From Thermosynechococcus sp. CL-1 (lineage in GTDB: Bacteria > Cyanobacteriota > Cyanobacteriia > Thermosynechococcales > Thermosynechococcaceae): a DNA stretch of 64,000 nucleotides. The notes under the pieces are model-generated. The model saw nothing but the letters and a program-made list of their open reading frames with translations, made no database searches and had not been told where the DNA came from. A program made the translations under genes and the position numbers. The stretch lies in assembly GCF_008386235.1 (NCBI RefSeq), contig NZ_CP040671.1, positions 1,862,001 to 1,926,000 of the forward strand, read 5' to 3'. Positions 1-64,000 of the stretch are shown piece after piece (within the stretch, counting starts at the first letter, position 1; every line of letters begins with the position of its first letter).

Positions 1-1892
1 GCCGTTTTCTTAATGAAGCCCTTGCGGGTGAGCATCACCAGATACTCGTCTTCACTAAACTCTTGGACGGCAATGACGGAGGTAATTTTTTCCTCGCGGG
101 GAATGGGCAGCAGTTGGACAATGGGAGTGCCGCGGGCTTGGCGCGAGCCACTGGGAATTTGGTAGGCGGGCAAGGCATAGACTAAACCGCGATCGCTAAA
201 GAAAAGAATGCGATCGTGATCATTACAGCTAAAGAAGTGCTCAACGGCATCATCCTCTTTAATCTCTGCCCCTTTGCGTCCCCGCCCATCGCGACTTTGG
301 GCTTCAAAGGTATCCACAGGCATGCGCTTGATGTAGCCCTGCTGGGTAACGAGAATGACAGATTTATCGTTGGCAATTAAATCGGTGTCGCTAATCTCGC
401 CATCCGCTTGCACAATCAGCGATCGGCGGGGCGTGGCAAACTTGGCCTTGAGTTCGGTGACTTCTTTTTCAATAATCTCCAGTACCCGCTGCCGATTGGC
501 CAAAATATCGCGATAATCGGCTATTTGCCGCTGAAGGTCTGCGTGCTCCCGCTCAATTTTTTCCGCCTCTAAGGCGGTGAGGCGCCGCAGTTGCATCTGC
601 AAAATGGCATCGGCTTGGGCTTCACTGAGGGCATAGGTTTGCATCAATTGCTGACGAGCAAGGGCCGTGTCACTGGCACTGCGAATGAGTTGAATCACGG
701 CATCGAGATTGGCCAGCGCCACCAGCAACCCTTGGAGCAGGTGATCCCGTTCTTCAGCCTTGCGCAGGGCATAGCGGGTACGGCGGGCGATCGCCTCTTC
801 ACGGAAACTAAGGAACACCTCTAAACTGCGTTTGAGGGTCAGCAATTGCGGCTCGCCATTGACGATCGCCAGCATATTGGCGCCAAAATTCACCTGTAGG
901 GGGGTTTGCTTGTAGAGATTGTTGAGCACCACCCGTGGGTAAGCCTCCCGCTTTAGCTCAATCACCACCCGAATGCCGTCGCGATCGCTTTCGTCCCGCA
1001 GATCGGCAATGCCCTCAATTTTTTTCTCGTTGACCAACTCGGCAATTTTTTCCATCAGCGCTGCCTTGTTGGTTTGGTAGGGCAACTCCGTCACGATAAT
1101 CGCCTCACGGGGTTGGCGACCCGGTGCTTCAAGGGTTTCAATCGTGGCCACTGCCCGCAGCGTCATCGAGCCGCGACCGGTGGTGTAGGCCTCTTCAATG
1201 CCCCCTTGGCCGAGGATATGCCCCCCGGTGGGAAAATCAGGCCCCGGAATGTAGCGCATTAGCTCGCGATCGCTGATCTGGGGGTTATGGATAAGAGCCA
1301 CCAGCCCATCCACCAGTTCTCCCAAATTATGGGGCGGGATATTCGTCGCCATCCCCACGGCAATGCCGGAGGTGCCATTGAGCAGCAACTGGGGAATCCG
1401 CGCCGGTAAAACTAGGGGTTCCTGCTGCGAGCCGTCAAAGTTATCAACAAAGTCAACGGTTTCCTGCTCGATGTCCTGCAAGAGGGCTGCTGTGGCTAGG
1501 GCTTGCAGCCGACATTCGGTGTAGCGCATCGCGGCCGGCGGATCATTGTCAATGGAGCCAAAGTTGCCATGGCCTTCAATGAGGGGGTGACGCATCGAAA
1601 AGTCCTGCGCCATCCGCACGAGGGCATCATAGACCGCTGAATCGCCGTGGGGGTGATATTTCCCTAGCACTTCCCCCACCACACGAGCACATTTGCGGAA
1701 GGGGCGATCGCTGGTCAGCCCCAACTCATGCATGGCATAAAGGATGCGGCGGTGTACGGGTTTGAGACCATCGCGGGCATCGGGAAGGGCACGCCCAACA
1801 ATGACGCTCATGGCATATTCAAGGTATGAGCGCGAAATTTCGTCCCGCAACTCAGTGGGAATGATCCGAGAAGAATCAGCAGCAAAGCTCAT
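1..1892 (-). CDS. gyrA: DNA gyrase subunit A (5' part, cut by left edge)
   Basis: This gene encodes the DNA breakage-reunion subunit of the type IIA topoisomerase that introduces negative supercoils. The frame opens at an ATG complementary to 1890-1892 and runs without a stop to the window edge, giving about 630 of the usual 820-870 residues. The N-terminus reads [20 protein letters not shown], followed by [20 protein letters not shown]. The catalytic tyrosine lies in [10 protein letters not shown] at about residue 124, next to [13 protein letters not shown]. The order of motifs is typical of GyrA. ParC is the main alternative, but most cyanobacteria I know of keep a single GyrA-type protein. 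The gene diverges from glsF, with 379 bp between the two start codons. Confidence 0.93.
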
Positions 1893-2080
1893 GGGCGTGT
1901 TTTACCAAGCAATTAATCGGGAAGCCTTGTTGTTCAGTTGGAAAATTTAATGATATCACGCCAGCCTGAACGCCAACCTTAACCCCTCTCTGCTGCGGCG
2001 TTCTAGCCCTCAAGTCAGCCTCAGCGATCGCTGGTTTGCCGGCTCCTATGGCCAAACCTTAACAATCTCTTGCTTTGGCG

Positions 2081-2109
2081 TTTCTGGATCCAAGAGAAAC
2101 CCCTATAAT
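2081..2109 (+). promoter_or_regulatory. Putative sigma-70 promoter of glsF, with long leader
   Basis: A perfect TATAAT lies at 2104-2109. The hexamer 17 bp upstream (TTTCTG, 2081-2086) is a poor -35 element. Initiation would be near 2116, giving a leader of about 155 nt before the chosen glsF ATG at 2272. I found no GTA-N8-TAC NtcA site here. The rest of the 379-bp gap between the gyrA and glsF starts holds a HIP1 palindrome near 2025 and nothing else I recognise. Confidence 0.5.
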
Positions 2110-2271
2110 AGCGAGAGACCCTATACGTTGCCCCATCACCAGCACTCCCTAATCTCTATACTGTCGCCTTGGCTCCCCCGTTCGAGTCGTGGCGTTTTTC
2201 AGTCCCTAGAGCCGGTTGCTGTTGCCAAGACAACGTTTTCATCCCTCAGTCGATTGAACGCTTTCAGACCC

Positions 2272-5200
2272 ATGCAACAATCCACCTTTTCTTCTCCCGT
2301 GCATCAAGTTGGTTACCATGGACAGCCTTGGCTTGTGGCCGAGCGAGATGCCTGTGGTGTGGGTTTTGTTGCCCATCGCAAGGGGGTAGCTAGTCATCGC
2401 ATCTTGACCCAAGCCCTTGAGGGATTGACCTGCCTTGAACACCGCGGGGGCTGTAGTGCTGATCGCGACTCTGGGGATGGGGCTGGCATCATGACGGCGA
2501 TTCCGTGGGAGTTGTTGCCGGAGTTTGGCATTCCCCGCCAGCGGATTGGGGTGGCGATGATCTTTTTGCCTCAGGGGGCGGCAACGGCAGCGGCCAAATC
2601 CATTGTGGAAAAAGTTCTCAGTGAAAATGAACTGCGCCTATTGGGCTGGCGACCGGTGCCCGTAAACCCCAGTGTGTTGGGGGTGCAGGCCAAACAAAAT
2701 CAGCCCCAGATTGAGCAGCTTTTTGTGGCTTCGAGCAAAGCCAGTGGCGATGAACTGGAGCGGCAGCTCTATTTGACCCGCAAGCGCATTGAGCGGGCGA
2801 TCGCCCAAACGAAAGCGGACTGGCGACAGGATTTTTATATTTGTTCCTTCTCGACCCGCACGATTGTCTATAAGGGCATGGTGCGCTCGGCAGTACTGGC
2901 CCAGTTTTATGAGGATTTGCGCAACCCCAACTACCTCACCCCCTTTGCCCTCTATCACCGCCGCTTTAGCACCAACACCATGCCTAAGTGGCCCTTGGCG
3001 CAACCGATGCGGATGCTGGGACACAACGGTGAAATCAATACCCTCTTGGGCAATATCAACTGGATGCGGGCACGAGCCGCCCAACTGAGCCATCCCTATT
3101 GGGGCGAAGCCTTTGCGGATCTCATGCCCATTGTCAATGCCGAAAATAGCGACTCCGCCAACCTCGACAATGTGCTGGAATTGCTGGTGCAATCGGGACG
3201 GCAGCCCCTGCAGGCAATGATGATGCTGATTCCCGAGGCCTATCAAAACCAGCCCGATTTGGCGGATCACCCCGAGGTGGTGGACTTTTACGAATACTAC
3301 AGTGGCCTTCAAGAGGCTTGGGATGGTCCTGCATTGGTCGCCTTTGCCGATGGCAAAATTGTTGGCGCCACTCTCGATCGCAATGGCCTACGCCCCGCCC
3401 GCTACACCCTCACCAATGATGATCTTGTGATTGTCTCTTCTGAGGCGGGTAGCATTCAAATTGATGAAGCAACGGTGATTGAAAAGGGCCGCCTTGGCCC
3501 CGGGCAGATGATTGCCGTTGACTTGGAACACCAAGAACTCCTCACCAACTGGGAAATCAAGCAGCGGGTGGCGCAGCAGCAACCCTACGGCGAATGGCTG
3601 AAAACCTATCGCCAAGAACTTGCCCCTCAACCCTATGGCGAAACCCCCACCCTCGAAAGCCAAACCTGCCTACAACAGCAAATGGCCTTTGGCTTTAGTG
3701 CCGAAGATGTGGAAATGATCATTGAGGCCATGGCCAAGGATGGCAAGGAACCCACCTTCTGCATGGGGGATGACATTCCCTTGGCGGTGCTGTCGCAACA
3801 ACCCCACCTACTCTACGACTACTTCAAGCAGCGCTTTGCCCAAGTCACCAATCCCGCCATTGATCCCCTGCGGGAAAAACTGGTCATGTCGCTGGTGACT
3901 CGCTTGGGTAAGCGGGGGAATCTGCTCATTGAAAGCCCAGCAGATGCCCGCCTACTGCAACTCAGTTCCCCCCTCATCAACGAAGCGGAACTAGAGGAGA
4001 TTCTCAGAGCACCCTTTGGTACGACTCGCCTTTCAACGCAGTTTGCGATCGCCCAAGGGCCTGCGGGGCTTGAGGCCGCTGTGAATCGGCTCTGTGAACA
4101 GGCTGCTGCCGCCGTCAAAGGAGGCGCCGAAATTCTTGTGCTCAGCGATCGCCACAACCTTGCTGGCGAACCCCATCTTTTGGATGCCGACACGTCCTAT
4201 ATCCCACCCCTATTGGCGGTGGGGGCAGTGCACCACCATTTGATTGCCCAAGGCATTCGCCGTCGCGTCTCCCTTGTCGTGGAAACAGCCCAATGCTGGA
4301 GTACCCATCACTTTGCCTGCCTGATTGGCTATGGCGCGGGGGCAGTGTGTCCCTACCTGACTTGGGAAACGATTCGCCAGTGGTGGCATAGCGATCGCAC
4401 CCAAAGCCTGATGGCCAAGGGCAAGCTGCCCCAACTGACGCTGCAACAGGTGCAGGCCAACTACCGCAAAGCCGTAGAAGAGGGGCTCCTGAAAATCCTC
4501 TCCAAAATGGGGATTTCTCTGATTGCTAGCTATCGCGGTGCCCAAATTTTTGAGGCCATTGGCATTGGCGATGACCTGCTCAACAAGGCCTTTATTGGTA
4601 CTACTTCCCGCGTGGGCGGCCTGACGCTACGGGATCTGGCTCAAGAAACCATTGCTTTTCACCAGAAGGCCTTCCCCGAACTCACAACCAAAAAACTGGA
4701 AAACTTTGGCTTTATCCAGTTCCGTCCGGGGGGTGAGTACCACATGAATAACCCGGAGATGGCCAAGGCTCTCCACAGGGCGGTGAGCCGCAACAGTTAT
4801 GACCACTACGAGGTCTATCGTCGCCAATTGCGGCAGCGGGTCCCCACAGCCCTGCGGGATCTGCTGGACTTCCAGAGCGATCGTCCCAGTATTCCCCTCG
4901 AAGAGGTTGAACCCGCCAGTGAAATTGTCAAGCGCTTCTGCACTGGTGGCATGTCCTTGGGTGCCCTCTCGCGGGAAGCCCATGAGGTGCTGGCGATCGC
5001 CATGAACCGCCTTGGTGCCAAATCCAACTCTGGCGAGGGGGGCGAAGATCCGATTCGCTTCCAAGTACTGACGGATGTGGATGCTGAGGGGCACTCTCCC
5101 CAATTTCCCCATTTGCGGGGCTTGCGCAACGGCGACACCGCCAGCTCAGCGATTAAACAGGTGGCCTCTGGGCGCTTTGGTGTTACTCCTGAGTACTTAA

Positions 5201-6897
5201 TCAATGCCCAGCAAATTGAAATCAAGATTGCCCAGGGCGCGAAACCGGGGGAAGGCGGTCAACTGCCGGGCACGAAAGTCAGCCCCTACATTGCTATGCT
5301 GCGGCGATCGAAGCCGGGCGTGTCCTTAATTTCGCCGCCGCCCCACCACGACATTTACTCCATTGAGGATTTGGCGCAACTGATTTTTGATCTGCACCAG
5401 ATCAATCCCCAGGCTCAGGTTTGTGTAAAGCTGGTGGCGGAAATCGGCATTGGCACGATTGCCGCGGGGGTCGCAAAGGCCAACGCTGACGTCATTCAAA
5501 TTTCCGGTCACGATGGTGGCACCGGTGCTTCGCCCCTGAGTTCGATTAAGCACGCTGGCAGTCCGTGGGAATTGGGGCTGACGGAGGTGCACCGCGTTCT
5601 TTTGGAAAATCAACTGCGCGATCGCGTGATTCTGCGGGTGGATGGTGGCCTCAAGTGTGGCTGGGATGTGGTCATGGGAGCCCTGATGGGTGCCGAGGAA
5701 TTTGGCTTTGGCTCGGTGGCAATGATTGCCGAGGGTTGCATCATGGCGCGGATTTGCCACACCAATAACTGTCCCGTGGGCGTGGCCACCCAAAAAGAGG
5801 AACTGCGTAAGCGTTTCCCCGGCATCCCTGAGCATGTGGTGAACTTCTTCCTCTTTATTGCCGAAGAGGTGCGCTCTATTCTCGCCAAGCTGGGCTACCG
5901 CACCCTCAATGAGATCATTGGTCGCGCTGATCTGCTGGTGCCTCGTCAAGATGTCACCCTGACGAAAACTGCCCCCCTGAATCTGGCTTGCCTGACGAAG
6001 CTGCCGGATACGCGCAGCGATCGCCAGTGGTTGCAGCACGAAACAGTGCACAGTAACGGTGCCGTTCTCGATGATGAAATTTTGGCACGCCCAGAGGTGC
6101 AAGCCGCCATTGAGAAGCAGCAAACCGTTGAATTAGAGCTGCCCATTGTCAACACCGATCGCACTGTCGGGGCACGCATTGCCGGTGCCATTGCCAAAAA
6201 GTATGGCAACACAGGTTTTGAAGGTCAGATTACCCTCCACTTCCGCGGCAGTGCGGGTCAGAGCTTTGGCGCCTTCAACCTGCCGGGGATGATCCTCAAT
6301 CTGACAGGCGAAGCCAATGACTATGTCGGCAAAGGCATGCACGGCGGTGAAATCATTATCAAGCCCCCGGCCAATGCCCCCTACGCGGCTGCGGACAACG
6401 TGATTATTGGCAATACCTGTCTCTATGGCGCCACGGGTGGATTCCTCTTTGCCAATGGCCGTGCCGGTGAGCGATTTGCTGTTCGCAACTCCAAAGCCTC
6501 TGCCGTTGTCGAGGGCACAGGGGATCACTGCTGCGAATACATGACCGGTGGGGTGGTCGTGGTCTTGGGAACTACGGGTCGCAATGTGGGTGCCGGTATG
6601 ACCGGTGGCTTGGCCTACATCTTGGATGAAGCCAGTAACTTCCCCGCCAAGGTCAACCCCGAAATTGTCAAACTCCAGCGGGTCACCTCTGCCATTGGTG
6701 CCGCCCAACTCAAACAACTGATTACTGCCCACCACGAGCGCACGGGGAGTGCCAAGGCCGCAATGATTCTGGAGCAGTGGGAGCACTATTTACCCCTCTT
6801 CTGGCAGGTGGTGCCGCCTTCGGAAGCCAATACCCCGGAAGTGGTGGGTGAAGTGGCCACTGACAGCGACAGCAAAGTGCTCAGTCCCCTTTCCTAG
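2272..6897 (+). CDS. glsF: Ferredoxin-dependent glutamate synthase (Fd-GOGAT)
   Basis: Converts glutamine plus 2-oxoglutarate to two glutamates using reduced ferredoxin. It is the second step of ammonium assimilation and so the sink for nitrite-reductase product. I start at ATG 2272 ([20 protein letters not shown]) rather than the in-frame TTG at 2128. This places the nucleophile Cys28 of [11 protein letters not shown] just behind a short propeptide, as in the family. Length is 1541 aa, close to usual. Order: class II glutaminase (about 28-430), central domain, FMN-binding synthase domain with [15 protein letters not shown], the 3Fe-4S motif C-x5-C-x4-C in [19 protein letters not shown], then the C-terminal beta-helix domain (GXGXG repeats). 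No small NAD(P)H subunit gene is adjacent, which fits the ferredoxin type. The symbol gltS is also used for this gene. Confidence 0.95.
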
Positions 6898-6908
6898 AGG
6901 ATTGGTCT

Positions 6909-6925
6909 TTTTAGGCAGCCTAAAA
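6909..6925. repeat. Perfect 8-bp inverted repeat between glsF and the kinase gene
   Basis: The sequence TTTTAGGC-A-GCCTAAAA is a perfect palindrome around one central base, 12 bp after the glsF stop and 31 bp before the kinase ATG. As RNA it could form only a short stem (TTTTAGG/CCTAAAA with a 3-base loop). It could be a weak terminator or a dimer operator. The sequence alone does not separate these. Confidence 0.4.
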
Positions 6926-6956
6926 TTGAGGGGAAGGCCTACGGAGGGCGATCGCC

Positions 6957-9900
6957 ATGCTCAGCAAGCTATCCTTTCGCCATAAGCTCTTGCTGGGGAC
7001 GCTCCTGCCGATTGTTGTCATCTACACCGGCCTTTTCCTCTACATTCGGGCGCGCCTGATTGGCCGCAGTACTGCCGATTATGAAAAGTGGCAGGGAACG
7101 CTGGTGTCCCTCTACGCCGATCAATTTAACGACTCACTGGCGCAGGTGGCGCAACTGGCAACCACCACTGCCTATGCCCTAGAAACCTTCCCCAAGGTCG
7201 ATGAACAGCAGCTGTATGCATTTTTGCGCCGCAATGTCACTGTCAATCCCTTGGTCTATGGATCGGCGATTGCCTTTACTCCCTATAGCTTTTCTCCCCG
7301 CAAGCGCCTCTTTTGCCCCTATATTTATCGGCAGGAGGGCACATGGCGGCAAAAGGATACGGGAACAATTTACGACTACACCCAACCCCAATGGAACTGG
7401 TACACAGAGCCAATTCAAAGCGGTCAGCCCCGCTGGAGTGATCCCTATTTTGATCGGGGTGCGGGGGATAGTTGGATGGTAACCTATTCGGTGCCCTTCC
7501 GCCGCCAAGGTCAAATTCGGGGAGTCGCCACGGTGGATGTGGCTCTAGAAAGCCTGCAGCAGACCATGAACATTCAAGCCCTCCAAGAAGGCCAGTTCTT
7601 TGTCTTGGATCGCAAGGGACGGATTATCTTTCATAACGATGTCCAGTTCATTGGTCAATCTATTTTTTACATTGCCAAGGAAAACAACCACGGCGATCTT
7701 GCCGCCCTAGGCAGAGCAATGGTGGCGGGTCAAAGGGGACAGCAATGGGTCACTGATTGGCTTTCCCAAGAGCGCCAATGGGTCTTTTATGCGCCGATTC
7801 CCGAGGCACGCTGGAGTCTGGCCATTCGTATCAATGAAGACACACTGCTTGACTTTATTCATGAAGAAACGTGGGCGGGTCTGTGGATTTTGGGGATGTC
7901 CTTTGGCTTGATTAGTTTGCTGACTTGGGGAGTGACAGGCTACATCGTCCGCCCCCTGAAGCGGCTGAATGCTGCAGCCCACAAAATTGCAGTGGGTGAT
8001 CTAGACATTGCCGCTGAGGTGGACACCGCAACTCAGGATGAGTTGGGCAACCTCGGTCGCACCTTTGTGGATATGGCAGGGCAGTTACAGGAAAGTTTTA
8101 GTGAACTCCACCGCTTTAATCAACGCCTCGAAGAAGAAGTGACTCACCGGACGGCTGCCCTTGAGGCGGCCAATCAACAACTGACCGAAAAAGAACGGGT
8201 ACTTCATGACCACAATGTTGCTTTGGTGCAGCTGAGCCAATCTCCCCATGTGCAACAGGGACACTTTCGTATGGCGTTGCAGGAGATTATCCAAGTAACC
8301 GCGACAACACTGCGCGTCCAGCGGGCTTCAGCGTGGGAACTCCAGGGCGATCGCCTAAAATGTGTTGTCCAGTACGACCCTGCTGCCAACAACCCTACTC
8401 AATCCACCTACCTCACCCAGCCCCCCTATCCAGAGTACTTGAAGCTGCTGCGCACCGGTGAACCCCTTGTGGTCAATGATTTACTCACGGATCCGCGCAC
8501 CCATGAACTGCGGGAGTATGCCAAGATGCAAAGGGTGTATTCTCGGATTGATGCGCCGATCATCTTCAATGGTCAATTATTGGGGGTGATCTGTGTTGAG
8601 AGTATTGGCGAGCATCGGGTTTGGCTGGTGGAGGAACGCAGTTTTGTCTCCAATGTGGCGGATATTGTCACAATCGCCCTTGCAGCCCATCAACGTCATC
8701 AAGCGGAGCGGGAGTTACTCAAGGCCAAAGAGGCAGCAGAGGCAGCCAACAAAGCCAAAAGTATTTTCCTTGCCAATATGAGCCATGAACTGCGCACCCC
8801 CCTCAATGCCATTTTGGGCTTTAGTCAAATTTTGCTCAGCGATCGCACCCTTGCACCGCAGCATCGGCAAACCCTTGAAAAGATCAACCGCAGTGGTGAA
8901 CACCTTTTGGGTTTGATTAACGATGTCCTTGACATGGCCAAAATTGAAGCTGGACGTATCACGCTTCAGGAAACCACCTTTGATCTGCGGCGGATGCTGC
9001 AAACCCTCGAAGAAATGCTCAAGGTGCGAGCCGAGGCCAAGGGGTTGCGTCTGGTCTTTGATTTGCCCGCCAATCTGCCGGTGGCGGTAACCACCGATGA
9101 AATGAAGCTGCGCCAAGTGCTGGTCAACCTCTTGGGCAATGGCATTAAATTCACCAAAGAGGGGGGCGTCTCCCTCAAGGTCAGCTATAAAGCCCAAGAA
9201 CCCCCGCGACTCGCCTTTGAAGTCAGTGATACGGGTATTGGCATGACCCCGGCAGAGTTGAAAATGCTCTTTCAGCCCTTTGTCCAAACCGATAGCAGTA
9301 AAAAAGTCAGTGAAGGCACCGGTCTGGGGTTGGCCATTAGTCGCCAGTTTGTGCAATTGATGGGGGGTGATATTCAGGTGCGCAGCACCAAGGGGCAGGG
9401 AAGTCACTTTTACTTCGAGATCAACATTGGCCTTGGCGATCCCCAAGCGCTAGAGGAGGAAAGGGCACAAACCGTTGTTGGCCTGCGATCGCCCACCTCA
9501 GCAGTGCGCATTCTGGTGGTGGATGATCTGCCCGAAAATCGGCAATTATTGACCCAGCTCCTAGAACCTGTCGGCTTTCGCTGTCGAGAAGCCGGCAATG
9601 GTCAAGAGGCGGTGGAGATCTGGCGAGAATGGCAGCCCCATGCCATTCTCATGGATATTCGCATGCCCGTGATGGATGGTAAAACGGCAACGCGACAGAT
9701 CAAGAAAGAAGTGGGCGATCGCCTGCGGCGCGGCGAAGCCGTCTGCGCCCCGAAAATTCTTGCGGTGACCGCCAGTAGCTTTGAGCAGGACAAACAGGAA
9801 CTGCTGACTCTCGGTTGTGATGACTACATTGCCAAGCCCTTCCGTCCGCAAACGATTTTTGAACGACTCGCCGCCCAGTTAAATCTAGAGTATGCCTACG

Positions 9901-10139
9901 AGGATGCTCTGCCCCCCGCAAGTGCTCCCCGTCCTCAGGTGCTGGATCCAGCCGCCCTAATGGTGATGCCCCGCCCTTGGATTGCTGAACTCCAAGAAGC
10001 GGCCAAAAAGCTCAATGCCAAGCGCATTCGCGAACTGATTGCTGAAATCCCACCCGAAGAAGCCGCCTTGATTGCAGGCCTTCAACAACTGGTGAAAACA
10101 TTCCGCTTTGATAAAATTGTCGAGTTGACGCTGGTTTGA
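6957..10139 (+). CDS. Hybrid sensor histidine kinase (dCache-HAMP-GAF-HisKA-HATPase-REC)
   Basis: A membrane sensor kinase of 1060 aa. Transmembrane segment 1 is near residues 9-28, followed by a periplasmic region of about 280 residues with double-Cache character ([20 protein letters not shown], then [14 protein letters not shown]). TM2 is near 308-330, then HAMP ([20 protein letters not shown]), a coiled coil, and a GAF domain at about 410-580. The kinase core has the phosphoacceptor His610 in [17 protein letters not shown] and the N, G1 and G2 boxes ([15 protein letters not shown]). A receiver starts near 851 (ILVVDD) with acceptor Asp900 in [11 protein letters not shown]. The 80-residue tail does not show a clear Hpt histidine. 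ATG 6957 follows GGAGGG. The gene overlaps ureE by one base. Ligand and output are unknown. Confidence 0.9.
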
Positions 10140-10573
10140 TGTTCACGCTGACGCAACTTTGCCCTACAACATTGGAAAATGCCCGTCAGTTGCACCTCTT
10201 ATTGACCGCAGAGGAACGCTGTCGCAGTCGTCTCCATTGCCACAGTGATGAGGGGGAATCTCTCTATCTGAAGTTGCCGCGCGGGATTACGTTACAGCCG
10301 GGCGATCGCCTTCAGGACGAGGACGGCACAGTAGTCGTCACGGTTCACGCCAAACCCGAACCCACGCTAAAGGTGATGGCTACCACTCCCCTTGACCTTC
10401 TACAGGCCGCCTACCACCTTGGGAATCGCCACGTCCCCTTGGAAATTCACACCGATTATCTCCGCTTGAGGGCAGATTCCGTGTTGCAAACCATGCTGGA
10501 ACAGCGGGGCTTAATAGTAACGTTTGAAGTCGCGCCCTTTTGTCCCGAACGCGGTGCGTACCATGCTCACTGA
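10139..10573 (+). CDS. ureE: Urease accessory protein UreE (nickel metallochaperone)
   Basis: UreE carries nickel to apo-urease with UreD, UreF and UreG. The ATG at 10139 shares one base with the kinase stop (TGATG), so translation is likely coupled. I prefer it to the in-frame TTG one codon upstream. The protein has 144 aa. The UreE signature AYHLGNRHVPLEI with its metal-binding histidine is present, and the C-terminus PERGAYHAH supplies further histidines, but not the long His-rich tail of some homologues. ureF follows with an 11-bp overlap. Structural urease genes, ureD and ureG are absent from the window. Confidence 0.9.
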   Translation: MFTLTQLCPTTLENARQLHLLLTAEERCRSRLHCHSDEGESLYLKLPRGITLQPGDRLQDEDGTVVVTVHAKPEPTLKVMATTPLDLLQAAYHLGNRHVPLEIHTDYLRLRADSVLQTMLEQRGLIVTFEVAPFCPERGAYHAH

Positions 10574-11240
10574 GTCAGCGCTGTTAACCTTGTTGCAGCG
10601 GGTGAGTCCCGCTTTGCCCATTGGCGGCTTTAACTACTCCGAGGGCTTGGAGACTCTGATTGCCCAAGACAAGATCACCTCAGCAGCCGCCGTACAGGAC
10701 TGGCTCACCTTTGAACTGACTTTTGGCAGTGCTCACTTGGCAACAGCAGTGATGGGGCGGGTCTATGGGGCGATCGCCAAGGGTGATTTTGACGCCGTTC
10801 ACCAGTGGAATGCGTGGCTCTCGGCTGCCCGCGAAAGCGCCGAACTGCGTGCCCAAAATTGGCAAATGGGAACAGCATTGATCAACCTCGTCGCTGCCCT
10901 CGATCGCCTACCGCCAGAACTTCAGACTGGTCAGCCCTACCCTTGGAATGTCAGTGTTGCCTTTTGCATTGCCGCTGCCCTTGCCGACATTCCCCTAGAA
11001 ACCGCACTTCTAGCCTATTTCCATAGTTGGGTCACTACTCTGATCAATGCAGCGGTGAAACTGATTCCCCTTGGTCAGACGGCGGGTCAAGTGCTTCTGC
11101 GCCAACTTCAACCCCAGATTCAGCAAACCGTGCAGCAGAGCTTAAATGTGACTGACAATGATTTAGAAAGCTGTACCTTGGGCTTAGCCCTCGCCAGTAT
11201 GCAGCACAAAACGCTCTACTGCCGTCTATTTCGCAGTTAA
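10563..11240 (+). CDS. ureF: Urease accessory protein UreF
   Basis: UreF is part of the UreD-UreF-UreG complex that activates urease and is thought to gate the UreG GTPase. I start at ATG 10563 (MLTESALLTLLQRVSPALPI), giving 225 aa and an 11-bp overlap with ureE. An ATG 39 bp upstream is in frame but lies deeper inside ureE. The family signature SPALPIGGFNYSEGLE is near the N-terminus, and the helical remainder matches UreF length. Only 13 bp separate its stop from moeA, so it probably belongs to the same transcript as the molybdopterin genes. Confidence 0.9.
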   Translation: MLTESALLTLLQRVSPALPIGGFNYSEGLETLIAQDKITSAAAVQDWLTFELTFGSAHLATAVMGRVYGAIAKGDFDAVHQWNAWLSAARESAELRAQNWQMGTALINLVAALDRLPPELQTGQPYPWNVSVAFCIAAALADIPLETALLAYFHSWVTTLINAAVKLIPLGQTAGQVLLRQLQPQIQQTVQQSLNVTDNDLESCTLGLALASMQHKTLYCRLFRS

Positions 11241-11253
11241 TCCTGTCTAGAAA

Positions 11254-12429
11254 ATGATTTCCGTCGAAACAGCCGTTGACCTGATTCAGCAGCATTTGCC
11301 CGATTGGGGCACAGAGACCATCTCTTTGACTGAGCCTCAGTACAGCCGACTAGCGGGAGCCATTACTAGCGATCGCCCCTACCCACCCATTGACCGCATC
11401 ATGATGGATGGTATTGCCCTGCGGTGGGCCGCCTATGGATCTGGTCAGCGTGCCTTCCCGATTCTGGGGGTTGTCCCTGCTGGTGAGGTACCCCCCACGT
11501 TGACGGATCCACAGGCCTGCTTGGAAGTGATGACTGGTGCCGCGTTGCCCCAGGGCTGCGATCTGGTCATTCCCTACGAGGCTCTGGAAATTCGTGACGG
11601 CATTGCCCATATCCGCCACGCCGAACTGTGGTCGCCCTATCAATTTGTCCACCGCTGTGGCAGTGATGCGCCGGCGGGTCAACAGGTGCTGGCGGCAGGT
11701 ACCCCTCTACACAGTCCGGCTTGGGGCATTCTTGCCGCTGTGGGGCAGAGCGAAGTTTGTGTCCAGCGCACCCCCCGCACTCAAATTGTTGCCACCGGCA
11801 ATGAACTGATTCCGCCAGACCACGTACCTCAACCCCATCAACTGCGCCTCTCCAATGCCTACGCCCTAATGGCTGCCCTCAAGCGCCAAGGGTACAACCA
11901 CGTCAGTATCACCCATTTACCCGATGATCCGCTGCAACTGGCAACCCACTACTGCCAAGCGAGCCAAGCGTACGATCTCCTGATTTATTGCGGCGGCGTT
12001 TCCAAGGGCAAGTTTGACTATTTACCGCAACTGTGGCGCGATCATGGCGTGCAGCAATATATCCACGGTGTCGCTCAGCGCCCCGGAAAACCCCTCTGGT
12101 TTGGGGTGGATCACATGCAGCAAACGGCAGTCTTTGGCTTGCCGGGGAACCCCGTCTCCAGTTTGGTGTGTTTACACCGCTATATTTTGGACATGCCACG
12201 CCTCTATGCCCGCTTAGCCACTCCCTTCTCTTTTGAGAAGCCCTTAACCTACTTTTTACCCGTTAAACTAGAAACCACGAAAACTGCTGAACTGATTGCC
12301 CACCCCCGTCCGATGCAAAACTCTGGTGATTTTTTGGCCTTGGCTGACAGTGATGGCTTCTTGGAACTACCTGCCTCGCAAGGGATATTTGCTGCTGGGG
12401 AGTGCTATCGCTATTTTCCGTGGAGTTAG
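11254..12429 (+). CDS. moeA: Molybdopterin molybdotransferase MoeA
   Basis: MoeA inserts molybdenum from molybdate into (adenylylated) molybdopterin to give Moco. The product has 391 aa, normal for the family. Visible motifs are the MoeA N-terminal YPPIDRIMMDGIALRW, the central MoCF-binding fold around IYCGGVSKGKFDYLPQLW and FGLPGNPVSSLVCLHRYI, and the C-terminal domain IV. It starts 13 bp after ureF and ends 5 bp before moaA. The usual partner MogA/MoaB, which adenylylates molybdopterin, is not in the window and must be encoded elsewhere or be dispensable. Confidence 0.93.
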   Translation: MISVETAVDLIQQHLPDWGTETISLTEPQYSRLAGAITSDRPYPPIDRIMMDGIALRWAAYGSGQRAFPILGVVPAGEVPPTLTDPQACLEVMTGAALPQGCDLVIPYEALEIRDGIAHIRHAELWSPYQFVHRCGSDAPAGQQVLAAGTPLHSPAWGILAAVGQSEVCVQRTPRTQIVATGNELIPPDHVPQPHQLRLSNAYALMAALKRQGYNHVSITHLPDDPLQLATHYCQASQAYDLLIYCGGVSKGKFDYLPQLWRDHGVQQYIHGVAQRPGKPLWFGVDHMQQTAVFGLPGNPVSSLVCLHRYILDMPRLYARLATPFSFEKPLTYFLPVKLETTKTAELIAHPRPMQNSGDFLALADSDGFLELPASQGIFAAGECYRYFPWS

Positions 12430-12434
12430 GGCGG

Positions 12435-13400
12435 ATGGTTGTCACCACAGCTATCCCTAGCCAACGTTTGCTGGATAACCAAGGGCGACACATTCGCAAG
12501 TTGCGCCTGTCGGTTACCGATCGCTGTAATTTGCGCTGTACTTACTGTATGCCCGTGGATGCCGCCTTTATGCCCCCCCAGACCTATTTAAGCCCCACAG
12601 AGTATGCCACGATTGTGGCTGAACTGGTGGCACTGGGGATTGAGTCGGTGCGCCTAACGGGGGGTGAACCGCTCCTGCGAGCCGAGTTTGCTGAGATTGT
12701 CGCAGCCTTGGTGGCAGTGGGGGTACCAGAGCTAAGCTTAACCACGAATGGGATTCGCTTGGTGCCCTTTTTGCCCCTCTTGGAACAATATGGGGTACGG
12801 CGTTTGAATATCAGTCTGGATAGCCTAGACCCCGAAACCTTTGCCGCCATTAGTCATGGCCACCACTTGGAAACGGTGAAGGCGGCGGTGGCCACTGCGG
12901 TTCACCAAGGGTTTCAGGTGAAGCTGAACATGGTGGTTATGGCGGGTGTCAATGATCACGAACTGGTGCCAATGGTGGAGTACGCCAAGGGGTTGGGGAT
13001 TGAGGTGCGCTTTTTGGAGCTGATGCGCATTGGCTATGCTTGCCACTTGGGGGGCGATCGCTTTGTTAGTGCTGCCACGATGATTGAGCGCTTGCGTCAG
13101 CATTATGATCTGCGACCTGTGCCACGTCCTTTGGATTCCACTTCGTTTAACTTTGAGACGGCCTGTGGCGGGCAGATTGGTTTTATCGCTTCAGAATCCC
13201 AACCCTTTTGTGGCCACTGCTCCCGTTGGCGCTTGTCTGCGGATGGTGTCCTGCGAGCGTGCCTGTTTAAGGAGGCGGGGGTGTCCCTACGGGGCTTAAG
13301 TCAAAGGGAACGGTATGCCGCTTATGAGCAAGTGTTGGGCATGAAACCCAGCTTGCGCGGAGCAGAAGTTCACCATGCGATGCACCAGATTGGAGGCTAG
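12435..13400 (+). CDS. moaA: GTP 3',8-cyclase MoaA (radical SAM)
   Basis: MoaA catalyses the first step of molybdopterin synthesis, cyclising GTP with radical SAM chemistry. I use ATG 12435 (MVVTTAIPSQRLLDN), 5 bp after moeA, rather than an in-frame start inside moeA. Length is 321 aa. The N-terminal cluster motif C-x3-C-x2-C is in DRCNLRCTYCMP. The C-terminal second 4Fe-4S cluster is C-x2-C-x13-C in FCGHCSRWRLSADGVLRACL. The protein ends in Gly-Gly (MHQIGG), the conserved tail that enters the active site. It works with the MoaC domain encoded 4 bp downstream. Confidence 0.95.
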   Translation: MVVTTAIPSQRLLDNQGRHIRKLRLSVTDRCNLRCTYCMPVDAAFMPPQTYLSPTEYATIVAELVALGIESVRLTGGEPLLRAEFAEIVAALVAVGVPELSLTTNGIRLVPFLPLLEQYGVRRLNISLDSLDPETFAAISHGHHLETVKAAVATAVHQGFQVKLNMVVMAGVNDHELVPMVEYAKGLGIEVRFLELMRIGYACHLGGDRFVSAATMIERLRQHYDLRPVPRPLDSTSFNFETACGGQIGFIASESQPFCGHCSRWRLSADGVLRACLFKEAGVSLRGLSQRERYAAYEQVLGMKPSLRGAEVHHAMHQIGG

Positions 13401-13404
13401 GAGG

Positions 13405-14463
13405 ATGCTCTCCCACATCAATGAGAACCAACAACCCCAGATGGTGGATATTAGCGAGAAGGCCGTGAGCGATCGCCGAGCGGTGGCAGAAGCCCTGATT
13501 GAATTGCCACCGGTCTTTCAGGCCTATGTGCAAGGGGGAGATCTCTTTCTCACGAAAGGGCCTGTGGTGCAAACGGCGATTATTGCTGGCACAATGGCGG
13601 TAAAACGCACCGCTGAAGTCATTCCCTTTTGCCATTCGCTGCCGATTACCAGTTGTCGCTTTGAGACGGATATCGAGTCACTTGAGAGTGGCCTTAGAAT
13701 TCGCCTGCGCTGTGAGGTCAAAACCCGCGATCGCACCGGCGTGGAAATGGAAAGCCTGCATGGGGTGACGATCGCAGCCCTCACAATCTACGACATGGCC
13801 AAAGCCCTCAGCCCCCATATTGTGATTCGCGAGGTGCGCCTGCTGGCGAAAAGTGGTGGCAAGAAAACCCTCGGCCAATATCCCCTCTACGGCCTTGTGC
13901 TCACTGGCGGCCAGAGTCAGCGCATGGGTCAGGCCAAAGCCCTGCTAGACTACTACGGCGAACCCCATGCCCAGTACCTCTACAATTTGTTGGCTCAATC
14001 CTGCGAACAAGTCTTTCTCTCAGCGCAACCCAATCAATGGCAGGGGACTCCCCTTGCTGATTTGCCAACACTCGCCGATACCCTGCCTCAGATTGGCCCC
14101 ATTGCCGGCATCCTAACAGCTTTACGTGCCTATCCCCACGTGAACTGGTTAGTGGTGGCCTGTGACTTGCCCTATTTGACCACAGAAACCCTTGCGCCCC
14201 TGTTGCACCATTACCGCGAAGATGTGGTGGCCACCTGCTATCACCATCCCCAAGAGGGTTTCCCAGAGCCATTGTGTGCCATTTATACCCCCCAAGCTCT
14301 GCCGGTATTTGAGGCCGCCTATGCAGAAGGGATCTACTGCCCTGTGAAAATTCTCCAGCGATCGCCCTGCCAGCGGATTGCCCCACCCCAGCCAACCATT
14401 ACTGCCAATATCAACACCCCTGAAGACTATCTTGAAGCCCTACCCCATGTCCGACGCCCCTAA
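13405..14463 (+). CDS. moaC-mobA: Fused MoaC (cPMP synthase) and MobA (Mo-cofactor guanylyltransferase)
   Basis: One reading frame of 352 aa joins two steps of cofactor synthesis. Residues about 12-155 are MoaC, which with MoaA makes cyclic pyranopterin monophosphate: IIAGTMAVKRTAEVIPFCHS, RTGVEMESLHGVTIAALTIY and the AKSGGKK end. Residues about 160-350 are MobA, which transfers GMP to make the MGD form used by nitrate reductase: the nucleotide loop YGLVLTGGQSQRMGQAKALL, GPIAGILTAL and the metal-site region VVACDLPYL. ATG 13405 has GGAGG 8 bp upstream and follows the moaA stop by 4 bp. The linker is only a few residues. I see no frameshift or internal stop, so the fusion looks real. Confidence 0.9.
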   Translation: MLSHINENQQPQMVDISEKAVSDRRAVAEALIELPPVFQAYVQGGDLFLTKGPVVQTAIIAGTMAVKRTAEVIPFCHSLPITSCRFETDIESLESGLRIRLRCEVKTRDRTGVEMESLHGVTIAALTIYDMAKALSPHIVIREVRLLAKSGGKKTLGQYPLYGLVLTGGQSQRMGQAKALLDYYGEPHAQYLYNLLAQSCEQVFLSAQPNQWQGTPLADLPTLADTLPQIGPIAGILTALRAYPHVNWLVVACDLPYLTTETLAPLLHHYREDVVATCYHHPQEGFPEPLCAIYTPQALPVFEAAYAEGIYCPVKILQRSPCQRIAPPQPTITANINTPEDYLEALPHVRRP

Positions 14464-14701
14464 AACAATTTACCTACGCTACTTTGCCCAGTTGCGGGAG
14501 CAAAGCCAACGGGAACAGGAGGAGCGAGTGACCACCGCCCAAACCTATGGCGACCTATACCAAGAGCTAAAGACCCAGTACGGGTTTACCCTTGATCTCA
14601 CCCATGTTAAGGTGGCGGCTAATGATACGTTTGTGACACTGGATCAACCCCTACGAGCAGGAGATAAGGTCGTCTTTATTCCCCCTGTTGCCGGGGGTTA
14701 A
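14447..14701 (+). CDS. moaD: Molybdopterin synthase small subunit MoaD
   Basis: MoaD is the ubiquitin-like sulfur carrier of molybdopterin synthase. I start at ATG 14447 (MSDAPKTIYLRYFAQLREQS), which overlaps the end of moaC-mobA by 17 bp. Length is 84 aa, typical. The fold pattern YLRYFAQLRE...DKVVFIPPVAGG ends in the obligatory Gly-Gly that is thiocarboxylated by a MoeB-type enzyme. A candidate for that enzyme lies at 43748-44920. Confidence 0.92.
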   Translation: MSDAPKTIYLRYFAQLREQSQREQEERVTTAQTYGDLYQELKTQYGFTLDLTHVKVAANDTFVTLDQPLRAGDKVVFIPPVAGG

Positions 14702-14708
14702 CTAAGCG

Positions 14709-15155
14709 ATGGTGATCAAGCAATTTTCCCTAACCAATACTCCCCTAGAGCCAGCTCAGTTGTGGCAGCCCCTTGCCAACTTGCGGGCCGGTGCCTTTGT
14801 TAGCTTTGAGGGTTGGGTGCGCAATCACAACCACGGCAAGATCGTCACTGCCCTAGAATACGAGGTCTATCCCGCCTTGGCTCTTAAAGAAGGAGAACAG
14901 ATCCTAGCAGAAGCCATTGGGAAATTTGACTTGCTGGGGGCGATCGCTAGCCATCGTTACGGCAAACTGACCCTAGGGGAAATTGCTGTGTGGGTAGGGG
15001 TGACGGCGCCTCATCGCCAACAAGCCTTTGCTGGTGCAGCCTACATCATTGATGAAATTAAACACCGCCTACCCATTTGGAAAAAGGAATACTATCTAGA
15101 TGAACCAGCCAGTTGGGTGTACTGTCGTGAGCATCACCATAACAGTCCGTTTTAG
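14709..15155 (+). CDS. moaE: Molybdopterin synthase catalytic subunit MoaE
   Basis: MoaE is the large subunit of molybdopterin synthase, adding two dithiolene sulfurs to cPMP using MoaD thiocarboxylate. Length is 148 aa. Conserved features are GAFVSFEGWVRNHNHGK, ALEYEVYPALA, the ASHRYGKLTLGEIAVWVGV core, and IKHRLPIWKKEYYLDEPASW, with the lysines that contact the MoaD tail. It begins 7 bp after moaD and appears to end the cofactor operon. The next gene belongs to a different kind of module. Confidence 0.94.
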   Translation: MVIKQFSLTNTPLEPAQLWQPLANLRAGAFVSFEGWVRNHNHGKIVTALEYEVYPALALKEGEQILAEAIGKFDLLGAIASHRYGKLTLGEIAVWVGVTAPHRQQAFAGAAYIIDEIKHRLPIWKKEYYLDEPASWVYCREHHHNSPF

Positions 15156-15244
15156 GACGTAAGATGATGTCTATGGTGGCGATCGCCAACCCTTGAGTGT
15201 GGGCACGGATTTTTCAATGAGTATGGCGATCGGAACAGCAATTG

Positions 15245-15580
15245 ATGGAAAATGATGCGATCGCTAATGCTGAAATTTTGTTTGAAGTGACTAGCTCGCT
15301 CGGCTTTTTCGTTCGCACAACGGCTGAGTATTGGCAGTTTATTGTCACAATCAAACATCCAGTCATGGGCGACCGTCTAGCCGATGTCCAAAACACCTTA
15401 AGCGACCCAAATGAAATTCGTCTGAGCAAAGCTGATGCTCAGGTTTACTTGTTTTATCGTGATGATGGTGCGAAGCGTTGGGTCTGTACTGTAGCGAAGC
15501 GCTTAAATGGAGAAGGGTTTCTAATCACAGCCTATCGAACTAGTGTAATTAAAGAAGGAGAACTACTATGGCAGAAGTAA
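15245..15580 (+). CDS. Putative toxin-like small protein paired with DUF2283 protein
   Basis: The product has 111 aa. I start at ATG 15245 (MENDAIANAEILFEVTS) rather than the TTG just before it. The core pattern (YWQFIVTIKHPVM, VYLFYRDDGAKRWVCTVAKR, then GFLITAYRTSVIKEGE) resembles small RelE/BECR-like proteins, often labelled DUF4258 or 'PBECR-like', that cyanobacteria commonly encode next to DUF2283 proteins. The stop region overlaps the next gene by 13 bp, as in toxin-antitoxin operons. Conserved H, R and K positions could be catalytic, but that is inference. No experimental function is known to me. Confidence 0.6.
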   Translation: MENDAIANAEILFEVTSSLGFFVRTTAEYWQFIVTIKHPVMGDRLADVQNTLSDPNEIRLSKADAQVYLFYRDDGAKRWVCTVAKRLNGEGFLITAYRTSVIKEGELLWQK

Positions 15581-15753
15581 AAGTATTTTATGACCGCACA
15601 GGTAACACCTTGGTCGTTTGGTTTGGTAACCCTCAAGATGAGGTGATTTTGATGAAGGATCAGCAGGGGCAAGTGATTGGGTTTGAAACACTTAACTTTT
15701 TACCGCCTTCCAGTGGTCCTGTCCGCATCACCTTCGAAACCATAGCCCCCTAA
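15568..15753 (+). CDS. DUF2283 family small protein (putative antitoxin partner)
   Basis: The product has 61 aa (MAEVKVFYDRTGNTLVVWFG...EVILMKDQQGQVIGFETLNF). The pattern V-x-YD-x2-G-(D/N)-x-L-x-(V/I)-x-F followed by D-x2-G-x-(V/I)-x-G-(F/I)-E is the DUF2283 family, typically short and often next to small toxin-like genes. The start has GGAG about 8 bp upstream, located inside the preceding gene, and overlaps that gene by 13 bp, so the two are translationally linked. The antitoxin role is inferred from arrangement only. Confidence 0.65.
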   Translation: MAEVKVFYDRTGNTLVVWFGNPQDEVILMKDQQGQVIGFETLNFLPPSSGPVRITFETIAP

Positions 15754-15839
15754 GTTCATAGTTTTTGCTTTAGTAAGTCTATAGATAACAATTAAAATTA
15801 TCAATAGTAACCTTTTTGCGTTTGCTGTTTACCTTGATT

Positions 15840-15977
15840 ATGCCTCAGCAATCTACCTACGGATCCACAACTCCCACCTCTCAAAGGCGCACAGAAGAAA
15901 CAGAATGGGTATGGGAGGGCAAGTATGACCAATCAGTTTACCTAATTCAGCGCTGGAACCAAGAGGGTATGCTGTAG
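15840..15977 (+). CDS. Possible 45-aa hypothetical protein
   Basis: An ATG-to-TAG frame of 45 codons (MPQQSTYGSTTPTSQ...YDQSVYLIQRWNQEGML) lies in the 349-bp gap before ntcB. It has no obvious Shine-Dalgarno and no domain I know. The WVWEGKYDQSVYLIQRWN segment looks protein-like, so it may be a small gene or a remnant of a longer one. Its end abuts the ntcB promoter. Confidence 0.3.
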   Translation: MPQQSTYGSTTPTSQRRTEETEWVWEGKYDQSVYLIQRWNQEGML

Positions 15978-15994
15978 GACATTTTCAAGAAACT

Positions 15995-16036
15995 GTATCA
16001 ATCAACACCCTTTACTATCCGAAAGTTGCATAAGAT
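15995..16036 (+). promoter_or_regulatory. NtcA-type promoter of ntcB (one mismatch) with -10 TAAGAT
   Basis: GTA at 15995-15997, eight bases, then CAC at 16006-16008 (consensus TAC, one mismatch), 22 bases, then TAAGAT at 16031-16036. The class II NtcA layout is GTA-N8-TAC-N20-24-TAN3T, so everything except one base fits. Initiation near 16043 would leave about a 60-nt leader to ntcB. This is consistent with NtcA control of ntcB described in other cyanobacteria, but binding is inferred. Confidence 0.6.
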
Positions 16037-16102
16037 TAAGAGCCACAAGAGCCACAATTGCATCAATAGAAATAGACGCAGAGGGAGAACACAGCAAGTA
16101 TT

Positions 16103-17011
16103 ATGCGACTTGATCAGTTGCAATCTTTTTTAGCAGTTGCTGAAACGGGGAGTTTTCAAGCGGCAGCGCGGCGGTGTGGGGTGACGCAACCCACAATTAG
16201 TCGGCAAATTCAAGCTCTAGAAGAAAGTTTGGGAATGCAACTTGTGCACCGCTCGAATCGCGCCAAGTTAACTGTGGCGGGGGACTTGTTTTTGCGCCGT
16301 GCCCATCGCATCTGGCAAGAGTGGCAGGCCGCCAATGCGGAACTCAAAGCCATGCAAAATGGCCAGCAGCAGGAACTCTGCATTGCCGCTATTCACTCCA
16401 TTTGCCGCTACTTTTTGCCCATGCTGTTACCGACGTTTTGCCAAGCATTTCCCCAAATGCAGTTGCGGGTGACTGCCCTAGGGAGCGATCGCGCCCTCAA
16501 AGTCTTGCAGGATAGCTTAGTAGATCTAGCGATTGTCATGGGCGATCGCCACCTCTTAAAACAGTCGGAATGGGTGATTGAACCGCTGTACAGTGAGCCT
16601 GTGCAAGTGCTAATGGCGGCTGAACATCCCCTCGCTGTTAATGAGACCTTGACATGGCAAGAACTAGCTCGCTTTCCCCATGTGGTATTTAAGGATGGCT
16701 ATAGCATGCGCCGCTTGGTGGCTGAAGAATTTAGCCGTCGGGGTTTACCTTGGCAACCCGCTCTTGAACTCAACACCCCTGATGCGTTTATTGCTGTGAT
16801 CCGCGAAAGTGAGATGGTTGCCTTGCTGCCGCGCTCTGCCCTCAAGGAAGCGCTCCACGATCCTGCCCTAGGGATTCGTGATTTATCCACGCCACTGCCC
16901 CTGCGTCAGGTGTTGGCCATTACCACCCACGATCGCCTGACCTTACCCCCCGTTGCTCGATTGCTCACATTGATCCGCCAGCAGGCTGCCCATGAGTCTT
17001 CTCTTTCGTGA
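16103..17011 (+). CDS. ntcB: LysR-type regulator, probable NtcB (nitrite-responsive activator)
   Basis: The product has 302 aa. The N-terminal winged helix-turn-helix is clear: QLQSFLAVAETGSFQAAARR then CGVTQPTISRQIQALEESLG. The rest is the LysR substrate-binding domain. NtcB is the cyanobacterial LysR activator that boosts nitrate-assimilation genes in response to nitrite, together with NtcA. I assign NtcB from the N-terminal sequence style, the nirA operon 10 kb away, and co-transcription with a molybdate transporter. A CbbR-like regulator is less likely because of this context. The 3' end overlaps the next gene by 20 bp. Confidence 0.72.
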   Translation: MRLDQLQSFLAVAETGSFQAAARRCGVTQPTISRQIQALEESLGMQLVHRSNRAKLTVAGDLFLRRAHRIWQEWQAANAELKAMQNGQQQELCIAAIHSICRYFLPMLLPTFCQAFPQMQLRVTALGSDRALKVLQDSLVDLAIVMGDRHLLKQSEWVIEPLYSEPVQVLMAAEHPLAVNETLTWQELARFPHVVFKDGYSMRRLVAEEFSRRGLPWQPALELNTPDAFIAVIRESEMVALLPRSALKEALHDPALGIRDLSTPLPLRQVLAITTHDRLTLPPVARLLTLIRQQAAHESSLS

Positions 17012-18044
17012 TCTGCTCAAAAAAGTCGGCAGTGGTGCCCACACCCACAAAGACCTGAGCCGCGCCGAGGCAGCCTTGGCGTTGCAACTCATGCTGGAGC
17101 AGGTGGCAACCCCTGCCCAAATTGGGGCGTTTTTGATTGCTCATCGGATTAAGCGACCCACCTCGGAAGAGATGGCGGGTATGCTCGATACCTACAACGA
17201 GCTAGGGCCGAAAATTCCAGCGGTTGAGACCAGTTGCCCCGTGATGATCCTCAGTCAGCCCTACGATGGTCGCGATCGCACGTTTCCCCTGAGTCCTTTA
17301 ACAGCATTGGTTTTGGCGGCTGCTGGGATTCCAGTACTTCAACACGGGGGCGATCGCATACCCACCAAAGAAGGCATTCCCCTCATTGAGCTGTGGCGAT
17401 GTTTGGGGGTGGACTGGTCAACCCTAACCCTAGAGCAAATTGCCCACTGCCTAGAGCAAACGGGTTTAGGTTTTGTCTATCTCCCGCGTCATTTTCCAGC
17501 AGCCCAAGGGCTAGTCCCCTACCGGGAGCAAATTGGTAAACGTCCCCCCATTGCCACATTGGAATTAATCTGGAATCCTTACCAAGGGCGCAGTCACCTC
17601 GTAGCAGGGTTTGTTCATCCGCCGACGGAAGGGATCATGCGCGATGCCCTCTATCTCCACGGTGTTCATGAATTTACTACCGTCAAAGGTCTTGAAGGCA
17701 GTTGTGATTTGCCCCGCGATCGCACCGCCATTATCGGCCTTGCCCGTGATCAAGACCCTCCTTGGCAACGCCTGCGTCTCCATCCCCAAGAGTATGGTAT
17801 GGCCAGCAGTAATGTGCCTTGGTCAGAGGAGACAACGACCGCTACAAAAATGATGGCTGCTGTTTTAGCCGCAGAGGAGCAACCCCTCACCACCTCTGTG
17901 ATCTGGAATAGTGGATTTTACCTGTGGCAGGGGGGCAAAGCCGATAGTCTCAATTCCGGACTCGCACTCAGCAGCGAACTCCTCCGTAGTGGTCGGGTGG
18001 CTCAACACCTACAGAAATTGCAAACCATGTTGGAGAAGATATAG
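16992..18044 (+). CDS. Anthranilate phosphoribosyltransferase-like (TrpD2-type) protein
   Basis: The product has 350 aa with the TrpD fold: a helical N-terminal domain (TPAQIGAFLIAHRIKRPTSE) followed by an alpha/beta domain. The catalytic signatures are eroded. The PRPP loop GTGGD is replaced by QPYDGRDRTFPLSP, and the HGNR-S-S-x-GSAD segment by QHGGDRIPTKEG. It is therefore unlikely to be the tryptophan pathway enzyme. Related YbiB/TrpD2 proteins bind nucleic acids. ATG 16992 overlaps ntcB by 20 bp, and its stop abuts the start of the MOT1 gene, which ties it to nitrate and molybdenum physiology. Substrate and role are unknown. Confidence 0.75.
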   Translation: MSLLFRDLLKKVGSGAHTHKDLSRAEAALALQLMLEQVATPAQIGAFLIAHRIKRPTSEEMAGMLDTYNELGPKIPAVETSCPVMILSQPYDGRDRTFPLSPLTALVLAAAGIPVLQHGGDRIPTKEGIPLIELWRCLGVDWSTLTLEQIAHCLEQTGLGFVYLPRHFPAAQGLVPYREQIGKRPPIATLELIWNPYQGRSHLVAGFVHPPTEGIMRDALYLHGVHEFTTVKGLEGSCDLPRDRTAIIGLARDQDPPWQRLRLHPQEYGMASSNVPWSEETTTATKMMAAVLAAEEQPLTTSVIWNSGFYLWQGGKADSLNSGLALSSELLRSGRVAQHLQKLQTMLEKI

Positions 18045-19184
18045 GTGTTGCGGGAGCGACTGCGCTTTAATTGGCAAGAACTCAGTGGCAGTTTTGGTGA
18101 TTTGGGTACGGATTTGCCCCTGTTGGTGGGCATGATCACTGCTGCCCAGTTGGATAGTGCTAACGTCTTCACTTTGTTTGGCGTAGCGCAAATTCTCACG
18201 GGGGTATTCTATGGCCTTCCCATGCCCATGCAGCCCCTAAAGGCAATGGCTGTAATTGTGATGACGGAAAAACTCACTGGATCTATCCTTTGGGCCGGGG
18301 GACTGATGGTAGGAGCAATGATGTTGGTGTTAACGTCCACCGGAATCCTGACCCGGCTGGCTCGCTGGATTCCCCAACCCGTGGTGCGGGGCTGTCAATT
18401 GGGACTGGGACTGTCTCTAGCCGCCGTTGCCCTCAAGACCTACTTGCCCGCGGGTGACCTCTTTGGTTATCTGTTAGGTGTTATGGGCTTTTTGATCTTG
18501 CTCCTTTTGCCCAAGGAACGGGGAGTTCCCGCAGGGTTACTGGTGGTATTGCTGGGGGTGGGTGTAGCGATTAGCCGTGTTCTGGCTGAGCCAGAATTGC
18601 AGTTAACCATTGCTTGGCAGCTTCCCTACCTGCGGCCTTTAGATCCTCAGGCCTTGATTCCCGGACTCGTGCTATTGGCACTGCCGCAGTTACCCCTATC
18701 GATCGCCAATGCAGTGATTGCAACCCAGCAAACTGCCCACGATCTCTTTCCCGATCGCCCCCTCTCGATTCGCCAAATTGGCCTCACGTATAGCCTCACC
18801 AACTTGATCCTGCCCTTCTTTGGTGGCGTCCCCCTCTGCCATGGCTGTAGCGGTTTGGCAGGACACTATGCCCTTGGTGCCCGCACAGGTGGGGCGGTGG
18901 TGATCTATGGCAGTCTCTACCTTCTCTTGGGTCTCTTCTTTGGTTCCAGTGTGGATAAGCTGCTGGAAATTTTTCCCCTCTCGATTTTGGGGGTCATTCT
19001 TTTGTTTGAAGCGTGGGTACTCATGGGCTTTATTAAAGATCAAGCCGCCATGCCCGCAAATTGGATGATTACCCTCTTAGTGGGGGCGATCGCCCTCAGT
19101 GTGCCCCAAGGCTTCTTAGTGGGCACCCTCGTTGGTACAACTCTGTACTACCTCAGCAGAAAAATGCCACTACAACTCTCCTAG
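18045..19184 (+). CDS. MOT1-family molybdate (or sulfate) transporter
   Basis: A polytopic membrane protein of 379 aa with about ten hydrophobic segments. The MOT1 hallmarks are near the N-terminus: FGDLGTDLPLL (about 17-27) and GLPMPMQPLKAMA (about 59-71). A second half repeats SulP-like features (LTNLILPFFGGVPLCHGCSG). MOT1 proteins of plants and algae import molybdate. Bacterial relatives are often just called SulP-like. The start is GTG 18045, directly after the trpD2-like stop (TAG-GTG). The neighbourhood (Moco genes, ntcB, nitrate reductase) favours molybdate as substrate. Its 3' end meets the oppositely transcribed nitrate reductase-associated gene with a 4-bp gap. Confidence 0.82.
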   Translation: MLRERLRFNWQELSGSFGDLGTDLPLLVGMITAAQLDSANVFTLFGVAQILTGVFYGLPMPMQPLKAMAVIVMTEKLTGSILWAGGLMVGAMMLVLTSTGILTRLARWIPQPVVRGCQLGLGLSLAAVALKTYLPAGDLFGYLLGVMGFLILLLLPKERGVPAGLLVVLLGVGVAISRVLAEPELQLTIAWQLPYLRPLDPQALIPGLVLLALPQLPLSIANAVIATQQTAHDLFPDRPLSIRQIGLTYSLTNLILPFFGGVPLCHGCSGLAGHYALGARTGGAVVIYGSLYLLLGLFFGSSVDKLLEIFPLSILGVILLFEAWVLMGFIKDQAAMPANWMITLLVGAIALSVPQGFLVGTLVGTTLYYLSRKMPLQLS

Positions 19185-19188
19185 CCCT

Positions 19189-19644
19189 CTAGGCCAGACC
19201 AAATTCCTGCAATGCTGGCCAAAAATTGCGATTCTCGTGGCCGGGCTGGCTGAGCTTCACAAGGGCAAAGCGTTGGAGGGGGGTCAGGGCTGACCATTTT
19301 TCCACCGTCAAGCTGTGGTGAGATACCTTGATCAGTTGTTGCTGCACTGTCTCTGGCAGTTCAGTGGTGATGTCCCAAGGGTAGGGTTGGGGAATCTCTA
19401 TATCACTCGGTGGGGTTCCATGGGTGTGGGTCACCCAATCCCGCAGTTGCTGACGATAGTCTGCCTGAGCTTCGGGGGTGTCGCAGGGAGTCACCACGAG
19501 CCATTGTCGCTGTTCTTGGGAAAGTTGATGCCAGTGGAGCAGCTTCAGCTTGACCCCACATAAATCTAGTTTATAGCGAACAATCATTGGAATACAGCGT
19601 AACGAAGCCGTGAATTCGGCCTCAAACTCAAAGAAGTGGGACAT
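19189..19644 (-). CDS. Nitrate reductase-associated protein
   Basis: The product has 151 aa (MSHFFEFEAEFTASLRCIPM ... ending PALQEFGLA). This is the cyanobacterial/plastid family named for its constant linkage to narB. It has no catalytic motif that I recognise. I choose ATG 19644 over a TTG one codon upstream. It lies 36 bp after narB on the same strand and so is the last gene of the nirA operon. A role in nitrate reductase maturation or interaction is inferred from linkage only. Confidence 0.8.
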   Translation of the reverse strand: MSHFFEFEAEFTASLRCIPMIVRYKLDLCGVKLKLLHWHQLSQEQRQWLVVTPCDTPEAQADYRQQLRDWVTHTHGTPPSDIEIPQPYPWDITTELPETVQQQLIKVSHHSLTVEKWSALTPLQRFALVKLSQPGHENRNFWPALQEFGLA

Positions 19645-19680
19645 CAATAGCCATAACCCTCCACAGGGAATCAGATTCTA

Positions 19681-22104
19681 TCATTGCTTGAGGGCAGTGC
19701 CCCTTTCCTGCATGGTGGGGGTATGGGGCGTCTGCCGCAACTTCAGGGGCAGCACCTGCACCGCACAGGCTTTGAGTTCTGGCTGCTTTGAGACCGGACA
19801 GGCAATGGGATGGGTCAGTTGGTTTGCCTCACCGCTATCAGCAAAGAGAAAGCCCCAGTGCATGGGTACAAAGAGAGTGCCCGGACGAATGGCCTTGGTG
19901 AGGATGACCGGCAGGCACACTTGACCGCGGCGCGATCGCACCTCCACCCAATCTCCGTCTTTGAGATGTAAGTTTGCGGCATCGTCGGGGTGCATTTCCA
20001 CAAAGGGATCGGGGTGCATTTTTTGAATTTTGGCAATGCGACCGGTACGGGTTTGCGTGTGCCAGTGGCCGTAGAGACGACCCGTTGTCAGGGTAAAGCT
20101 ATAGAGGTTATCGGTGGGTTCAGCCACCCCTTGACTATGAGCAAGGCAAAAATATGCCCGTTGATTGGGGGTGTGAAATCGCCAGTCAGTATAGAGGCGT
20201 TTGGGTTTGCGGGCTTCTGCATCATCCATACCGGCAGGACAGGGCCACTGCAAGGCGCCTAAACGGGCAAGGCGTTCGTGGCTCAGACCCGATTGATCGC
20301 AGGGGCGACCGGCAGTGAGTTGGACAAATTCAGCATAGACGGCAGCGGCATCGACAAATGGGAAGAGATGCCCATATCCCAAGCGGCGCCCCACCTCAGC
20401 AAAAATTTCCCAATCAGGGCGAGCCAGACCGGGGGGCGATCGAAAGGCGGGGGCAAGGGTGACGCGGCGTTCAGAGTTGGTCATCACACCTGTTTTCTCA
20501 CTCCATTGCGCCGCCGGCAAAATCAGATGGGCATAGGCTGCTGTTTCAGTGGGAAAGTAGGCATCTTGGTAGACCGTAAAGGGGGATTGCAGAAAGGCGG
20601 CTTTAGCACGTTCTAAATGGGGAAAGCTAACCGCAGGATTGGTGGCCGCAATCCACAGCAGACCCACTTCTCCCTGTTCTAGACCTTCGACAATTTGCCA
20701 TGCCGTGCGACCGGGGCGATCGCTTATTTGCCCTCGCGGCAGTCCCCAAAAGTCCTCTACCTCTTGGCGATGCTGTGGATTCGTCACTTGGCGATAGCCG
20801 GGCAACAGATGGCTCAAGCCGCCGGCTTCGCGCCCCCCCATGGCGTTGGGTTGCCCCGTCAGCGAAAAAGGACCACTCCCTGGGCGGCCAATTTGCCCCG
20901 TCAACAGGTGGAGATTGATGAGACAACGAGCTTTGGCCGTCCCTTCAGCAGACTGGTTAATGCCCATTGACCAGAGGGAGAGTACCGCTTGGGCATGCCC
21001 CCAATAGCGAGCCGCCTGTTCTAGATCACTTTGAGCAATGCCACAGCGTTTCGCTACCCAGTCTGGGGTGTAGGCCGCCAGCAGCTTTACATACTCGGCA
21101 AAGCCTTGGGTACACTCCTCTATAAATTCAGCATCGATCTGTCCCCATTGCAGTAGCAAATGGCCAATGCCGTGGAGCAGATCAATATCCGTGCCGGGGC
21201 GGATGGCAAGGTGCAGATCCGCCACTTCCGCTGTCGGGGTGCGCCGCGGATCGATCACAATCAGCTTGACGCGGCGATCGCGCTTGTGGTGGTTGCGCAG
21301 ACGATTAAAGACAATGGGATGGCATTCGGCAGTATTAGTACCCATGAGGAACGCACAATCGGTGGCCTCCAAATCGTCGTAGCAGCAGGGGGGGCCATCA
21401 GCACCGAAGCTGGCCATGTAGGCCGACACTGCCGAGGACATACATAGCCGCGAGTTGGCATCAAAGTTGTTCGTACCCAAACAGCCCTTGATCAGCTTTT
21501 GCGCCACATAGTAGTCCTCGGTTTGAAATTGACCGGAACCGTACATACAAATGGCATCGGCGCCCCGCTCACGGCGCACCCATTGGATGCGTTCCACAAG
21601 GCGGGTCATGGCCTCGTCCCACGAAATGACCGTAAAGGGCTGATCCAAACGCTCCCGCCACAGGGGGTAGACCAAGCGATCGCGATCAAGGGCTTCTAGA
21701 ATAGTTGCCCCCTTGACACAGACCATGCCTTGGGAGGAGGGATGCTGGCGATCGCCCCGAATTTTATAGGCTCCCTTGCCTTGAGGGACTGCTTCTAAGC
21801 CACAGCCCACCCCACAGTAGGGACACAGCGAGGACACTGGCTCACTTGGTTCAGGCACAGCACGCCCTTTTTCCTCAACCCGCAGGAATTCACAGGAACA
21901 GCACCTGACCCCTTGCTCCGAGCAAATGATCAGATCCGCTGTAGCATCGCCATAGAAAAAAAGCTCTTGCCTCGGAAACACCACCTGTTGCCAAGTGGGC
22001 TGATTTGACAAATAAATCTGCTGAACGCTCTCGCTGGTATTGCGGTAGTAGCAGAGGTAACGACTGGACTGAACGGCTAACGAGCCAACCCGTGGGGTAC
22101 TCAT
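19681..22104 (-). CDS. narB: Ferredoxin-nitrate reductase NarB with N-terminal DUF1830 domain
   Basis: Reduces nitrate to nitrite with ferredoxin electrons, using Mo-bis-MGD and one 4Fe-4S cluster. The frame encodes 807 aa, about 80-90 more than typical NarB. The cluster motif starts at Cys94 ([12 protein letters not shown], then MVCVKG). Cys221 in NSRLCMSS is the likely Mo ligand. Residues about 15-77 match the small cyanobacterial DUF1830 family ([20 protein letters not shown], then [10 protein letters not shown]) and add a cysteine-rich RCCSCEF stretch. No stop separates the two parts. A separate NarB start at an internal GTG (residue 83 or 90) cannot be excluded. ATG 22104 lies 7 bp after nrtD with a weak ribosome binding site. 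Confidence 0.93.
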
Positions 22105-22111
22105 ACGCTAC

Positions 22112-22927
22112 TTAGTGCCCAAACCGCGTGTACAGAAAGTCAACCACTTGGTTGCGGAGATCGTAGTACTGCGGATCCTCAAGGAGTTGCGATCGCTGCC
22201 GTGGCCGCGGAAAAGGAATCTTCACAATATCGCCAATGCGGGCGGCAGGGCCATTGGTCATCATCACCACCCGATCCGCGAGGTACAGCGCCTCATCAAT
22301 GTCGTGGGTAATCATCAGTACCGTCAGTCGGTGCCTGCGCCAAATCTTTAAGAGTTCATCCTGTAACTCCTCCTTCGTGATGGCATCGAGGGCACCAAAG
22401 GGTTCATCTAAAATCAACACTTCAGGGCGAATGGCGAGGGCGCGGGCGATCGCCACCCGTTGTTTCATTCCCCCCGACAGTTGAGCAGGGCGTTTGTGGG
22501 CAGCCGCTGTTAGCCCCACCAGTTCCAAGTGCTCCTCGACAATTTGGCGCCGGCGTTGGCGAGTTTTCTGGGGATAGACGGACTTCACTGCTAGCTCAAT
22601 ATTTTGATAGGCTGTCAACCAAGGCAGCAGCGCGTAGTTTTGAAACACCATCATGCGATCCGGCCCCGGACGGCGCACGGGCACGCCATTGAGAGTAATT
22701 TCCCCTCGTGTTGGTGCTGTAAAACCCGCAACCATATTCAAGAGTGTGGTTTTGCCGCAGCCGGAATGGCCAATGAAACAGACAAATTCGCCGCTGCTTA
22801 CCTCAAGGTGAATATCCTCAAGTACCACATGGTCGCCATTAGCCGTAGGGTAGGCTTTGCTCACCCCATCAATGCGTAGATGCTGGGTGGCCGTTAAATG
22901 GGGATCAAGACGATAGAGGGTTTCCAT
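22112..22927 (-). CDS. nrtD: Nitrate/nitrite ABC transporter ATPase NrtD
   Basis: The product has 271 aa and is one of two ATPases of the high-affinity nitrate/nitrite importer. Walker A is GHSGCGKTT, the signature is QLSGGMKQRVAIARALA, and Walker B is EVLILDEPFGALD with the switch histidine in MITHDID. It lacks the substrate-binding-like extension of NrtC, which is the normal difference between the two. It lies between nrtC (19 bp upstream) and narB (7 bp downstream). Confidence 0.94.
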   Translation of the reverse strand: METLYRLDPHLTATQHLRIDGVSKAYPTANGDHVVLEDIHLEVSSGEFVCFIGHSGCGKTTLLNMVAGFTAPTRGEITLNGVPVRRPGPDRMMVFQNYALLPWLTAYQNIELAVKSVYPQKTRQRRRQIVEEHLELVGLTAAAHKRPAQLSGGMKQRVAIARALAIRPEVLILDEPFGALDAITKEELQDELLKIWRRHRLTVLMITHDIDEALYLADRVVMMTNGPAARIGDIVKIPFPRPRQRSQLLEDPQYYDLRNQVVDFLYTRFGH

Positions 22928-22946
22928 AGACTTCTCTCAAAAATAC

Positions 22947-24941
22947 CTAGACAGCAACAACCTCTTGGGGATCAACAGTGCGAATATCAAGGCCACGGCG
23001 AATCGCAGCCGCCTCAATGTAGCCAAGGGGATTATCGGGGTCAAAGGGCAGTCCATCGAAAAGAGCAAAGGTAGAACGATCTGGCTCATTATCTACAACC
23101 TTCAGTTCCCGCGCTGCCGCCCCAAAGAGATCGACTCGCCGCACCTGCTCAACAATTTCTAGCCAGTTTCTCGGGAAGGGCGTAAGTTGCCAGCGAGCCA
23201 ATTGGGTCATGATCCACAGCCCTTCCAACCGCCCAGGACAGGGAGAGCGATCCACATAGAACTGGTGAAACCGGGGTTGAAAAGCAGCAACAATGCCATC
23301 CCCCCGATCAAGGGGTTCCACAAAGCCGGCATAGGCATCCTCAGGAGTACACCCCACATACTCTGGCCGACAAAGCAGTTGGGCAATTTCGGGGCGATGT
23401 TTGATCGTATCGCAGTACTCACAGGCTTCGATCAATGCCTTGACCAACGCTTGGTGTAGCTGCGGGTTGGCCTGCACCCAATCGGAACGCATGCCCACAA
23501 CTTTTTCCGGGTGCCCCGACCAAATCTCCAAATCCGTAGCGACAATCACCCCAATACCCTCGCGCACTGCATGGGAGTTCCACGGTTGACCGACACAAAA
23601 GCTACTGATATGGCCGGCCTTGAGGTGATAGATCATTTGGGAGGGGGGAATCACCAACAACTCGACATCGTAATCGGGGTCAATGCCAGCGGCGGCCAGC
23701 CAGTACCGCAACAGGAGGTTGTGCATTGATGCGGCATGAACCACTCCCAGCCGGGGGCGATCGCCCGTGCGCTGAATATAGGCGCGCAGATCTTCAGCAG
23801 TCTTCACCCCCTGCTGCCACAACTGGCGACTAAAGGTGATGGCATTGCCATTGCGACTCAGTACCAACGAGGTCATCAGCGGTTGTGAAGGCTGACCGTT
23901 TAACCCCAAGGTCATGGCTAAGGGCATGGCCGCCAACAGTTGAGCGCCCGTCAAGCGACCCGCGATCACCCCCATCACCAAGTCCTGCCAGCTTTCTTCG
24001 CGATGCAGCGTGACTGACTCCAAACCATACTTAGCAAAGAAGCCCATTTCCTTGGCGACAATGAGGGGGGCACTGTCCATGAGGGGCATAAAGCCAAGGG
24101 TCAGTTCCACGGGGGTAGTTGGCGCAATGGCCGGTACCGTCAAGGAGGGACGGCGGCGTTTCTGCTGATTGAGAAAGGCAATCATCTCATTGCGCAGGCC
24201 ATAGTAGCTGGGATGGTTGAGCACGTCATGGCGATTGCGGGGACGGGCAAAGGGAATTTTGAGAATTTGGCCAATGTGGGCTTCAGGGCCGTTGGTGAGC
24301 AGCACCACGCGATCCGAAAGCAGTAGTGCCTCATCCACATCATGGGTGACCATAATGCAGGTGGTTTGACTGCCCTGACACACTTGCATCAACTCATCCT
24401 GCAAAGAGCCTCGCGTCAAAGCATCAAGGGCACCAAAGGGTTCATCCAGCAGGAGTACCTCCGGTTGAATCGCCAAGGCACGGGCGATCGCCACCCGTTG
24501 CTTCATTCCTCCCGACAGTTGGGCAGGGAACTTCTCGCGGGCTTTACTGAGGTGCACCTGTTCCAGCGCCGCCTCTACCCGCTGTCGTTGCTCTGCCTTG
24601 CTCAAATGCCCCAGCACCGCCGCCACCGCCAAGGCCACATTCTGGTACACCGTTTTCCAAGGCAACAGCGAATAGTTTTGGAACACCACCATGCGATCGG
24701 GACCCGGTTCCGTCACCTGCCGTCCTGCCATCACCACGCCACCACTGCTAGGCCGCTGAAAGCCAGCAATGATATTCAAGAGCGTGGACTTGCCGCAGCC
24801 AGAGTGACCGACAAGGGAAATAAACTCCCCTTTTTGGATTTCGAGGTGGATATTCTTGAGAGCAATGTAGCGATCGCCCCCGGGCAGATCAAAAACCTGA
24901 TCCACATGGTCAATTTCAATAAACGGTAAAGACTTGGCCAT
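22947..24941 (-). CDS. nrtC: Nitrate/nitrite ABC transporter ATPase NrtC with NrtA-like regulatory domain
   Basis: The product has 664 aa. I start at ATG 24941 (MAKSLPFIEIDHVDQVFDLP) rather than the TTG four codons upstream. The N-terminal 270 residues are an ABC ATPase (GHSGCGKST, LSGGMKQRVAIARALA, LLLDEPFGALD). After a short basic linker (NQQKRRRPSL), the C-terminal 380 residues resemble the binding protein NrtA (PVELTLGFMPLMDSAPLIVA). In Synechococcus this domain mediates ammonium-promoted inhibition of nitrate uptake. That function is family knowledge and is not visible in the sequence. Confidence 0.94.
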   Translation of the reverse strand: MAKSLPFIEIDHVDQVFDLPGGDRYIALKNIHLEIQKGEFISLVGHSGCGKSTLLNIIAGFQRPSSGGVVMAGRQVTEPGPDRMVVFQNYSLLPWKTVYQNVALAVAAVLGHLSKAEQRQRVEAALEQVHLSKAREKFPAQLSGGMKQRVAIARALAIQPEVLLLDEPFGALDALTRGSLQDELMQVCQGSQTTCIMVTHDVDEALLLSDRVVLLTNGPEAHIGQILKIPFARPRNRHDVLNHPSYYGLRNEMIAFLNQQKRRRPSLTVPAIAPTTPVELTLGFMPLMDSAPLIVAKEMGFFAKYGLESVTLHREESWQDLVMGVIAGRLTGAQLLAAMPLAMTLGLNGQPSQPLMTSLVLSRNGNAITFSRQLWQQGVKTAEDLRAYIQRTGDRPRLGVVHAASMHNLLLRYWLAAAGIDPDYDVELLVIPPSQMIYHLKAGHISSFCVGQPWNSHAVREGIGVIVATDLEIWSGHPEKVVGMRSDWVQANPQLHQALVKALIEACEYCDTIKHRPEIAQLLCRPEYVGCTPEDAYAGFVEPLDRGDGIVAAFQPRFHQFYVDRSPCPGRLEGLWIMTQLARWQLTPFPRNWLEIVEQVRRVDLFGAAARELKVVDNEPDRSTFALFDGLPFDPDNPLGYIEAAAIRRGLDIRTVDPQEVVAV

Positions 24942-25006
24942 AGGGTTAAACAACCTAATGTTCGACAGTAAGGGGAAGAGAGGGGAGGATGGGTTACGTG
25001 AGGGAG

Positions 25007-25852
25007 CTAGGAATGCACCTCTTCACCGTGGCTGAGCAGGCAACCCACAAAGGCCACCGAGCGATCCAAGACCAAGCCAACAATGCCGACATAGATCACG
25101 GCAACAATAATTTCACTAATCAGAGAACTGTTCCAGGCATCCCAAATAAAGAAGCCAATGCCGACACCGCCAATGAGCATCTCCGCTGCCACAATCGCCA
25201 ACCAGGACAGCCCAATGCCAATGCGCAGCCCCGTAAACACATAGGGCACCGTTGCTGGTACGAGAATATTCAGGAAATAATCCTTGCGGGAGAGCTGCAA
25301 CACCCGTGCCACATTCTTGTAGTCCTTGGGAATTTGCTGCACACCGACAATCGTGTTGATGATAATTGGCCAAATGGCGGTAATGAAGATCACAAAAATC
25401 GCTGCCGGTTCATTGTCCCGCAGAGCCGCCAAGGAAATGGGCAACCACGCAAGGGGGGGCACCGGACGCAACACCTGCAAAATGGGATCCACTGCATCGT
25501 AGAGCACTCGACTAGAGCCAATCAGCATCCCCAGCCCCACCCCAATGACTGCTGCCAAGGAAAAGCCAACGGCCACCCGCCGCAGACTGGAGAGAATTTG
25601 CCACCCCAACCCCACATCCGTGCCACTCCCTTGATAAAAGGGATCAACTATCAACCCCCAAGTTTCAGTAATAACAGTGAGGGGCGTTGGCAGGCGAAGT
25701 AGCCCCGCCATGCAGACAAACTGCCAAATGACCAAGAAACACAGCACCCCCAAACTACCCAGTACCACTTTGCGGAACATCGCTGACTTCTTGAGATGCT
25801 TTAACCAGCGCCGCCGTCGAGATTGAGTGAAACCCATAGAAGAACTTGCCAT
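25007..25852 (-). CDS. nrtB: Nitrate/nitrite ABC transporter permease NrtB
   Basis: The product has 281 aa with about six membrane spans. A basic N-terminal segment (TQSRRRRWLKHLKK) precedes the first span. The EAA-type loop that contacts the ATPases falls in KDYKNVARVLQLSRKDYFLN. It forms the inner-membrane channel with NrtC and NrtD and receives nitrate from NrtA. It begins 12 bp after nrtA on the same strand. Confidence 0.94.
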   Translation of the reverse strand: MASSSMGFTQSRRRRWLKHLKKSAMFRKVVLGSLGVLCFLVIWQFVCMAGLLRLPTPLTVITETWGLIVDPFYQGSGTDVGLGWQILSSLRRVAVGFSLAAVIGVGLGMLIGSSRVLYDAVDPILQVLRPVPPLAWLPISLAALRDNEPAAIFVIFITAIWPIIINTIVGVQQIPKDYKNVARVLQLSRKDYFLNILVPATVPYVFTGLRIGIGLSWLAIVAAEMLIGGVGIGFFIWDAWNSSLISEIIVAVIYVGIVGLVLDRSVAFVGCLLSHGEEVHS

Positions 25853-25864
25853 TGCTCTTTACCT

Positions 25865-27184
25865 CTAAACTTTTTTCAAATCCAAACCACTCAAGTAGGC
25901 CTGAGGATTTTGGGGATCAAAGGCCACACCATCAAAAAAGGTCTCCACGCCCCGAGAGGTGGTGGTGGGAATTTCCGCTGCCGGCACCCCCATCGCTTGA
26001 GCGGCTTCGCGCCACAGATCCTCACGGTTTACTTTTTGGATGAGAGCTTTAGTGTCCATATCCGGCGGCAAATACCCCCAGCGAATGTCCTCCGTCAGGA
26101 ACCACAGATCATGACTTTGGTAGGGATAAGAGGCATTGTCTCGCCAGAACTTCATCGCTAGATCGGGGTTGTCAAAGGTACGGCCATTGCCAAAGTCAAA
26201 CTTACCGAGGGAGCGATCCAAAATATTCTTCTCGGGTACCTTCAACCATTGCCGCTGGGCAATTATCTTGACCATTTCTGGTTTATTTTCAGGTTGGTCA
26301 CACCACTGTTGTGCTTCCATCACAGCCATCAATAGAGCTTTAGTGGCCTTCGGATGCTGATCAACCCAATCCGCCCGCAAAGTCAGCGATTTCTCAGGAT
26401 GATCCTGCCAAAATTCACCCGTGGTAATAGCATCAACCCCCACCTTTTGATTCACCGCTTGTTGTGGCCATGGCTCACCCACACAGAAAGCTTCCATGGT
26501 TCCAGTTTTCACATTGGCCACCATTTGCGGAGGAGGCACAACGATCACAGAAACGTCCTTCTCAGGATCAATGCCGCCGGCAGCCAGCCAGTAGCGCATC
26601 CACAGATCATGGGTGCCCCCTGGAAATGTCACTGCCACTTTGATCTGCTCTTGCTGATTCTGGGCACGCCGTTCAGCACGGGTTTTAGCAAAGGCCTCCT
26701 TCAGGGGGCTACTGTCAGTCCTGATATTGAGATCCTTGTAAGCATTGGCCAAGACAATTCCCTGACCATTCGTGTTTAACCGCGCCAAGATATACATGGG
26801 TACAGGTTTGCCACCGGTAATGGTTCCCACGGTCATCAGGTAGGGCATTGGTGTGAGAATGTGGGCACCATCAATGCCACCCCCGGCAGAACCCAAGACC
26901 AAGTTGTCGCGGGTCACGCCCCAGGAAGCCTGCTTAATCACCTCCACATCGGGCATCCCATACTTGGCAAACAAGCCCTTTTCCTTGGCAATAATCAGGG
27001 GAGCCGCGTCCGTCAGAGCAATAAAGCCCAGTTTCGCTCCCATCACTTCTGGAGTTTCCGCTAGGGTGGTGGGTTGGGCAACATCACTAGTTTGCTGGCT
27101 ATTACCACAACCGTGGGAGATCAATGTCACGGCCGTTGTAACCGCAGCGGTCACGAGAAAGTGACGCCGGGAGAAAGTCACCAT
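25865..27184 (-). CDS. nrtA: Nitrate/nitrite-binding protein NrtA
   Basis: The product has 439 aa and is the periplasmic substrate-binding component. The N-terminus MVTFSRRHFLVTAAVTTAVT contains a twin-arginine motif (SRRHFLV) followed by a hydrophobic stretch and Cys in LISHGCGN. The cysteine suggests a lipoprotein, although the -3 to -1 residues SHG are not a strong lipobox. The mature region (EVMGAKLGFIALTDAAPLII) resembles the NrtC C-terminal half. It follows nirA by 22 bp, the usual gene order nirA-nrtABCD-narB. Confidence 0.94.
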   Translation of the reverse strand: MVTFSRRHFLVTAAVTTAVTLISHGCGNSQQTSDVAQPTTLAETPEVMGAKLGFIALTDAAPLIIAKEKGLFAKYGMPDVEVIKQASWGVTRDNLVLGSAGGGIDGAHILTPMPYLMTVGTITGGKPVPMYILARLNTNGQGIVLANAYKDLNIRTDSSPLKEAFAKTRAERRAQNQQEQIKVAVTFPGGTHDLWMRYWLAAGGIDPEKDVSVIVVPPPQMVANVKTGTMEAFCVGEPWPQQAVNQKVGVDAITTGEFWQDHPEKSLTLRADWVDQHPKATKALLMAVMEAQQWCDQPENKPEMVKIIAQRQWLKVPEKNILDRSLGKFDFGNGRTFDNPDLAMKFWRDNASYPYQSHDLWFLTEDIRWGYLPPDMDTKALIQKVNREDLWREAAQAMGVPAAEIPTTTSRGVETFFDGVAFDPQNPQAYLSGLDLKKV

Positions 27185-27206
27185 TGGTTTACAAATCCTT
27201 TAATTC

Positions 27207-28769
27207 CTAAACAATCGACAAGGCTAATTCAGCGTGTATCGGAACCTGCAGCGTATGTGAACTGATGGGCTGAGCACCAAAGTGATCAATCAACAGTTGG
27301 CGCAGTACCTCCGGCAGTTCATCACAGGGAATCGCTTTTTTCACACAGGTGCCCAGCTTGGCATCCTTACCGACCTTGCCACCCATGTACAAATCCACGG
27401 CATCCACGGTTTCGCCGTTACGACGGGTTTTTGTACCCATCAGGCCAATATCGGCCACTTGGGGTTGACCACAGGAGTTAGGACACCCGGTCCAGTGAAT
27501 GCGCACCGGTTGAGGGAGCACAAGTTGTTGATTCAGCCAGCGGACGAGGGCAAGGGCACGATTTTTGGTTTCAATGAGGGCAAAGTTGCAAAACTGAGCA
27601 CCCGTGCAGGAAACGAGGGCACGTTCTAAAGGCGGTGGTTCCGGCCGAAACTTAGTGAGGAGGGGTTCGCGCAGCAGGCTTGGTAAAACAGCGCTAGGCA
27701 CATGGGGAATGATCAGATTTTGCTCCACTGTCAGCCGCACTTCCGATTGGCCATAGACTTGAGCTAGCCGTGCCAATTCATAAAAATCGGTGGCATAGAG
27801 GCGCCCTACGGGCACATGCAGTCCCACATAGTTCAACCCCCGCTGTTTTTGGCAATGCACCCCCAGATGATCTCGCTTGTCCCAGTCAATTTCATCCTTG
27901 GGAGCGGCACTGAGGAGTTCAAAGGGGAGTTTAGCGGCCACTGCTGCCCGGAATTTTTCGATACCCCATTCATCAATCAGCCACATGAGCCGCGCTTTTT
28001 GCCGATTGCCCCGTAGGCCATGGTCACGGAAAATTTCAAGGATGGCACGTGAGAGGTGCACCACAGCATCATCGGGAGGCACCCAAGCATTGAGGGGGAT
28101 AGCGGCAGCGCAACGCCGAGCAGAGAAGAAACCACCGACCAAAACATTGAAGCCCAAACGCCCTTGCCGATAGGCAGGCACAAAGGCAACATCGTTAATT
28201 TCGGCATGGACAGAGTTATCCCGCCCCCCCTCGATCGCAATGTTGAATTTGCGGGGTAGATTGCTAAATTCCGGATTCCCCTGACCGTTGTTGGTAATCA
28301 TCGCCTGCAATTTCATAATCAGGGGGCGAGTATCAACGAGTTCGGCCGCATCAATGCCCGCCACTGGCGATCCAGTGAGGTTGCGCACATTGTCCATGCC
28401 GGATTGCACAGAGGTCAGGCCACAGGCTTGCAGCCGCTCTATGATTTCGGGAATATCCTCAATGGGCAGACCGCGAATCTGAATGTTTTGACGGGTGGTG
28501 ATGTCACCATTGCCGTTCTCACCATAGCGGTCCACAATTTCGCCAAGGGTTCGCAGTTGTTGACTGGTGAGAATCCCATTGGGTACCCGCAGCCGCATCA
28601 TGAACCTGCCGGGGGTAACGGGGCGAAAGAAAATCCCAAGCCACTTGAGGCGAACATCGCGGTCAGCTTCAGGAATGCTTTCCCAGCCCATGGCTGCGAA
28701 TTTCTCTAGCTCTTGTTTAACCGCTAAGACATCTTTCTCTTTTTTAATGGCTTCAATTTTGTTGCTCAC
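27207..28769 (-). CDS. nirA: Ferredoxin-nitrite reductase NirA
   Basis: Six-electron reduction of nitrite to ammonium with siroheme and a 4Fe-4S cluster. Cluster and siroheme ligands are C-x5-C in VSCTGAQFCNF and C-x3-C in WTGCPNSCGQ. The repeated sulfite/nitrite reductase domains are complete. I choose GTG 28769 (MSNKIEAIKKEKDVLAVKQE, 520 aa), because the NtcA promoter predicts initiation near 28802, which would leave only about 12 nt before the upstream TTG at 28790. A purine-rich GACAAGGG precedes the GTG. It is the first gene of the seven-gene operon ending at 19189. Confidence 0.93.
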   Translation of the reverse strand: MSNKIEAIKKEKDVLAVKQELEKFAAMGWESIPEADRDVRLKWLGIFFRPVTPGRFMMRLRVPNGILTSQQLRTLGEIVDRYGENGNGDITTRQNIQIRGLPIEDIPEIIERLQACGLTSVQSGMDNVRNLTGSPVAGIDAAELVDTRPLIMKLQAMITNNGQGNPEFSNLPRKFNIAIEGGRDNSVHAEINDVAFVPAYRQGRLGFNVLVGGFFSARRCAAAIPLNAWVPPDDAVVHLSRAILEIFRDHGLRGNRQKARLMWLIDEWGIEKFRAAVAAKLPFELLSAAPKDEIDWDKRDHLGVHCQKQRGLNYVGLHVPVGRLYATDFYELARLAQVYGQSEVRLTVEQNLIIPHVPSAVLPSLLREPLLTKFRPEPPPLERALVSCTGAQFCNFALIETKNRALALVRWLNQQLVLPQPVRIHWTGCPNSCGQPQVADIGLMGTKTRRNGETVDAVDLYMGGKVGKDAKLGTCVKKAIPCDELPEVLRQLLIDHFGAQPISSHTLQVPIHAELALSIV

Positions 28770-28808
28770 GGTTGTTGCCCTTGTCTTCAACGGGTTACTT
28801 GAACACCC

Positions 28809-28850
28809 AATTTAGGCAGGTCAATCATGAACATTTGTAAATTTTGCTAC
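28809..28850 (-). promoter_or_regulatory. NtcA-activated class II promoter of the nirA operon
   Basis: Reading the minus strand, GTA (28850-28848), eight bases, TAC (28839-28837), 22 bases, then TAAATT (28814-28809). This is an exact match to GTA-N8-TAC-N20-24-TAN3T, with the NtcA site centred near -41.5 from a start predicted at about 28802. NtcA is the CRP-family nitrogen regulator of cyanobacteria. The site sits 68 bp upstream of the chosen nirA GTG. Confidence 0.88.
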
Positions 28851-28865
28851 ATTTTCTTTGTCGCT

Positions 28866-28902
28866 ATACAGTTTTCGTATTAAAAATATGCCAAAACTGT
28901 AT
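28866..28902. promoter_or_regulatory. 10-bp inverted repeat with LysR-type box, probable NtcB operator
   Basis: ATACAGTTTT at 28866-28875 is exactly repeated in inverse orientation as AAAACTGTAT at 28893-28902, with a 17-bp spacer. The left arm also forms ATAC-N7-GTAT (28866-28880), the textbook LysR-type T-N11-A box. The element lies 15 bp upstream of the NtcA site, centred near -82 of the nirA promoter, where LysR activators bind. NtcB is the obvious candidate. It has no T-run, and as RNA it would lie upstream of the start site, so it is not a terminator. Confidence 0.65.
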
Positions 28903-29034
28903 CTAACCTTAACTTCAGGGCGGGGGACTTAATCTACCCAAACAACTAAAACAGCCCAAATTGCTCTATAAAAAGATGACATCCGGTTGCGGTAGCCGCT
29001 ATTTTAGAAAAAGGCTATTGATGACAATAAATTA

Positions 29035-29085
29035 AAAAATAAATAAAAAGCTGCACCCTGAGATTAGCCCTAGCTAGGACGCAGC
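29035..29085 (-). terminator. Rho-independent terminator after ahcY
   Basis: On the minus strand GCTGCGTCCT (29085-29076) pairs with AGGGTGCAGC (29059-29050) to form a 10-bp stem with two G-T wobbles, followed by a T-rich run (29049 to about 29035). It lies about 40 bp past the ahcY stop and separates ahcY from the nirA promoter. The remaining bases up to 28903 hold no gene I can see. Confidence 0.7.
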
Positions 29086-29123
29086 ACGCAACGTTCTAAT
29101 GATTTTGCAGGTGGATGGGGGGT

Positions 29124-30434
<1,311 letters not shown>

Positions 30435-30457
30435 TTACGGCTCCCCATTATAATCGC

Positions 30458-30841
30458 CTAAGGGGAATTCTTCCGCAGTACCCAACTGGTCACCGTGCCG
30501 CCGGGGAAAATGAGCAAATTCACGGTGCCAATTTCCAACAGATGCCCCTTGCGATTGCGAAACTGAAAGGTGCAGATATCCACCCCCACCATGAGTTGAC
30601 AACCCATCAGTTCGCTATAGCCTTGACTGAGGAGATAGGCCACAATCGGGGTTGTCGTTGTCGGATTCACCATTGCCGAATTAACTACGGGTTGCCAACC
30701 GCGATCAAGGAGGCGTTGGCGGGCATCGGCATAGCTCATCCCTTGGCGTAAACGCGGAACTCGCTGCGCAAGGGCAGCCGGTGCAAACCCTACCCCTGCT
30801 GCCAGTAAACCAAGGGCAATGAAACGTTTCAGCAATACCAT
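30458..30841 (-). CDS. Secreted hypothetical protein, 127 aa
   Basis: An N-terminal signal peptide (MVLLKRFIALGLLAAGVGFA, cleavage likely after APAALA) precedes about 100 residues. RQGMSYADARQRLLDRGWQP resembles one PASTA-like or ligand-binding repeat. Two cysteines (GCQLMVGVDICTF) could form a periplasmic disulfide. I do not recognise the family. It lies between ahcY and chlB on the same strand, with 72 bp to the chlB stop and 44 bp to the ahcY start. Confidence 0.7.
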   Translation of the reverse strand: MVLLKRFIALGLLAAGVGFAPAALAQRVPRLRQGMSYADARQRLLDRGWQPVVNSAMVNPTTTTPIVAYLLSQGYSELMGCQLMVGVDICTFQFRNRKGHLLEIGTVNLLIFPGGTVTSWVLRKNSP

Positions 30842-30913
30842 AGCAATTGCTTGTTAAATGCCAATCGCTATACGCTGCAAGGGTCAGGTTCATGCAGGTT
30901 CCAGAGGTGAAAC

Positions 30914-32440
30914 TTAAGCCCCCACGGCTTCTTTGGCAGCATAGAGCACTTCTACGGTGATCTCGCTAATCCCCTGTTCGCGGGCAAATTTTTCGGTGTT
31001 GCGCTTCACCTTGCCGCGCACAAAGCCGGGAATCTTGTTTAATTCCGCTAGCCCATCCGCGGTCCATGTCAAATCCGAGTCGGCGGAAAGCCCCTTGTGA
31101 ATCACTTCCTTGGTGTCGTGGCCACCAAAAATTTCCAGCAGGTGGTCTTCCATGCCCAAGGTGAAGGAGTTGTAAATTAAATCCACTAGTTGGTTGGTAC
31201 CTTCGTAGCCAAGGAAGGGTCGATAGCCGACGGGAAAGTCTTGGATGTGGATGGGCGCGGCAATAACACCACAGGGAATGTTGAGGCGTTTGCCCACATG
31301 GCGCTCCATTTGGGTGCCAAAGATGGCCGCGGGTTCAACGCGGGCGATCGCGTCCCCCACCACCGTGTGGTCATCGGTAATCAGTACCTCGTCACAAAAG
31401 CCCGCCACCTCTGCGCGGAACCAATCGGCATCGTATTTGCAGTACGTCCCCGCCCAAACAACGTGGATGCCCATTTCCCGACTGAGAATTTTGGTCATTG
31501 CCGCTGCATGGGTATTGTCCCCAAAGACCACTGCTTTTTTACCGGTGAGGTTTTGGCAGTCAATGGAGCGGGAAAACCAAGCGGCTTGGGACACCTCCCG
31601 TGTTTGCTGTTCAATAAAGGCTTCGTAGTCCACATTGGCTCCTTGGGCATTGAGCACCGCTTGAATGGCACGGATACAGCGGGCGGTTTCCACCACACCC
31701 ATCGGCGTCATCCTCACGCTTGGCTGGCCAAATTCCGTTTCTAGGTACTGGGCGGTGAGGCCGCCAATTTCCCGATAGGGGACAAGGTTAAACCATGCTT
31801 GGGGCAGTCGGGCAAGGTCGTGGACGCTGGCCGCCGCAGGAATCACCAGATTCACCTGAATGCCAAGGTTGGCCATGAGTTGTTTCAGCTCGCGGCAGTC
31901 ATGCTGATTGTGGAAGCCGAGGGTGGTGATGCCAATAATGTTGACGCTAGGGGTGGGGGTTTTGCTGGTCACTAAGGTGCCTTGGCGGCGGGCTTTGTCA
32001 ATATAAAACTGCACGATTTGCTCAAGGGTGCGATCGGCGGCTTGCAATTCATTGACGCGATAGTGATTGACATCCGCCAAGAGGACATCGGCAGTGGTGC
32101 TGAGGCTGGCGCGTTGGACAAAGTTTTGTAAGTCTTCCTGAAGAATGCTAGAGGTGCAGGTGGGGGTGAGCACAATTAAATCAGGGTGCTCTTCAGTGTC
32201 TTTGCGGGTGATATTGTCCACCACTTTTTCTTGGGAGCCGCGTGCCAAGACATGGCGATCGACAATACTGGCGGTGACAGGCGTAAAGTCGCGCTCTCGC
32301 TCGAGCATCGATCGCATGACGTTGAAGTAATCATCCCCAAGGGGCGCGTGCATAATGCCATGAACATTTTTGAAGGAACTGGCAATGCGCAGAGTACCAA
32401 TGTGGGCAGGCCCTGCATACATCCAGTAGGCAAGTTTCAT
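30914..32440 (-). CDS. chlB: Light-independent protochlorophyllide reductase subunit B
   Basis: ChlB forms the catalytic N-B component of dark-operative protochlorophyllide reductase with ChlN, fed by ChlL. I choose ATG 32440 ([20 protein letters not shown]), giving 508 aa, the standard length. In-frame codons upstream extend to 32557 but lack family similarity. Nitrogenase-like features are [17 protein letters not shown] and [20 protein letters not shown]. ChlN and ChlL genes are not in the window. It diverges from gltA across 245 bp. Confidence 0.94.
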
Positions 32441-32685
32441 CGCGTCAACTCCTTGGGCAAAGGCATTTTGATGTCCGATCGCGATCGTAGCGAGGCTCTT
32501 TCCCTCGCCCGCCAAAACGTTACAAAACTTGAATGAAGTGGGAATGTCCCTTAACAAACCTCACGGAATTCCCTATCCGCCTATGCAGTGGGGTCGTTCA
32601 CCATACCAACATCTTTCCCCTCTCCCCTAAAATTGATCAATACTGCAATTCCAATTCAGTTTGCCCCTTTTAAGGACACCCACGC

Positions 32686-33834
32686 ATGGTTGCTTGCGAA
32701 TTTAGCCCCGGTCTTGACGGTATTCCCGTTGCTCAGTCGGCCATTAGCTATGTGGATGGCCAAGCAGGCGTTCTTGAGTATCGCGGTGTCCCGATTGAGG
32801 AACTAGCGGAGAAAAGCACATTTTTGGAAACTGCCTTCCTCTTGATTTGGGGTTACTGGCCGAGCAAGGAGGAGTTGGCAGCCTTTGAGCACGATATTAC
32901 CTACCATCGCCGCGTGAAATATCGCATTCGCGACATGATGAAATGCTTTCCCGACAGTGGCCATCCCATGGATGCCCTACAGGCCTCGGCGGGAGCCTTG
33001 GGATTGTTCTATTCGCGGCGGGCCCTCGACGATCCGGAGTACATTCGGGCAGCAGTCATCCGCCTCTTGGCCAAAATTCCAACAATGGTGGCGGCGTTTC
33101 AACTGATTCGCAAGGGGAATGATCCGGTCATGCCCTGTGATGAGCTGGACTATGCGGCCAACTTTCTCTACATGCTCAATGAGCGGCGTCCCGATCCCTT
33201 TGCGGCACGGGTATTTGATATTTGCTTGATTCTCCATGCCGAGCACACGATGAATGCCTCTACCTTCTCGGCGCGGGTGACGGCCTCGACATTGACAGAC
33301 CCTTACGCTGTGGTTGCTTCAGCGGTGGGTACACTGGCAGGGCCACTCCACGGGGGCGCCAATGAAGATGTGATCAATATGCTCGAAGAAATCGGCAGCG
33401 TGGAGAATGTCCGTCCCTATGTGGAAAAGTGCGTCCAGAATAAGATCAAAATTGCCGGCTTTGGCCACCGCGTGTATAAGGTCAAGGATCCCCGCGCCAC
33501 GATTTTACAGAAGTTGGCGGAACAGTTGTTTGATAAGTTTGGCGGCGATCGCTACTACGACATTGCCCTGAAACTGGAAGAAGTGGTGGGTGAATACCTC
33601 AGTTACAAGGGGATTTATCCCAATGTGGACTTTTACTCGGGGCTTGTCTATCGGCGGTTGGGCATTCCTAGTGATCTGTTTACGCCTGTGTTTGCGATTG
33701 CCCGCGTGGCCGGTTGGCTAGCCCACTGGAAAGAACAACTGGAGGCCAATCGCATCTATCGCCCCACCCAAGTCTATACGGGTGCCCACAATCAGCCCTA
33801 TGTGCCCATGGAGGAGCGCAATCATCGCCCCTAG
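32686..33834 (+). CDS. gltA: Citrate synthase
   Basis: Condenses acetyl-CoA and oxaloacetate, the entry to the pathway that makes 2-oxoglutarate, the carbon skeleton for GlsF. The product has 382 aa. Active-site elements are LHAEHTMNAST, AGPLHGGANEDV and GFGHRVYKVKDPRA, with a third catalytic region near YPNVDFYSGLVY. ATG 32686 has AAGGA about 10 bp upstream. A TAAAAT at 32628-32633 may be its -10 element. Confidence 0.94.
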   Translation: MVACEFSPGLDGIPVAQSAISYVDGQAGVLEYRGVPIEELAEKSTFLETAFLLIWGYWPSKEELAAFEHDITYHRRVKYRIRDMMKCFPDSGHPMDALQASAGALGLFYSRRALDDPEYIRAAVIRLLAKIPTMVAAFQLIRKGNDPVMPCDELDYAANFLYMLNERRPDPFAARVFDICLILHAEHTMNASTFSARVTASTLTDPYAVVASAVGTLAGPLHGGANEDVINMLEEIGSVENVRPYVEKCVQNKIKIAGFGHRVYKVKDPRATILQKLAEQLFDKFGGDRYYDIALKLEEVVGEYLSYKGIYPNVDFYSGLVYRRLGIPSDLFTPVFAIARVAGWLAHWKEQLEANRIYRPTQVYTGAHNQPYVPMEERNHRP

Positions 33835-34004
33835 CTCTTGATCCTCAATTCCCCCCCCTGAAGACAGTCCTTTTCTGAAAATGGATATAGACCTAGGGCA
33901 ATCAAATACTCTCCTGTACTTGCTTTCACAGCCTTAGCGTGTTCCATCCTTGGGAAAAGGGCTGTAAGCTGCTTTATAGTGGCGGTACCCTTGTGGAGTT
34001 TCTG

Positions 34005-35609
34005 ATGGCAAAGGCAAAATCAAGCAAACGGCAAGCATCGAAAACCTCAAAAACATCAAAAACGGCGAAATCCACCCCATCAACCTCGACGCAGCAGGCA
34101 GCAACCATTGCGCCTGAACCCACCCCTGTGGATCCCGCCAGTCTCACCTACGAGGCGGTGATTGGCCTAGAGATTCACTGCCAACTGAGTACCCAAACCA
34201 AAATTTTCTCGTCTAGCTCGACCCAGTTTGGGGCACCCCCGAATACCAACATTGACCCAGTGTGTTTGGGTTTGCCGGGGACACTCCCTGTGTTGAATGA
34301 AAAGGTGCTCGAGTATGCGGTGAAGGCGGGTTTAGCCCTCAATTGTCAGATTGCCCCCTACAGCAAATTCGATCGCAAGCAGTATTTTTATCCCGACTTG
34401 CCGAAAAACTATCAAATCTCGCAGTACGACCTGCCCATTGCCCAGCATGGCTACCTTGAGATTGAACTGGTGGATGACAACGGCACCGCCCACCGTAAAA
34501 AAATTGGCATTACTCGCCTGCACATGGAGGAAGATGCCGGCAAACTGGTTCACGCGGGGAGCGATCGCCTGTCTGGCTCCACCTACTCCCTAGTGGACTT
34601 GAATCGGGCAGGGGTGCCCCTTGTGGAAATTGTCTCTGAGCCAGATCTGCGCACGGGTCAAGAAGCTGCCGAATATGCCCAAGAACTGCGGCGCATTCTC
34701 CGTTACTTGGGGGTTTGCGACGGCAATATGCAGGAGGGGTCGCTGCGCTGCGATGTCAATATCTCCGTGCGCCCCGTGGGCAGCGCCACCTTTGGCACCA
34801 AGGTCGAGATTAAGAATATGAACTCCTTTAGTGCCATCCAACGCGCCATTGACTATGAAATTGAGCGGCAAGTCGCTGCCGTCAAAGCGGGCGAAGCCAT
34901 CGTTCAAGAAACCCGCCTCTGGGATGAGGCCACGCAGCAAACGCGCACCATGCGGGTCAAGGAAGGCTCCAGTGACTACCGCTACTTTCCTGAACCCGAT
35001 CTCGGACCCATTGAAGTCAGTGCTGAGCAACTGGCCACTTGGCGTGCGGATTTGCCTGAACTGCCAGCGCAAAAGCGGCACCGCTACGAGACCGAGTGGG
35101 GCCTGCCCCCCCAAGATGCCCGTGTGCTCACCGATGAGCGAGCCGTTGCCGAATACTTTGAAGCCACCGTTGCCGCCGGGGCACCCCCGAAATTAGCGGC
35201 CAACTGGATCATGGGCGATATTACCGCCTATCTCAAGGAACAAAAACTGGCGATCGAGGCACTGCCTCTGAAACCTGCTGAATTGGCGGAACTGATCCAA
35301 CTGATTGAGGCGGGCACTATCAGTAGCAAAATGGCCAAGGATCTGCTGCCGGAGTTACTGGCTCAAGGCGGCTCCCCCAAAGCCCTTGTCGAGAAAAAAG
35401 GCCTCAGTCAAATCTCCGATGTCGCTACCCTAGAGGCAATGATTGATGAAGTGCTAGCAGCGCACCCCAATGAACTGGAACAATACCGCGCCGGCAAGAC
35501 AAAACTTCAGGGCTTCTTTGTTGGCCAAATCATGAAGAAAACAGCAGGGCGAGCCGACCCGAAGCTGACCAATCAACTCTTGGCCAAAAAGCTAAACGCC
35601 AGCAGTTAG
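34005..35609 (+). CDS. gatB: Aspartyl/glutamyl-tRNA amidotransferase subunit B
   Basis: GatB binds Glu-tRNA(Gln) and activates it for transamidation with GatA and GatC, because cyanobacteria lack a glutaminyl-tRNA synthetase. I start at ATG 34005, giving 534 aa. The first 45 residues are a Lys/Ser/Thr-rich low-complexity tail ([18 protein letters not shown]), longer than in most GatB proteins. The core begins at [20 protein letters not shown], includes [15 protein letters not shown] and ends with the tail domain [14 protein letters not shown]. Its last 18 bp overlap the end of the convergent nnr gene. Confidence 0.94.
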
Positions 35610-37097
35610 AGCAGCGTGCAGCGTCGGTAACAGGTGGGCAATCAGTTGTTCAGGATAGACCCCTAGGGCAGTGGCCTCTCGTTCTGCCTGAAGGCCTGCT
35701 TGAGCGTGCCACCAAACCCCACCATAGGTTGCGCTGAGGGCTTCCTGCTGCGCCAAAAGACCGCCAATAAGCCCTGTGAGGACATCGCCACTGCCCCCTC
35801 GGGCAAGGGCAGGGGTACTGTGGGGGTTGATCCAGAGGTCACCCTTCGGAGAGGCAATGGCTGTGCGTGCGCCCTTGAGAAGAACAATGGCATTACTGCG
35901 GCTCGCGGCGGCGGTCACTTGATCAAGGCGATCGCCGGTGACAAGGTCTGGAAACAGGCGCCGAAACTCGCCATAGTGGGGGGTTAAGATGACGGAACTC
36001 AGCAGTGGCCATGGCGAGAGGGTAGCTAGGATATTCAGGGCATCGGCATCCAAGACAAGGGGTTGCCCGGCACCGAGAACGGTTTCCACAACGGGCACCG
36101 CCTCAGGGGTTAGCCCCGGCCCACAGGCAATGGCTGAGAACTTGCTCAAGTCTAGTGGTTCCGGCAAGCCAGCGATCGCCCCCCTCGCTGTTTCTGGACA
36201 GCCAACAACAATGGCATCGGGGACTCGTGAGAGCACAAGGGACTTCAGGGACTGGGGCACTGCCACCACTAGCATTCCCACACCCGTACAGCGGGCGGCG
36301 AGGGCACTGAGGAGAATACTGCCGCCAAACTGGGCAGAGCCGCCAATGAGTAACAGTTGTCCCTGCTGATACTTGTGGGTAATGGGCGATCGCGACAGGG
36401 GCAATTCTTGCCAACAGGAAGCATCTAAGCAATATCGCCGGGGCGCAGTCGCCAACACCGCTTCAATCACCACCGCAGGAATATCAAAGGGGATTAACAC
36501 CCCCTGCCCCACCCAAGGCTGTGCTTCCTCTACCAGTAGCCCCCGCTTCCACAGTCCTAAACAGAGGGTGCGATCAGCCTGAATTGCCGTACCCAAAACT
36601 GCCCCGGTATCACTGTGGAGTCCCGAGGGGACATCAATACTCACCCGTGGTTGCCGCCACGTGTTGATTTGGTCAATGGCAGCGGCAAGTTCACCCGTCA
36701 GTTCCCGCTCTAGGCCAAAGCCAAAAAGACCATCCACGATCAGGTCAACCTCTTGCAAGCTGTCCACCGTCTCGACAAAGGGCAGACCGAGAAAGCGGGC
36801 ATAGCGGGCATGATCCGCCGTCAGGGGTTTCAAACGTTCAAAGGGCTGCCAGACCTGCACCCCATAGCCGCGGTGCCATAGTTCCCGCGCCACCACCAGA
36901 GCATCGCCGCCATTGTGCCCCGGACCGGCCAAAACCCCAACACGGGAATACCGTGGAAACTGATGCTGGAGAAAGTCGCTGAGGCGTTGTCCCACCTTTT
37001 CCATCAGGGCAGGCACTGGAAAGCCGGCATTGAACATCGCCCCCTCGATTGCCTGCATTTCAGCCGTGGTGACAATGGCTGGAAAGGTTGTTTTCAT
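35592..37097 (-). CDS. nnrD: Bifunctional NAD(P)HX epimerase/dehydratase (NnrE-NnrD)
   Basis: Repairs hydrated nicotinamide nucleotides. The product has 501 aa from ATG 37097 ([20 protein letters not shown]). A TTG six codons upstream lies inside anmK. Residues about 1-210 are the YjeF-N epimerase ([20 protein letters not shown]). Residues about 225-500 are the ribokinase-like ADP/ATP-dependent dehydratase with [20 protein letters not shown] and the phosphate loop [19 protein letters not shown]. The start overlaps the anmK stop as ATGA. The end overlaps gatB by 18 bp. Confidence 0.92.
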
Positions 37098-38230
37098 GAC
37101 TGTCCAATCCAACACTGACCCAAGGGAACCGCTTGGCGCGCACCTGTGACTTGGGGTAAATTCCCCGGCAAGCCCAACTCATGCCAGTAGGCGAGAATAG
37201 CGAAGGCGATCGCCTCTTTGGCATCCACCGGTACGCCCGCCGTCGCAGTGGTTTCCACGGGAATGTCTCCTAAATGCATCTGAAGGCGCTCCCTGAGAAA
37301 ACGATTGTGGGCACCGCCGCCACAGAGGAAGATCCGCTGCGGTTTTTGGGGCAAAAATTGGCGATAGCTCTCAACCATACTGCGAGCCGTAAATTCCGTC
37401 AGTGTGGCCAGAAGATCCGCAGGCGCCAGACCAGCAGCCTCAGTGCGGCATCGCTGCCAAAAGGGCAGACCAAAGTATTCTCGCCCTGTGGACTTTGGCG
37501 GCGGCTGCTGAAAGAAGGGGTCTTGCAGCCAGTGCTCTACCAGTGGATCGATAATTTTGCCCTGCCGCGCCCATGCCCCATCGGCATCGTAGGTGAATTC
37601 ACCCCCCGATAACTCCGTTACGGCCAGATCAAGCAGCACATTGCCGGGACCTGTATCCCAACCCATGACCCCTTTGCCCTCAGGATCCTCTCGTTGAGGC
37701 GGCAAGTAGGTAACATTGCCGATGCCACCGATGTTTTGCACACAGCGGACTTCCGTGGGATGACTGAGAAGACACCAATCGATCCGAGGCACGAGGGGCG
37801 CTCCTTGACCCCCCGAGGCAATATCCTGAGCACGAAAGTTAGCAATGGTGGTAATCCCCGTGCGCCAAGCAATCCAATCTCCCCGTCCCAGTTGTAGGCT
37901 GTAGCCGAGGCGATCGCCCGTGGGGGGGCGATGAAAGACCGTTTGACCGTGGGAGCCAATGAGATCTGCGCGGGGATATCCCTGTTGAACCGTTTGTGCT
38001 GCAAGGGCAAAGGCCTCGGCGATCGCCTCATCCAACTCCGCCAACGCTGCAAGGGTCAAGGGTTTTGCGCCACAAATGTCGAGAATCTGCTGCCGTAGGG
38101 CTGTGGGATAGGGCACCGTACAAAAATTCAGCACCTGTACCTCAAGGTCGCGATCGCCCCCCTGTAGCTCCACTAAGACCGCATCAATGCCATCCACCGA
38201 GGTTCCGCTCATCAGGCCAATGACACGCAT
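37094..38230 (-). CDS. anmK: Anhydro-N-acetylmuramic acid kinase
   Basis: Converts 1,6-anhydro-MurNAc from cell wall turnover to MurNAc-6-phosphate. The product has 378 aa. The N-terminal nucleotide motif is [16 protein letters not shown], the catalytic Asp region is [15 protein letters not shown], and the C-terminal [13 protein letters not shown] completes the fold. It is translationally coupled to nnrD by a 4-bp overlap and lies 9 bp after the ABC permease gene on the same strand. Confidence 0.93.
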
Positions 38231-38239
38231 AGTCTGCGC

Positions 38240-39964
38240 CTACAACAGTTGATATTTCGTTTCCGCCAAGCGGTAGAGGGGGCGCCAAACCAAGCGGTTG
38301 GTCAAAACCACCAATAGTGACATGACTGCCGTGGCGGCCATCAGTAGGGGAAAATCCCCCCGAACGCTAGCCTCAGAAATCGTGGCCCCCAAGCCAAGGG
38401 TTTGCTCCGTTTGATTCTGAAATTCCACATATTCACTGACAATGCTGGAGTTCCAAGCGCCGCCTACCGCCGTAATGATGCCCGTAATCAAATAGGGAAA
38501 AATGCCGGGCAGGATCAGGGTGCGCCACCGCTGCCACCAAGAGAGTTGATAGACCACCGCTGCTTCAAATAATTCCGTGGGAATCGCCTGGGCACCGGCA
38601 ATGACATTAAAGAGGATGTACCACATCGTGCCCAGCATCATGAGAGCCACAGAGCCAATCTCCAAACCCCCACCCACATTGGCCAGCGCCAACAGCAGCA
38701 CTGGAAACAGCGCCGTAGCCGGTACCGATGCCGCAATTTGGACAATGGGTTGCAACACTTGAGCAGCACGGGGATTGCGACCGATCGCCACCCCCACTGG
38801 AACTGTCCACAGTAGGGAGAGAACCAGTGCCACCACTACCCGCACCGTGGTCAGAACCGCCCCTAGACCAATTTGCTGCCAATCTTGCCAACTGACACCA
38901 AACATTTGCCGCAAAAAGGCGATCGCTCCCCAACCCACGAAGGCGGCAAAAATCAGCAAAATGATGGGGGTTATCGGCCAGTTGCCTTGGTCATTCTGGG
39001 GGGCAACAGATTGACGTGGGTGTTTGGGGCGCAACTGCTCATCCAGTCGTTCCCAGACGGGGGCAAAGATATTTTGGTGGAAGGCTCGCAACGTGGGCGA
39101 TCGCCGCAGGAAATCAAGAACGAAGGATTTAGGAACATTCTCCGCCTCGACCATTTCCATCTTGAATTTTTCGCCCCAAGCAATGAGAGGGCGCCACACC
39201 AGAATATCAATCACGATAATGATGCCAATTAATACCGCCAGACCGTAGGCCAATGCTGCATAGTCCTGTTGGTTGGCTGCTTCCGCCAGATAGGAACCTA
39301 ACCCCGGCAACGTAAAGGTTTTCTCGCCAATGGTAAAGGACTCGATCGCCATCAGGAAAAACCAGCCCCCCGCCACTGACATCACACTATTCCAGATCAG
39401 GCCAATGGCACCCGCCGGCAAATCCAGCGTCCACACCTGCTGCCACCACCCCAGCCGATAAATTTTTGCCACCTCCCGCAGCTCCCGAGGCACGCTAATC
39501 AAAGACTGATAAAAGCTAAACGTCATGTTCCAAGCCATCCCCGTGTAGATGAGGATAATGGCCGCCAATTCCACGCCAATACGGCTCCCCGGAAAGAGGG
39601 CAATCAGTGCCAGCACCACCCCCGGCAAAAACGACAGCACGGGAATCGATTGCAGAATATCCAGCAGCGGCAGCAGGATTTTTTCAGCAGTGCGATTGTA
39701 GTAGGCAATATAGGAATAGAGGATGCTAAACACCAAGGAGATGATATAGGCAATGAGCATCCGCAGCAGCGTTTGAGCGGTGTAACTTGGCAAGACCGCT
39801 GGACTCAGCTCAATGGTGATCGTGGGATCATACTGTCCTGTAAACTGCGCAGCCGTGTTGACAATCCAAAAGATCAGGGCAATCAAGGCCAAAATAATCA
39901 GGCCATCTTGCCAAGTCCAAGCACGATTCAGCGTTTGATTATCGGGGGTAAGGGGGCGTGCCAT
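38240..39964 (-). CDS. ABC transporter permease with two fused permease domains
   Basis: The product has 574 aa with two binding-protein-dependent transport modules of about six spans each, joined by a hydrophilic linker near 270-330. Each module has an EAA-type loop (VPRELREVAKIYRLGWWQQV and IPTELFEAAVVYQLSWWQRW), so the protein could serve as a complete channel. The sequence style is of the NitT/TauT type (SsuC-like). No ATPase or binding-protein gene is adjacent, so partners and substrate are unknown. It is the first gene of a probable permease-anmK-nnrD transcript. Confidence 0.85.
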   Translation of the reverse strand: MARPLTPDNQTLNRAWTWQDGLIILALIALIFWIVNTAAQFTGQYDPTITIELSPAVLPSYTAQTLLRMLIAYIISLVFSILYSYIAYYNRTAEKILLPLLDILQSIPVLSFLPGVVLALIALFPGSRIGVELAAIILIYTGMAWNMTFSFYQSLISVPRELREVAKIYRLGWWQQVWTLDLPAGAIGLIWNSVMSVAGGWFFLMAIESFTIGEKTFTLPGLGSYLAEAANQQDYAALAYGLAVLIGIIIVIDILVWRPLIAWGEKFKMEMVEAENVPKSFVLDFLRRSPTLRAFHQNIFAPVWERLDEQLRPKHPRQSVAPQNDQGNWPITPIILLIFAAFVGWGAIAFLRQMFGVSWQDWQQIGLGAVLTTVRVVVALVLSLLWTVPVGVAIGRNPRAAQVLQPIVQIAASVPATALFPVLLLALANVGGGLEIGSVALMMLGTMWYILFNVIAGAQAIPTELFEAAVVYQLSWWQRWRTLILPGIFPYLITGIITAVGGAWNSSIVSEYVEFQNQTEQTLGLGATISEASVRGDFPLLMAATAVMSLLVVLTNRLVWRPLYRLAETKYQLL

Positions 39965-40091
39965 CGCGGCCTCCAGCGGTAGTCTCCACGAGGCAAATTA
40001 TAGCCACATCCCTGTAGCCACAAAAGTTAATGTCCAATGCAAGCCAGAACACCACCGGATTCCCTGACCTATGCCTAAGATTTAGGAGAGC

Positions 40092-41525
40092 ATGAAGTTA
40101 TCCCCCTCTCCTATGCTGTTTCGTCGCACCAAAATTGTCGCCACCATTGGCCCTGCCAGTCGATCGCGGGAAGTGATTCAGCAGATGCTCGCCGCCGGCA
40201 TGAATGTGGCACGGTTAAATTTCTCCCATGGTGACTATAAAGATCATGCCGAAACCATTGCCCTGCTGCGACAAGTGGCCAATGAAGCAGCAACGCCCCT
40301 GACACTCCTGCAAGATTTGCAAGGCCCGAAGATTCGCGTTGGTCAGCTTCCTGAAGGGAGCATTGAATTAGTGGAAGGGGAGCAAGTCCACCTCGTGCCG
40401 CTCACTGAGGAAGAGACACAAGGCATTGGCATTGATTATCCCTATCTTGCCGAAGAGGCGCAGCCGGGGATGCAGGTGCTCTTGGATGATGGCCTCTTGG
40501 AATTGGTGGTCGAGGCCATTGCGGGAGATCGGGTCACCTGCCGGGTGGTGCAGGGGGGCACGCTCAAAAGTCGTAAGGGGGTAAACTTGCCGGATCTCAA
40601 TCTGCGGCTGCCTTCCCTCACAGACAAAGACAAGCAGGATATTCAATTTGGCATTGAGCAGGGGGTTGATATTATCTCCCTGAGTTTTGTGCGCCGAGCT
40701 GAGGATCTCTGGGAGTTGCGGGAGTACTTGGCGGCCCACGGTGCCAGTGATATGCCCGTACTGGCAAAAATTGAGAAACCCCAAGCAGTGGAAAATCTCT
40801 CAGCGATTTTAGGGGTGGCCGATGCAATCATGGTTGCGCGGGGCGATCTCGGTGTGGAGATGCGGGTAGAGAAGGTGCCGCTGCTGCAAAAGCAAATTAT
40901 TCGCGAGTGCAACTACCGCAGTATTCCTGTGATTACGGCGACCCAAATGCTAGAGAGCATGATTCACAATCCCCGGCCGACGCGGGCAGAGGCCAGTGAT
41001 GTCGCCAACGCCATTCTTGATGGTACAGATGCGGTAATGTTGTCGGGCGAATCTGCTGTGGGGGCTTTTCCTGTGCAGGCGGTGAAGATGTTGGCGCGGA
41101 TTGCAGCGGATGTGGAGCCGCACCTTGAGTTTGACAATATGCCCGCCTACCGCAATGATGAGACCCATGCCCTAGGTGAAGCCTTAACCACCATTACTCA
41201 AATCCTCGATCTGCGGGCGATCGCCTGCTTTACGGAAACCGGCTACACCGCAACCATTGCCTCTGGGGAACGGGTGAAACCCATGATTGTCGCCTTTACC
41301 GATCGCCCCCGCGTTTATCACTGGATGAATTTGCTCTGGGGTGTGAAGCCGATTCTTTTAGAAACGCTGCCTATGACGTTTGAAGGAATGATTGCCGTGG
41401 CCGAAAACCAACTCAAGGAGCGCCAAATGGTTACTGAGGGCGATAAAATTTTGATTCTGGGCGGCATTCCTGCCCAAACTCCCCAAGGAACGAATTTTAT
41501 TAAAATTCATACGATTAGCGCCTAA
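40092..41525 (+). CDS. pyk: Pyruvate kinase
   Basis: Last step of glycolysis, making pyruvate and ATP from phosphoenolpyruvate. The product has 477 aa. Conserved blocks are [33 protein letters not shown], the catalytic-Lys region [27 protein letters not shown] and [20 protein letters not shown]. It lacks the extra C-terminal phosphotransferase-like domain of the longer cyanobacterial isozyme. ATG 40092 follows GGAGAG. Confidence 0.95.
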
Positions 41526-41592
41526 AGGGGAACAGAATCCCAGTGAGAGGCGGTCTGGAGAGAAACAAGGTTCATGAGTTTTTTGCTGAGCT

Positions 41593-42315
41593 GTGGTGAA
41601 TACCGCTGTGAAACATCCGTTAACGCCTTTTTATACCCTCAGTCTTGCCGCGCTTCTTGTTGGCGGATCTGTGGTGGTTGCTGAGCGACCCGCCGTGAGC
41701 CAAGAAGCCCAACGTACCCTGACGGTGACCGGTCGAGGGGCAGAAGCCATTTCAGCAACCCTTGCCCAAGTCAGCCTAGGGGTCGAGGTGCAAGGTCGCA
41801 CGGCTCAAGAGGTACAGCAAGAGGTGGCGCGGCGAGCCAATGCCGTTTTGGCGGTTCTGCGGGCACGGGAAGTCAGTCAACTGCAAACCACGGGGCTGAG
41901 CCTCAGTCCCAATTATCAATACACCAACAATCAGCGGATACTGGTGGGCTATATCGGGCGCAATACGGTGAGTTTTCGCATTGCTAGCGATCGCGTGGGG
42001 CCCCTGCTTGATGCTGCTGTCCAAGCTGGCGCAACGACAATTGACAATATTAGCTTTACGGCACCAGAGGCGACGATTGCCGCTGCCCAACGCACTGCCC
42101 TGCAGCGAGCGACCCAAGATGCCCAAAGTCAAGCCCAAGCGGTGCTCAGCGCCCTCAATCTCCAACCGCGCCAAGTGGTGAGCATTCAAATTAATCAGGC
42201 GGCACCCCCGCCAAGACCCCTTGCCGTTCGGGCAGCAAACATGGCCGATAGCACGCCTGTGGTGTCCGGGGAATTACAGGTAGAGGCAAGTGTAACGCTG
42301 CAAATGAGCTACTAG
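41593..42315 (+). CDS. Secreted SIMPL-domain (DUF541) protein
   Basis: The product is about 240 aa with a signal peptide (hydrophobic run LAALLVGGSVVVA). The mature region starts QRTLTVTGRGAEAISATLAQ, the typical SIMPL opening, and continues with the repeat-like LRAREVSQLQTTGLSLSPNY. Function of the family in cyanobacteria is unknown. Elsewhere members affect outer-membrane or interleukin-receptor signalling. There is no ATG. The start is one of the GTG codons at 41593, 41596 or 41608. It is 9 bp upstream of the DUF3370 gene and probably co-transcribed. Confidence 0.82.
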   Translation: MVNTAVKHPLTPFYTLSLAALLVGGSVVVAERPAVSQEAQRTLTVTGRGAEAISATLAQVSLGVEVQGRTAQEVQQEVARRANAVLAVLRAREVSQLQTTGLSLSPNYQYTNNQRILVGYIGRNTVSFRIASDRVGPLLDAAVQAGATTIDNISFTAPEATIAAAQRTALQRATQDAQSQAQAVLSALNLQPRQVVSIQINQAAPPPRPLAVRAANMADSTPVVSGELQVEASVTLQMSY

Positions 42316-42324
42316 GTCTCGGTA

Positions 42325-43677
42325 ATGTCTGTTCATTTCCGTTGGTTTTTGGGGAGCGGTGCGGCCTTGGTTGTCATTTCCCCAGTGCTGGCTCAGGCGC
42401 CGGCAACAATTGAAAAACCGCAAAAAGTGCTCCCTTTACCGGGGGCTCTTGATCAGGTGCCTGTGTTGAATAGCAATAGCCCAGAGGTGGTGCAGCAATC
42501 AGGGATTCTCCTGTCCACATTTCCGCCAGCGGGCAAAGCAACTCCTAGTGCCCACTTGAACTTTGCGTTTCGCGATCGCTTTGATATTTTTGCCCACCAT
42601 ATTGCGAAGCCCCGCGACCCGCAGGATCTCACGACCCTCTACCTAGGGATTCTCGCCTACAACCCCAGTTCTGAACCGGTAACGGTGAATTTGATCCATG
42701 CCGCCAGTTACTTGAGTCAGCCGGATGCGCCCTTTCGTCCTCTGCCCAATCAGCAGGCGAATGATCTCGGCCAAGTTTTTGCTGGTCCGGGCGATCGCGT
42801 CATGCTGGATATTCTGCGACAACGGCGGCAATCGGGATGGCCCGCACAAGTCGTGATTCCCCCGCGCAGTTATGCCCTGATCGCCAATTTACCGATTCCG
42901 GTCAAGGGACTCGACCCCCCCCTCAATGGCCGTTCGCTGCTGATTCGTGCCCGCAGTAGTGGCAACATTTACTTGGCCAGTTTAGCTCGCTTTGGCAATG
43001 AACCGCCGACCCTAGAGCAATGGCAGCAGACACTGACGGTAGGGGAATTGGTCACTCCCCGCGATCGCGCCCCCACACCCCCCGATCAAGGGGGCAGCAT
43101 TATCTATGGCCGAGTGGCGGGTGTCGCCCTTGGCTCCCGCTGGCACAATCCCCAACAACAACCGATTCCGATTCCCGCCGCGGGTACCGCCTTCTCCTAT
43201 CCCATTAGTTCGTTAGTGGCAGGGCGCTTGGGCACAGGACAAGTGCAAACGGCTCCCCTCGTGGTGCGCTATCCCGATACGGCCTATGCTGCCCATGGCA
43301 ACTATGGCATTGAATATGATCTGGTGCTACCGCTACAAAACACCAGCGATCGCCCCCAGACCGTGCGCCTTGCCCTCCAAACCCCCATCAAATTCGACGC
43401 CCCCGCCAGGGGCTTACGGTTCTTTGCTGAACCACCCAACCGCATCTTTTTCCGAGGCAGTATCCGATTGCGCTTCCGCGATGATCAAGGCACCCCCCAA
43501 AGTCGAATCATTCACCTTGTCCAACGTCAGGGCCAGCAGGGGGACGATCTCGTGCGGCTCACGCTACAACCCCAAGAAATCCGCTGGGTACAGTTCACCA
43601 TGCTCTATCCGCCGGATGCGACCCCCCCCCAAGTGTTGACAATTGAAACCTTGGCAGATCCTCTGTCGCGCCCCTAA
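42325..43677 (+). CDS. Secreted DUF3370 protein (first copy)
   Basis: The product has 450 aa. A signal peptide (FLGSGAALVVISPVLAQA) is followed by the cyanobacteria-specific DUF3370 region. Characteristic segments are VPVLNSNSPEVVQQSGILLS, FDIFAHHIAKP, VRYPDTAYAAHGNYGIEYDL and LYPPDATPPQVLTIETL. The protein is probably periplasmic or outer-membrane associated. A longer paralogue lies at 61741-63429 with the same segments. Function is unknown. A terminator follows at 43705. Confidence 0.85.
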   Translation: MSVHFRWFLGSGAALVVISPVLAQAPATIEKPQKVLPLPGALDQVPVLNSNSPEVVQQSGILLSTFPPAGKATPSAHLNFAFRDRFDIFAHHIAKPRDPQDLTTLYLGILAYNPSSEPVTVNLIHAASYLSQPDAPFRPLPNQQANDLGQVFAGPGDRVMLDILRQRRQSGWPAQVVIPPRSYALIANLPIPVKGLDPPLNGRSLLIRARSSGNIYLASLARFGNEPPTLEQWQQTLTVGELVTPRDRAPTPPDQGGSIIYGRVAGVALGSRWHNPQQQPIPIPAAGTAFSYPISSLVAGRLGTGQVQTAPLVVRYPDTAYAAHGNYGIEYDLVLPLQNTSDRPQTVRLALQTPIKFDAPARGLRFFAEPPNRIFFRGSIRLRFRDDQGTPQSRIIHLVQRQGQQGDDLVRLTLQPQEIRWVQFTMLYPPDATPPQVLTIETLADPLSRP

Positions 43678-43704
43678 GTAAAATAAGAAAATCCCCTCAC
43701 CCTT

Positions 43705-43734
43705 GCTGATCGGGTTAGATCAGCCGCATTTTTT
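43705..43734 (+). terminator. Rho-independent terminator after DUF3370 gene
   Basis: GCTGATC (43705-43711) and GATCAGC (43718-43724) form a 7-bp stem with loop GGGTTA, followed by CGCA and a run of T. It ends the SIMPL-DUF3370 transcript 14 bp before the moeB start. Confidence 0.65.
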
Positions 43735-43747
43735 ATGAAGGGCTACC

Positions 43748-44920
43748 ATGCTAAATCCAGACCTTTCTACGATTGAACTCACGAAAGACGACTATGAACG
43801 CTATTCCCGCCATCTGATTTTGCCAGAGGTGGGTGTTGAGGGTCAAAAACGCCTCAAAGCTGCCAGCGTGCTTTGCATTGGCACGGGTGGATTGGGATCA
43901 CCTCTGCTGCTCTATCTCGCCGCTGCCGGTATTGGCCGCCTTGGCATTGTAGATTTTGATGTGGTGGATAGCTCCAATTTGCAACGGCAGGTGATCCACG
44001 GCACCTCTTGGGTGGGCAAGCCGAAAATTCAATCGGCCAAGCACCGCATCCTTGAGATCAATCCCTACTGCCAAGTGGATCTCTACGAAACTCGCTTGAG
44101 CGCCGCCAATGCCCTTGAGATTATGGCAGACTACGACATTGTGGTGGATGGCACCGATAACTTCCCCACCCGCTACTTGGTGAACGATGCCTGTGTGCTC
44201 CTGAATAAGCCCAATGTCTATGGCTCGATCTTTCGCTTTGAGGGCCAAGCCACGGTCTTTAACTATGAGGGCGGCCCTAACTATCGTGATCTCTATCCGG
44301 AACCGCCGCCACCGGGTCTGGTGCCCTCCTGTGCGGAAGGGGGCGTTCTTGGGATTCTACCGGGTATGATTGGCGTCATCCAAGCCACGGAGACGATTAA
44401 AATTATTCTTGGCAAAGGCACAACCCTCAGTGGCCGCCTCTTGCTCTTCAACGCCCTAGAGATGAAATTCCGTGAACTCAAGCTGCGCCCCAACCCCGAA
44501 CGGCCAGTCATTGACAAGCTCATTGACTACGAAGAATTCTGTGGTATTCGCCAAGCCAAAGCACAAGAGGCCGCCCAAATGGCAGAAATTCCCGAAATGA
44601 CGGTGCAGGAACTCAAAGCCCTCATGGACAGTGGTGCCCAAGATTACGTCCTTGTGGATGTGCGCAACCCCAACGAGTACGAAATTGCCAAAATTCCCGG
44701 CGCTGTACTCGTTCCCCTATCGGAAATTGAAAATGGCCCCGGTGTGGAGAAAATCCGCAATCTGGTGAATGGCCATCGCCTCTTGGTGCACTGCAAGATG
44801 GGGGGGCGCTCTGCCAAAGCCTTGGGCATCCTCAAGCAAGCGGGCATTGAGGGGATCAATATCAAAGGGGGCATCAACGCTTGGAGTCAGGAAGTCGATC
44901 CCAGTGTACCCACCTACTAA
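43748..44920 (+). CDS. moeB: MoeB/MoeZ-type adenylyltransferase with rhodanese domain
   Basis: Activates the C-terminal Gly-Gly of MoaD-like and ThiS-like sulfur carriers by adenylation and then supplies sulfur. The product has 390 aa. The N-terminal 280 residues are the E1-like domain (CIGTGGLGSPLLLYLAAAGI, DGTDNFPTRYLVNDAC, GLVPSCAEGGVLGILPGM). The zinc cysteines of classical MoeB are absent, as in MoeZ-type proteins. The C-terminal rhodanese has the active cysteine in LLVHCKMGGRSAK. Its likely partner MoaD is encoded at 14447-14701. Confidence 0.9.
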   Translation: MLNPDLSTIELTKDDYERYSRHLILPEVGVEGQKRLKAASVLCIGTGGLGSPLLLYLAAAGIGRLGIVDFDVVDSSNLQRQVIHGTSWVGKPKIQSAKHRILEINPYCQVDLYETRLSAANALEIMADYDIVVDGTDNFPTRYLVNDACVLLNKPNVYGSIFRFEGQATVFNYEGGPNYRDLYPEPPPPGLVPSCAEGGVLGILPGMIGVIQATETIKIILGKGTTLSGRLLLFNALEMKFRELKLRPNPERPVIDKLIDYEEFCGIRQAKAQEAAQMAEIPEMTVQELKALMDSGAQDYVLVDVRNPNEYEIAKIPGAVLVPLSEIENGPGVEKIRNLVNGHRLLVHCKMGGRSAKALGILKQAGIEGINIKGGINAWSQEVDPSVPTY

Positions 44921-45082
44921 CCCCAACTCGAGGGCGGGGCTGCGTAAGGGGATGTTGCGATACATGAACTTTCTTGAAGAGATGAACGCCCTCTCTCGCG
45001 CGATCGCCCGCCCTTGCCTAGAATAACCACTTAGGTTCGTGCCTGTGCGCGGACATGACGGAATGCTAGGGAAATAAAAATC

Positions 45083-45550
45083 ATGGCAGAAGAACTGGTT
45101 AAGCCATACAATGGCGATCCCTTTGTGGGGCACTTGTCAACGCCCATTTCTGACTCTGGCCTAGTGAAGACTTTTATTGGTAACCTCCCCGCCTATCGTC
45201 AAGGCCTCTCCCCCATTCTGCGGGGTCTTGAAATTGGCATGGCCCATGGCTACTTCCTCATTGGTCCTTGGGTCAAGCTCGGTCCCCTGCGGGACTCCGA
45301 TGTGGCCAACTTGGGCGGTTTGATTTCTGGTATCGCCCTGATTTTGATTGCCACGGCCTGCTTAGCGGCCTATGGTCTAGTCAGTTTTCAAAAGGGTGGC
45401 AGCAGCAGCGATCCCCTGAAAACCGGTGAGGGTTGGAGTCAGTTTACGGCTGGCTTCTTTGTGGGGGCTATGGGTGGTGCCTTTGTGGCCTTCTTCCTCC
45501 TCGAAAACTTTGCTGTTGTCGATGGCATCATGACCGGCCTCTTTAACTAG
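45083..45550 (+). CDS. psaL: Photosystem I subunit XI (PsaL)
   Basis: PsaL holds the photosystem I trimer together at the central axis. The product has 155 aa ([20 protein letters not shown]...), with membrane segments around [40 protein letters not shown] and [20 protein letters not shown]. It is followed 50 bp later by psaI, the classic psaL-psaI arrangement in this genus. The 162-bp upstream gap has a TAGAAT at 45019-45024 as a possible -10 element. Confidence 0.95.
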
Positions 45551-45600
45551 GGCTTTGGTCACACTTTACTTTTGATCACCCAGAAGGAGAACCGCTGATT

Positions 45601-45717
45601 ATGATGGGATCTTACGCTGCATCCTTTTTGCCTTGGATTTTTATTCCCGTGGTGTGCTGGCTGATGCCCACGGTGGTGATGGGGTTGCTGTTCCTCTATA
45701 TCGAAGGAGACGCCTAA
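45601..45717 (+). CDS. psaI: Photosystem I subunit VIII (PsaI)
   Basis: A 38-residue single-span protein, [20 protein letters not shown] then [18 protein letters not shown], that packs next to PsaL in trimeric PSI. It is too short for routine ORF calling but unmistakable. From memory the T. elongatus protein ends EGEA, so the EGDA end suggests a related strain. GGAG lies upstream (45587-45590 region, AGAAGGAGAACC). A strong terminator follows. Confidence 0.95.
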
Positions 45718-45761
45718 ACCGAGGGGTAGCTTATCCAGCTAAATACACAGAGTGAATTGCG

Positions 45762-45795
45762 AACTGGTTGGGAAATGTCCTAGCCAGTTTTTTAT
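45762..45795 (+). terminator. Rho-independent terminator of psaL-psaI
   Basis: AACTGGTTGGGA (45762-45773) pairs fully with TCCTAGCCAGTT (45778-45789), a 12-bp stem with two wobbles and a 4-base loop, followed by a T-rich run from 45790. It lies 45 bp past the psaI stop and acts in the plus direction only. Confidence 0.85.
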
Positions 45796-45826
45796 TGTTA
45801 ACTAGTTTTTGCTTGACGAGGTATCC

Positions 45827-46360
45827 TCAAGCCGCCGCGCCACTCAGCCGTTTTTTCAGGGAATTCACCCGCCGTTGGGCGATCGCGTTGTTGGGGTCGT
45901 ATTTCAAGGTATGTTGATAGGCTTCAAGGGCAGGTTGGGCTAGGTTCTTTTTCTCATAGGCGTGACCGAGGTTGTTGGCAGCCGTGATGTACTCAGGCTG
46001 GTTTTTTAGAGCCTCTTTGTACTGGCGAATGGCCAAGTCATACTGCTCCTGCATGAAGTAGGCATAGCCAAGGGCATTGTAGATGGGAGCAAGGTAGGTT
46101 TCGCCTTCGTTTTCAGCCGCCTTCAGAGCCTTTTGAAACAGGGGAATGGCTTGACTGGCCAGTTTCTTTGTCAGGTAGATGCTGCCTAGCTCAAAGTATT
46201 CCTGAGTCGTGCCCGGTTCCTGCTTGAGTTTTCGTTGGAGGCGTGCCAAAGTAGATTCAATGCGGCGGGTTTTGAGGATTTGTTTGACCACAAACCAAGC
46301 TGAGACGCCGAGTAGAATAATCAACACACTTAAATAAACCGCAGGTAAGGCATTCTCCAT
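45827..46360 (-). CDS. ycf37: TPR membrane protein, probable Ycf37 (PSI assembly factor)
   Basis: The product has 177 aa from ATG 46360 (MENALPAVYLSVLIILLGVS). It has one N-terminal membrane anchor, then tetratricopeptide repeats, e.g. PIYNALGYAYFMQEQYDLAI and ITAANNLGHAYEKKNLAQPA. Length and layout match Ycf37, which helps accumulate photosystem I in Synechocystis. Its position back to back with psaL-psaI fits. A general TPR protein remains possible. Confidence 0.72.
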   Translation of the reverse strand: MENALPAVYLSVLIILLGVSAWFVVKQILKTRRIESTLARLQRKLKQEPGTTQEYFELGSIYLTKKLASQAIPLFQKALKAAENEGETYLAPIYNALGYAYFMQEQYDLAIRQYKEALKNQPEYITAANNLGHAYEKKNLAQPALEAYQHTLKYDPNNAIAQRRVNSLKKRLSGAAA

Positions 46361-46488
46361 GGTAAGTCGTATCCCCAGTAACAACCGATCGCTTTGCAAC
46401 TTAGGTGCTATGCATTTATTCCTTAGGTCTATGATAAACAGAGGCGACCCCTTTAACCCTAGAAATCTCGCAATTTAAGCCACCGACT

Positions 46489-46992
46489 ATGAATCCACCT
46501 GTGGTTCCCGGCAATCGTTCTATTCCAGATAATGAAAAATTTCGTTTCCCTGCGGGCAGTGCGCAACTCTCGGAACCGTTTCGCCAATACATTTGGGTCA
46601 ATTTAGCCTCAATGGTTATGGATACCCGCAAAAAGTATGGCATTGACACCGTGGAAATCATTGGCCATACCGACGGCCAACCCAATCAAGGCGGGGTCAG
46701 TAATCTCGATACCTTGCTAGAGCAGGCGGTAGCTACCAATACATTGAACCGCTTGACCCCCGGATCGAATGCTGATCTCGGCCTGATGCGGGCACTGGCG
46801 ATCGCCAACGAACTGCGCAAGGTGCAAGCAAAACAACCCCAACTGGCTGGCCTGAAATTTCGCGCTTACTCTGCGGGGCAGCTCTACTTGCTCAATGGTC
46901 AGCTCGCACCAGCAAACCGCAATCCAGATGTTTCCCGGCGTCGTATCGAAGTGCGCTTTACCCGTACGGGTAGAACAGAAACCGCCCGCTAA
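46489..46992 (+). CDS. OmpA/MotB-like domain protein without visible membrane anchor
   Basis: The product has 167 aa. The OmpA-like peptidoglycan-binding pattern is present: FRFPAGSAQLSEPF, VEIIGHTDGQPNQGG, ADLGLMRALAIANELRKVQA and NPDVSRRRIEVRF, with the conserved Asp and Arg. There is an insert (VSNLDTLLEQAVATNTLNRL) between the core strands. The called ATG gives no signal peptide or transmembrane helix, unlike most homologues. An N-terminal part may be missing, or the protein may act as a partner of another anchor. It converges on the MCE gene with a 13-bp gap. Confidence 0.75.
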   Translation: MNPPVVPGNRSIPDNEKFRFPAGSAQLSEPFRQYIWVNLASMVMDTRKKYGIDTVEIIGHTDGQPNQGGVSNLDTLLEQAVATNTLNRLTPGSNADLGLMRALAIANELRKVQAKQPQLAGLKFRAYSAGQLYLLNGQLAPANRNPDVSRRRIEVRFTRTGRTETAR

Positions 46993-47005
46993 ACCAATTG
47001 CCAAC

Positions 47006-48214
47006 CTAAGGATCATTGGTCACGGCAGCTTCTTCCTCTTTGGGGGGCGTTGCCGCCCCACTTGGACTGGGGGCGGGGCTAGGGGCAGGTGGCTGAGTTT
47101 CTCCTAGGGAAGTGGCATGGAGTGCCAAGAATTGCTGCTCAAGCTCTTCACTGGAAGCCAGTAGGCGACTGAGGATTTTAATAAGGCGTCGCAAATCAGA
47201 CTGGAAGGATTCATCGCCCGTGAGTTTGAGCAAGTCATTCGTGAGTTTTTGGGCATTGATAAATGTTGCGCGTGCCGCATCTAGGGTTTGGGCGATCGAC
47301 AGCATAATGATGGGACTGCTCAGTGTCCCAGAGACTTTATTGAGATTGGCTGCTGCTTCGGCACCATTTTTAATGAGAGCATCCAAATTGGCCAGCAATT
47401 CCCCCTGCTCCAGTTGATTTGTCAGGGGCCGCAGTGCTTTGAGCGTGGTTCTCAGATCGCGGGCAGCACCATCAATGTTGCGCAAGGCGGAGTTAATCGT
47501 GTTGCGGTTGACCTCAACCAGTTCGCTGATCTGGTTGGCCGCACGGGTCACTGCTTGCGAGGCGGTGCCAAAATTCCGTAGTTCAGCACGGGCTTCATTA
47601 CTGAGGGCGTTGAAACTATCGAGAGCAGTGGTCACCCTCGTCAGGGATTGATCGGCACGGTTGACGGTGCGGGTTGCGCCCAAAATAAGGGTATTGGCAT
47701 TGTTGATAATCCCCGATTCCTCAAGGGCAGTGGTAAAACGAGTGGCCGCTCGCACCAAATCCTCTAAGCTGGCAGTGCGTACCCCAGTCACGCGATCGCC
47801 ATTGCAGTAAATCAAGTCTGGTTGGCACTTGGGGGCAAAGGCAGTGACGCCCTCGGGAATCTCCGGTACCCGCTCCTTGGGGGTAAAGTCCAAGAAGGCC
47901 TGACCAATAAAACCCGACTGGCGAATCTCCGGTACAGCACTACGGGGAATTAACACATTGTTGACGCGCACACTCACTTGGACACCATTGGCATCAAACC
48001 CAATGGCCGTGACGCGACCCACTTGGACACCGCGATAGCGCACCTGTGTCCCCACCGCTAAGCCGGGTGCTGTATCCAATTCCACCTCAAGGGTGTAGCT
48101 ATTGGTACCGGCAAGGTTGCCCCGCAACCAGAGTAGGCCGACCCCTAATGTGGCTAAGCCCGCAAGGATCACCAGACCCACCAAACTTTCCTGCACACGT
48201 CGTGACTGCATCAT
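47006..48214 (-). CDS. MCE/MlaD-family protein (lipid transport)
   Basis: The product has 402 aa. One N-terminal span (VGLVILAGLATLGVGLLWLR) is followed by the MCE domain at about 35-115 (PGLAVGTQVRYRGVQVGRVT), then a long helical region and a Pro/Ser tail (PPAPSPAPSPSGAATPP). MlaD-type proteins form hexameric rings that shuttle lipids between membranes. Cyanobacterial and plastid (TGD2-like) versions work with an ATPase and a permease, which are not adjacent here. Confidence 0.85.
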   Translation of the reverse strand: MMQSRRVQESLVGLVILAGLATLGVGLLWLRGNLAGTNSYTLEVELDTAPGLAVGTQVRYRGVQVGRVTAIGFDANGVQVSVRVNNVLIPRSAVPEIRQSGFIGQAFLDFTPKERVPEIPEGVTAFAPKCQPDLIYCNGDRVTGVRTASLEDLVRAATRFTTALEESGIINNANTLILGATRTVNRADQSLTRVTTALDSFNALSNEARAELRNFGTASQAVTRAANQISELVEVNRNTINSALRNIDGAARDLRTTLKALRPLTNQLEQGELLANLDALIKNGAEAAANLNKVSGTLSSPIIMLSIAQTLDAARATFINAQKLTNDLLKLTGDESFQSDLRRLIKILSRLLASSEELEQQFLALHATSLGETQPPAPSPAPSPSGAATPPKEEEAAVTNDP

Positions 48215-48255
48215 AGGGATAGATCACCGCAAAAAATTTTTGGAATCTATAGCAA

Positions 48256-49896
48256 CTATAGTTTACTCTGGACGCCTTGAATTGCCGCTTTTTGCCAGTG
48301 CTCTCCCCAAATTAGGGTGTGCATTTGCCAATTGGGATCGGGTTGGGGGTAGTCTTGACGGTAGTGGCCTCCGCGGCTTTCCTCCCGAAAGAGGGCACTT
48401 TTGAGAATTAAGTAGGCAATGTCCAAGAGATTGCGTAGCTCGCCCCATTCCCAAAGAGTTGTCTGGGCGGCTGTATTGCTGAGGGTATAGCAGTGATTGG
48501 GGTTGAGTTCACGAAGGGCGATCGCAATCGGATGAGCCAGCAATTCTTGGCGCCATTCCTTCACTTGGGAAAGAGCGGCCATCAGCGTGGGAGCATCGCG
48601 ACAAATGCCAGCACTTTGCCACAGGAGTTCCCGCAGATCTTGGCGCCACTGCCGAAAACTCACTGGCTCAATTTCAAGGGCTTGCTGGCTAACAGGGGAC
48701 ACCGCCAAGGGAAGGGGCTGAGGGTGCAGATGTGCCAGTTGAGCTGAAAAGACAAAGCATTCCAAAAGGGAGTTACTAGCAAGGCGATTGGCACCGTGGA
48801 CACCAGTACTGGCAACTTCACCAACGGCATAGAGGCCGGGAAGGCTGGTCTTAGCCTGCAAATCGGTGACGACTCCCCCCATCCAGTAATGGGCTGCTGG
48901 GGACACGGGAATGGGTTGCTGTTCAACGTCAATGCCCCACTGCCGACAGACAGCAATGATTTTCGGAAAACGGTAGTGCAGGCGATCGCGAGAAATCGGT
49001 CGTAAGTCCAGCCAGACATGGGGGGCATGGCTCTGCTGAAGGTGACGGTAAATGGCACGACTGACAATGTCTCGTGGTGCCAGCTCGCCAGCAGGATGGT
49101 AGTCCGCCACAAAGCGATGCCCTGTGTGGTCTATGAGATGTGCCCCTTCACCGCGCACTGCTTCACTGATCAGAAATCGCGGTGCTCCCTCAACGGCAAG
49201 AGCGGTGGGATGAAATTGGAAAAACTCGACATCCCGAATGTGTGCTCCTGCCCGCCATGCCATTGCCACACCATCGCCAGTGCTTAAGGGGGGATTCGTG
49301 GTTTGGGCAAAAACTTGACCGCCGCCCCCCGTGGCGAGAACAACTGCACCCGAGCGCAGCCACTGAAGTTGTCCCTGACGCAACAGACACACCCCACAGC
49401 ATCGCCCCGACTCTAGCCACAGATCAAAGACAAAGCTATTGGGCAGAAGCGTGATATGGGGTGCAGCAGTGACCTGTTCGAGCAGTGTTGTAATCAGGGC
49501 TTGACCTGTGGTGTCAGCGGCATGAAGTACCCGAGGACGAGAATGAGCCGCTTCGAGGGTCAGAGCCGGGCGATCGCCCACGCGATCAAAAGCTACCCCC
49601 ATCGCCAAGAGCCGCTCCACCTGTACCGGTGCCTGCTCAACCAAAAACTGGACACTCACTGGATCACAGAGGCCAGCCCCCGCAGCAAGGGTATCTTGGG
49701 CATGGAGTAGGGGAGAATCCGTCGGGTCAATGGCCGCAGCCATACCGCCTTGTGCCCAGCCACTGGCAGATTGTCGAAGGTCAGTTTTGGTAATCAGGCC
49801 AATGCGATAGCTAGGGGGAAGGGCAAGGGCAGCACTGAGACCCGCAGCACCACTGCCAATGATTAAGACATCAAATCCAGAAGTTGCGGGAGTCAA
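48256..49896 (-). CDS. nadB: L-aspartate oxidase
   Basis: Oxidises aspartate to iminoaspartate, the first step of de novo NAD synthesis. The product has 546 aa. The FAD motif IIGSGAAGLSAALAL is at the N-terminus, and SASGWAQGGMAAA and GGGGQVFAQTTNPPLSTGDG are conserved. No ATG precedes the FAD motif and an in-frame stop lies just upstream, so the start must be TTG 49896 or a nearby non-ATG codon. NadA is not in the window. Confidence 0.92.
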   Translation of the reverse strand: MTPATSGFDVLIIGSGAAGLSAALALPPSYRIGLITKTDLRQSASGWAQGGMAAAIDPTDSPLLHAQDTLAAGAGLCDPVSVQFLVEQAPVQVERLLAMGVAFDRVGDRPALTLEAAHSRPRVLHAADTTGQALITTLLEQVTAAPHITLLPNSFVFDLWLESGRCCGVCLLRQGQLQWLRSGAVVLATGGGGQVFAQTTNPPLSTGDGVAMAWRAGAHIRDVEFFQFHPTALAVEGAPRFLISEAVRGEGAHLIDHTGHRFVADYHPAGELAPRDIVSRAIYRHLQQSHAPHVWLDLRPISRDRLHYRFPKIIAVCRQWGIDVEQQPIPVSPAAHYWMGGVVTDLQAKTSLPGLYAVGEVASTGVHGANRLASNSLLECFVFSAQLAHLHPQPLPLAVSPVSQQALEIEPVSFRQWRQDLRELLWQSAGICRDAPTLMAALSQVKEWRQELLAHPIAIALRELNPNHCYTLSNTAAQTTLWEWGELRNLLDIAYLILKSALFREESRGGHYRQDYPQPDPNWQMHTLIWGEHWQKAAIQGVQSKL

Positions 49897-49927
49897 CGCT
49901 AACCCAAAATTGATCTAATGAGGGTAG

Positions 49928-50332
49928 TTATTTGTATAGCCCATTATTATAGCGATCGCCACCCTCAACGAGAGCCGTTTCCACCTCGGTCACCGTAAAG
50001 TGATCCAAGTTTTCCCGCAGAATTTCCTTTTGCCGCTCCGTCAAACCGGGAATGTTCAGGACATCTTCAACGGATTGGTAGGGGGCATTTTTAACGATTA
50101 ATTTAGCTAGGGTTGGGTACAGACCGCGGTATTGAATAAAGGCGGCAATGTTGGTATTGTTAAGGTCAATTTTTTCACCATAGGCAGTGCCGAGTTTTTC
50201 ATCTATCACATTGACCAGTTCTTCTTCAGTGGATGTAGTTGCCGCCAAGGTTGGGGCACTCCAGTTGATCCAGCCCAACAGGCTAACGCCCACGAAGTAA
50301 GCCAGTGCTAGCCAGCGGCCCAAACGTTGCAT
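49928..50332 (-). CDS. psbU: Photosystem II 12 kDa extrinsic protein PsbU
   Basis: PsbU caps the oxygen-evolving complex on the lumen side. The product has 134 aa from ATG 50332 ([20 protein letters not shown]), with a signal peptide ending near APTLA and a mature chain of about 104 aa. Two helix-hairpin-helix-like segments are visible ([20 protein letters not shown] and [19 protein letters not shown]), and the C-terminus is NNGLYK. A few residues differ from the T. elongatus sequence I remember. The 237-bp upstream gap holds no recognised gene. Confidence 0.95.
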
Positions 50333-50569
50333 AATTCCTTTACCTCCCAAATCTCACAGATCATTACAAAAAACAGCGGTTCATTAAGAGTCAAAGCAAA
50401 GAACTGACCACATCGCACAGCGAGCGCAGGCGGCGGTAGCCGATCGCCAGCAGGGTGACAGAGGAAACTGAGGCATTACGCCCACAATAGACTGATGTCT
50501 AGACTGCCCCCTACAGGTGATTCAATAATATCAGAGGGAGGCCGTCCCTTAATCCCTTTTTTCAGGTGT

Positions 50570-51739
50570 TTAGTGCAGGGTGTCCCTCCCTTTGATGGCT
50601 TGGGCAAGGAACCGATGGAGGTCATCAAAGCTGCCCACGTAGGCGGGTACAGGGGCATCATAGCCCTTGAGGTTCAGCACTTGGGGTCGAAAGGGGACAA
50701 CGGTTGGACAAGACTGTACAAGGTAGTGGTAGGTGGTTGCCCCCATAGCCAGATCAGCGGCAATGGTTTTGGTGGCACTCTCAAGGCGAAAGGCAGCGTT
50801 AACGGTATCTCCCAGAGCAGTATAGTCGGGGCGATCGCCACTCCCCGTATTCCCCACCATTGCATAGCCTGTATTCAAACCAGAACCAATGCGCAGTGGC
50901 CACGGCAAGGGATAGTGCTGGTGCAGTTCTCCCGTCATCAGCCGTAAATCCTCTAAGGCAGAGAGGGTGTGGCAAATTTCTTGATAGCCAATCTCCTCGC
51001 TTTCGTGGATCCAAACCGCCATGACCGCATCGCCAATGTACTTGTCGACCCAACTGCCGTATTGACGAATAATCTCACCCGCCCGATGAAACCACGTGCC
51101 AATTAGCTCCGACAGTAGCTCCTCTTCGAGTTGCCGCGTCAGCTTGGTAAAGTCACGAATATCCACAACCAAGACCGTCAACAGGCGGCGGACATGGAGC
51201 AGTGCTGTGGAGGAGCCTTCGGATTGAGGCAAAGACAGAGTGGCATTTTCGGCAAATAGGGGGGCAAAGGGTTCGTTAAAAAAGTCCAGTTCCGTTTGGC
51301 CAAAGGTAATGCGATCGCCATTGTGCAGGGCAACGGGAATACTGACGCGGCGACCATTGACGAACGTGCCATTGCGACTGCCGAGATCAATGAGATAAAA
51401 CTCCCCCTGTCCCATGCGCTGAATCATGGCATGGTTCCGTGACATCCAGCGATCGCTGAGCACAATGGAATTGTCTTCACTGCGGCCAATGGTCCAGCAG
51501 TTCCCCCCTGTCAAGGGAAAATAACAAACCGTGTCCTCACTCACCAGTGCCAGATGGGGTTCTGAGGGGGGTGGGGTCTCAGGGTGAACGACCTCAGGGG
51601 CGCCGGGAATCTGCGAGAGGGTATGGCGGAGTTGATTAATAATTTGCTGCTGACGCAAAATAATCGCCACTAACTGTTGGGCAGGTAAGGTCTCGAGGAT
51701 CTTTTGGTCGGGCAAGTTAAACGTCAGGTCAGCATCCAT
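50570..51739 (-). CDS. FHA-domain class III adenylate/guanylate cyclase
   Basis: The product has 389 aa from ATG 51739 (MDADLTFNLPDQKILETLPA). The FHA phosphothreonine-binding domain is at about 75-165 (CWTIGRSEDNSIVLSDRWMS, LIDLGSRNGTFVNG). The cyclase domain is at about 195-370, with metal aspartates in VVDIRDFTKL and DKYIGDAVMAVW, and transition-state Asn/Arg in GDTVNAAFRLES. The domain looks active. The lysine/aspartate pair that would set ATP over GTP is not certain by eye. The FHA domain suggests input from a Ser/Thr kinase. It is soluble, with no membrane span. Confidence 0.9.
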   Translation of the reverse strand: MDADLTFNLPDQKILETLPAQQLVAIILRQQQIINQLRHTLSQIPGAPEVVHPETPPPSEPHLALVSEDTVCYFPLTGGNCWTIGRSEDNSIVLSDRWMSRNHAMIQRMGQGEFYLIDLGSRNGTFVNGRRVSIPVALHNGDRITFGQTELDFFNEPFAPLFAENATLSLPQSEGSSTALLHVRRLLTVLVVDIRDFTKLTRQLEEELLSELIGTWFHRAGEIIRQYGSWVDKYIGDAVMAVWIHESEEIGYQEICHTLSALEDLRLMTGELHQHYPLPWPLRIGSGLNTGYAMVGNTGSGDRPDYTALGDTVNAAFRLESATKTIAADLAMGATTYHYLVQSCPTVVPFRPQVLNLKGYDAPVPAYVGSFDDLHRFLAQAIKGRDTLH

Positions 51740-52007
51740 GGGGGGCAAAACTAGGAGAAACACTTTTCATAGTTGCGAAATCACCGTGGGTCAGCTCTCC
51801 CCCCAGCGCCACCGATGTGTAGATGTTTCAAAGTCAAATCCAGCAATAGATCCAGTCTAGCAAAGGAGCTTTGTCTGGCTCAATAGATGCAGTCTGTGCG
51901 GTAGCACCAATCAACCATAGAGCGATCGCCAGAGGAAGCATTAGTCAGCATTTGCCCTCGTAAAAATTATTAACCTTTCCCCTAGGGTTGGGTTGAAGCC
52001 CATCCGC

Positions 52008-52013
52008 TAAAAT
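52008..52013 (+). promoter_or_regulatory. Possible -10 element of psaF-psaJ
   Basis: TAAAAT at 52008-52013 lies 74 bp upstream of the psaF ATG in a 347-bp gap between the divergent cyclase and psaF genes. I see no good -35 hexamer and no clear HLR1 (RpaB) repeat. Nothing else in the gap is recognisable. Confidence 0.35.
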
Positions 52014-52086
52014 GATGGCAGCTTTGGGAGGGATTGCTCTCTCCGTGAATGCACTTTGACCTGTCTGCATTTGAGGACAACACTCC

Positions 52087-52581
52087 ATGCGTCGATTGTT
52101 AGCCCTACTCCTTGTCTTGACCCTGTGGCTAGGTTTTACCCCTCTAGCCGCCGCTGATGTGGCAGGACTCGTCCCCTGCAAAGATTCTCCTGCCTTTCAA
52201 AAACGCGCTGCCGCTGCTGTGAATACCACCGCTGATCCCGCCTCCGGTCAAAAACGGTTTGAGCGCTATAGTCAAGCCCTGTGCGGCCAAGATGGTTTGC
52301 CCCACCTCGTTGTGGATGGTCGCCTCAGCCGTGCCGGTGATTTTCTCATTCCCAGTGTGCTCTTCCTGTACATTGCCGGCTGGATTGGCTGGGTGGGTCG
52401 CGCCTACTTGATTGCCGTGCGCGATAGCGGTGAAGCCAATGAAAAAGAAATCATTATTGATGTGCCCCTTGCCATCAAATGCATGCTCACGGGGTTTGCT
52501 TGGCCATTGGCTGCCCTCAAGGAGCTGGCAGCGGGTGAACTCACCGCCAAAGACAACGAAATCACCGTTTCCCCTCGCTAG
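52087..52581 (+). CDS. psaF: Photosystem I subunit III (PsaF)
   Basis: Lumenal PSI subunit near the plastocyanin/cytochrome c6 side. The product has 164 aa with a cleavable lumen-targeting signal ([20 protein letters not shown], cleavage after AAA). The mature chain begins [15 protein letters not shown] and has two cysteines that form a disulfide in known structures. One membrane span lies at [20 protein letters not shown]. psaJ follows 37 bp later, as in other cyanobacteria. Confidence 0.95.
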
Positions 52582-52618
52582 CTTCACTGTTTGTTGACTG
52601 TCATAAGGACGACGTACC

Positions 52619-52744
52619 ATGAAACACTTTTTGACCTATCTTTCCACCGCGCCCGTGCTGGCCGCCATTTGGATGACGATTACCGCTGGGATTTTGATTG
52701 AGTTTAATCGTTTCTATCCCGACTTGCTCTTCCATCCCCTTTAA
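52619..52744 (+). CDS. psaJ: Photosystem I subunit IX (PsaJ)
   Basis: A 41-residue single-span protein ([20 protein letters not shown] ... [10 protein letters not shown]) that binds beside PsaF. It looks identical to the T. elongatus protein as I remember it. AAGGA lies 9 bp upstream. It is followed by a clear terminator, so psaF-psaJ form one unit. Confidence 0.95.
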
Positions 52745-52776
52745 GTGAACCCTTAACTTTGGAACAAACTCGGTAC

Positions 52777-52806
52777 AAGGGTGGAACAGCGTTCTGCCCT
52801 TTTTTT
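52777..52806 (+). terminator. Rho-independent terminator of psaF-psaJ
   Basis: AAGGGTGGAAC (52777-52787) pairs with GTTCTGCCCTT (52791-52801) over 11 bp, including two wobbles, with loop AGC and then a run of T (to about 52806). It lies 33 bp after the psaJ stop. Confidence 0.85.
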
Positions 52807-52919
52807 GTCGCAATTGCTGCCGAGAGGCTATAGAATAGTTATTTGTCCTAAAATAGCAGCCGTAGCCACCAGCGCTGACGCTTGCTGTTAACCCATCCAG
52901 TTAATGAAAGAGGATCCCC

Positions 52920-53378
52920 ATGGCAAAGCGGGTGCAAGTTGTCTTGAATGAAACCGTCAATAAACTCGGGCGAATGGGTCAAGTCGTCGAAGTCGCCCCC
53001 GGCTATGCCCGTAATTACCTATTTCCAAGAGGGATTGCCGAGCCAGCAACCCCCAGTGCCCTGCGGCGCGTAGAGCGGCTCCAAGAAAAAGAACGGCAGC
53101 GGCTTGCCGAACTCAAAGGCGTTGCTGAAAAACAAAAAGCCACCCTCGAAAAACTGGCCACCATTACCATCTCAATGCCCGTGGGCGAAAAAGATATGCT
53201 CTTTGGCAGCGTTACACCGCAAGATGTGGCCGATGCCATCCAAGCCATTACCGGCGAAACCATTGATCGCCGTGAAATGATTCTGCCTGAGATTCGCAAA
53301 TTGGGCACCTACACGGCTGAAATCAAGCTCCACCCCGAAGTGAGTGTCAAACTCAATATCCAAGTCGTTGCCGATTAG
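52920..53378 (+). CDS. rplI: 50S ribosomal protein L9
   Basis: The product has 152 aa. The N-terminal rRNA-binding domain is [20 protein letters not shown] and [21 protein letters not shown] long connecting helix ([20 protein letters not shown]) leads to the C-terminal domain ([14 protein letters not shown]). It is followed by dnaB after 14 bp. An rplI-dnaB pair is common in bacteria. A TAAAAT near 52850 could be the -10 element. Confidence 0.95.
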
Positions 53379-53392
53379 GGCTAGCCTCCTTG

Positions 53393-54742
53393 ATGGTTCA
53401 GGAGCCAAGTTTTCAGCCCGATAGCCAACTGATTCCCCCCCAGAACCTCGAAGCGGAAGAGTGGATCTTGGGGGGTATTCTCTTAGACCCGGAAGCCATC
53501 AACCGGGTGGTGGATATTTTGCCGGTTGAGGCCTTTTACCTCAGTGCCCACCGCGAGATCTATCGGGCAGCAGTTTCTCTCCACAGTCGCGGCAGCCCCA
53601 CGGATCTGCTGTGCGTTACCGCTTGGCTACAGGATCAGGGGCTATTGGAGCGAGTTGGGGGGCACACCAAGCTGGCAGAACTGGTGGAGCGCACAGTGAG
53701 CGCGATCAATATCGATCGCTACGCCCTCTTGGTCAAGGAAAAATACCTGCGCCGTAAGCTTATTGAAGCCGGTACCCATGTGGTGAAGCTGGGTTACGAT
53801 AGCAGCCTCTCATTGAATGTGATCTTGGATCAGGCCGAGCAGCAGATCTTTAGTGTGACGCAGGATCGGATTCAGCAGGGATTGACCCGCACCGATGAAA
53901 TTCTTACCCGCACGTTTACGGAATTGGAGCAGCGGGCGATCGGTAATATTCAGCCGGGTCTATCCTGCAATTTCTATGATCTGGACAACATGACCCAAGG
54001 CTTCCAGCGATCGGACTTGATTATCATTGCCGGTCGTCCTTCAATGGGCAAGACGGCGATCGCCCTACAGATTGCCCGTCGCATTGCCGAAATTCACAAT
54101 CTGGGGGTGGCGATCTACAGCCTTGAGATGTCCAAGGAGCAACTGGTGCAACGTCTCCTTGCCAGCGAAGCCCGCATTGACAGCAACTATTTACGGGCGG
54201 GGCGCATTAGCCAACACCAGTGGGAACCCCTAAGTCGGGCGATCGGGATTCTCTCGCAACTGCCCATCTACATTGACGACACTCCCAATCCCACCCTTGG
54301 GGAGATTCGCTCCACTGCCCGTCGCCTCCATGCCGAGCATCCCAACGGTCTCGGCCTCATTTTGATTGACTATCTGCAACTGATGGGTGGCGAAGAAACC
54401 ACAGAAGGTCGGGTGCAGGAACTCTCCAAAATTACCCGCTCCCTCAAGGGACTGGCGCGGGAACTCAATGTCCCTGTCATTGCCCTCTCCCAACTCAGCC
54501 GCAGTGTCGAATCACGGCAAAATAAACGCCCCCTGATGTCTGATTTGCGCGAATCCGGCTCCATTGAACAGGATGCCGACTTGGTGATCCTGTTGTACCG
54601 CGATGAATATTACAACCCTGATACCCCCGATCGCGGCATTTGTGAACTCCTGATTGCCAAGCACCGCAATGGCCCAGTGGGCACCGTCAAGCTCCTCTTT
54701 GACCCCCAATACACTCGCTTTGAAAACCTTGCCCGCGATTAG
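53393..54742 (+). CDS. dnaB: Replicative DNA helicase DnaB
   Basis: The hexameric replication fork helicase, 449 aa from ATG 53393 (MVQEPSFQPDSQLIPPQNLE). The N-terminal domain contains PPQNLEAEEWILGGILLDPE. The RecA-like core has Walker A IIAGRPSMGKTAIALQIA, Walker B LGLILIDYLQLM and the arginine-finger region SDLRESGSIEQDAD. No intein interrupts the P-loop or the other usual sites, unlike DnaB of some cyanobacteria. Confidence 0.95.
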   Translation: MVQEPSFQPDSQLIPPQNLEAEEWILGGILLDPEAINRVVDILPVEAFYLSAHREIYRAAVSLHSRGSPTDLLCVTAWLQDQGLLERVGGHTKLAELVERTVSAINIDRYALLVKEKYLRRKLIEAGTHVVKLGYDSSLSLNVILDQAEQQIFSVTQDRIQQGLTRTDEILTRTFTELEQRAIGNIQPGLSCNFYDLDNMTQGFQRSDLIIIAGRPSMGKTAIALQIARRIAEIHNLGVAIYSLEMSKEQLVQRLLASEARIDSNYLRAGRISQHQWEPLSRAIGILSQLPIYIDDTPNPTLGEIRSTARRLHAEHPNGLGLILIDYLQLMGGEETTEGRVQELSKITRSLKGLARELNVPVIALSQLSRSVESRQNKRPLMSDLRESGSIEQDADLVILLYRDEYYNPDTPDRGICELLIAKHRNGPVGTVKLLFDPQYTRFENLARD

Positions 54743-54785
54743 TCGAGTGGGGAGAGCATTCTGTTTCCTCACCTTGGAGGTTCGG

Positions 54786-54814
54786 TGTCAACGATAATTA
54801 CTCCTATCTATACT
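54786..54814 (+). promoter_or_regulatory. Putative promoter of the ChaB-domain gene
   Basis: TGTCAA at 54786-54791, a 17-bp spacer, and TATACT at 54809-54814. Initiation near 54821 gives a leader of about 24 nt that contains GAGGAAACCC before ATG 54845. Confidence 0.45.
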
Positions 54815-54844
54815 GGGGTCATGTCCTGATGAGGAAACCCATCA

Positions 54845-55603
54845 ATGCGTACGACTTTTGCTCAACCAGCAACAAAATGTGTCTCGGCCACCTTCAAGGA
54901 AGAGGCCAAAGTCAAAGAGGCGATCGAACGACTCTTGAATCGCGGTGTGCCCAAGGAAAATATCTCAATCATTGGCCGCAATTTTCAGTCTGAAGCCCGC
55001 ATTAGTGGATTTATTACCAAGAAAGATATTATTTTGGATGGCGTCACCACGGGGGCACTCTATGGCTCGATCTTTGGTTCGCTGCTGAGTCTGCTAACCG
55101 GAGTCGGCGTTCTCTTTATTCCTTTTATTGGCGTGGTGGCTGCTGCTGGCCCTTTGGCGGCTGCCCTTTTGGGGGCGACCAGTGGTGCCCTCTATGGTGC
55201 GTTGGGCGCCGGCCTAGGATCCGCACTGATTTCCTTGGGGATGCCGCAGGACAAAGCTGCCATTTATCAAACGCGGGTACAAGCGGGGGAATTCTTGCTG
55301 GTCGTCGAAGTACCGGAGGACAAAGCAGGGGAGATCTTTCTCCTGTTACAATCCGCTGGCGGTCAAGAGGCGGCCATTACTGAGATGCAAATTCCGCGTC
55401 AACCGGAGGGTCAGTTGTCTGGGCCAGAGGACATTTCCCCAGAAGTGCGTGCCGATCTCTCGGAGACGGCTCAGTCTAAATTTGTCGAAGCCTACAATGA
55501 GGCGCTGAAGGAGTCCAACGATGAAAAAAATGCCCTCATTAAGGCGTGGGAGCACATCAAGCGCCTCTTCCAACGGGATGATAAAGGCATCTACGGCAGT
55601 TAG
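54845..55603 (+). CDS. Stress-protein-like glycine-zipper membrane protein with C-terminal ChaB domain
   Basis: The product has 252 aa. The N-terminal region (VSATFKEEAKVKEAIERLLN, PKENISIIGRN) resembles general stress protein 17M-like domains. The middle (about 70-140) is Gly/Ala-rich and hydrophobic (GALYGSIFGSLLSLLTGVGV ... SGALYGALGAGLGSALISLG), a glycine zipper that may insert in membrane. Residues about 200-250 are a ChaB domain (AQSKFVEAYNEALKESNDEK, AWEHIKRLFQRDDKGIYG). ChaB was named as a putative cation-transport regulator. The combination suggests a stress-related membrane protein. Function is unknown. Confidence 0.72.
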   Translation: MRTTFAQPATKCVSATFKEEAKVKEAIERLLNRGVPKENISIIGRNFQSEARISGFITKKDIILDGVTTGALYGSIFGSLLSLLTGVGVLFIPFIGVVAAAGPLAAALLGATSGALYGALGAGLGSALISLGMPQDKAAIYQTRVQAGEFLLVVEVPEDKAGEIFLLLQSAGGQEAAITEMQIPRQPEGQLSGPEDISPEVRADLSETAQSKFVEAYNEALKESNDEKNALIKAWEHIKRLFQRDDKGIYGS

Positions 55604-55618
55604 GCGTTAGCCCCTTCT

Positions 55619-55643
55619 CCCCCTTCATTGCGCTTGAGGGGGG
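55619..55643. terminator. Convergent intergenic hairpin (weak terminator candidate)
   Basis: CCCCCTTCA (55619-55627) pairs with TGAGGGGGG (55635-55643), a 9-bp stem with one wobble and a 7-base loop, between the ChaB-domain gene and the convergent barrel gene. No T-run follows on either strand, so termination is uncertain. Confidence 0.35.
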
Positions 55644-55670
55644 ACTAACAACTATTGAGTTTGCATGACT

Positions 55671-57548
55671 TTAATTCTCCTGTGGCCGCGATCCGCCAAA
55701 TAGCCAATGGAGGTTGACCCCCACCCCCGGCGACCCCTGACCGACAAGACCTGCATTGGGAATACTGCTGCCGACTGCCGTTGATCCATAGAGATCAATG
55801 CCTAGTCCCCACTGGGGCACGACGTAACGCAAGCCGGCACTATAGACCCCCGTTTGACCAAAGACCGGAGTGGCTTCCGCAATAAATTGGAGGTTGCGGA
55901 CTACCTCAACATTGAGGCCGACCCCGATACCACCCACTACTTTTTGATTAGGAGTAAAAATCCCTAACTTGGGATTCAGCAGTAGTGCCACATTCTTGGT
56001 TGGCTCATACATAAAGGCCAGTTCCAAGCCGCCTAGGGAACGGCTACCCCCTCCCCCCTGCTTAATGCCACGATTAAATGAGCCTTGAAAGGCCAAAGAA
56101 AAGGGATCCCCTTGCGTTTGATCCAGAAAGCGCAACTTCGCTGCTAGCCCCAACTGCAAGTTACCACTGTAGTTGAGGTTTTCGATGAGGGTTTCGCCGC
56201 GCTCCCACTGTTCAATGGCAATGGCAAATTGGGCATCGTAGGCAAGACCAAAGCCCACCTGAAAACCGGTTCCTGTGGTGCCGCTATTGCCCCGCAGGTG
56301 CAGCATCCCCAGATCAAGGGTGCTGGGGGAGGTAAGGGTGAGGCCATTGAGTAAAAGCTGGCGATCGCGATCCGTGAGGGGTTGCCGAGGCCCACTGCGA
56401 AAACTGGGCAAAAAGGGTGGCGCAAAATCAGGCCCCATATTGGGGGTATAGCTTAATCCCGCCATGACACCCACTTGATCGGCACCGGGCAAAAAAGCCA
56501 AGGTACGACTTGCAGGTGTAATGCCAAAGGCGTTGGTGGCTGCCAAATCAATACTCACTGCAGGGTTCACTAGAAAGCGCACACCGGCACTCCACACGGG
56601 CAGGTTGACGATCGCGCCATCGCTACTGCGCACGGCATTGCCCCCCGGACCGACGGGCATATTGACATCGGCAAAAAGATTAAAGCGAGGATGGGGCTGC
56701 CAACTGATGCCTGTGCCAAAGTTGAAGTTCGTGCCGTAAAATTCCCCTCCCTTGTTCACTGTGTCGGGAAAATAGGTGAGGTTGGGCGTAAAGTGCCACT
56801 GCAACTGGGGATTAAAGGAATAGGTCATTGGCGCTTGCAATGAGGCGGCAACCGTCCACGTTCCGGCTCGTGCGGCACCCGGCACAAAGAGGAAATTGTC
56901 CGATCGCACCCGTACTGCCTCTAGGGAGCCCGCCACAGCCACCGATAGATTCTCGCCGCGATGCACTTGATATTTGAGACCAGCAGCGATCGCCCCAAAC
57001 TGCAGGTCGGGCTGTAGCCCCTTCACCAAGCGTCCCAAGGGATCGTCGTAGTAATTGCCACTAAAGCTCACTTGCAAGCGATGATTGATCGCATAGTCAA
57101 TGGAGCCATAGAAAATTTGCAGACCGCCGCCGCCCCCAGCCACTTGGGGATCATAGTTGCGAATTCCCCCCCGTAGTTCAAGGGTTTGCTCCGGCAGGAT
57201 ATTGGCGGTCTCCAAGTTAAAGAGACGGGTGGGCGGACGCATTAAGGGGGGAATGCGATACTGGGGTTCTTCGGCAATGACGGGTGTCGGTGCCTGCTCA
57301 GCTACAGGGGGCAAAATGGGTTGCGCCAGTTCTTCTGGCGTCGCTGGTTGCCACGGGCGATCGCCCCTAGGTTCGGGAACGGCTTGCCATTGGGGCAGTG
57401 CTTCCACCGTTGGTGCCACTTCAAAGGTGGGGTGAGTTATTGGCCGAGCCTCAATTTGCCATTGGGGCGGGCTAGATTGCGCCGTTGCCGCGAGGGGCAG
57501 CCATACACCTGCACTAAAGCCAAGGGCCAGCGTCCATTTGCTGTTCAT
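55671..57548 (-). CDS. Outer-membrane beta-barrel-like protein, 625 aa
   Basis: A signal peptide (LALGFSAGVWLPLAATAQ) is followed by about 75 residues rich in Pro, Glu and Ala (ATPEELAQPILPPVAEQAP). The remainder has many short alternating-hydrophobic strands ending in aromatic residues, e.g. LQVSFSGNYYDDPL, FAIAIEQWERGE and the C-terminal GSPGVGVNLHWLFGG. This is typical of a porin-like outer-membrane barrel. No family name comes to mind. The Pro-rich segment may span the periplasm. The start is ATG 57548. Confidence 0.7.
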   Translation of the reverse strand: MNSKWTLALGFSAGVWLPLAATAQSSPPQWQIEARPITHPTFEVAPTVEALPQWQAVPEPRGDRPWQPATPEELAQPILPPVAEQAPTPVIAEEPQYRIPPLMRPPTRLFNLETANILPEQTLELRGGIRNYDPQVAGGGGGLQIFYGSIDYAINHRLQVSFSGNYYDDPLGRLVKGLQPDLQFGAIAAGLKYQVHRGENLSVAVAGSLEAVRVRSDNFLFVPGAARAGTWTVAASLQAPMTYSFNPQLQWHFTPNLTYFPDTVNKGGEFYGTNFNFGTGISWQPHPRFNLFADVNMPVGPGGNAVRSSDGAIVNLPVWSAGVRFLVNPAVSIDLAATNAFGITPASRTLAFLPGADQVGVMAGLSYTPNMGPDFAPPFLPSFRSGPRQPLTDRDRQLLLNGLTLTSPSTLDLGMLHLRGNSGTTGTGFQVGFGLAYDAQFAIAIEQWERGETLIENLNYSGNLQLGLAAKLRFLDQTQGDPFSLAFQGSFNRGIKQGGGGSRSLGGLELAFMYEPTKNVALLLNPKLGIFTPNQKVVGGIGVGLNVEVVRNLQFIAEATPVFGQTGVYSAGLRYVVPQWGLGIDLYGSTAVGSSIPNAGLVGQGSPGVGVNLHWLFGGSRPQEN

Positions 57549-57609
57549 GCCACATCACTCACACCACCATCTCTCCCAGTTAAACCGATTGCTCCCCTTT
57601 CTGGCAAAT

Positions 57610-59217
57610 TTATTCCCACTCAATGGTTCCCGGTGGCTTGGAGGTAATGTCATAGACCACCCGATTCACCCCCGGCACCTCGTTGACAATGCGGTTGGAA
57701 ATGCGCTCGAGGAGATCGTAGGGCACCCGTGCCCAATCAGCGGTCATTCCATCTTCACTGGTGACAAACCGCAGCACCACTGGATAGGCATAGGTTCGCT
57801 GATCGCCCATTACCCCCACAGTGCGAATCGGCAGCAGCACCGCAAAGGCTTGCCAAAAGTCGTGGTACATCTCGGCGCGGTTAATTTCCTGCCGCACAAT
57901 CAGATCCGCATCCCGCAGAATCTCTAGGCGTTCCGGGGTCACTTCCCCCAGAATCCGAATCGCTAAACCGGGACCGGGAAAAGGATGCCGCCGCACAATT
58001 TCTTCGGGCAGACCCAGCGATCGCCCCACTTGGCGCACTTCATCCTTAAAGAGCTTGCGCAGGGGTTCCACCAGCTTAAAGCGCAGGTTCTCCGGCAGAC
58101 CGCCCACATTGTGGTGGCTCTTGATTTTCACCGCTACGCGCTCGCCAGTTTGCGGGTCAATGTTGGTATTCGCCGATTCAATGACATCGGGATACAGCGT
58201 GCCCTGAGCAAGGTAGTCAAAAGGCCCTAGCCGCTGCGACTCTTCCTCAAAAACGCGGATAAATTCATGGCCAATGCGTTTGCGCTTTTCTTCGGGGTCT
58301 GTGACGCCCACCAGTTGGGCAAGGAAGCGATCGCGGGCATTGACGTACTCCACCTTGATGTGAAACTGCTCCTGAAAGAGCTTGAGGAGTCGCTCCGGTT
58401 CGCCTTTGCGCATGAACCCTTGGTCAATGAACATACAGGTGAGTTGATCGCCAATGGCGCGGTGGAGCAAAAAGGCCAGGGTCGAGGAATCCACCCCCCC
58501 CGATAGGGCAAGGAGTACCCGTTTGTCCCCCACTTTGGCGCGCACTTCCCGGATCGCTTCTTCGACAAAGGCAGCAGTTGTCCAAGTGGGTTCACAATCG
58601 CAAATGTGATAGACAAAGTTGCGGATCAGGGCAATACCGCCCACGGAGTGCACCACCTCTGGGTGGAACTGAACGCCATAGAGTTTCCGCTCTGGATGGG
58701 CGATCGCTGCCATTGGCGTATTGTGGGTATGCGCCAAGACGCGAAAACCGGAGGGCAACTCGGTGACGCTATCACCATGACTCATCCACATAATTGTTTC
58801 TTGCTCAACATTCGTGAGCAGATCCGTGGGGTCGTCAATAAAGAGCGCTGCCTTGCCATACTCGCCAGCGGTGGCTCGCTCCACAGTTCCCCCCAACTGT
58901 TGCACCATCAGTTGCATGCCATAGCACACGCCAAGGATGGGAATGCCGAGGTTCCAAATTTCTGGATCACATTGGGGAGCATTCTCGTCATAGACGGAGT
59001 TGGGGCCACCGGAGAGAATGATGCCCTTGGGGGCTAATTGGGCAAGTTGCTCAGCAGTGGTGCGGTAGGAAATGACCTCGGAATAGACTTGGGTCTCACG
59101 AATGCGGCGGGCAATGAGTTCGGAGTATTGCGACCCAAAATCAAGAATGACAATAAGTTGGCGTTGCAGGCCTTGACCGGCGGCTGTGGCGGGTTGGTGG
59201 AGGGTGGAGTGAGTCAA
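57610..59217 (-). CDS. guaA: GMP synthase (glutamine-hydrolysing)
   Basis: Converts XMP to GMP with glutamine nitrogen. The product has 535 aa. The class I amidotransferase domain has the nucleophile in LGVCYGMQL and His/Glu in VQFHPEV. The ATP pyrophosphatase loop is [15 protein letters not shown], and the dimerisation domain ends [18 protein letters not shown]. The start is TTG 59217 ([20 protein letters not shown]). No ATG exists upstream of the conserved core. It diverges from mrp across 207 bp. Confidence 0.94.
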
Positions 59218-59424
59218 CGTTGCAATCCTTCTGATCCCAAATGGCTAATACTTTCCAGAATACCGCCCTTTTCTGAAATATGGTGTAGGCAAATGGGGGT
59301 GTAATCCCGTCTGAGAGCGGTCTTGGCTTGCATCCTTTGCTGTATCGCTGCTGTGGCTGGCGGGGGAATCTGCCTAACAGTGGTACGATCGCTATCTAAG
59401 TAGCGAATGTAACGAATCACCTGC

Positions 59425-60504
59425 ATGAGTGCCCCCCTTACTGTTGAGTCTGTGTTGGCCGTTCTGCGTCCTGTGGAAGATCCCGAGTTACGGCGATCGC
59501 TAGTGGAACTCAACATGATCCGCGATGTTGCCATTGAGGATGGCACGGTTCGCTTTACACTGGTGCTGACAACCCCGGCTTGCCCCCTACGGGAATTTAT
59601 TGTCGAGGATTGCAAGAAGGCCGTCTTTACTCTGCCGGGGGTGATGGATGTGCAAGTGGCGGTTACCGCTGAAACGCCGCAGCAAAAGAGCCTGCCCGAT
59701 CGCACCGATGTAGCAGGAGTCAAGAACATTATTGCCGTCTCCAGTGGTAAAGGGGGGGTCGGCAAAAGTACCGTTGCGGTGAATTTAGCCCTTGCCCTTG
59801 CCCAAGCGGGGGCTGCCGTTGGCATTATTGATGCGGATATCTATGGGCCGAATGTTCCCACGATGCTGGGGCTAGAGGATGCCATTGTCGAAGTGCGCAA
59901 GGAAGCCAGAGGCGATGTCCTGTTACCTCCGGTAGCTCATGGTTTGAAAGTGGTGTCGATGGCCTTCCTGATTGATCGTGATCAGCCGGTCATTTGGCGC
60001 GGTCCCATGCTCAATGGCATTATTCGCCAATTTCTCTACCAAAGTGATTGGGGCGCATTGGACTATCTGATTGTGGATTTGCCCCCCGGCACTGGGGATG
60101 CCCAACTCACACTGGCGCAAGCGGTACCAATGGCAGGTGTAGTGATTGTAACAACGCCCCAACCTGTTGCCCTTGGGGATGCGCGGCGGGGATTGCGGAT
60201 GTTTCAGCAGTTGGGAGTCACGGTCCTTGGGCTGGTGGAAAATATGAGCTACTTTATTCCCCCTGATTTGCCCAATCGTCGCTATGACATTTTTGGCAGT
60301 GGGGGCGGTGAAGCCTTGGCGGCGGAAATGGGTGTACCCCTTTTAGGACAGGTGCCCTTGGAATTGCCCGTGCGGGAAGGGGGAGATTTGGGTCAACCGA
60401 TTCTCATTGCGGATCCGCAGTCTGCTTCGGCGCAAGCGCTGCGAGCGATCGCCCAACAGGTGGCGGCACGGGTCTCAGTGGCTGCCCTTAGTCCTGTGGG
60501 ATGA
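59425..60504 (+). CDS. mrp: Mrp/ApbC-family Fe-S cluster carrier ATPase
   Basis: Binds and delivers iron-sulfur clusters using ATP. The product has 359 aa. The N-terminal 90 residues are a DUF59/MIP18-like domain (VLAVLRPVEDPELRRSLVEL). The P-loop is the deviant Walker A SSGKGGVGKSTVAVNLA, followed by DADIYGPNVPTMLG and DLPPGTGDAQLTL. The usual C-terminal CxxC is not obvious. The ATGA overlap with lspA indicates coupling. Confidence 0.92.
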   Translation: MSAPLTVESVLAVLRPVEDPELRRSLVELNMIRDVAIEDGTVRFTLVLTTPACPLREFIVEDCKKAVFTLPGVMDVQVAVTAETPQQKSLPDRTDVAGVKNIIAVSSGKGGVGKSTVAVNLALALAQAGAAVGIIDADIYGPNVPTMLGLEDAIVEVRKEARGDVLLPPVAHGLKVVSMAFLIDRDQPVIWRGPMLNGIIRQFLYQSDWGALDYLIVDLPPGTGDAQLTLAQAVPMAGVVIVTTPQPVALGDARRGLRMFQQLGVTVLGLVENMSYFIPPDLPNRRYDIFGSGGGEALAAEMGVPLLGQVPLELPVREGGDLGQPILIADPQSASAQALRAIAQQVAARVSVAALSPVG

Positions 60505-60977
60505 GCAGTCAGCGGCTCAAGATCAAGAATCCCCTTTTTTGGTGGGCGGCTGGCCTCGCCTTAATTAGCGATCGCCTGACGAAAGCATGGATTGTGGCCA
60601 CCTATGCCCTAACAGTGCCGCCGCAAACAACGCCCATTATCCCCGGTGTCTTTCACATTACCTACGTTACAAATACTGGGGCGGCCTTTAGCCTCTTTGC
60701 CAATGGCAGTGTCTGGTTGCGCTGGCTGTCTCTCATCGTGAGCTTGGGTCTGATCACTTGGGCGGTGCTCGGTCCGAGATTAGATCGCTGGCAGCAAGTG
60801 GGCTATGGCTGTTTACTGGGTGGCGCCTTAGGCAATGGCATTGATCGCTTTCTCACGGGCGAGGTGGTTGACTTCTTGGATTTTCGCTTGGTTCAATTTC
60901 CCGTCTTTAATGTGGCGGACATTGCCATCAATATCGGCATTGCCTGTCTTTTGTGGTCGGCGTGGCGCCAGCGCTAG
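60501..60977 (+). CDS. lspA: Lipoprotein signal peptidase (signal peptidase II)
   Basis: Cleaves prolipoprotein signal peptides in the inner membrane. The product has 158 aa with four spans. Catalytic aspartates lie in GGALGNGIDRFLTGEVVDF and FPVFNVADIAINIG, and YVTNTGAAFSLF is conserved. ATG 60501 overlaps the mrp stop by 4 bp. The 3' end overlaps the convergent phosphatase gene by 4 bp. NrtA in this window is a candidate client. Confidence 0.93.
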   Translation: MSSQRLKIKNPLFWWAAGLALISDRLTKAWIVATYALTVPPQTTPIIPGVFHITYVTNTGAAFSLFANGSVWLRWLSLIVSLGLITWAVLGPRLDRWQQVGYGCLLGGALGNGIDRFLTGEVVDFLDFRLVQFPVFNVADIAINIGIACLLWSAWRQR

Positions 60978-61729
60978 CTGATACTGTAGGAGACATCTCT
61001 TAAATCAGTTAAAAATTGAGCCAATTCTCCTTGGCGGGTACCACCGTAGAGCACATTCACTTGATAGACCCATTGATTCGTCCAGTCGAGGGCTGTTAAC
61101 CAACCACTGCGGCGATGGTAGGCACCGGTTTCAATGTCTATCCAGCCAGCACCCCGCACGATTTGTCCTGCTTCGACATTGGGAAACGTAAAGGTAATCG
61201 TGTGACCCACCACAATTGTTTTATCCGCAAAGTAGGGGATGGGGTGGCCTAAAAACTGTTCGCGGATCCAGCAGCATTGTTGACTGCCTTGCTGTTCTAG
61301 GGAAAGATAGGGATCAAGACCTGCATGGACAACAAACACATCCCCTAAATCTTCATAGAAGGGAACTGTGTGCAGCCAGTCGAGGTGCTGCCAAAGCAAC
61401 TCTGTGGAGGTGTAGCTGGCAAGGGTCTCATCCCCACCACTATTCGACCAGACAAAGAGCTGCGCGGCATTGATTTGTTTGCCCTCGAAGGTGAGGAGCA
61501 TCATGTCTTCGTGGTTGCCCCGCACAACACTATAGCCACACTGGCGCACGAATTCCACGACAGCGGCACTACTCGGCCCTCGATCCACAAGGTCGCCAAG
61601 AAAGTACAGGCGATCGCCCACGCGAGGTGAAACGAGATCTAGTAAACGGCACAGGCCTTCATAGTGACCGTGGACATCCCCAATCAGAACAAGGCGATTG
61701 TCCTTTCGACACGCTGCGCGATCGCCCAC
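60974..61729 (-). CDS. PPP-family metallophosphatase (serine/threonine phosphatase-like)
   Basis: The product is about 251 aa. Metal-site motifs are LIGDVHGHYEGL, FLGDLVDRGPSS, VVRGNHEDMM and a later VVHAGLDP and VVGHT. These define the PPP/bis(5'-nucleosyl)-tetraphosphatase type, so either protein phosphatase or ApaH-like activity is possible. I choose GTG 61729, which has AGGAG 8 bp upstream. GTG 61738 is in frame but too close to that site. It follows the DUF3370 gene by 11 bp and is probably co-transcribed. Confidence 0.85.
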   Translation of the reverse strand: MGDRAACRKDNRLVLIGDVHGHYEGLCRLLDLVSPRVGDRLYFLGDLVDRGPSSAAVVEFVRQCGYSVVRGNHEDMMLLTFEGKQINAAQLFVWSNSGGDETLASYTSTELLWQHLDWLHTVPFYEDLGDVFVVHAGLDPYLSLEQQGSQQCCWIREQFLGHPIPYFADKTIVVGHTITFTFPNVEAGQIVRGAGWIDIETGAYHRRSGWLTALDWTNQWVYQVNVLYGGTRQGELAQFLTDLRDVSYSIS

Positions 61730-61740
61730 TGTGGTCACTC

Positions 61741-63429
61741 CTATGGCACTGTCACTGGTGTAAGGGACAGAGAATTGGCAGCCGCTGGCGCTTGAGTGGT
61801 GTTCTCATAGCTAGGGCCAAGTAATGTTGCCACTGTCAGCACTTGGGGTGGGGTGGCATCGGGTGGGTAGACTAGATCCACAATAACATCCCGTTTTTCA
61901 CCTGGACGCATATTTAATGTCACTAATGGTTCTCCCCGCTGACCCCGCCGCTGTACCAAATGGACATAGCGCTCTTGAGCCTGTCCTAAATCATCTGTAA
62001 AGCGAACACGCACCGTTCCCCGGAAAAACACTTGGGGAGCCGGGGGTTCCAAAAATTGGAGGACCACACTGCGGTGATCTTGTTTGAGAGGGGTTTGCAG
62101 CGTTAGCACCACCGACTGGAACTGACGGGTATTGTTGACCAAGGGCAAGGTCAAACTATAGTGAACACCATAATTGCCATGGGCGTAGTAGGCGGTGTCT
62201 GGATAGCGTACTAACATGGGGGCACTTTGAATTTGACCCGTGCCAAGGGTACCTCGGTGGAGCGTACTAATGCCATAGGAGATGGCTCGCCCCGGTGCCG
62301 GAATCGTTAAAGCCTGTCCATGGGTTTGGCCATCGGTGAGGGTAGCTTGCCAGCGAGAGCCCTGACTGACACCGGCCACACGGCCATAAAAGAAGCGACC
62401 AAACTGACTACTATTGGGGGGCGTGGGTGGAATGTCGCGGGGGGTAACCAGTTGACCGCGATGGAGCATTGCCCACCATTCCTCTAGGGTGGGTGCCCGT
62501 TCGGTGCCCTGCTCGTTCATGCGGGCAAACATTGACATTTGCGCTAAGTAAATCGGGCCACTACTTTCTAAATACATCAGGGTGGAGCGGCCATTGGAGG
62601 AGGAGACTTCACCAAAGGGATTTGTATCCGGGATTAGGGGTAACTTGGGGCCGACGCTGCCATCGGCATTGAGCATAAACTCTGCCCGAACCCGATTGAG
62701 TACCGCATTGGGAAATTGAGTGGGCAACGGCAGCGGCAAATTCGCCAACATCCGCGCTTCGCGAGGGGGAATGGTTATCTGTGAGGGAAAGAACGTCTGC
62801 CGTACCCCCCGCAGCACTTGGTTGGTGACGCGACTCCCAGGCCCTGAAAAAACAAAGCCCGTGGGGTTATCGAGCATGGCGGGCAAATTGCGGAAGGGAG
62901 CATCTGGCGTACTTAAAAAACTAGCGGCTTGATGAAATCTCACCGTGACATAGCGATCCGTTGGGTTATAGGCCAACAGCCCCAAATAGAGGGTTGGCGT
63001 ACTCACCGCCCGATTGGATTGGGTAATGTGGTGGGCAAAGACATCAAAGCGCCCCTCTAAGGGATAGTTGAGGTGAGCCGCCGGTTGCCATTTCCCGTGG
63101 GGTGGAAAGGTGGAGAGGAGAATTCCCTCAGAGCGCACCATCTCTGGACTGTTGCTGTTAAAGACGGGCACATCGTCTAATTGGCCGGGAAGTGGACGAA
63201 TGTCTTGGGGAAAATAGGCAAAATTGGTGGGTGTGACGTAGGCCGTTGCAGCGGGTGGGGAAGGGACTTCAGGGGGTGGAACGTTGACGGGTACCGCATT
63301 GGCCTGAACAACAACATTCGAGCGAGGCGAATATTCCTGTACAACGGTGGATGAATGTTGGGGTGGAGTTGCTAGAGCGGCTTGTGCCACAAGAATGGGA
63401 GCAAGCATATTCGATCCAAACCACAGCAT
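61741..63429 (-). CDS. Secreted DUF3370 protein (second, longer copy)
   Basis: The product has 562 aa. A signal peptide (LAPILVAQAALA) is followed by a Val/Pro-rich stretch, then DUF3370. It shares with the protein at 42325-43677 the segments VPVFNSNSPEMVRSEGILLS, FDVFAHHITQSN, VRYPDTAYYAHGNYGVHYSL and LVYPPDATPPQVLTVATLLG. It is longer because of an N-terminal extension and an insert around LIPDTNPFGEVSSSNGRSTL. Function is unknown, but likely in the cell envelope. Confidence 0.85.
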   Translation of the reverse strand: MLWFGSNMLAPILVAQAALATPPQHSSTVVQEYSPRSNVVVQANAVPVNVPPPEVPSPPAATAYVTPTNFAYFPQDIRPLPGQLDDVPVFNSNSPEMVRSEGILLSTFPPHGKWQPAAHLNYPLEGRFDVFAHHITQSNRAVSTPTLYLGLLAYNPTDRYVTVRFHQAASFLSTPDAPFRNLPAMLDNPTGFVFSGPGSRVTNQVLRGVRQTFFPSQITIPPREARMLANLPLPLPTQFPNAVLNRVRAEFMLNADGSVGPKLPLIPDTNPFGEVSSSNGRSTLMYLESSGPIYLAQMSMFARMNEQGTERAPTLEEWWAMLHRGQLVTPRDIPPTPPNSSQFGRFFYGRVAGVSQGSRWQATLTDGQTHGQALTIPAPGRAISYGISTLHRGTLGTGQIQSAPMLVRYPDTAYYAHGNYGVHYSLTLPLVNNTRQFQSVVLTLQTPLKQDHRSVVLQFLEPPAPQVFFRGTVRVRFTDDLGQAQERYVHLVQRRGQRGEPLVTLNMRPGEKRDVIVDLVYPPDATPPQVLTVATLLGPSYENTTQAPAAANSLSLTPVTVP

Positions 63430-63810
63430 TACATGAGTGAGCAGTTCGCAAAAGTGAGGACAGGATCATCGTTTCTGCCCAAAAGTTGCATTCCCAAAGT
63501 ATAGCCTAGGTTTGTAGAAAATCCGCTGAAGACCGCATAAAGCTCGCGGCATGAACGTAATTCTGGTTTAGCTTGCTGCGCGTAATACCAGCCTAGAACT
63601 GGGTTTCAGACTGCGCCAAGTGCTGATTAGAAAGTGGTCTAGGCCAATTCTCGATCGTTCAGTGTCCTATAGATTGAACACGCTCAACACTGTACAAGTT
63701 GATGCAGGATAGCCTCTGATCTGCTGGTGGTATTCCTTATTTTAGAGTAAGCTCTGTATCCCTAGATTGGCGTCAAATATTGAGAAAATCTAAAGAAACT
63801 CAACAAACTC

Positions 63811-63838
63811 TTAAGGTTTTTGCAGCGATGTTTATAAT
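63811..63838 (+). promoter_or_regulatory. Putative sigma-70 promoter of the response regulator gene
   Basis: TTAAGG (63811-63816), 16-bp spacer, and a perfect TATAAT (63833-63838), with initiation expected near 63845 and a leader of about 46 nt. The rest of the 461-bp gap from 63430 holds no ORF, tRNA or repeat that I recognise. Confidence 0.55.
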
Positions 63839-63890
63839 TCTCTCAGAAGCGGTAGCTGGCCGCCTGTGAGGATTGAGTGCTGTTCATTTT

Positions 63891-64000
63891 ATGAAGCCCC
63901 GCATCTTAATCATTGATGATGATCCTGCGATCGCCGACGTCTTGGCAATAAACCTGCAAATGGCGGGCTACGAGGTCACTAAGTCCTTAGATGGGATGCA
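63891..64000 (+). CDS. Response regulator, N-terminal fragment (cut by right edge)
   Basis: About 36 codons are visible: [20 protein letters not shown], then [16 protein letters not shown]. This is the start of a CheY-like receiver domain with the acidic pair in IDDDP. The opening is close to what I remember of OmpR-type RpaA proteins (MKPRILVIDDD...), but too little is visible to name it. Confidence 0.85.

Follow-up and report, generated by a model that had tools for sequence, protein, structure and literature searches.

In Thermosynechococcus sp. CL-1, one open reading frame carries a DUF1830 domain ahead of a complete nitrate reductase NarB, and DUF1830 phylogeny together with gene order make it very probable that this gene is a fusion of pirN, known as a separate regulatory gene beside narB, with narB itself. 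The gene lies in the window, that is the whole stretch of 64,000 nucleotides that was analysed (contig NZ_CP040671.1, positions 1,862,001 to 1,926,000). The coordinates of the gene, its parts and its neighbours are given in Table 1.

Architecture of the fused gene and its operon

The frame starts with ATG 7 nt past the stop codon of nrtD and encodes 807 aa. Cys94 is the first residue of the motif CPYCGVGC, and this bears out a preliminary description made from the sequence alone, according to which about 90 residues of the nitrate reductase frame precede the 4Fe-4S motif at this position. The same description had assigned residues 15-77 to DUF1830. When searched against Pfam, the whole protein matched DUF1830 (PF08865) at residues 18-64 with 27.1 bits and the first 91 residues alone matched at residues 18-66 with 31.9 bits (E 1.3e-7), both over the curated cut-off of 25; the domain was thus correctly recognized, and its span is corrected to about 18-76. 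Behind DUF1830, the domains Molybdop_Fe4S4, Molybdopterin and Molydop_binding followed in order with scores far over the Pfam cut-offs. The same three domains make up the catalytic part of cyanobacterial NarB, the ferredoxin-dependent assimilatory enzyme, from which the fusion protein differs by about 90 extra N-terminal residues including DUF1830. Assignment of the fusion as NarB is based on these three domains in order and on the nitrate operon context, both of which were found, and none of the 25 NCBIfam models listed reached its own cut-off. The unfused NarBs given for a sample of the phylum (see below, matches listed) were 56-73% identical to the fused one, except for 84% in G172, a genome of another family.

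Table 1. Features of the fused gene and of neighbouring genes in the window
Feature	Position	Strand	Remarks
pirN::narB fusion gene	19681..22104	minus	807 aa plus stop
N-terminal tail, residues 1-17	22054..22104	minus	motif SLAV(Q/K), common to 7 fused proteins
DUF1830 (PirN) domain, residues 18-76	21877..22053	minus	Pfam and conserved positions
Linker, residues 77-93	21826..21876	minus	in-frame GTG83 (21856-21858) and GTG90 (21835-21837)
4Fe-4S domain of NarB (PF04879), residues 90-138	21691..21837	minus	Pfam
Molybdopterin domain (PF00384), residues 143-573	20386..21678	minus	Pfam
Molybdopterin dinucleotide binding domain (PF01568), residues 670-781	19762..20097	minus	Pfam
nrtD (nitrate ABC transporter ATPase)	22112..22927	minus	directly upstream of fusion
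nrtC (ABC ATPase plus NMT1-like domain)	22947..24953	minus	
nrtB, nrtA, nirA	25010..28790	minus	named by recognition
narM-like gene (PF09655, nitrate reductase-associated)	19189..19647	minus	directly downstream of fusion

The PF09655 protein encoded beside narB is presumably NarM. Like PirN it is a small protein encoded next to narB, but its family is unrelated to DUF1830 and its gene is separate in the window. As PF09655 (Nitr_red_assoc) had no Pfam match in the fusion protein and occurred only in the separate gene, identity of the DUF1830 domain with this neighbouring protein was ruled out. Altogether, the gene order in the window is nirA-nrtABCD-[pirN::narB]-narM-like gene; an operon nir-nrtABCD-narB has been named for the genus Thermosynechococcus (PMC9403480).

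Divergent from the narM-like gene, the plus strand of the window at 14062-19181 holds Mo-cofactor-like genes and a LysR-type regulator gene, both recognized by eye, as well as a Glycos_transf_3 gene and a MOT1 molybdate transporter gene assigned by Pfam. The Glycos_transf_3 gene we take to be CnaT-like. Together with the neighbourhood of the fusion, this region was read as a nitrate/molybdenum island.

A structure predicted for the DUF1830 domain alone (7 sequences) had six strands and a confident core, with a mean pLDDT of 79.1. In sequence, nothing in the PDB matched the 91-residue N-terminus up to E = 1, and for the domain fold Foldseek produced no match at E <= 0.001 (605 at E <= 10). VIA-align reached a Z of at most 6.3, with a de novo designed protein as best match, and such middling Z values are common; on the basis of the predicted fold, no clear relative is claimed among solved structures. 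The fold predicted for the whole protein (23 sequences; mean pLDDT 54.9, DUF1830 domain under 30) was too poor for docking.

PirN type and occurrence of the fusion

Nine positions are invariant among 19 narB-linked DUF1830 sequences, the window copy being one of the 19, and the window copy keeps all nine (C18, Y20, N22, Q28, F43, P44, F50, C71 and L74). A DUF1830 tree was calculated from 72 segments and 70 columns, with a long-branch warning. In this tree, seven fused domains, the stand-alone copy of G018 and the narB-adjacent copies of G098, G102 and G114 formed one group of 11 (support 99/85) that stands apart from PirC-like sequences. A second, separate DUF1830 gene of the window genome (G000:C1:2203959-2204156) was placed among the PirC-like sequences. 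PirC/CfrA (Sll0944) is also a DUF1830 regulator that binds an enzyme, but its branch is separate from that of the fused domain, and it was rejected as the identity of the latter. Several narB-adjacent copies, e.g. those of G009, G010, G012 and Leptolyngbyaceae, fell outside the group of 11, and adjacency to narB is thus not limited to one DUF1830 lineage.

In a midpoint-rooted NarB tree, the fused NarBs, their domain-less relatives, those of G098, G102 and G114 and three other genomes formed a group of 17 (100/98). The gene order is nrtABCD-pirN-narB-narM in G098 and G114 and, in the stretch examined, nrtB-nrtC-nrtD-pirN-narB in G102; the fused domain occupies the gap between nrtD and narB, where these three genomes have a separate pirN. 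For Synechocystis sp. PCC 6803, we take sll1450-1453 to be nrtABCD and sll1454 to be narB. The genes tested beside pirN in that organism were sll1450-1453 upstream and sll1454 downstream, and by these locus tags PirN (Ssl2814), likewise a NarB-linked DUF1830 protein, has the same place in the nitrate operon, although it is a small stand-alone protein there and the N-terminal domain of NarB here (PMC13205821). The redox, assembly or regulatory module first supposed in front of NarB is no unknown redox module; by tree and by position before narB it is a DUF1830 domain of PirN type.

Within the family, 29 genomes were searched, and the frame ahead of the CPYCG motif was read in each of the 26 with NarB. 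Seven were fused, namely five of the eight narB-bearing genomes of the genus (G000, G019, G020, G024, G026) and one genome in each of two further genera (G016, G018). Three (G009, G010, G012) had a separate DUF1830 gene immediately 5' of narB, in three others, all in the genus, the domain was deleted (G021, G025, G028), and in the remaining 13 no DUF1830 was seen in about 1.5 kb upstream. The 3 of 11 genomes of the genus without NarB match (G022, G023, G027) are drafts of 80-220 contigs. Since the same architecture occurs in seven genomes of three genera, the fusion is not due to chance or artefact. In the preliminary description, DUF1830 had been taken as known only from stand-alone proteins; such copies do occur in relatives, to which the seven fused copies are now added. 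In G018, a stand-alone pirN lies immediately ahead of the fusion (L011/L201, C1:270036-272708) and the two DUF1830 parts form a pair in the tree (96/81), as tandem duplication would produce.

In a census of named loci, the best 80 of 573 confirmed narB loci were read, all 80 with the motif; records close to the window genome may be absent from this set, and two loci had less than 700 nt of upstream sequence. The fusion was found in none of these 80, and six (L071, L073, L098, L122, L133, L137) had a separate same-strand DUF1830 gene ahead of narB. A phylum sample of 386 genomes, 90% complete or more, contained NarB matches in 156 and matches to the PirN-type alignment in 152 genomes. Among the matches listed, only the narB frames of G000 and G018 began in a DUF1830 part with no internal stop, and a separate DUF1830 gene directly ahead of narB was present in at least 7 genomes (G018, G082, G098, G102, G114, G205, G307). 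As the censuses overlap, with identical DUF1830 segments in L122/G012, L071/G205 and L137/G082, their counts are not additive. DUF1830 frames longer than 300 aa among the matches listed were the two fusions and one 424-aa open frame in G205. Near its C-terminal end the latter carries a PirC-like DUF1830 (L203, G205:C38:19749-19943), which looks like a DUF1830 fusion of a second kind.

No report of a NarB fusion was found in the literature searched, mainly the main texts of freely available papers. PirN was described in 2026; the main text of that paper names Thermosynechococcus nowhere, and where ‘fusion’ or ‘fused’ was met with in it, the word refers to tags or to an instrument (PMC13205821).

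Loss of the domain, selection and start codons

The four relatives without the domain retain different remnants. In G028 the tail is still present together with an altered beginning of the domain, followed by an in-frame jump to the start of NarB, whereas only a few residues remain in G021 and G025. In G172 the tail is kept (WPHPGSLALQ vs WPQLGSLAVQ in G019) and DUF1830 is missing; the nrtABCD-narB-narM block of this genome (G172:C39:168000-176500, L200) is 77-85% identical to that of the window and was likely transferred horizontally, with domain loss. One clade of G021, G025, G028 and G172 was rejected (p-AU 0.0001), but one clade of G021, G025 and G028 was not (p-AU 0.106), so the three losses in the genus may be one event. 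The in-frame deletions in the four relatives represent at least two independent events. Each of the four genomes has one DUF1830 match, located away from narB and of the PirC kind by position. A frameshift between the domains giving two proteins in sister strains, as considered in the preliminary description, was not found; 3 of the 8 sister genomes have the in-frame deletion instead. Because the four relatives deleted DUF1830 yet keep NarB, the enzyme can do without it. The domain is thus modular and dispensable in the four domain-less lineages; this is the strongest objection to an important role.

Some further differences were seen around the domain. The tail motif SLAV(Q/K), which reads TLAVQ in G016, persists in two genomes without the domain, as SALAVQ in G028 and as GSLALQ in G172. 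Judged from its conservation, this motif ahead of the domain may serve some function by itself. Compared with the 6 unfused NarBs in the alignment, the fused NarBs and their domain-less relatives have a loop behind CGLEAVP (after residue 107) that is shorter by about 6-12 residues, and the NarB frame of G028 (L007) also ends earlier, with 700 aa counted from the motif compared with 714 in the window.

When substitution rates were compared over 10 within-genus pairs, dN/dS of the DUF1830 domain was 0.09-0.34 and that of NarB 0.03-0.05, a several-fold faster evolution of the domain, with the highest value (0.34) for the window genome vs G024. The window copy has 7 private residues in the domain; of its nearer relatives, G024 has 3 and G020 has 2, while G019 and G026 have 8 and 9. 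These ratios, like the deletions, would suit a domain that became fused when the stop between the genes was lost, and that is now a dispensable passenger in the course of being lost. This explanation is nevertheless unlikely, as omega was below 1 in 4 of 4 pairs tested (p 0.027, 3e-5, 4e-7 and 4e-10; the pairs share genomes and are not all independent), all 7 fused copies retain the invariant residues and the fusion occurs in three genera. Substitution pattern thus shows purifying selection on the fused domain.

As pointed out in the preliminary description, residues 83 and 90 of the window gene are encoded by in-frame GTG codons. Each occurs in 4 of the 5 genomes of the genus that carry the fusion, and unfused NarBs begin about 8-12 residues ahead of the motif, so the fusion could be apparent only, with NarB made from one of the internal GTG codons or with the chain cut in the linker to give two proteins. 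However, GTG83 is ATC in G020, GTG90 is GTT in G026, and the linker of G016 contains no ATG, GTG or TTG, which precludes internal initiation as a general mode. In addition, neither a stop nor a frameshift separates the domain from NarB in the seven fused genomes, and a search of 21700-22400 for sigma-70-like sites was negative, although this is a weak test. Internal initiation at GTG83 or GTG90 is possible in the window strain; overall, an only apparent fusion is quite improbable.

A cysteine cluster at the junction, RCCSC (C68, C69 and C71), had been put forward as joining the two parts, and as a redox switch or cluster ligand between them it could draw on the invariance of C18 and C71 in the domain. 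In the other six fused proteins, however, C68 was present in 1, C69 in 2 and C61 in none, and C18 and C71 in all six; only C71 of the cluster is common to all seven. C18 and C71 are found in the stand-alone narB-linked copies too, and they belong to the DUF1830 family as such. The cluster was therefore discarded as a conserved feature, and a redox function of the junction is highly improbable.

Possible action of PirN on NarB

In Synechocystis, the ΔpirN mutant on nitrate kept its narB mRNA and had far less NarB protein, and NarB was restored without PirN where narB mRNA was more than 20-fold higher (PMC13205821). PirN is a validated partner of PII and binds PsbO as well. The authors favour translational control of narB but leave NarB stability possible, an in vitro degradation assay having given no obvious difference, and they propose a lumen fraction of PirN with a role at PsbO (PMC13205821).

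As a whole, we consider the most plausible reading, and one somewhat more probable than not, to be a PirN-NarB fusion in which PirN acts on the NarB chain in the cytosol, here in cis. The conserved job of PirN would then be an action directly on the NarB polypeptide. In the fusion, DUF1830 would leave the ribosome first and fold first, and the folded domain might help the following 4Fe-4S/molybdenum protein to accumulate through folding, cofactor loading or protection from proteolysis. The chances that the fused domain supports NarB accumulation in cis are about even. The fusion would also fix PirN and NarB at one-to-one, independently of a separate nitrate-induced PirN. An action on the nascent or finished NarB chain would explain why loss of PirN lowers the protein and not the mRNA, and the fusion fits a regulator of this kind because the operon order is kept and the regulator would fold first. 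By eye, the fusion protein has no signal peptide; in contrast to Ssl2814, for which a lumen fraction is proposed, the fused domain could not reach the lumen by itself, and the fusion does not fit a model in which the same PirN molecule must be in the lumen.

This domain may also give PII a docking place on NarB. Alternatively to a supporting role, it could thus serve mainly as a docking site through which PII tunes NarB activity according to 2-oxoglutarate and ATP/ADP state, similar to PirC. Besides the validated PirN-PII interaction, this explanation has a precedent in the paralogue PirC (Sll0944), a DUF1830 protein and PII partner (PMC6603209, PMC7344720), which when freed from PII inhibits phosphoglycerate mutase and of which a protomer was modelled over the catalytic centre (PMC12077085). 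On the other hand, the amount of NarB falls in ΔpirN, indicating a positive role for PirN, and the domain has been lost in relatives. We regard a PII switch as possible but less likely; PII switching and slow decay of the domain partly overlap with the reading that the domain supports NarB accumulation in cis. The small nitrite reductase regulator NirP1 was also considered; according to its paper no functional domain was predictable for it, and DUF1830 is not named there.

As to how PirN may control NarB, the 2026 description prefers translation and a thylakoid-lumen partner, with protein stability still possible (PMC13205821). A regulator built into its own target speaks for a direct effect on the enzyme, and a lumen step has no room in this arrangement. 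A broader proposal, which we put forward only tentatively, is that PirN touches NarB directly in the cytosol; NarB of these strains would be self-stabilised and PII-addressable, the first reduction step in nitrate assimilation would be set post-translationally in cis by the C/N state, and the PsbO link would be secondary. The genus provides matched strains with the domain (CL-1, G000; PKUAC-SCTE542, G020; S. lividus PCC 6715, G019) and without it (BP-1, G028; NK55, G021), and the natural fusion in some hot-spring cyanobacteria offers a direct route to testing how PirN works.
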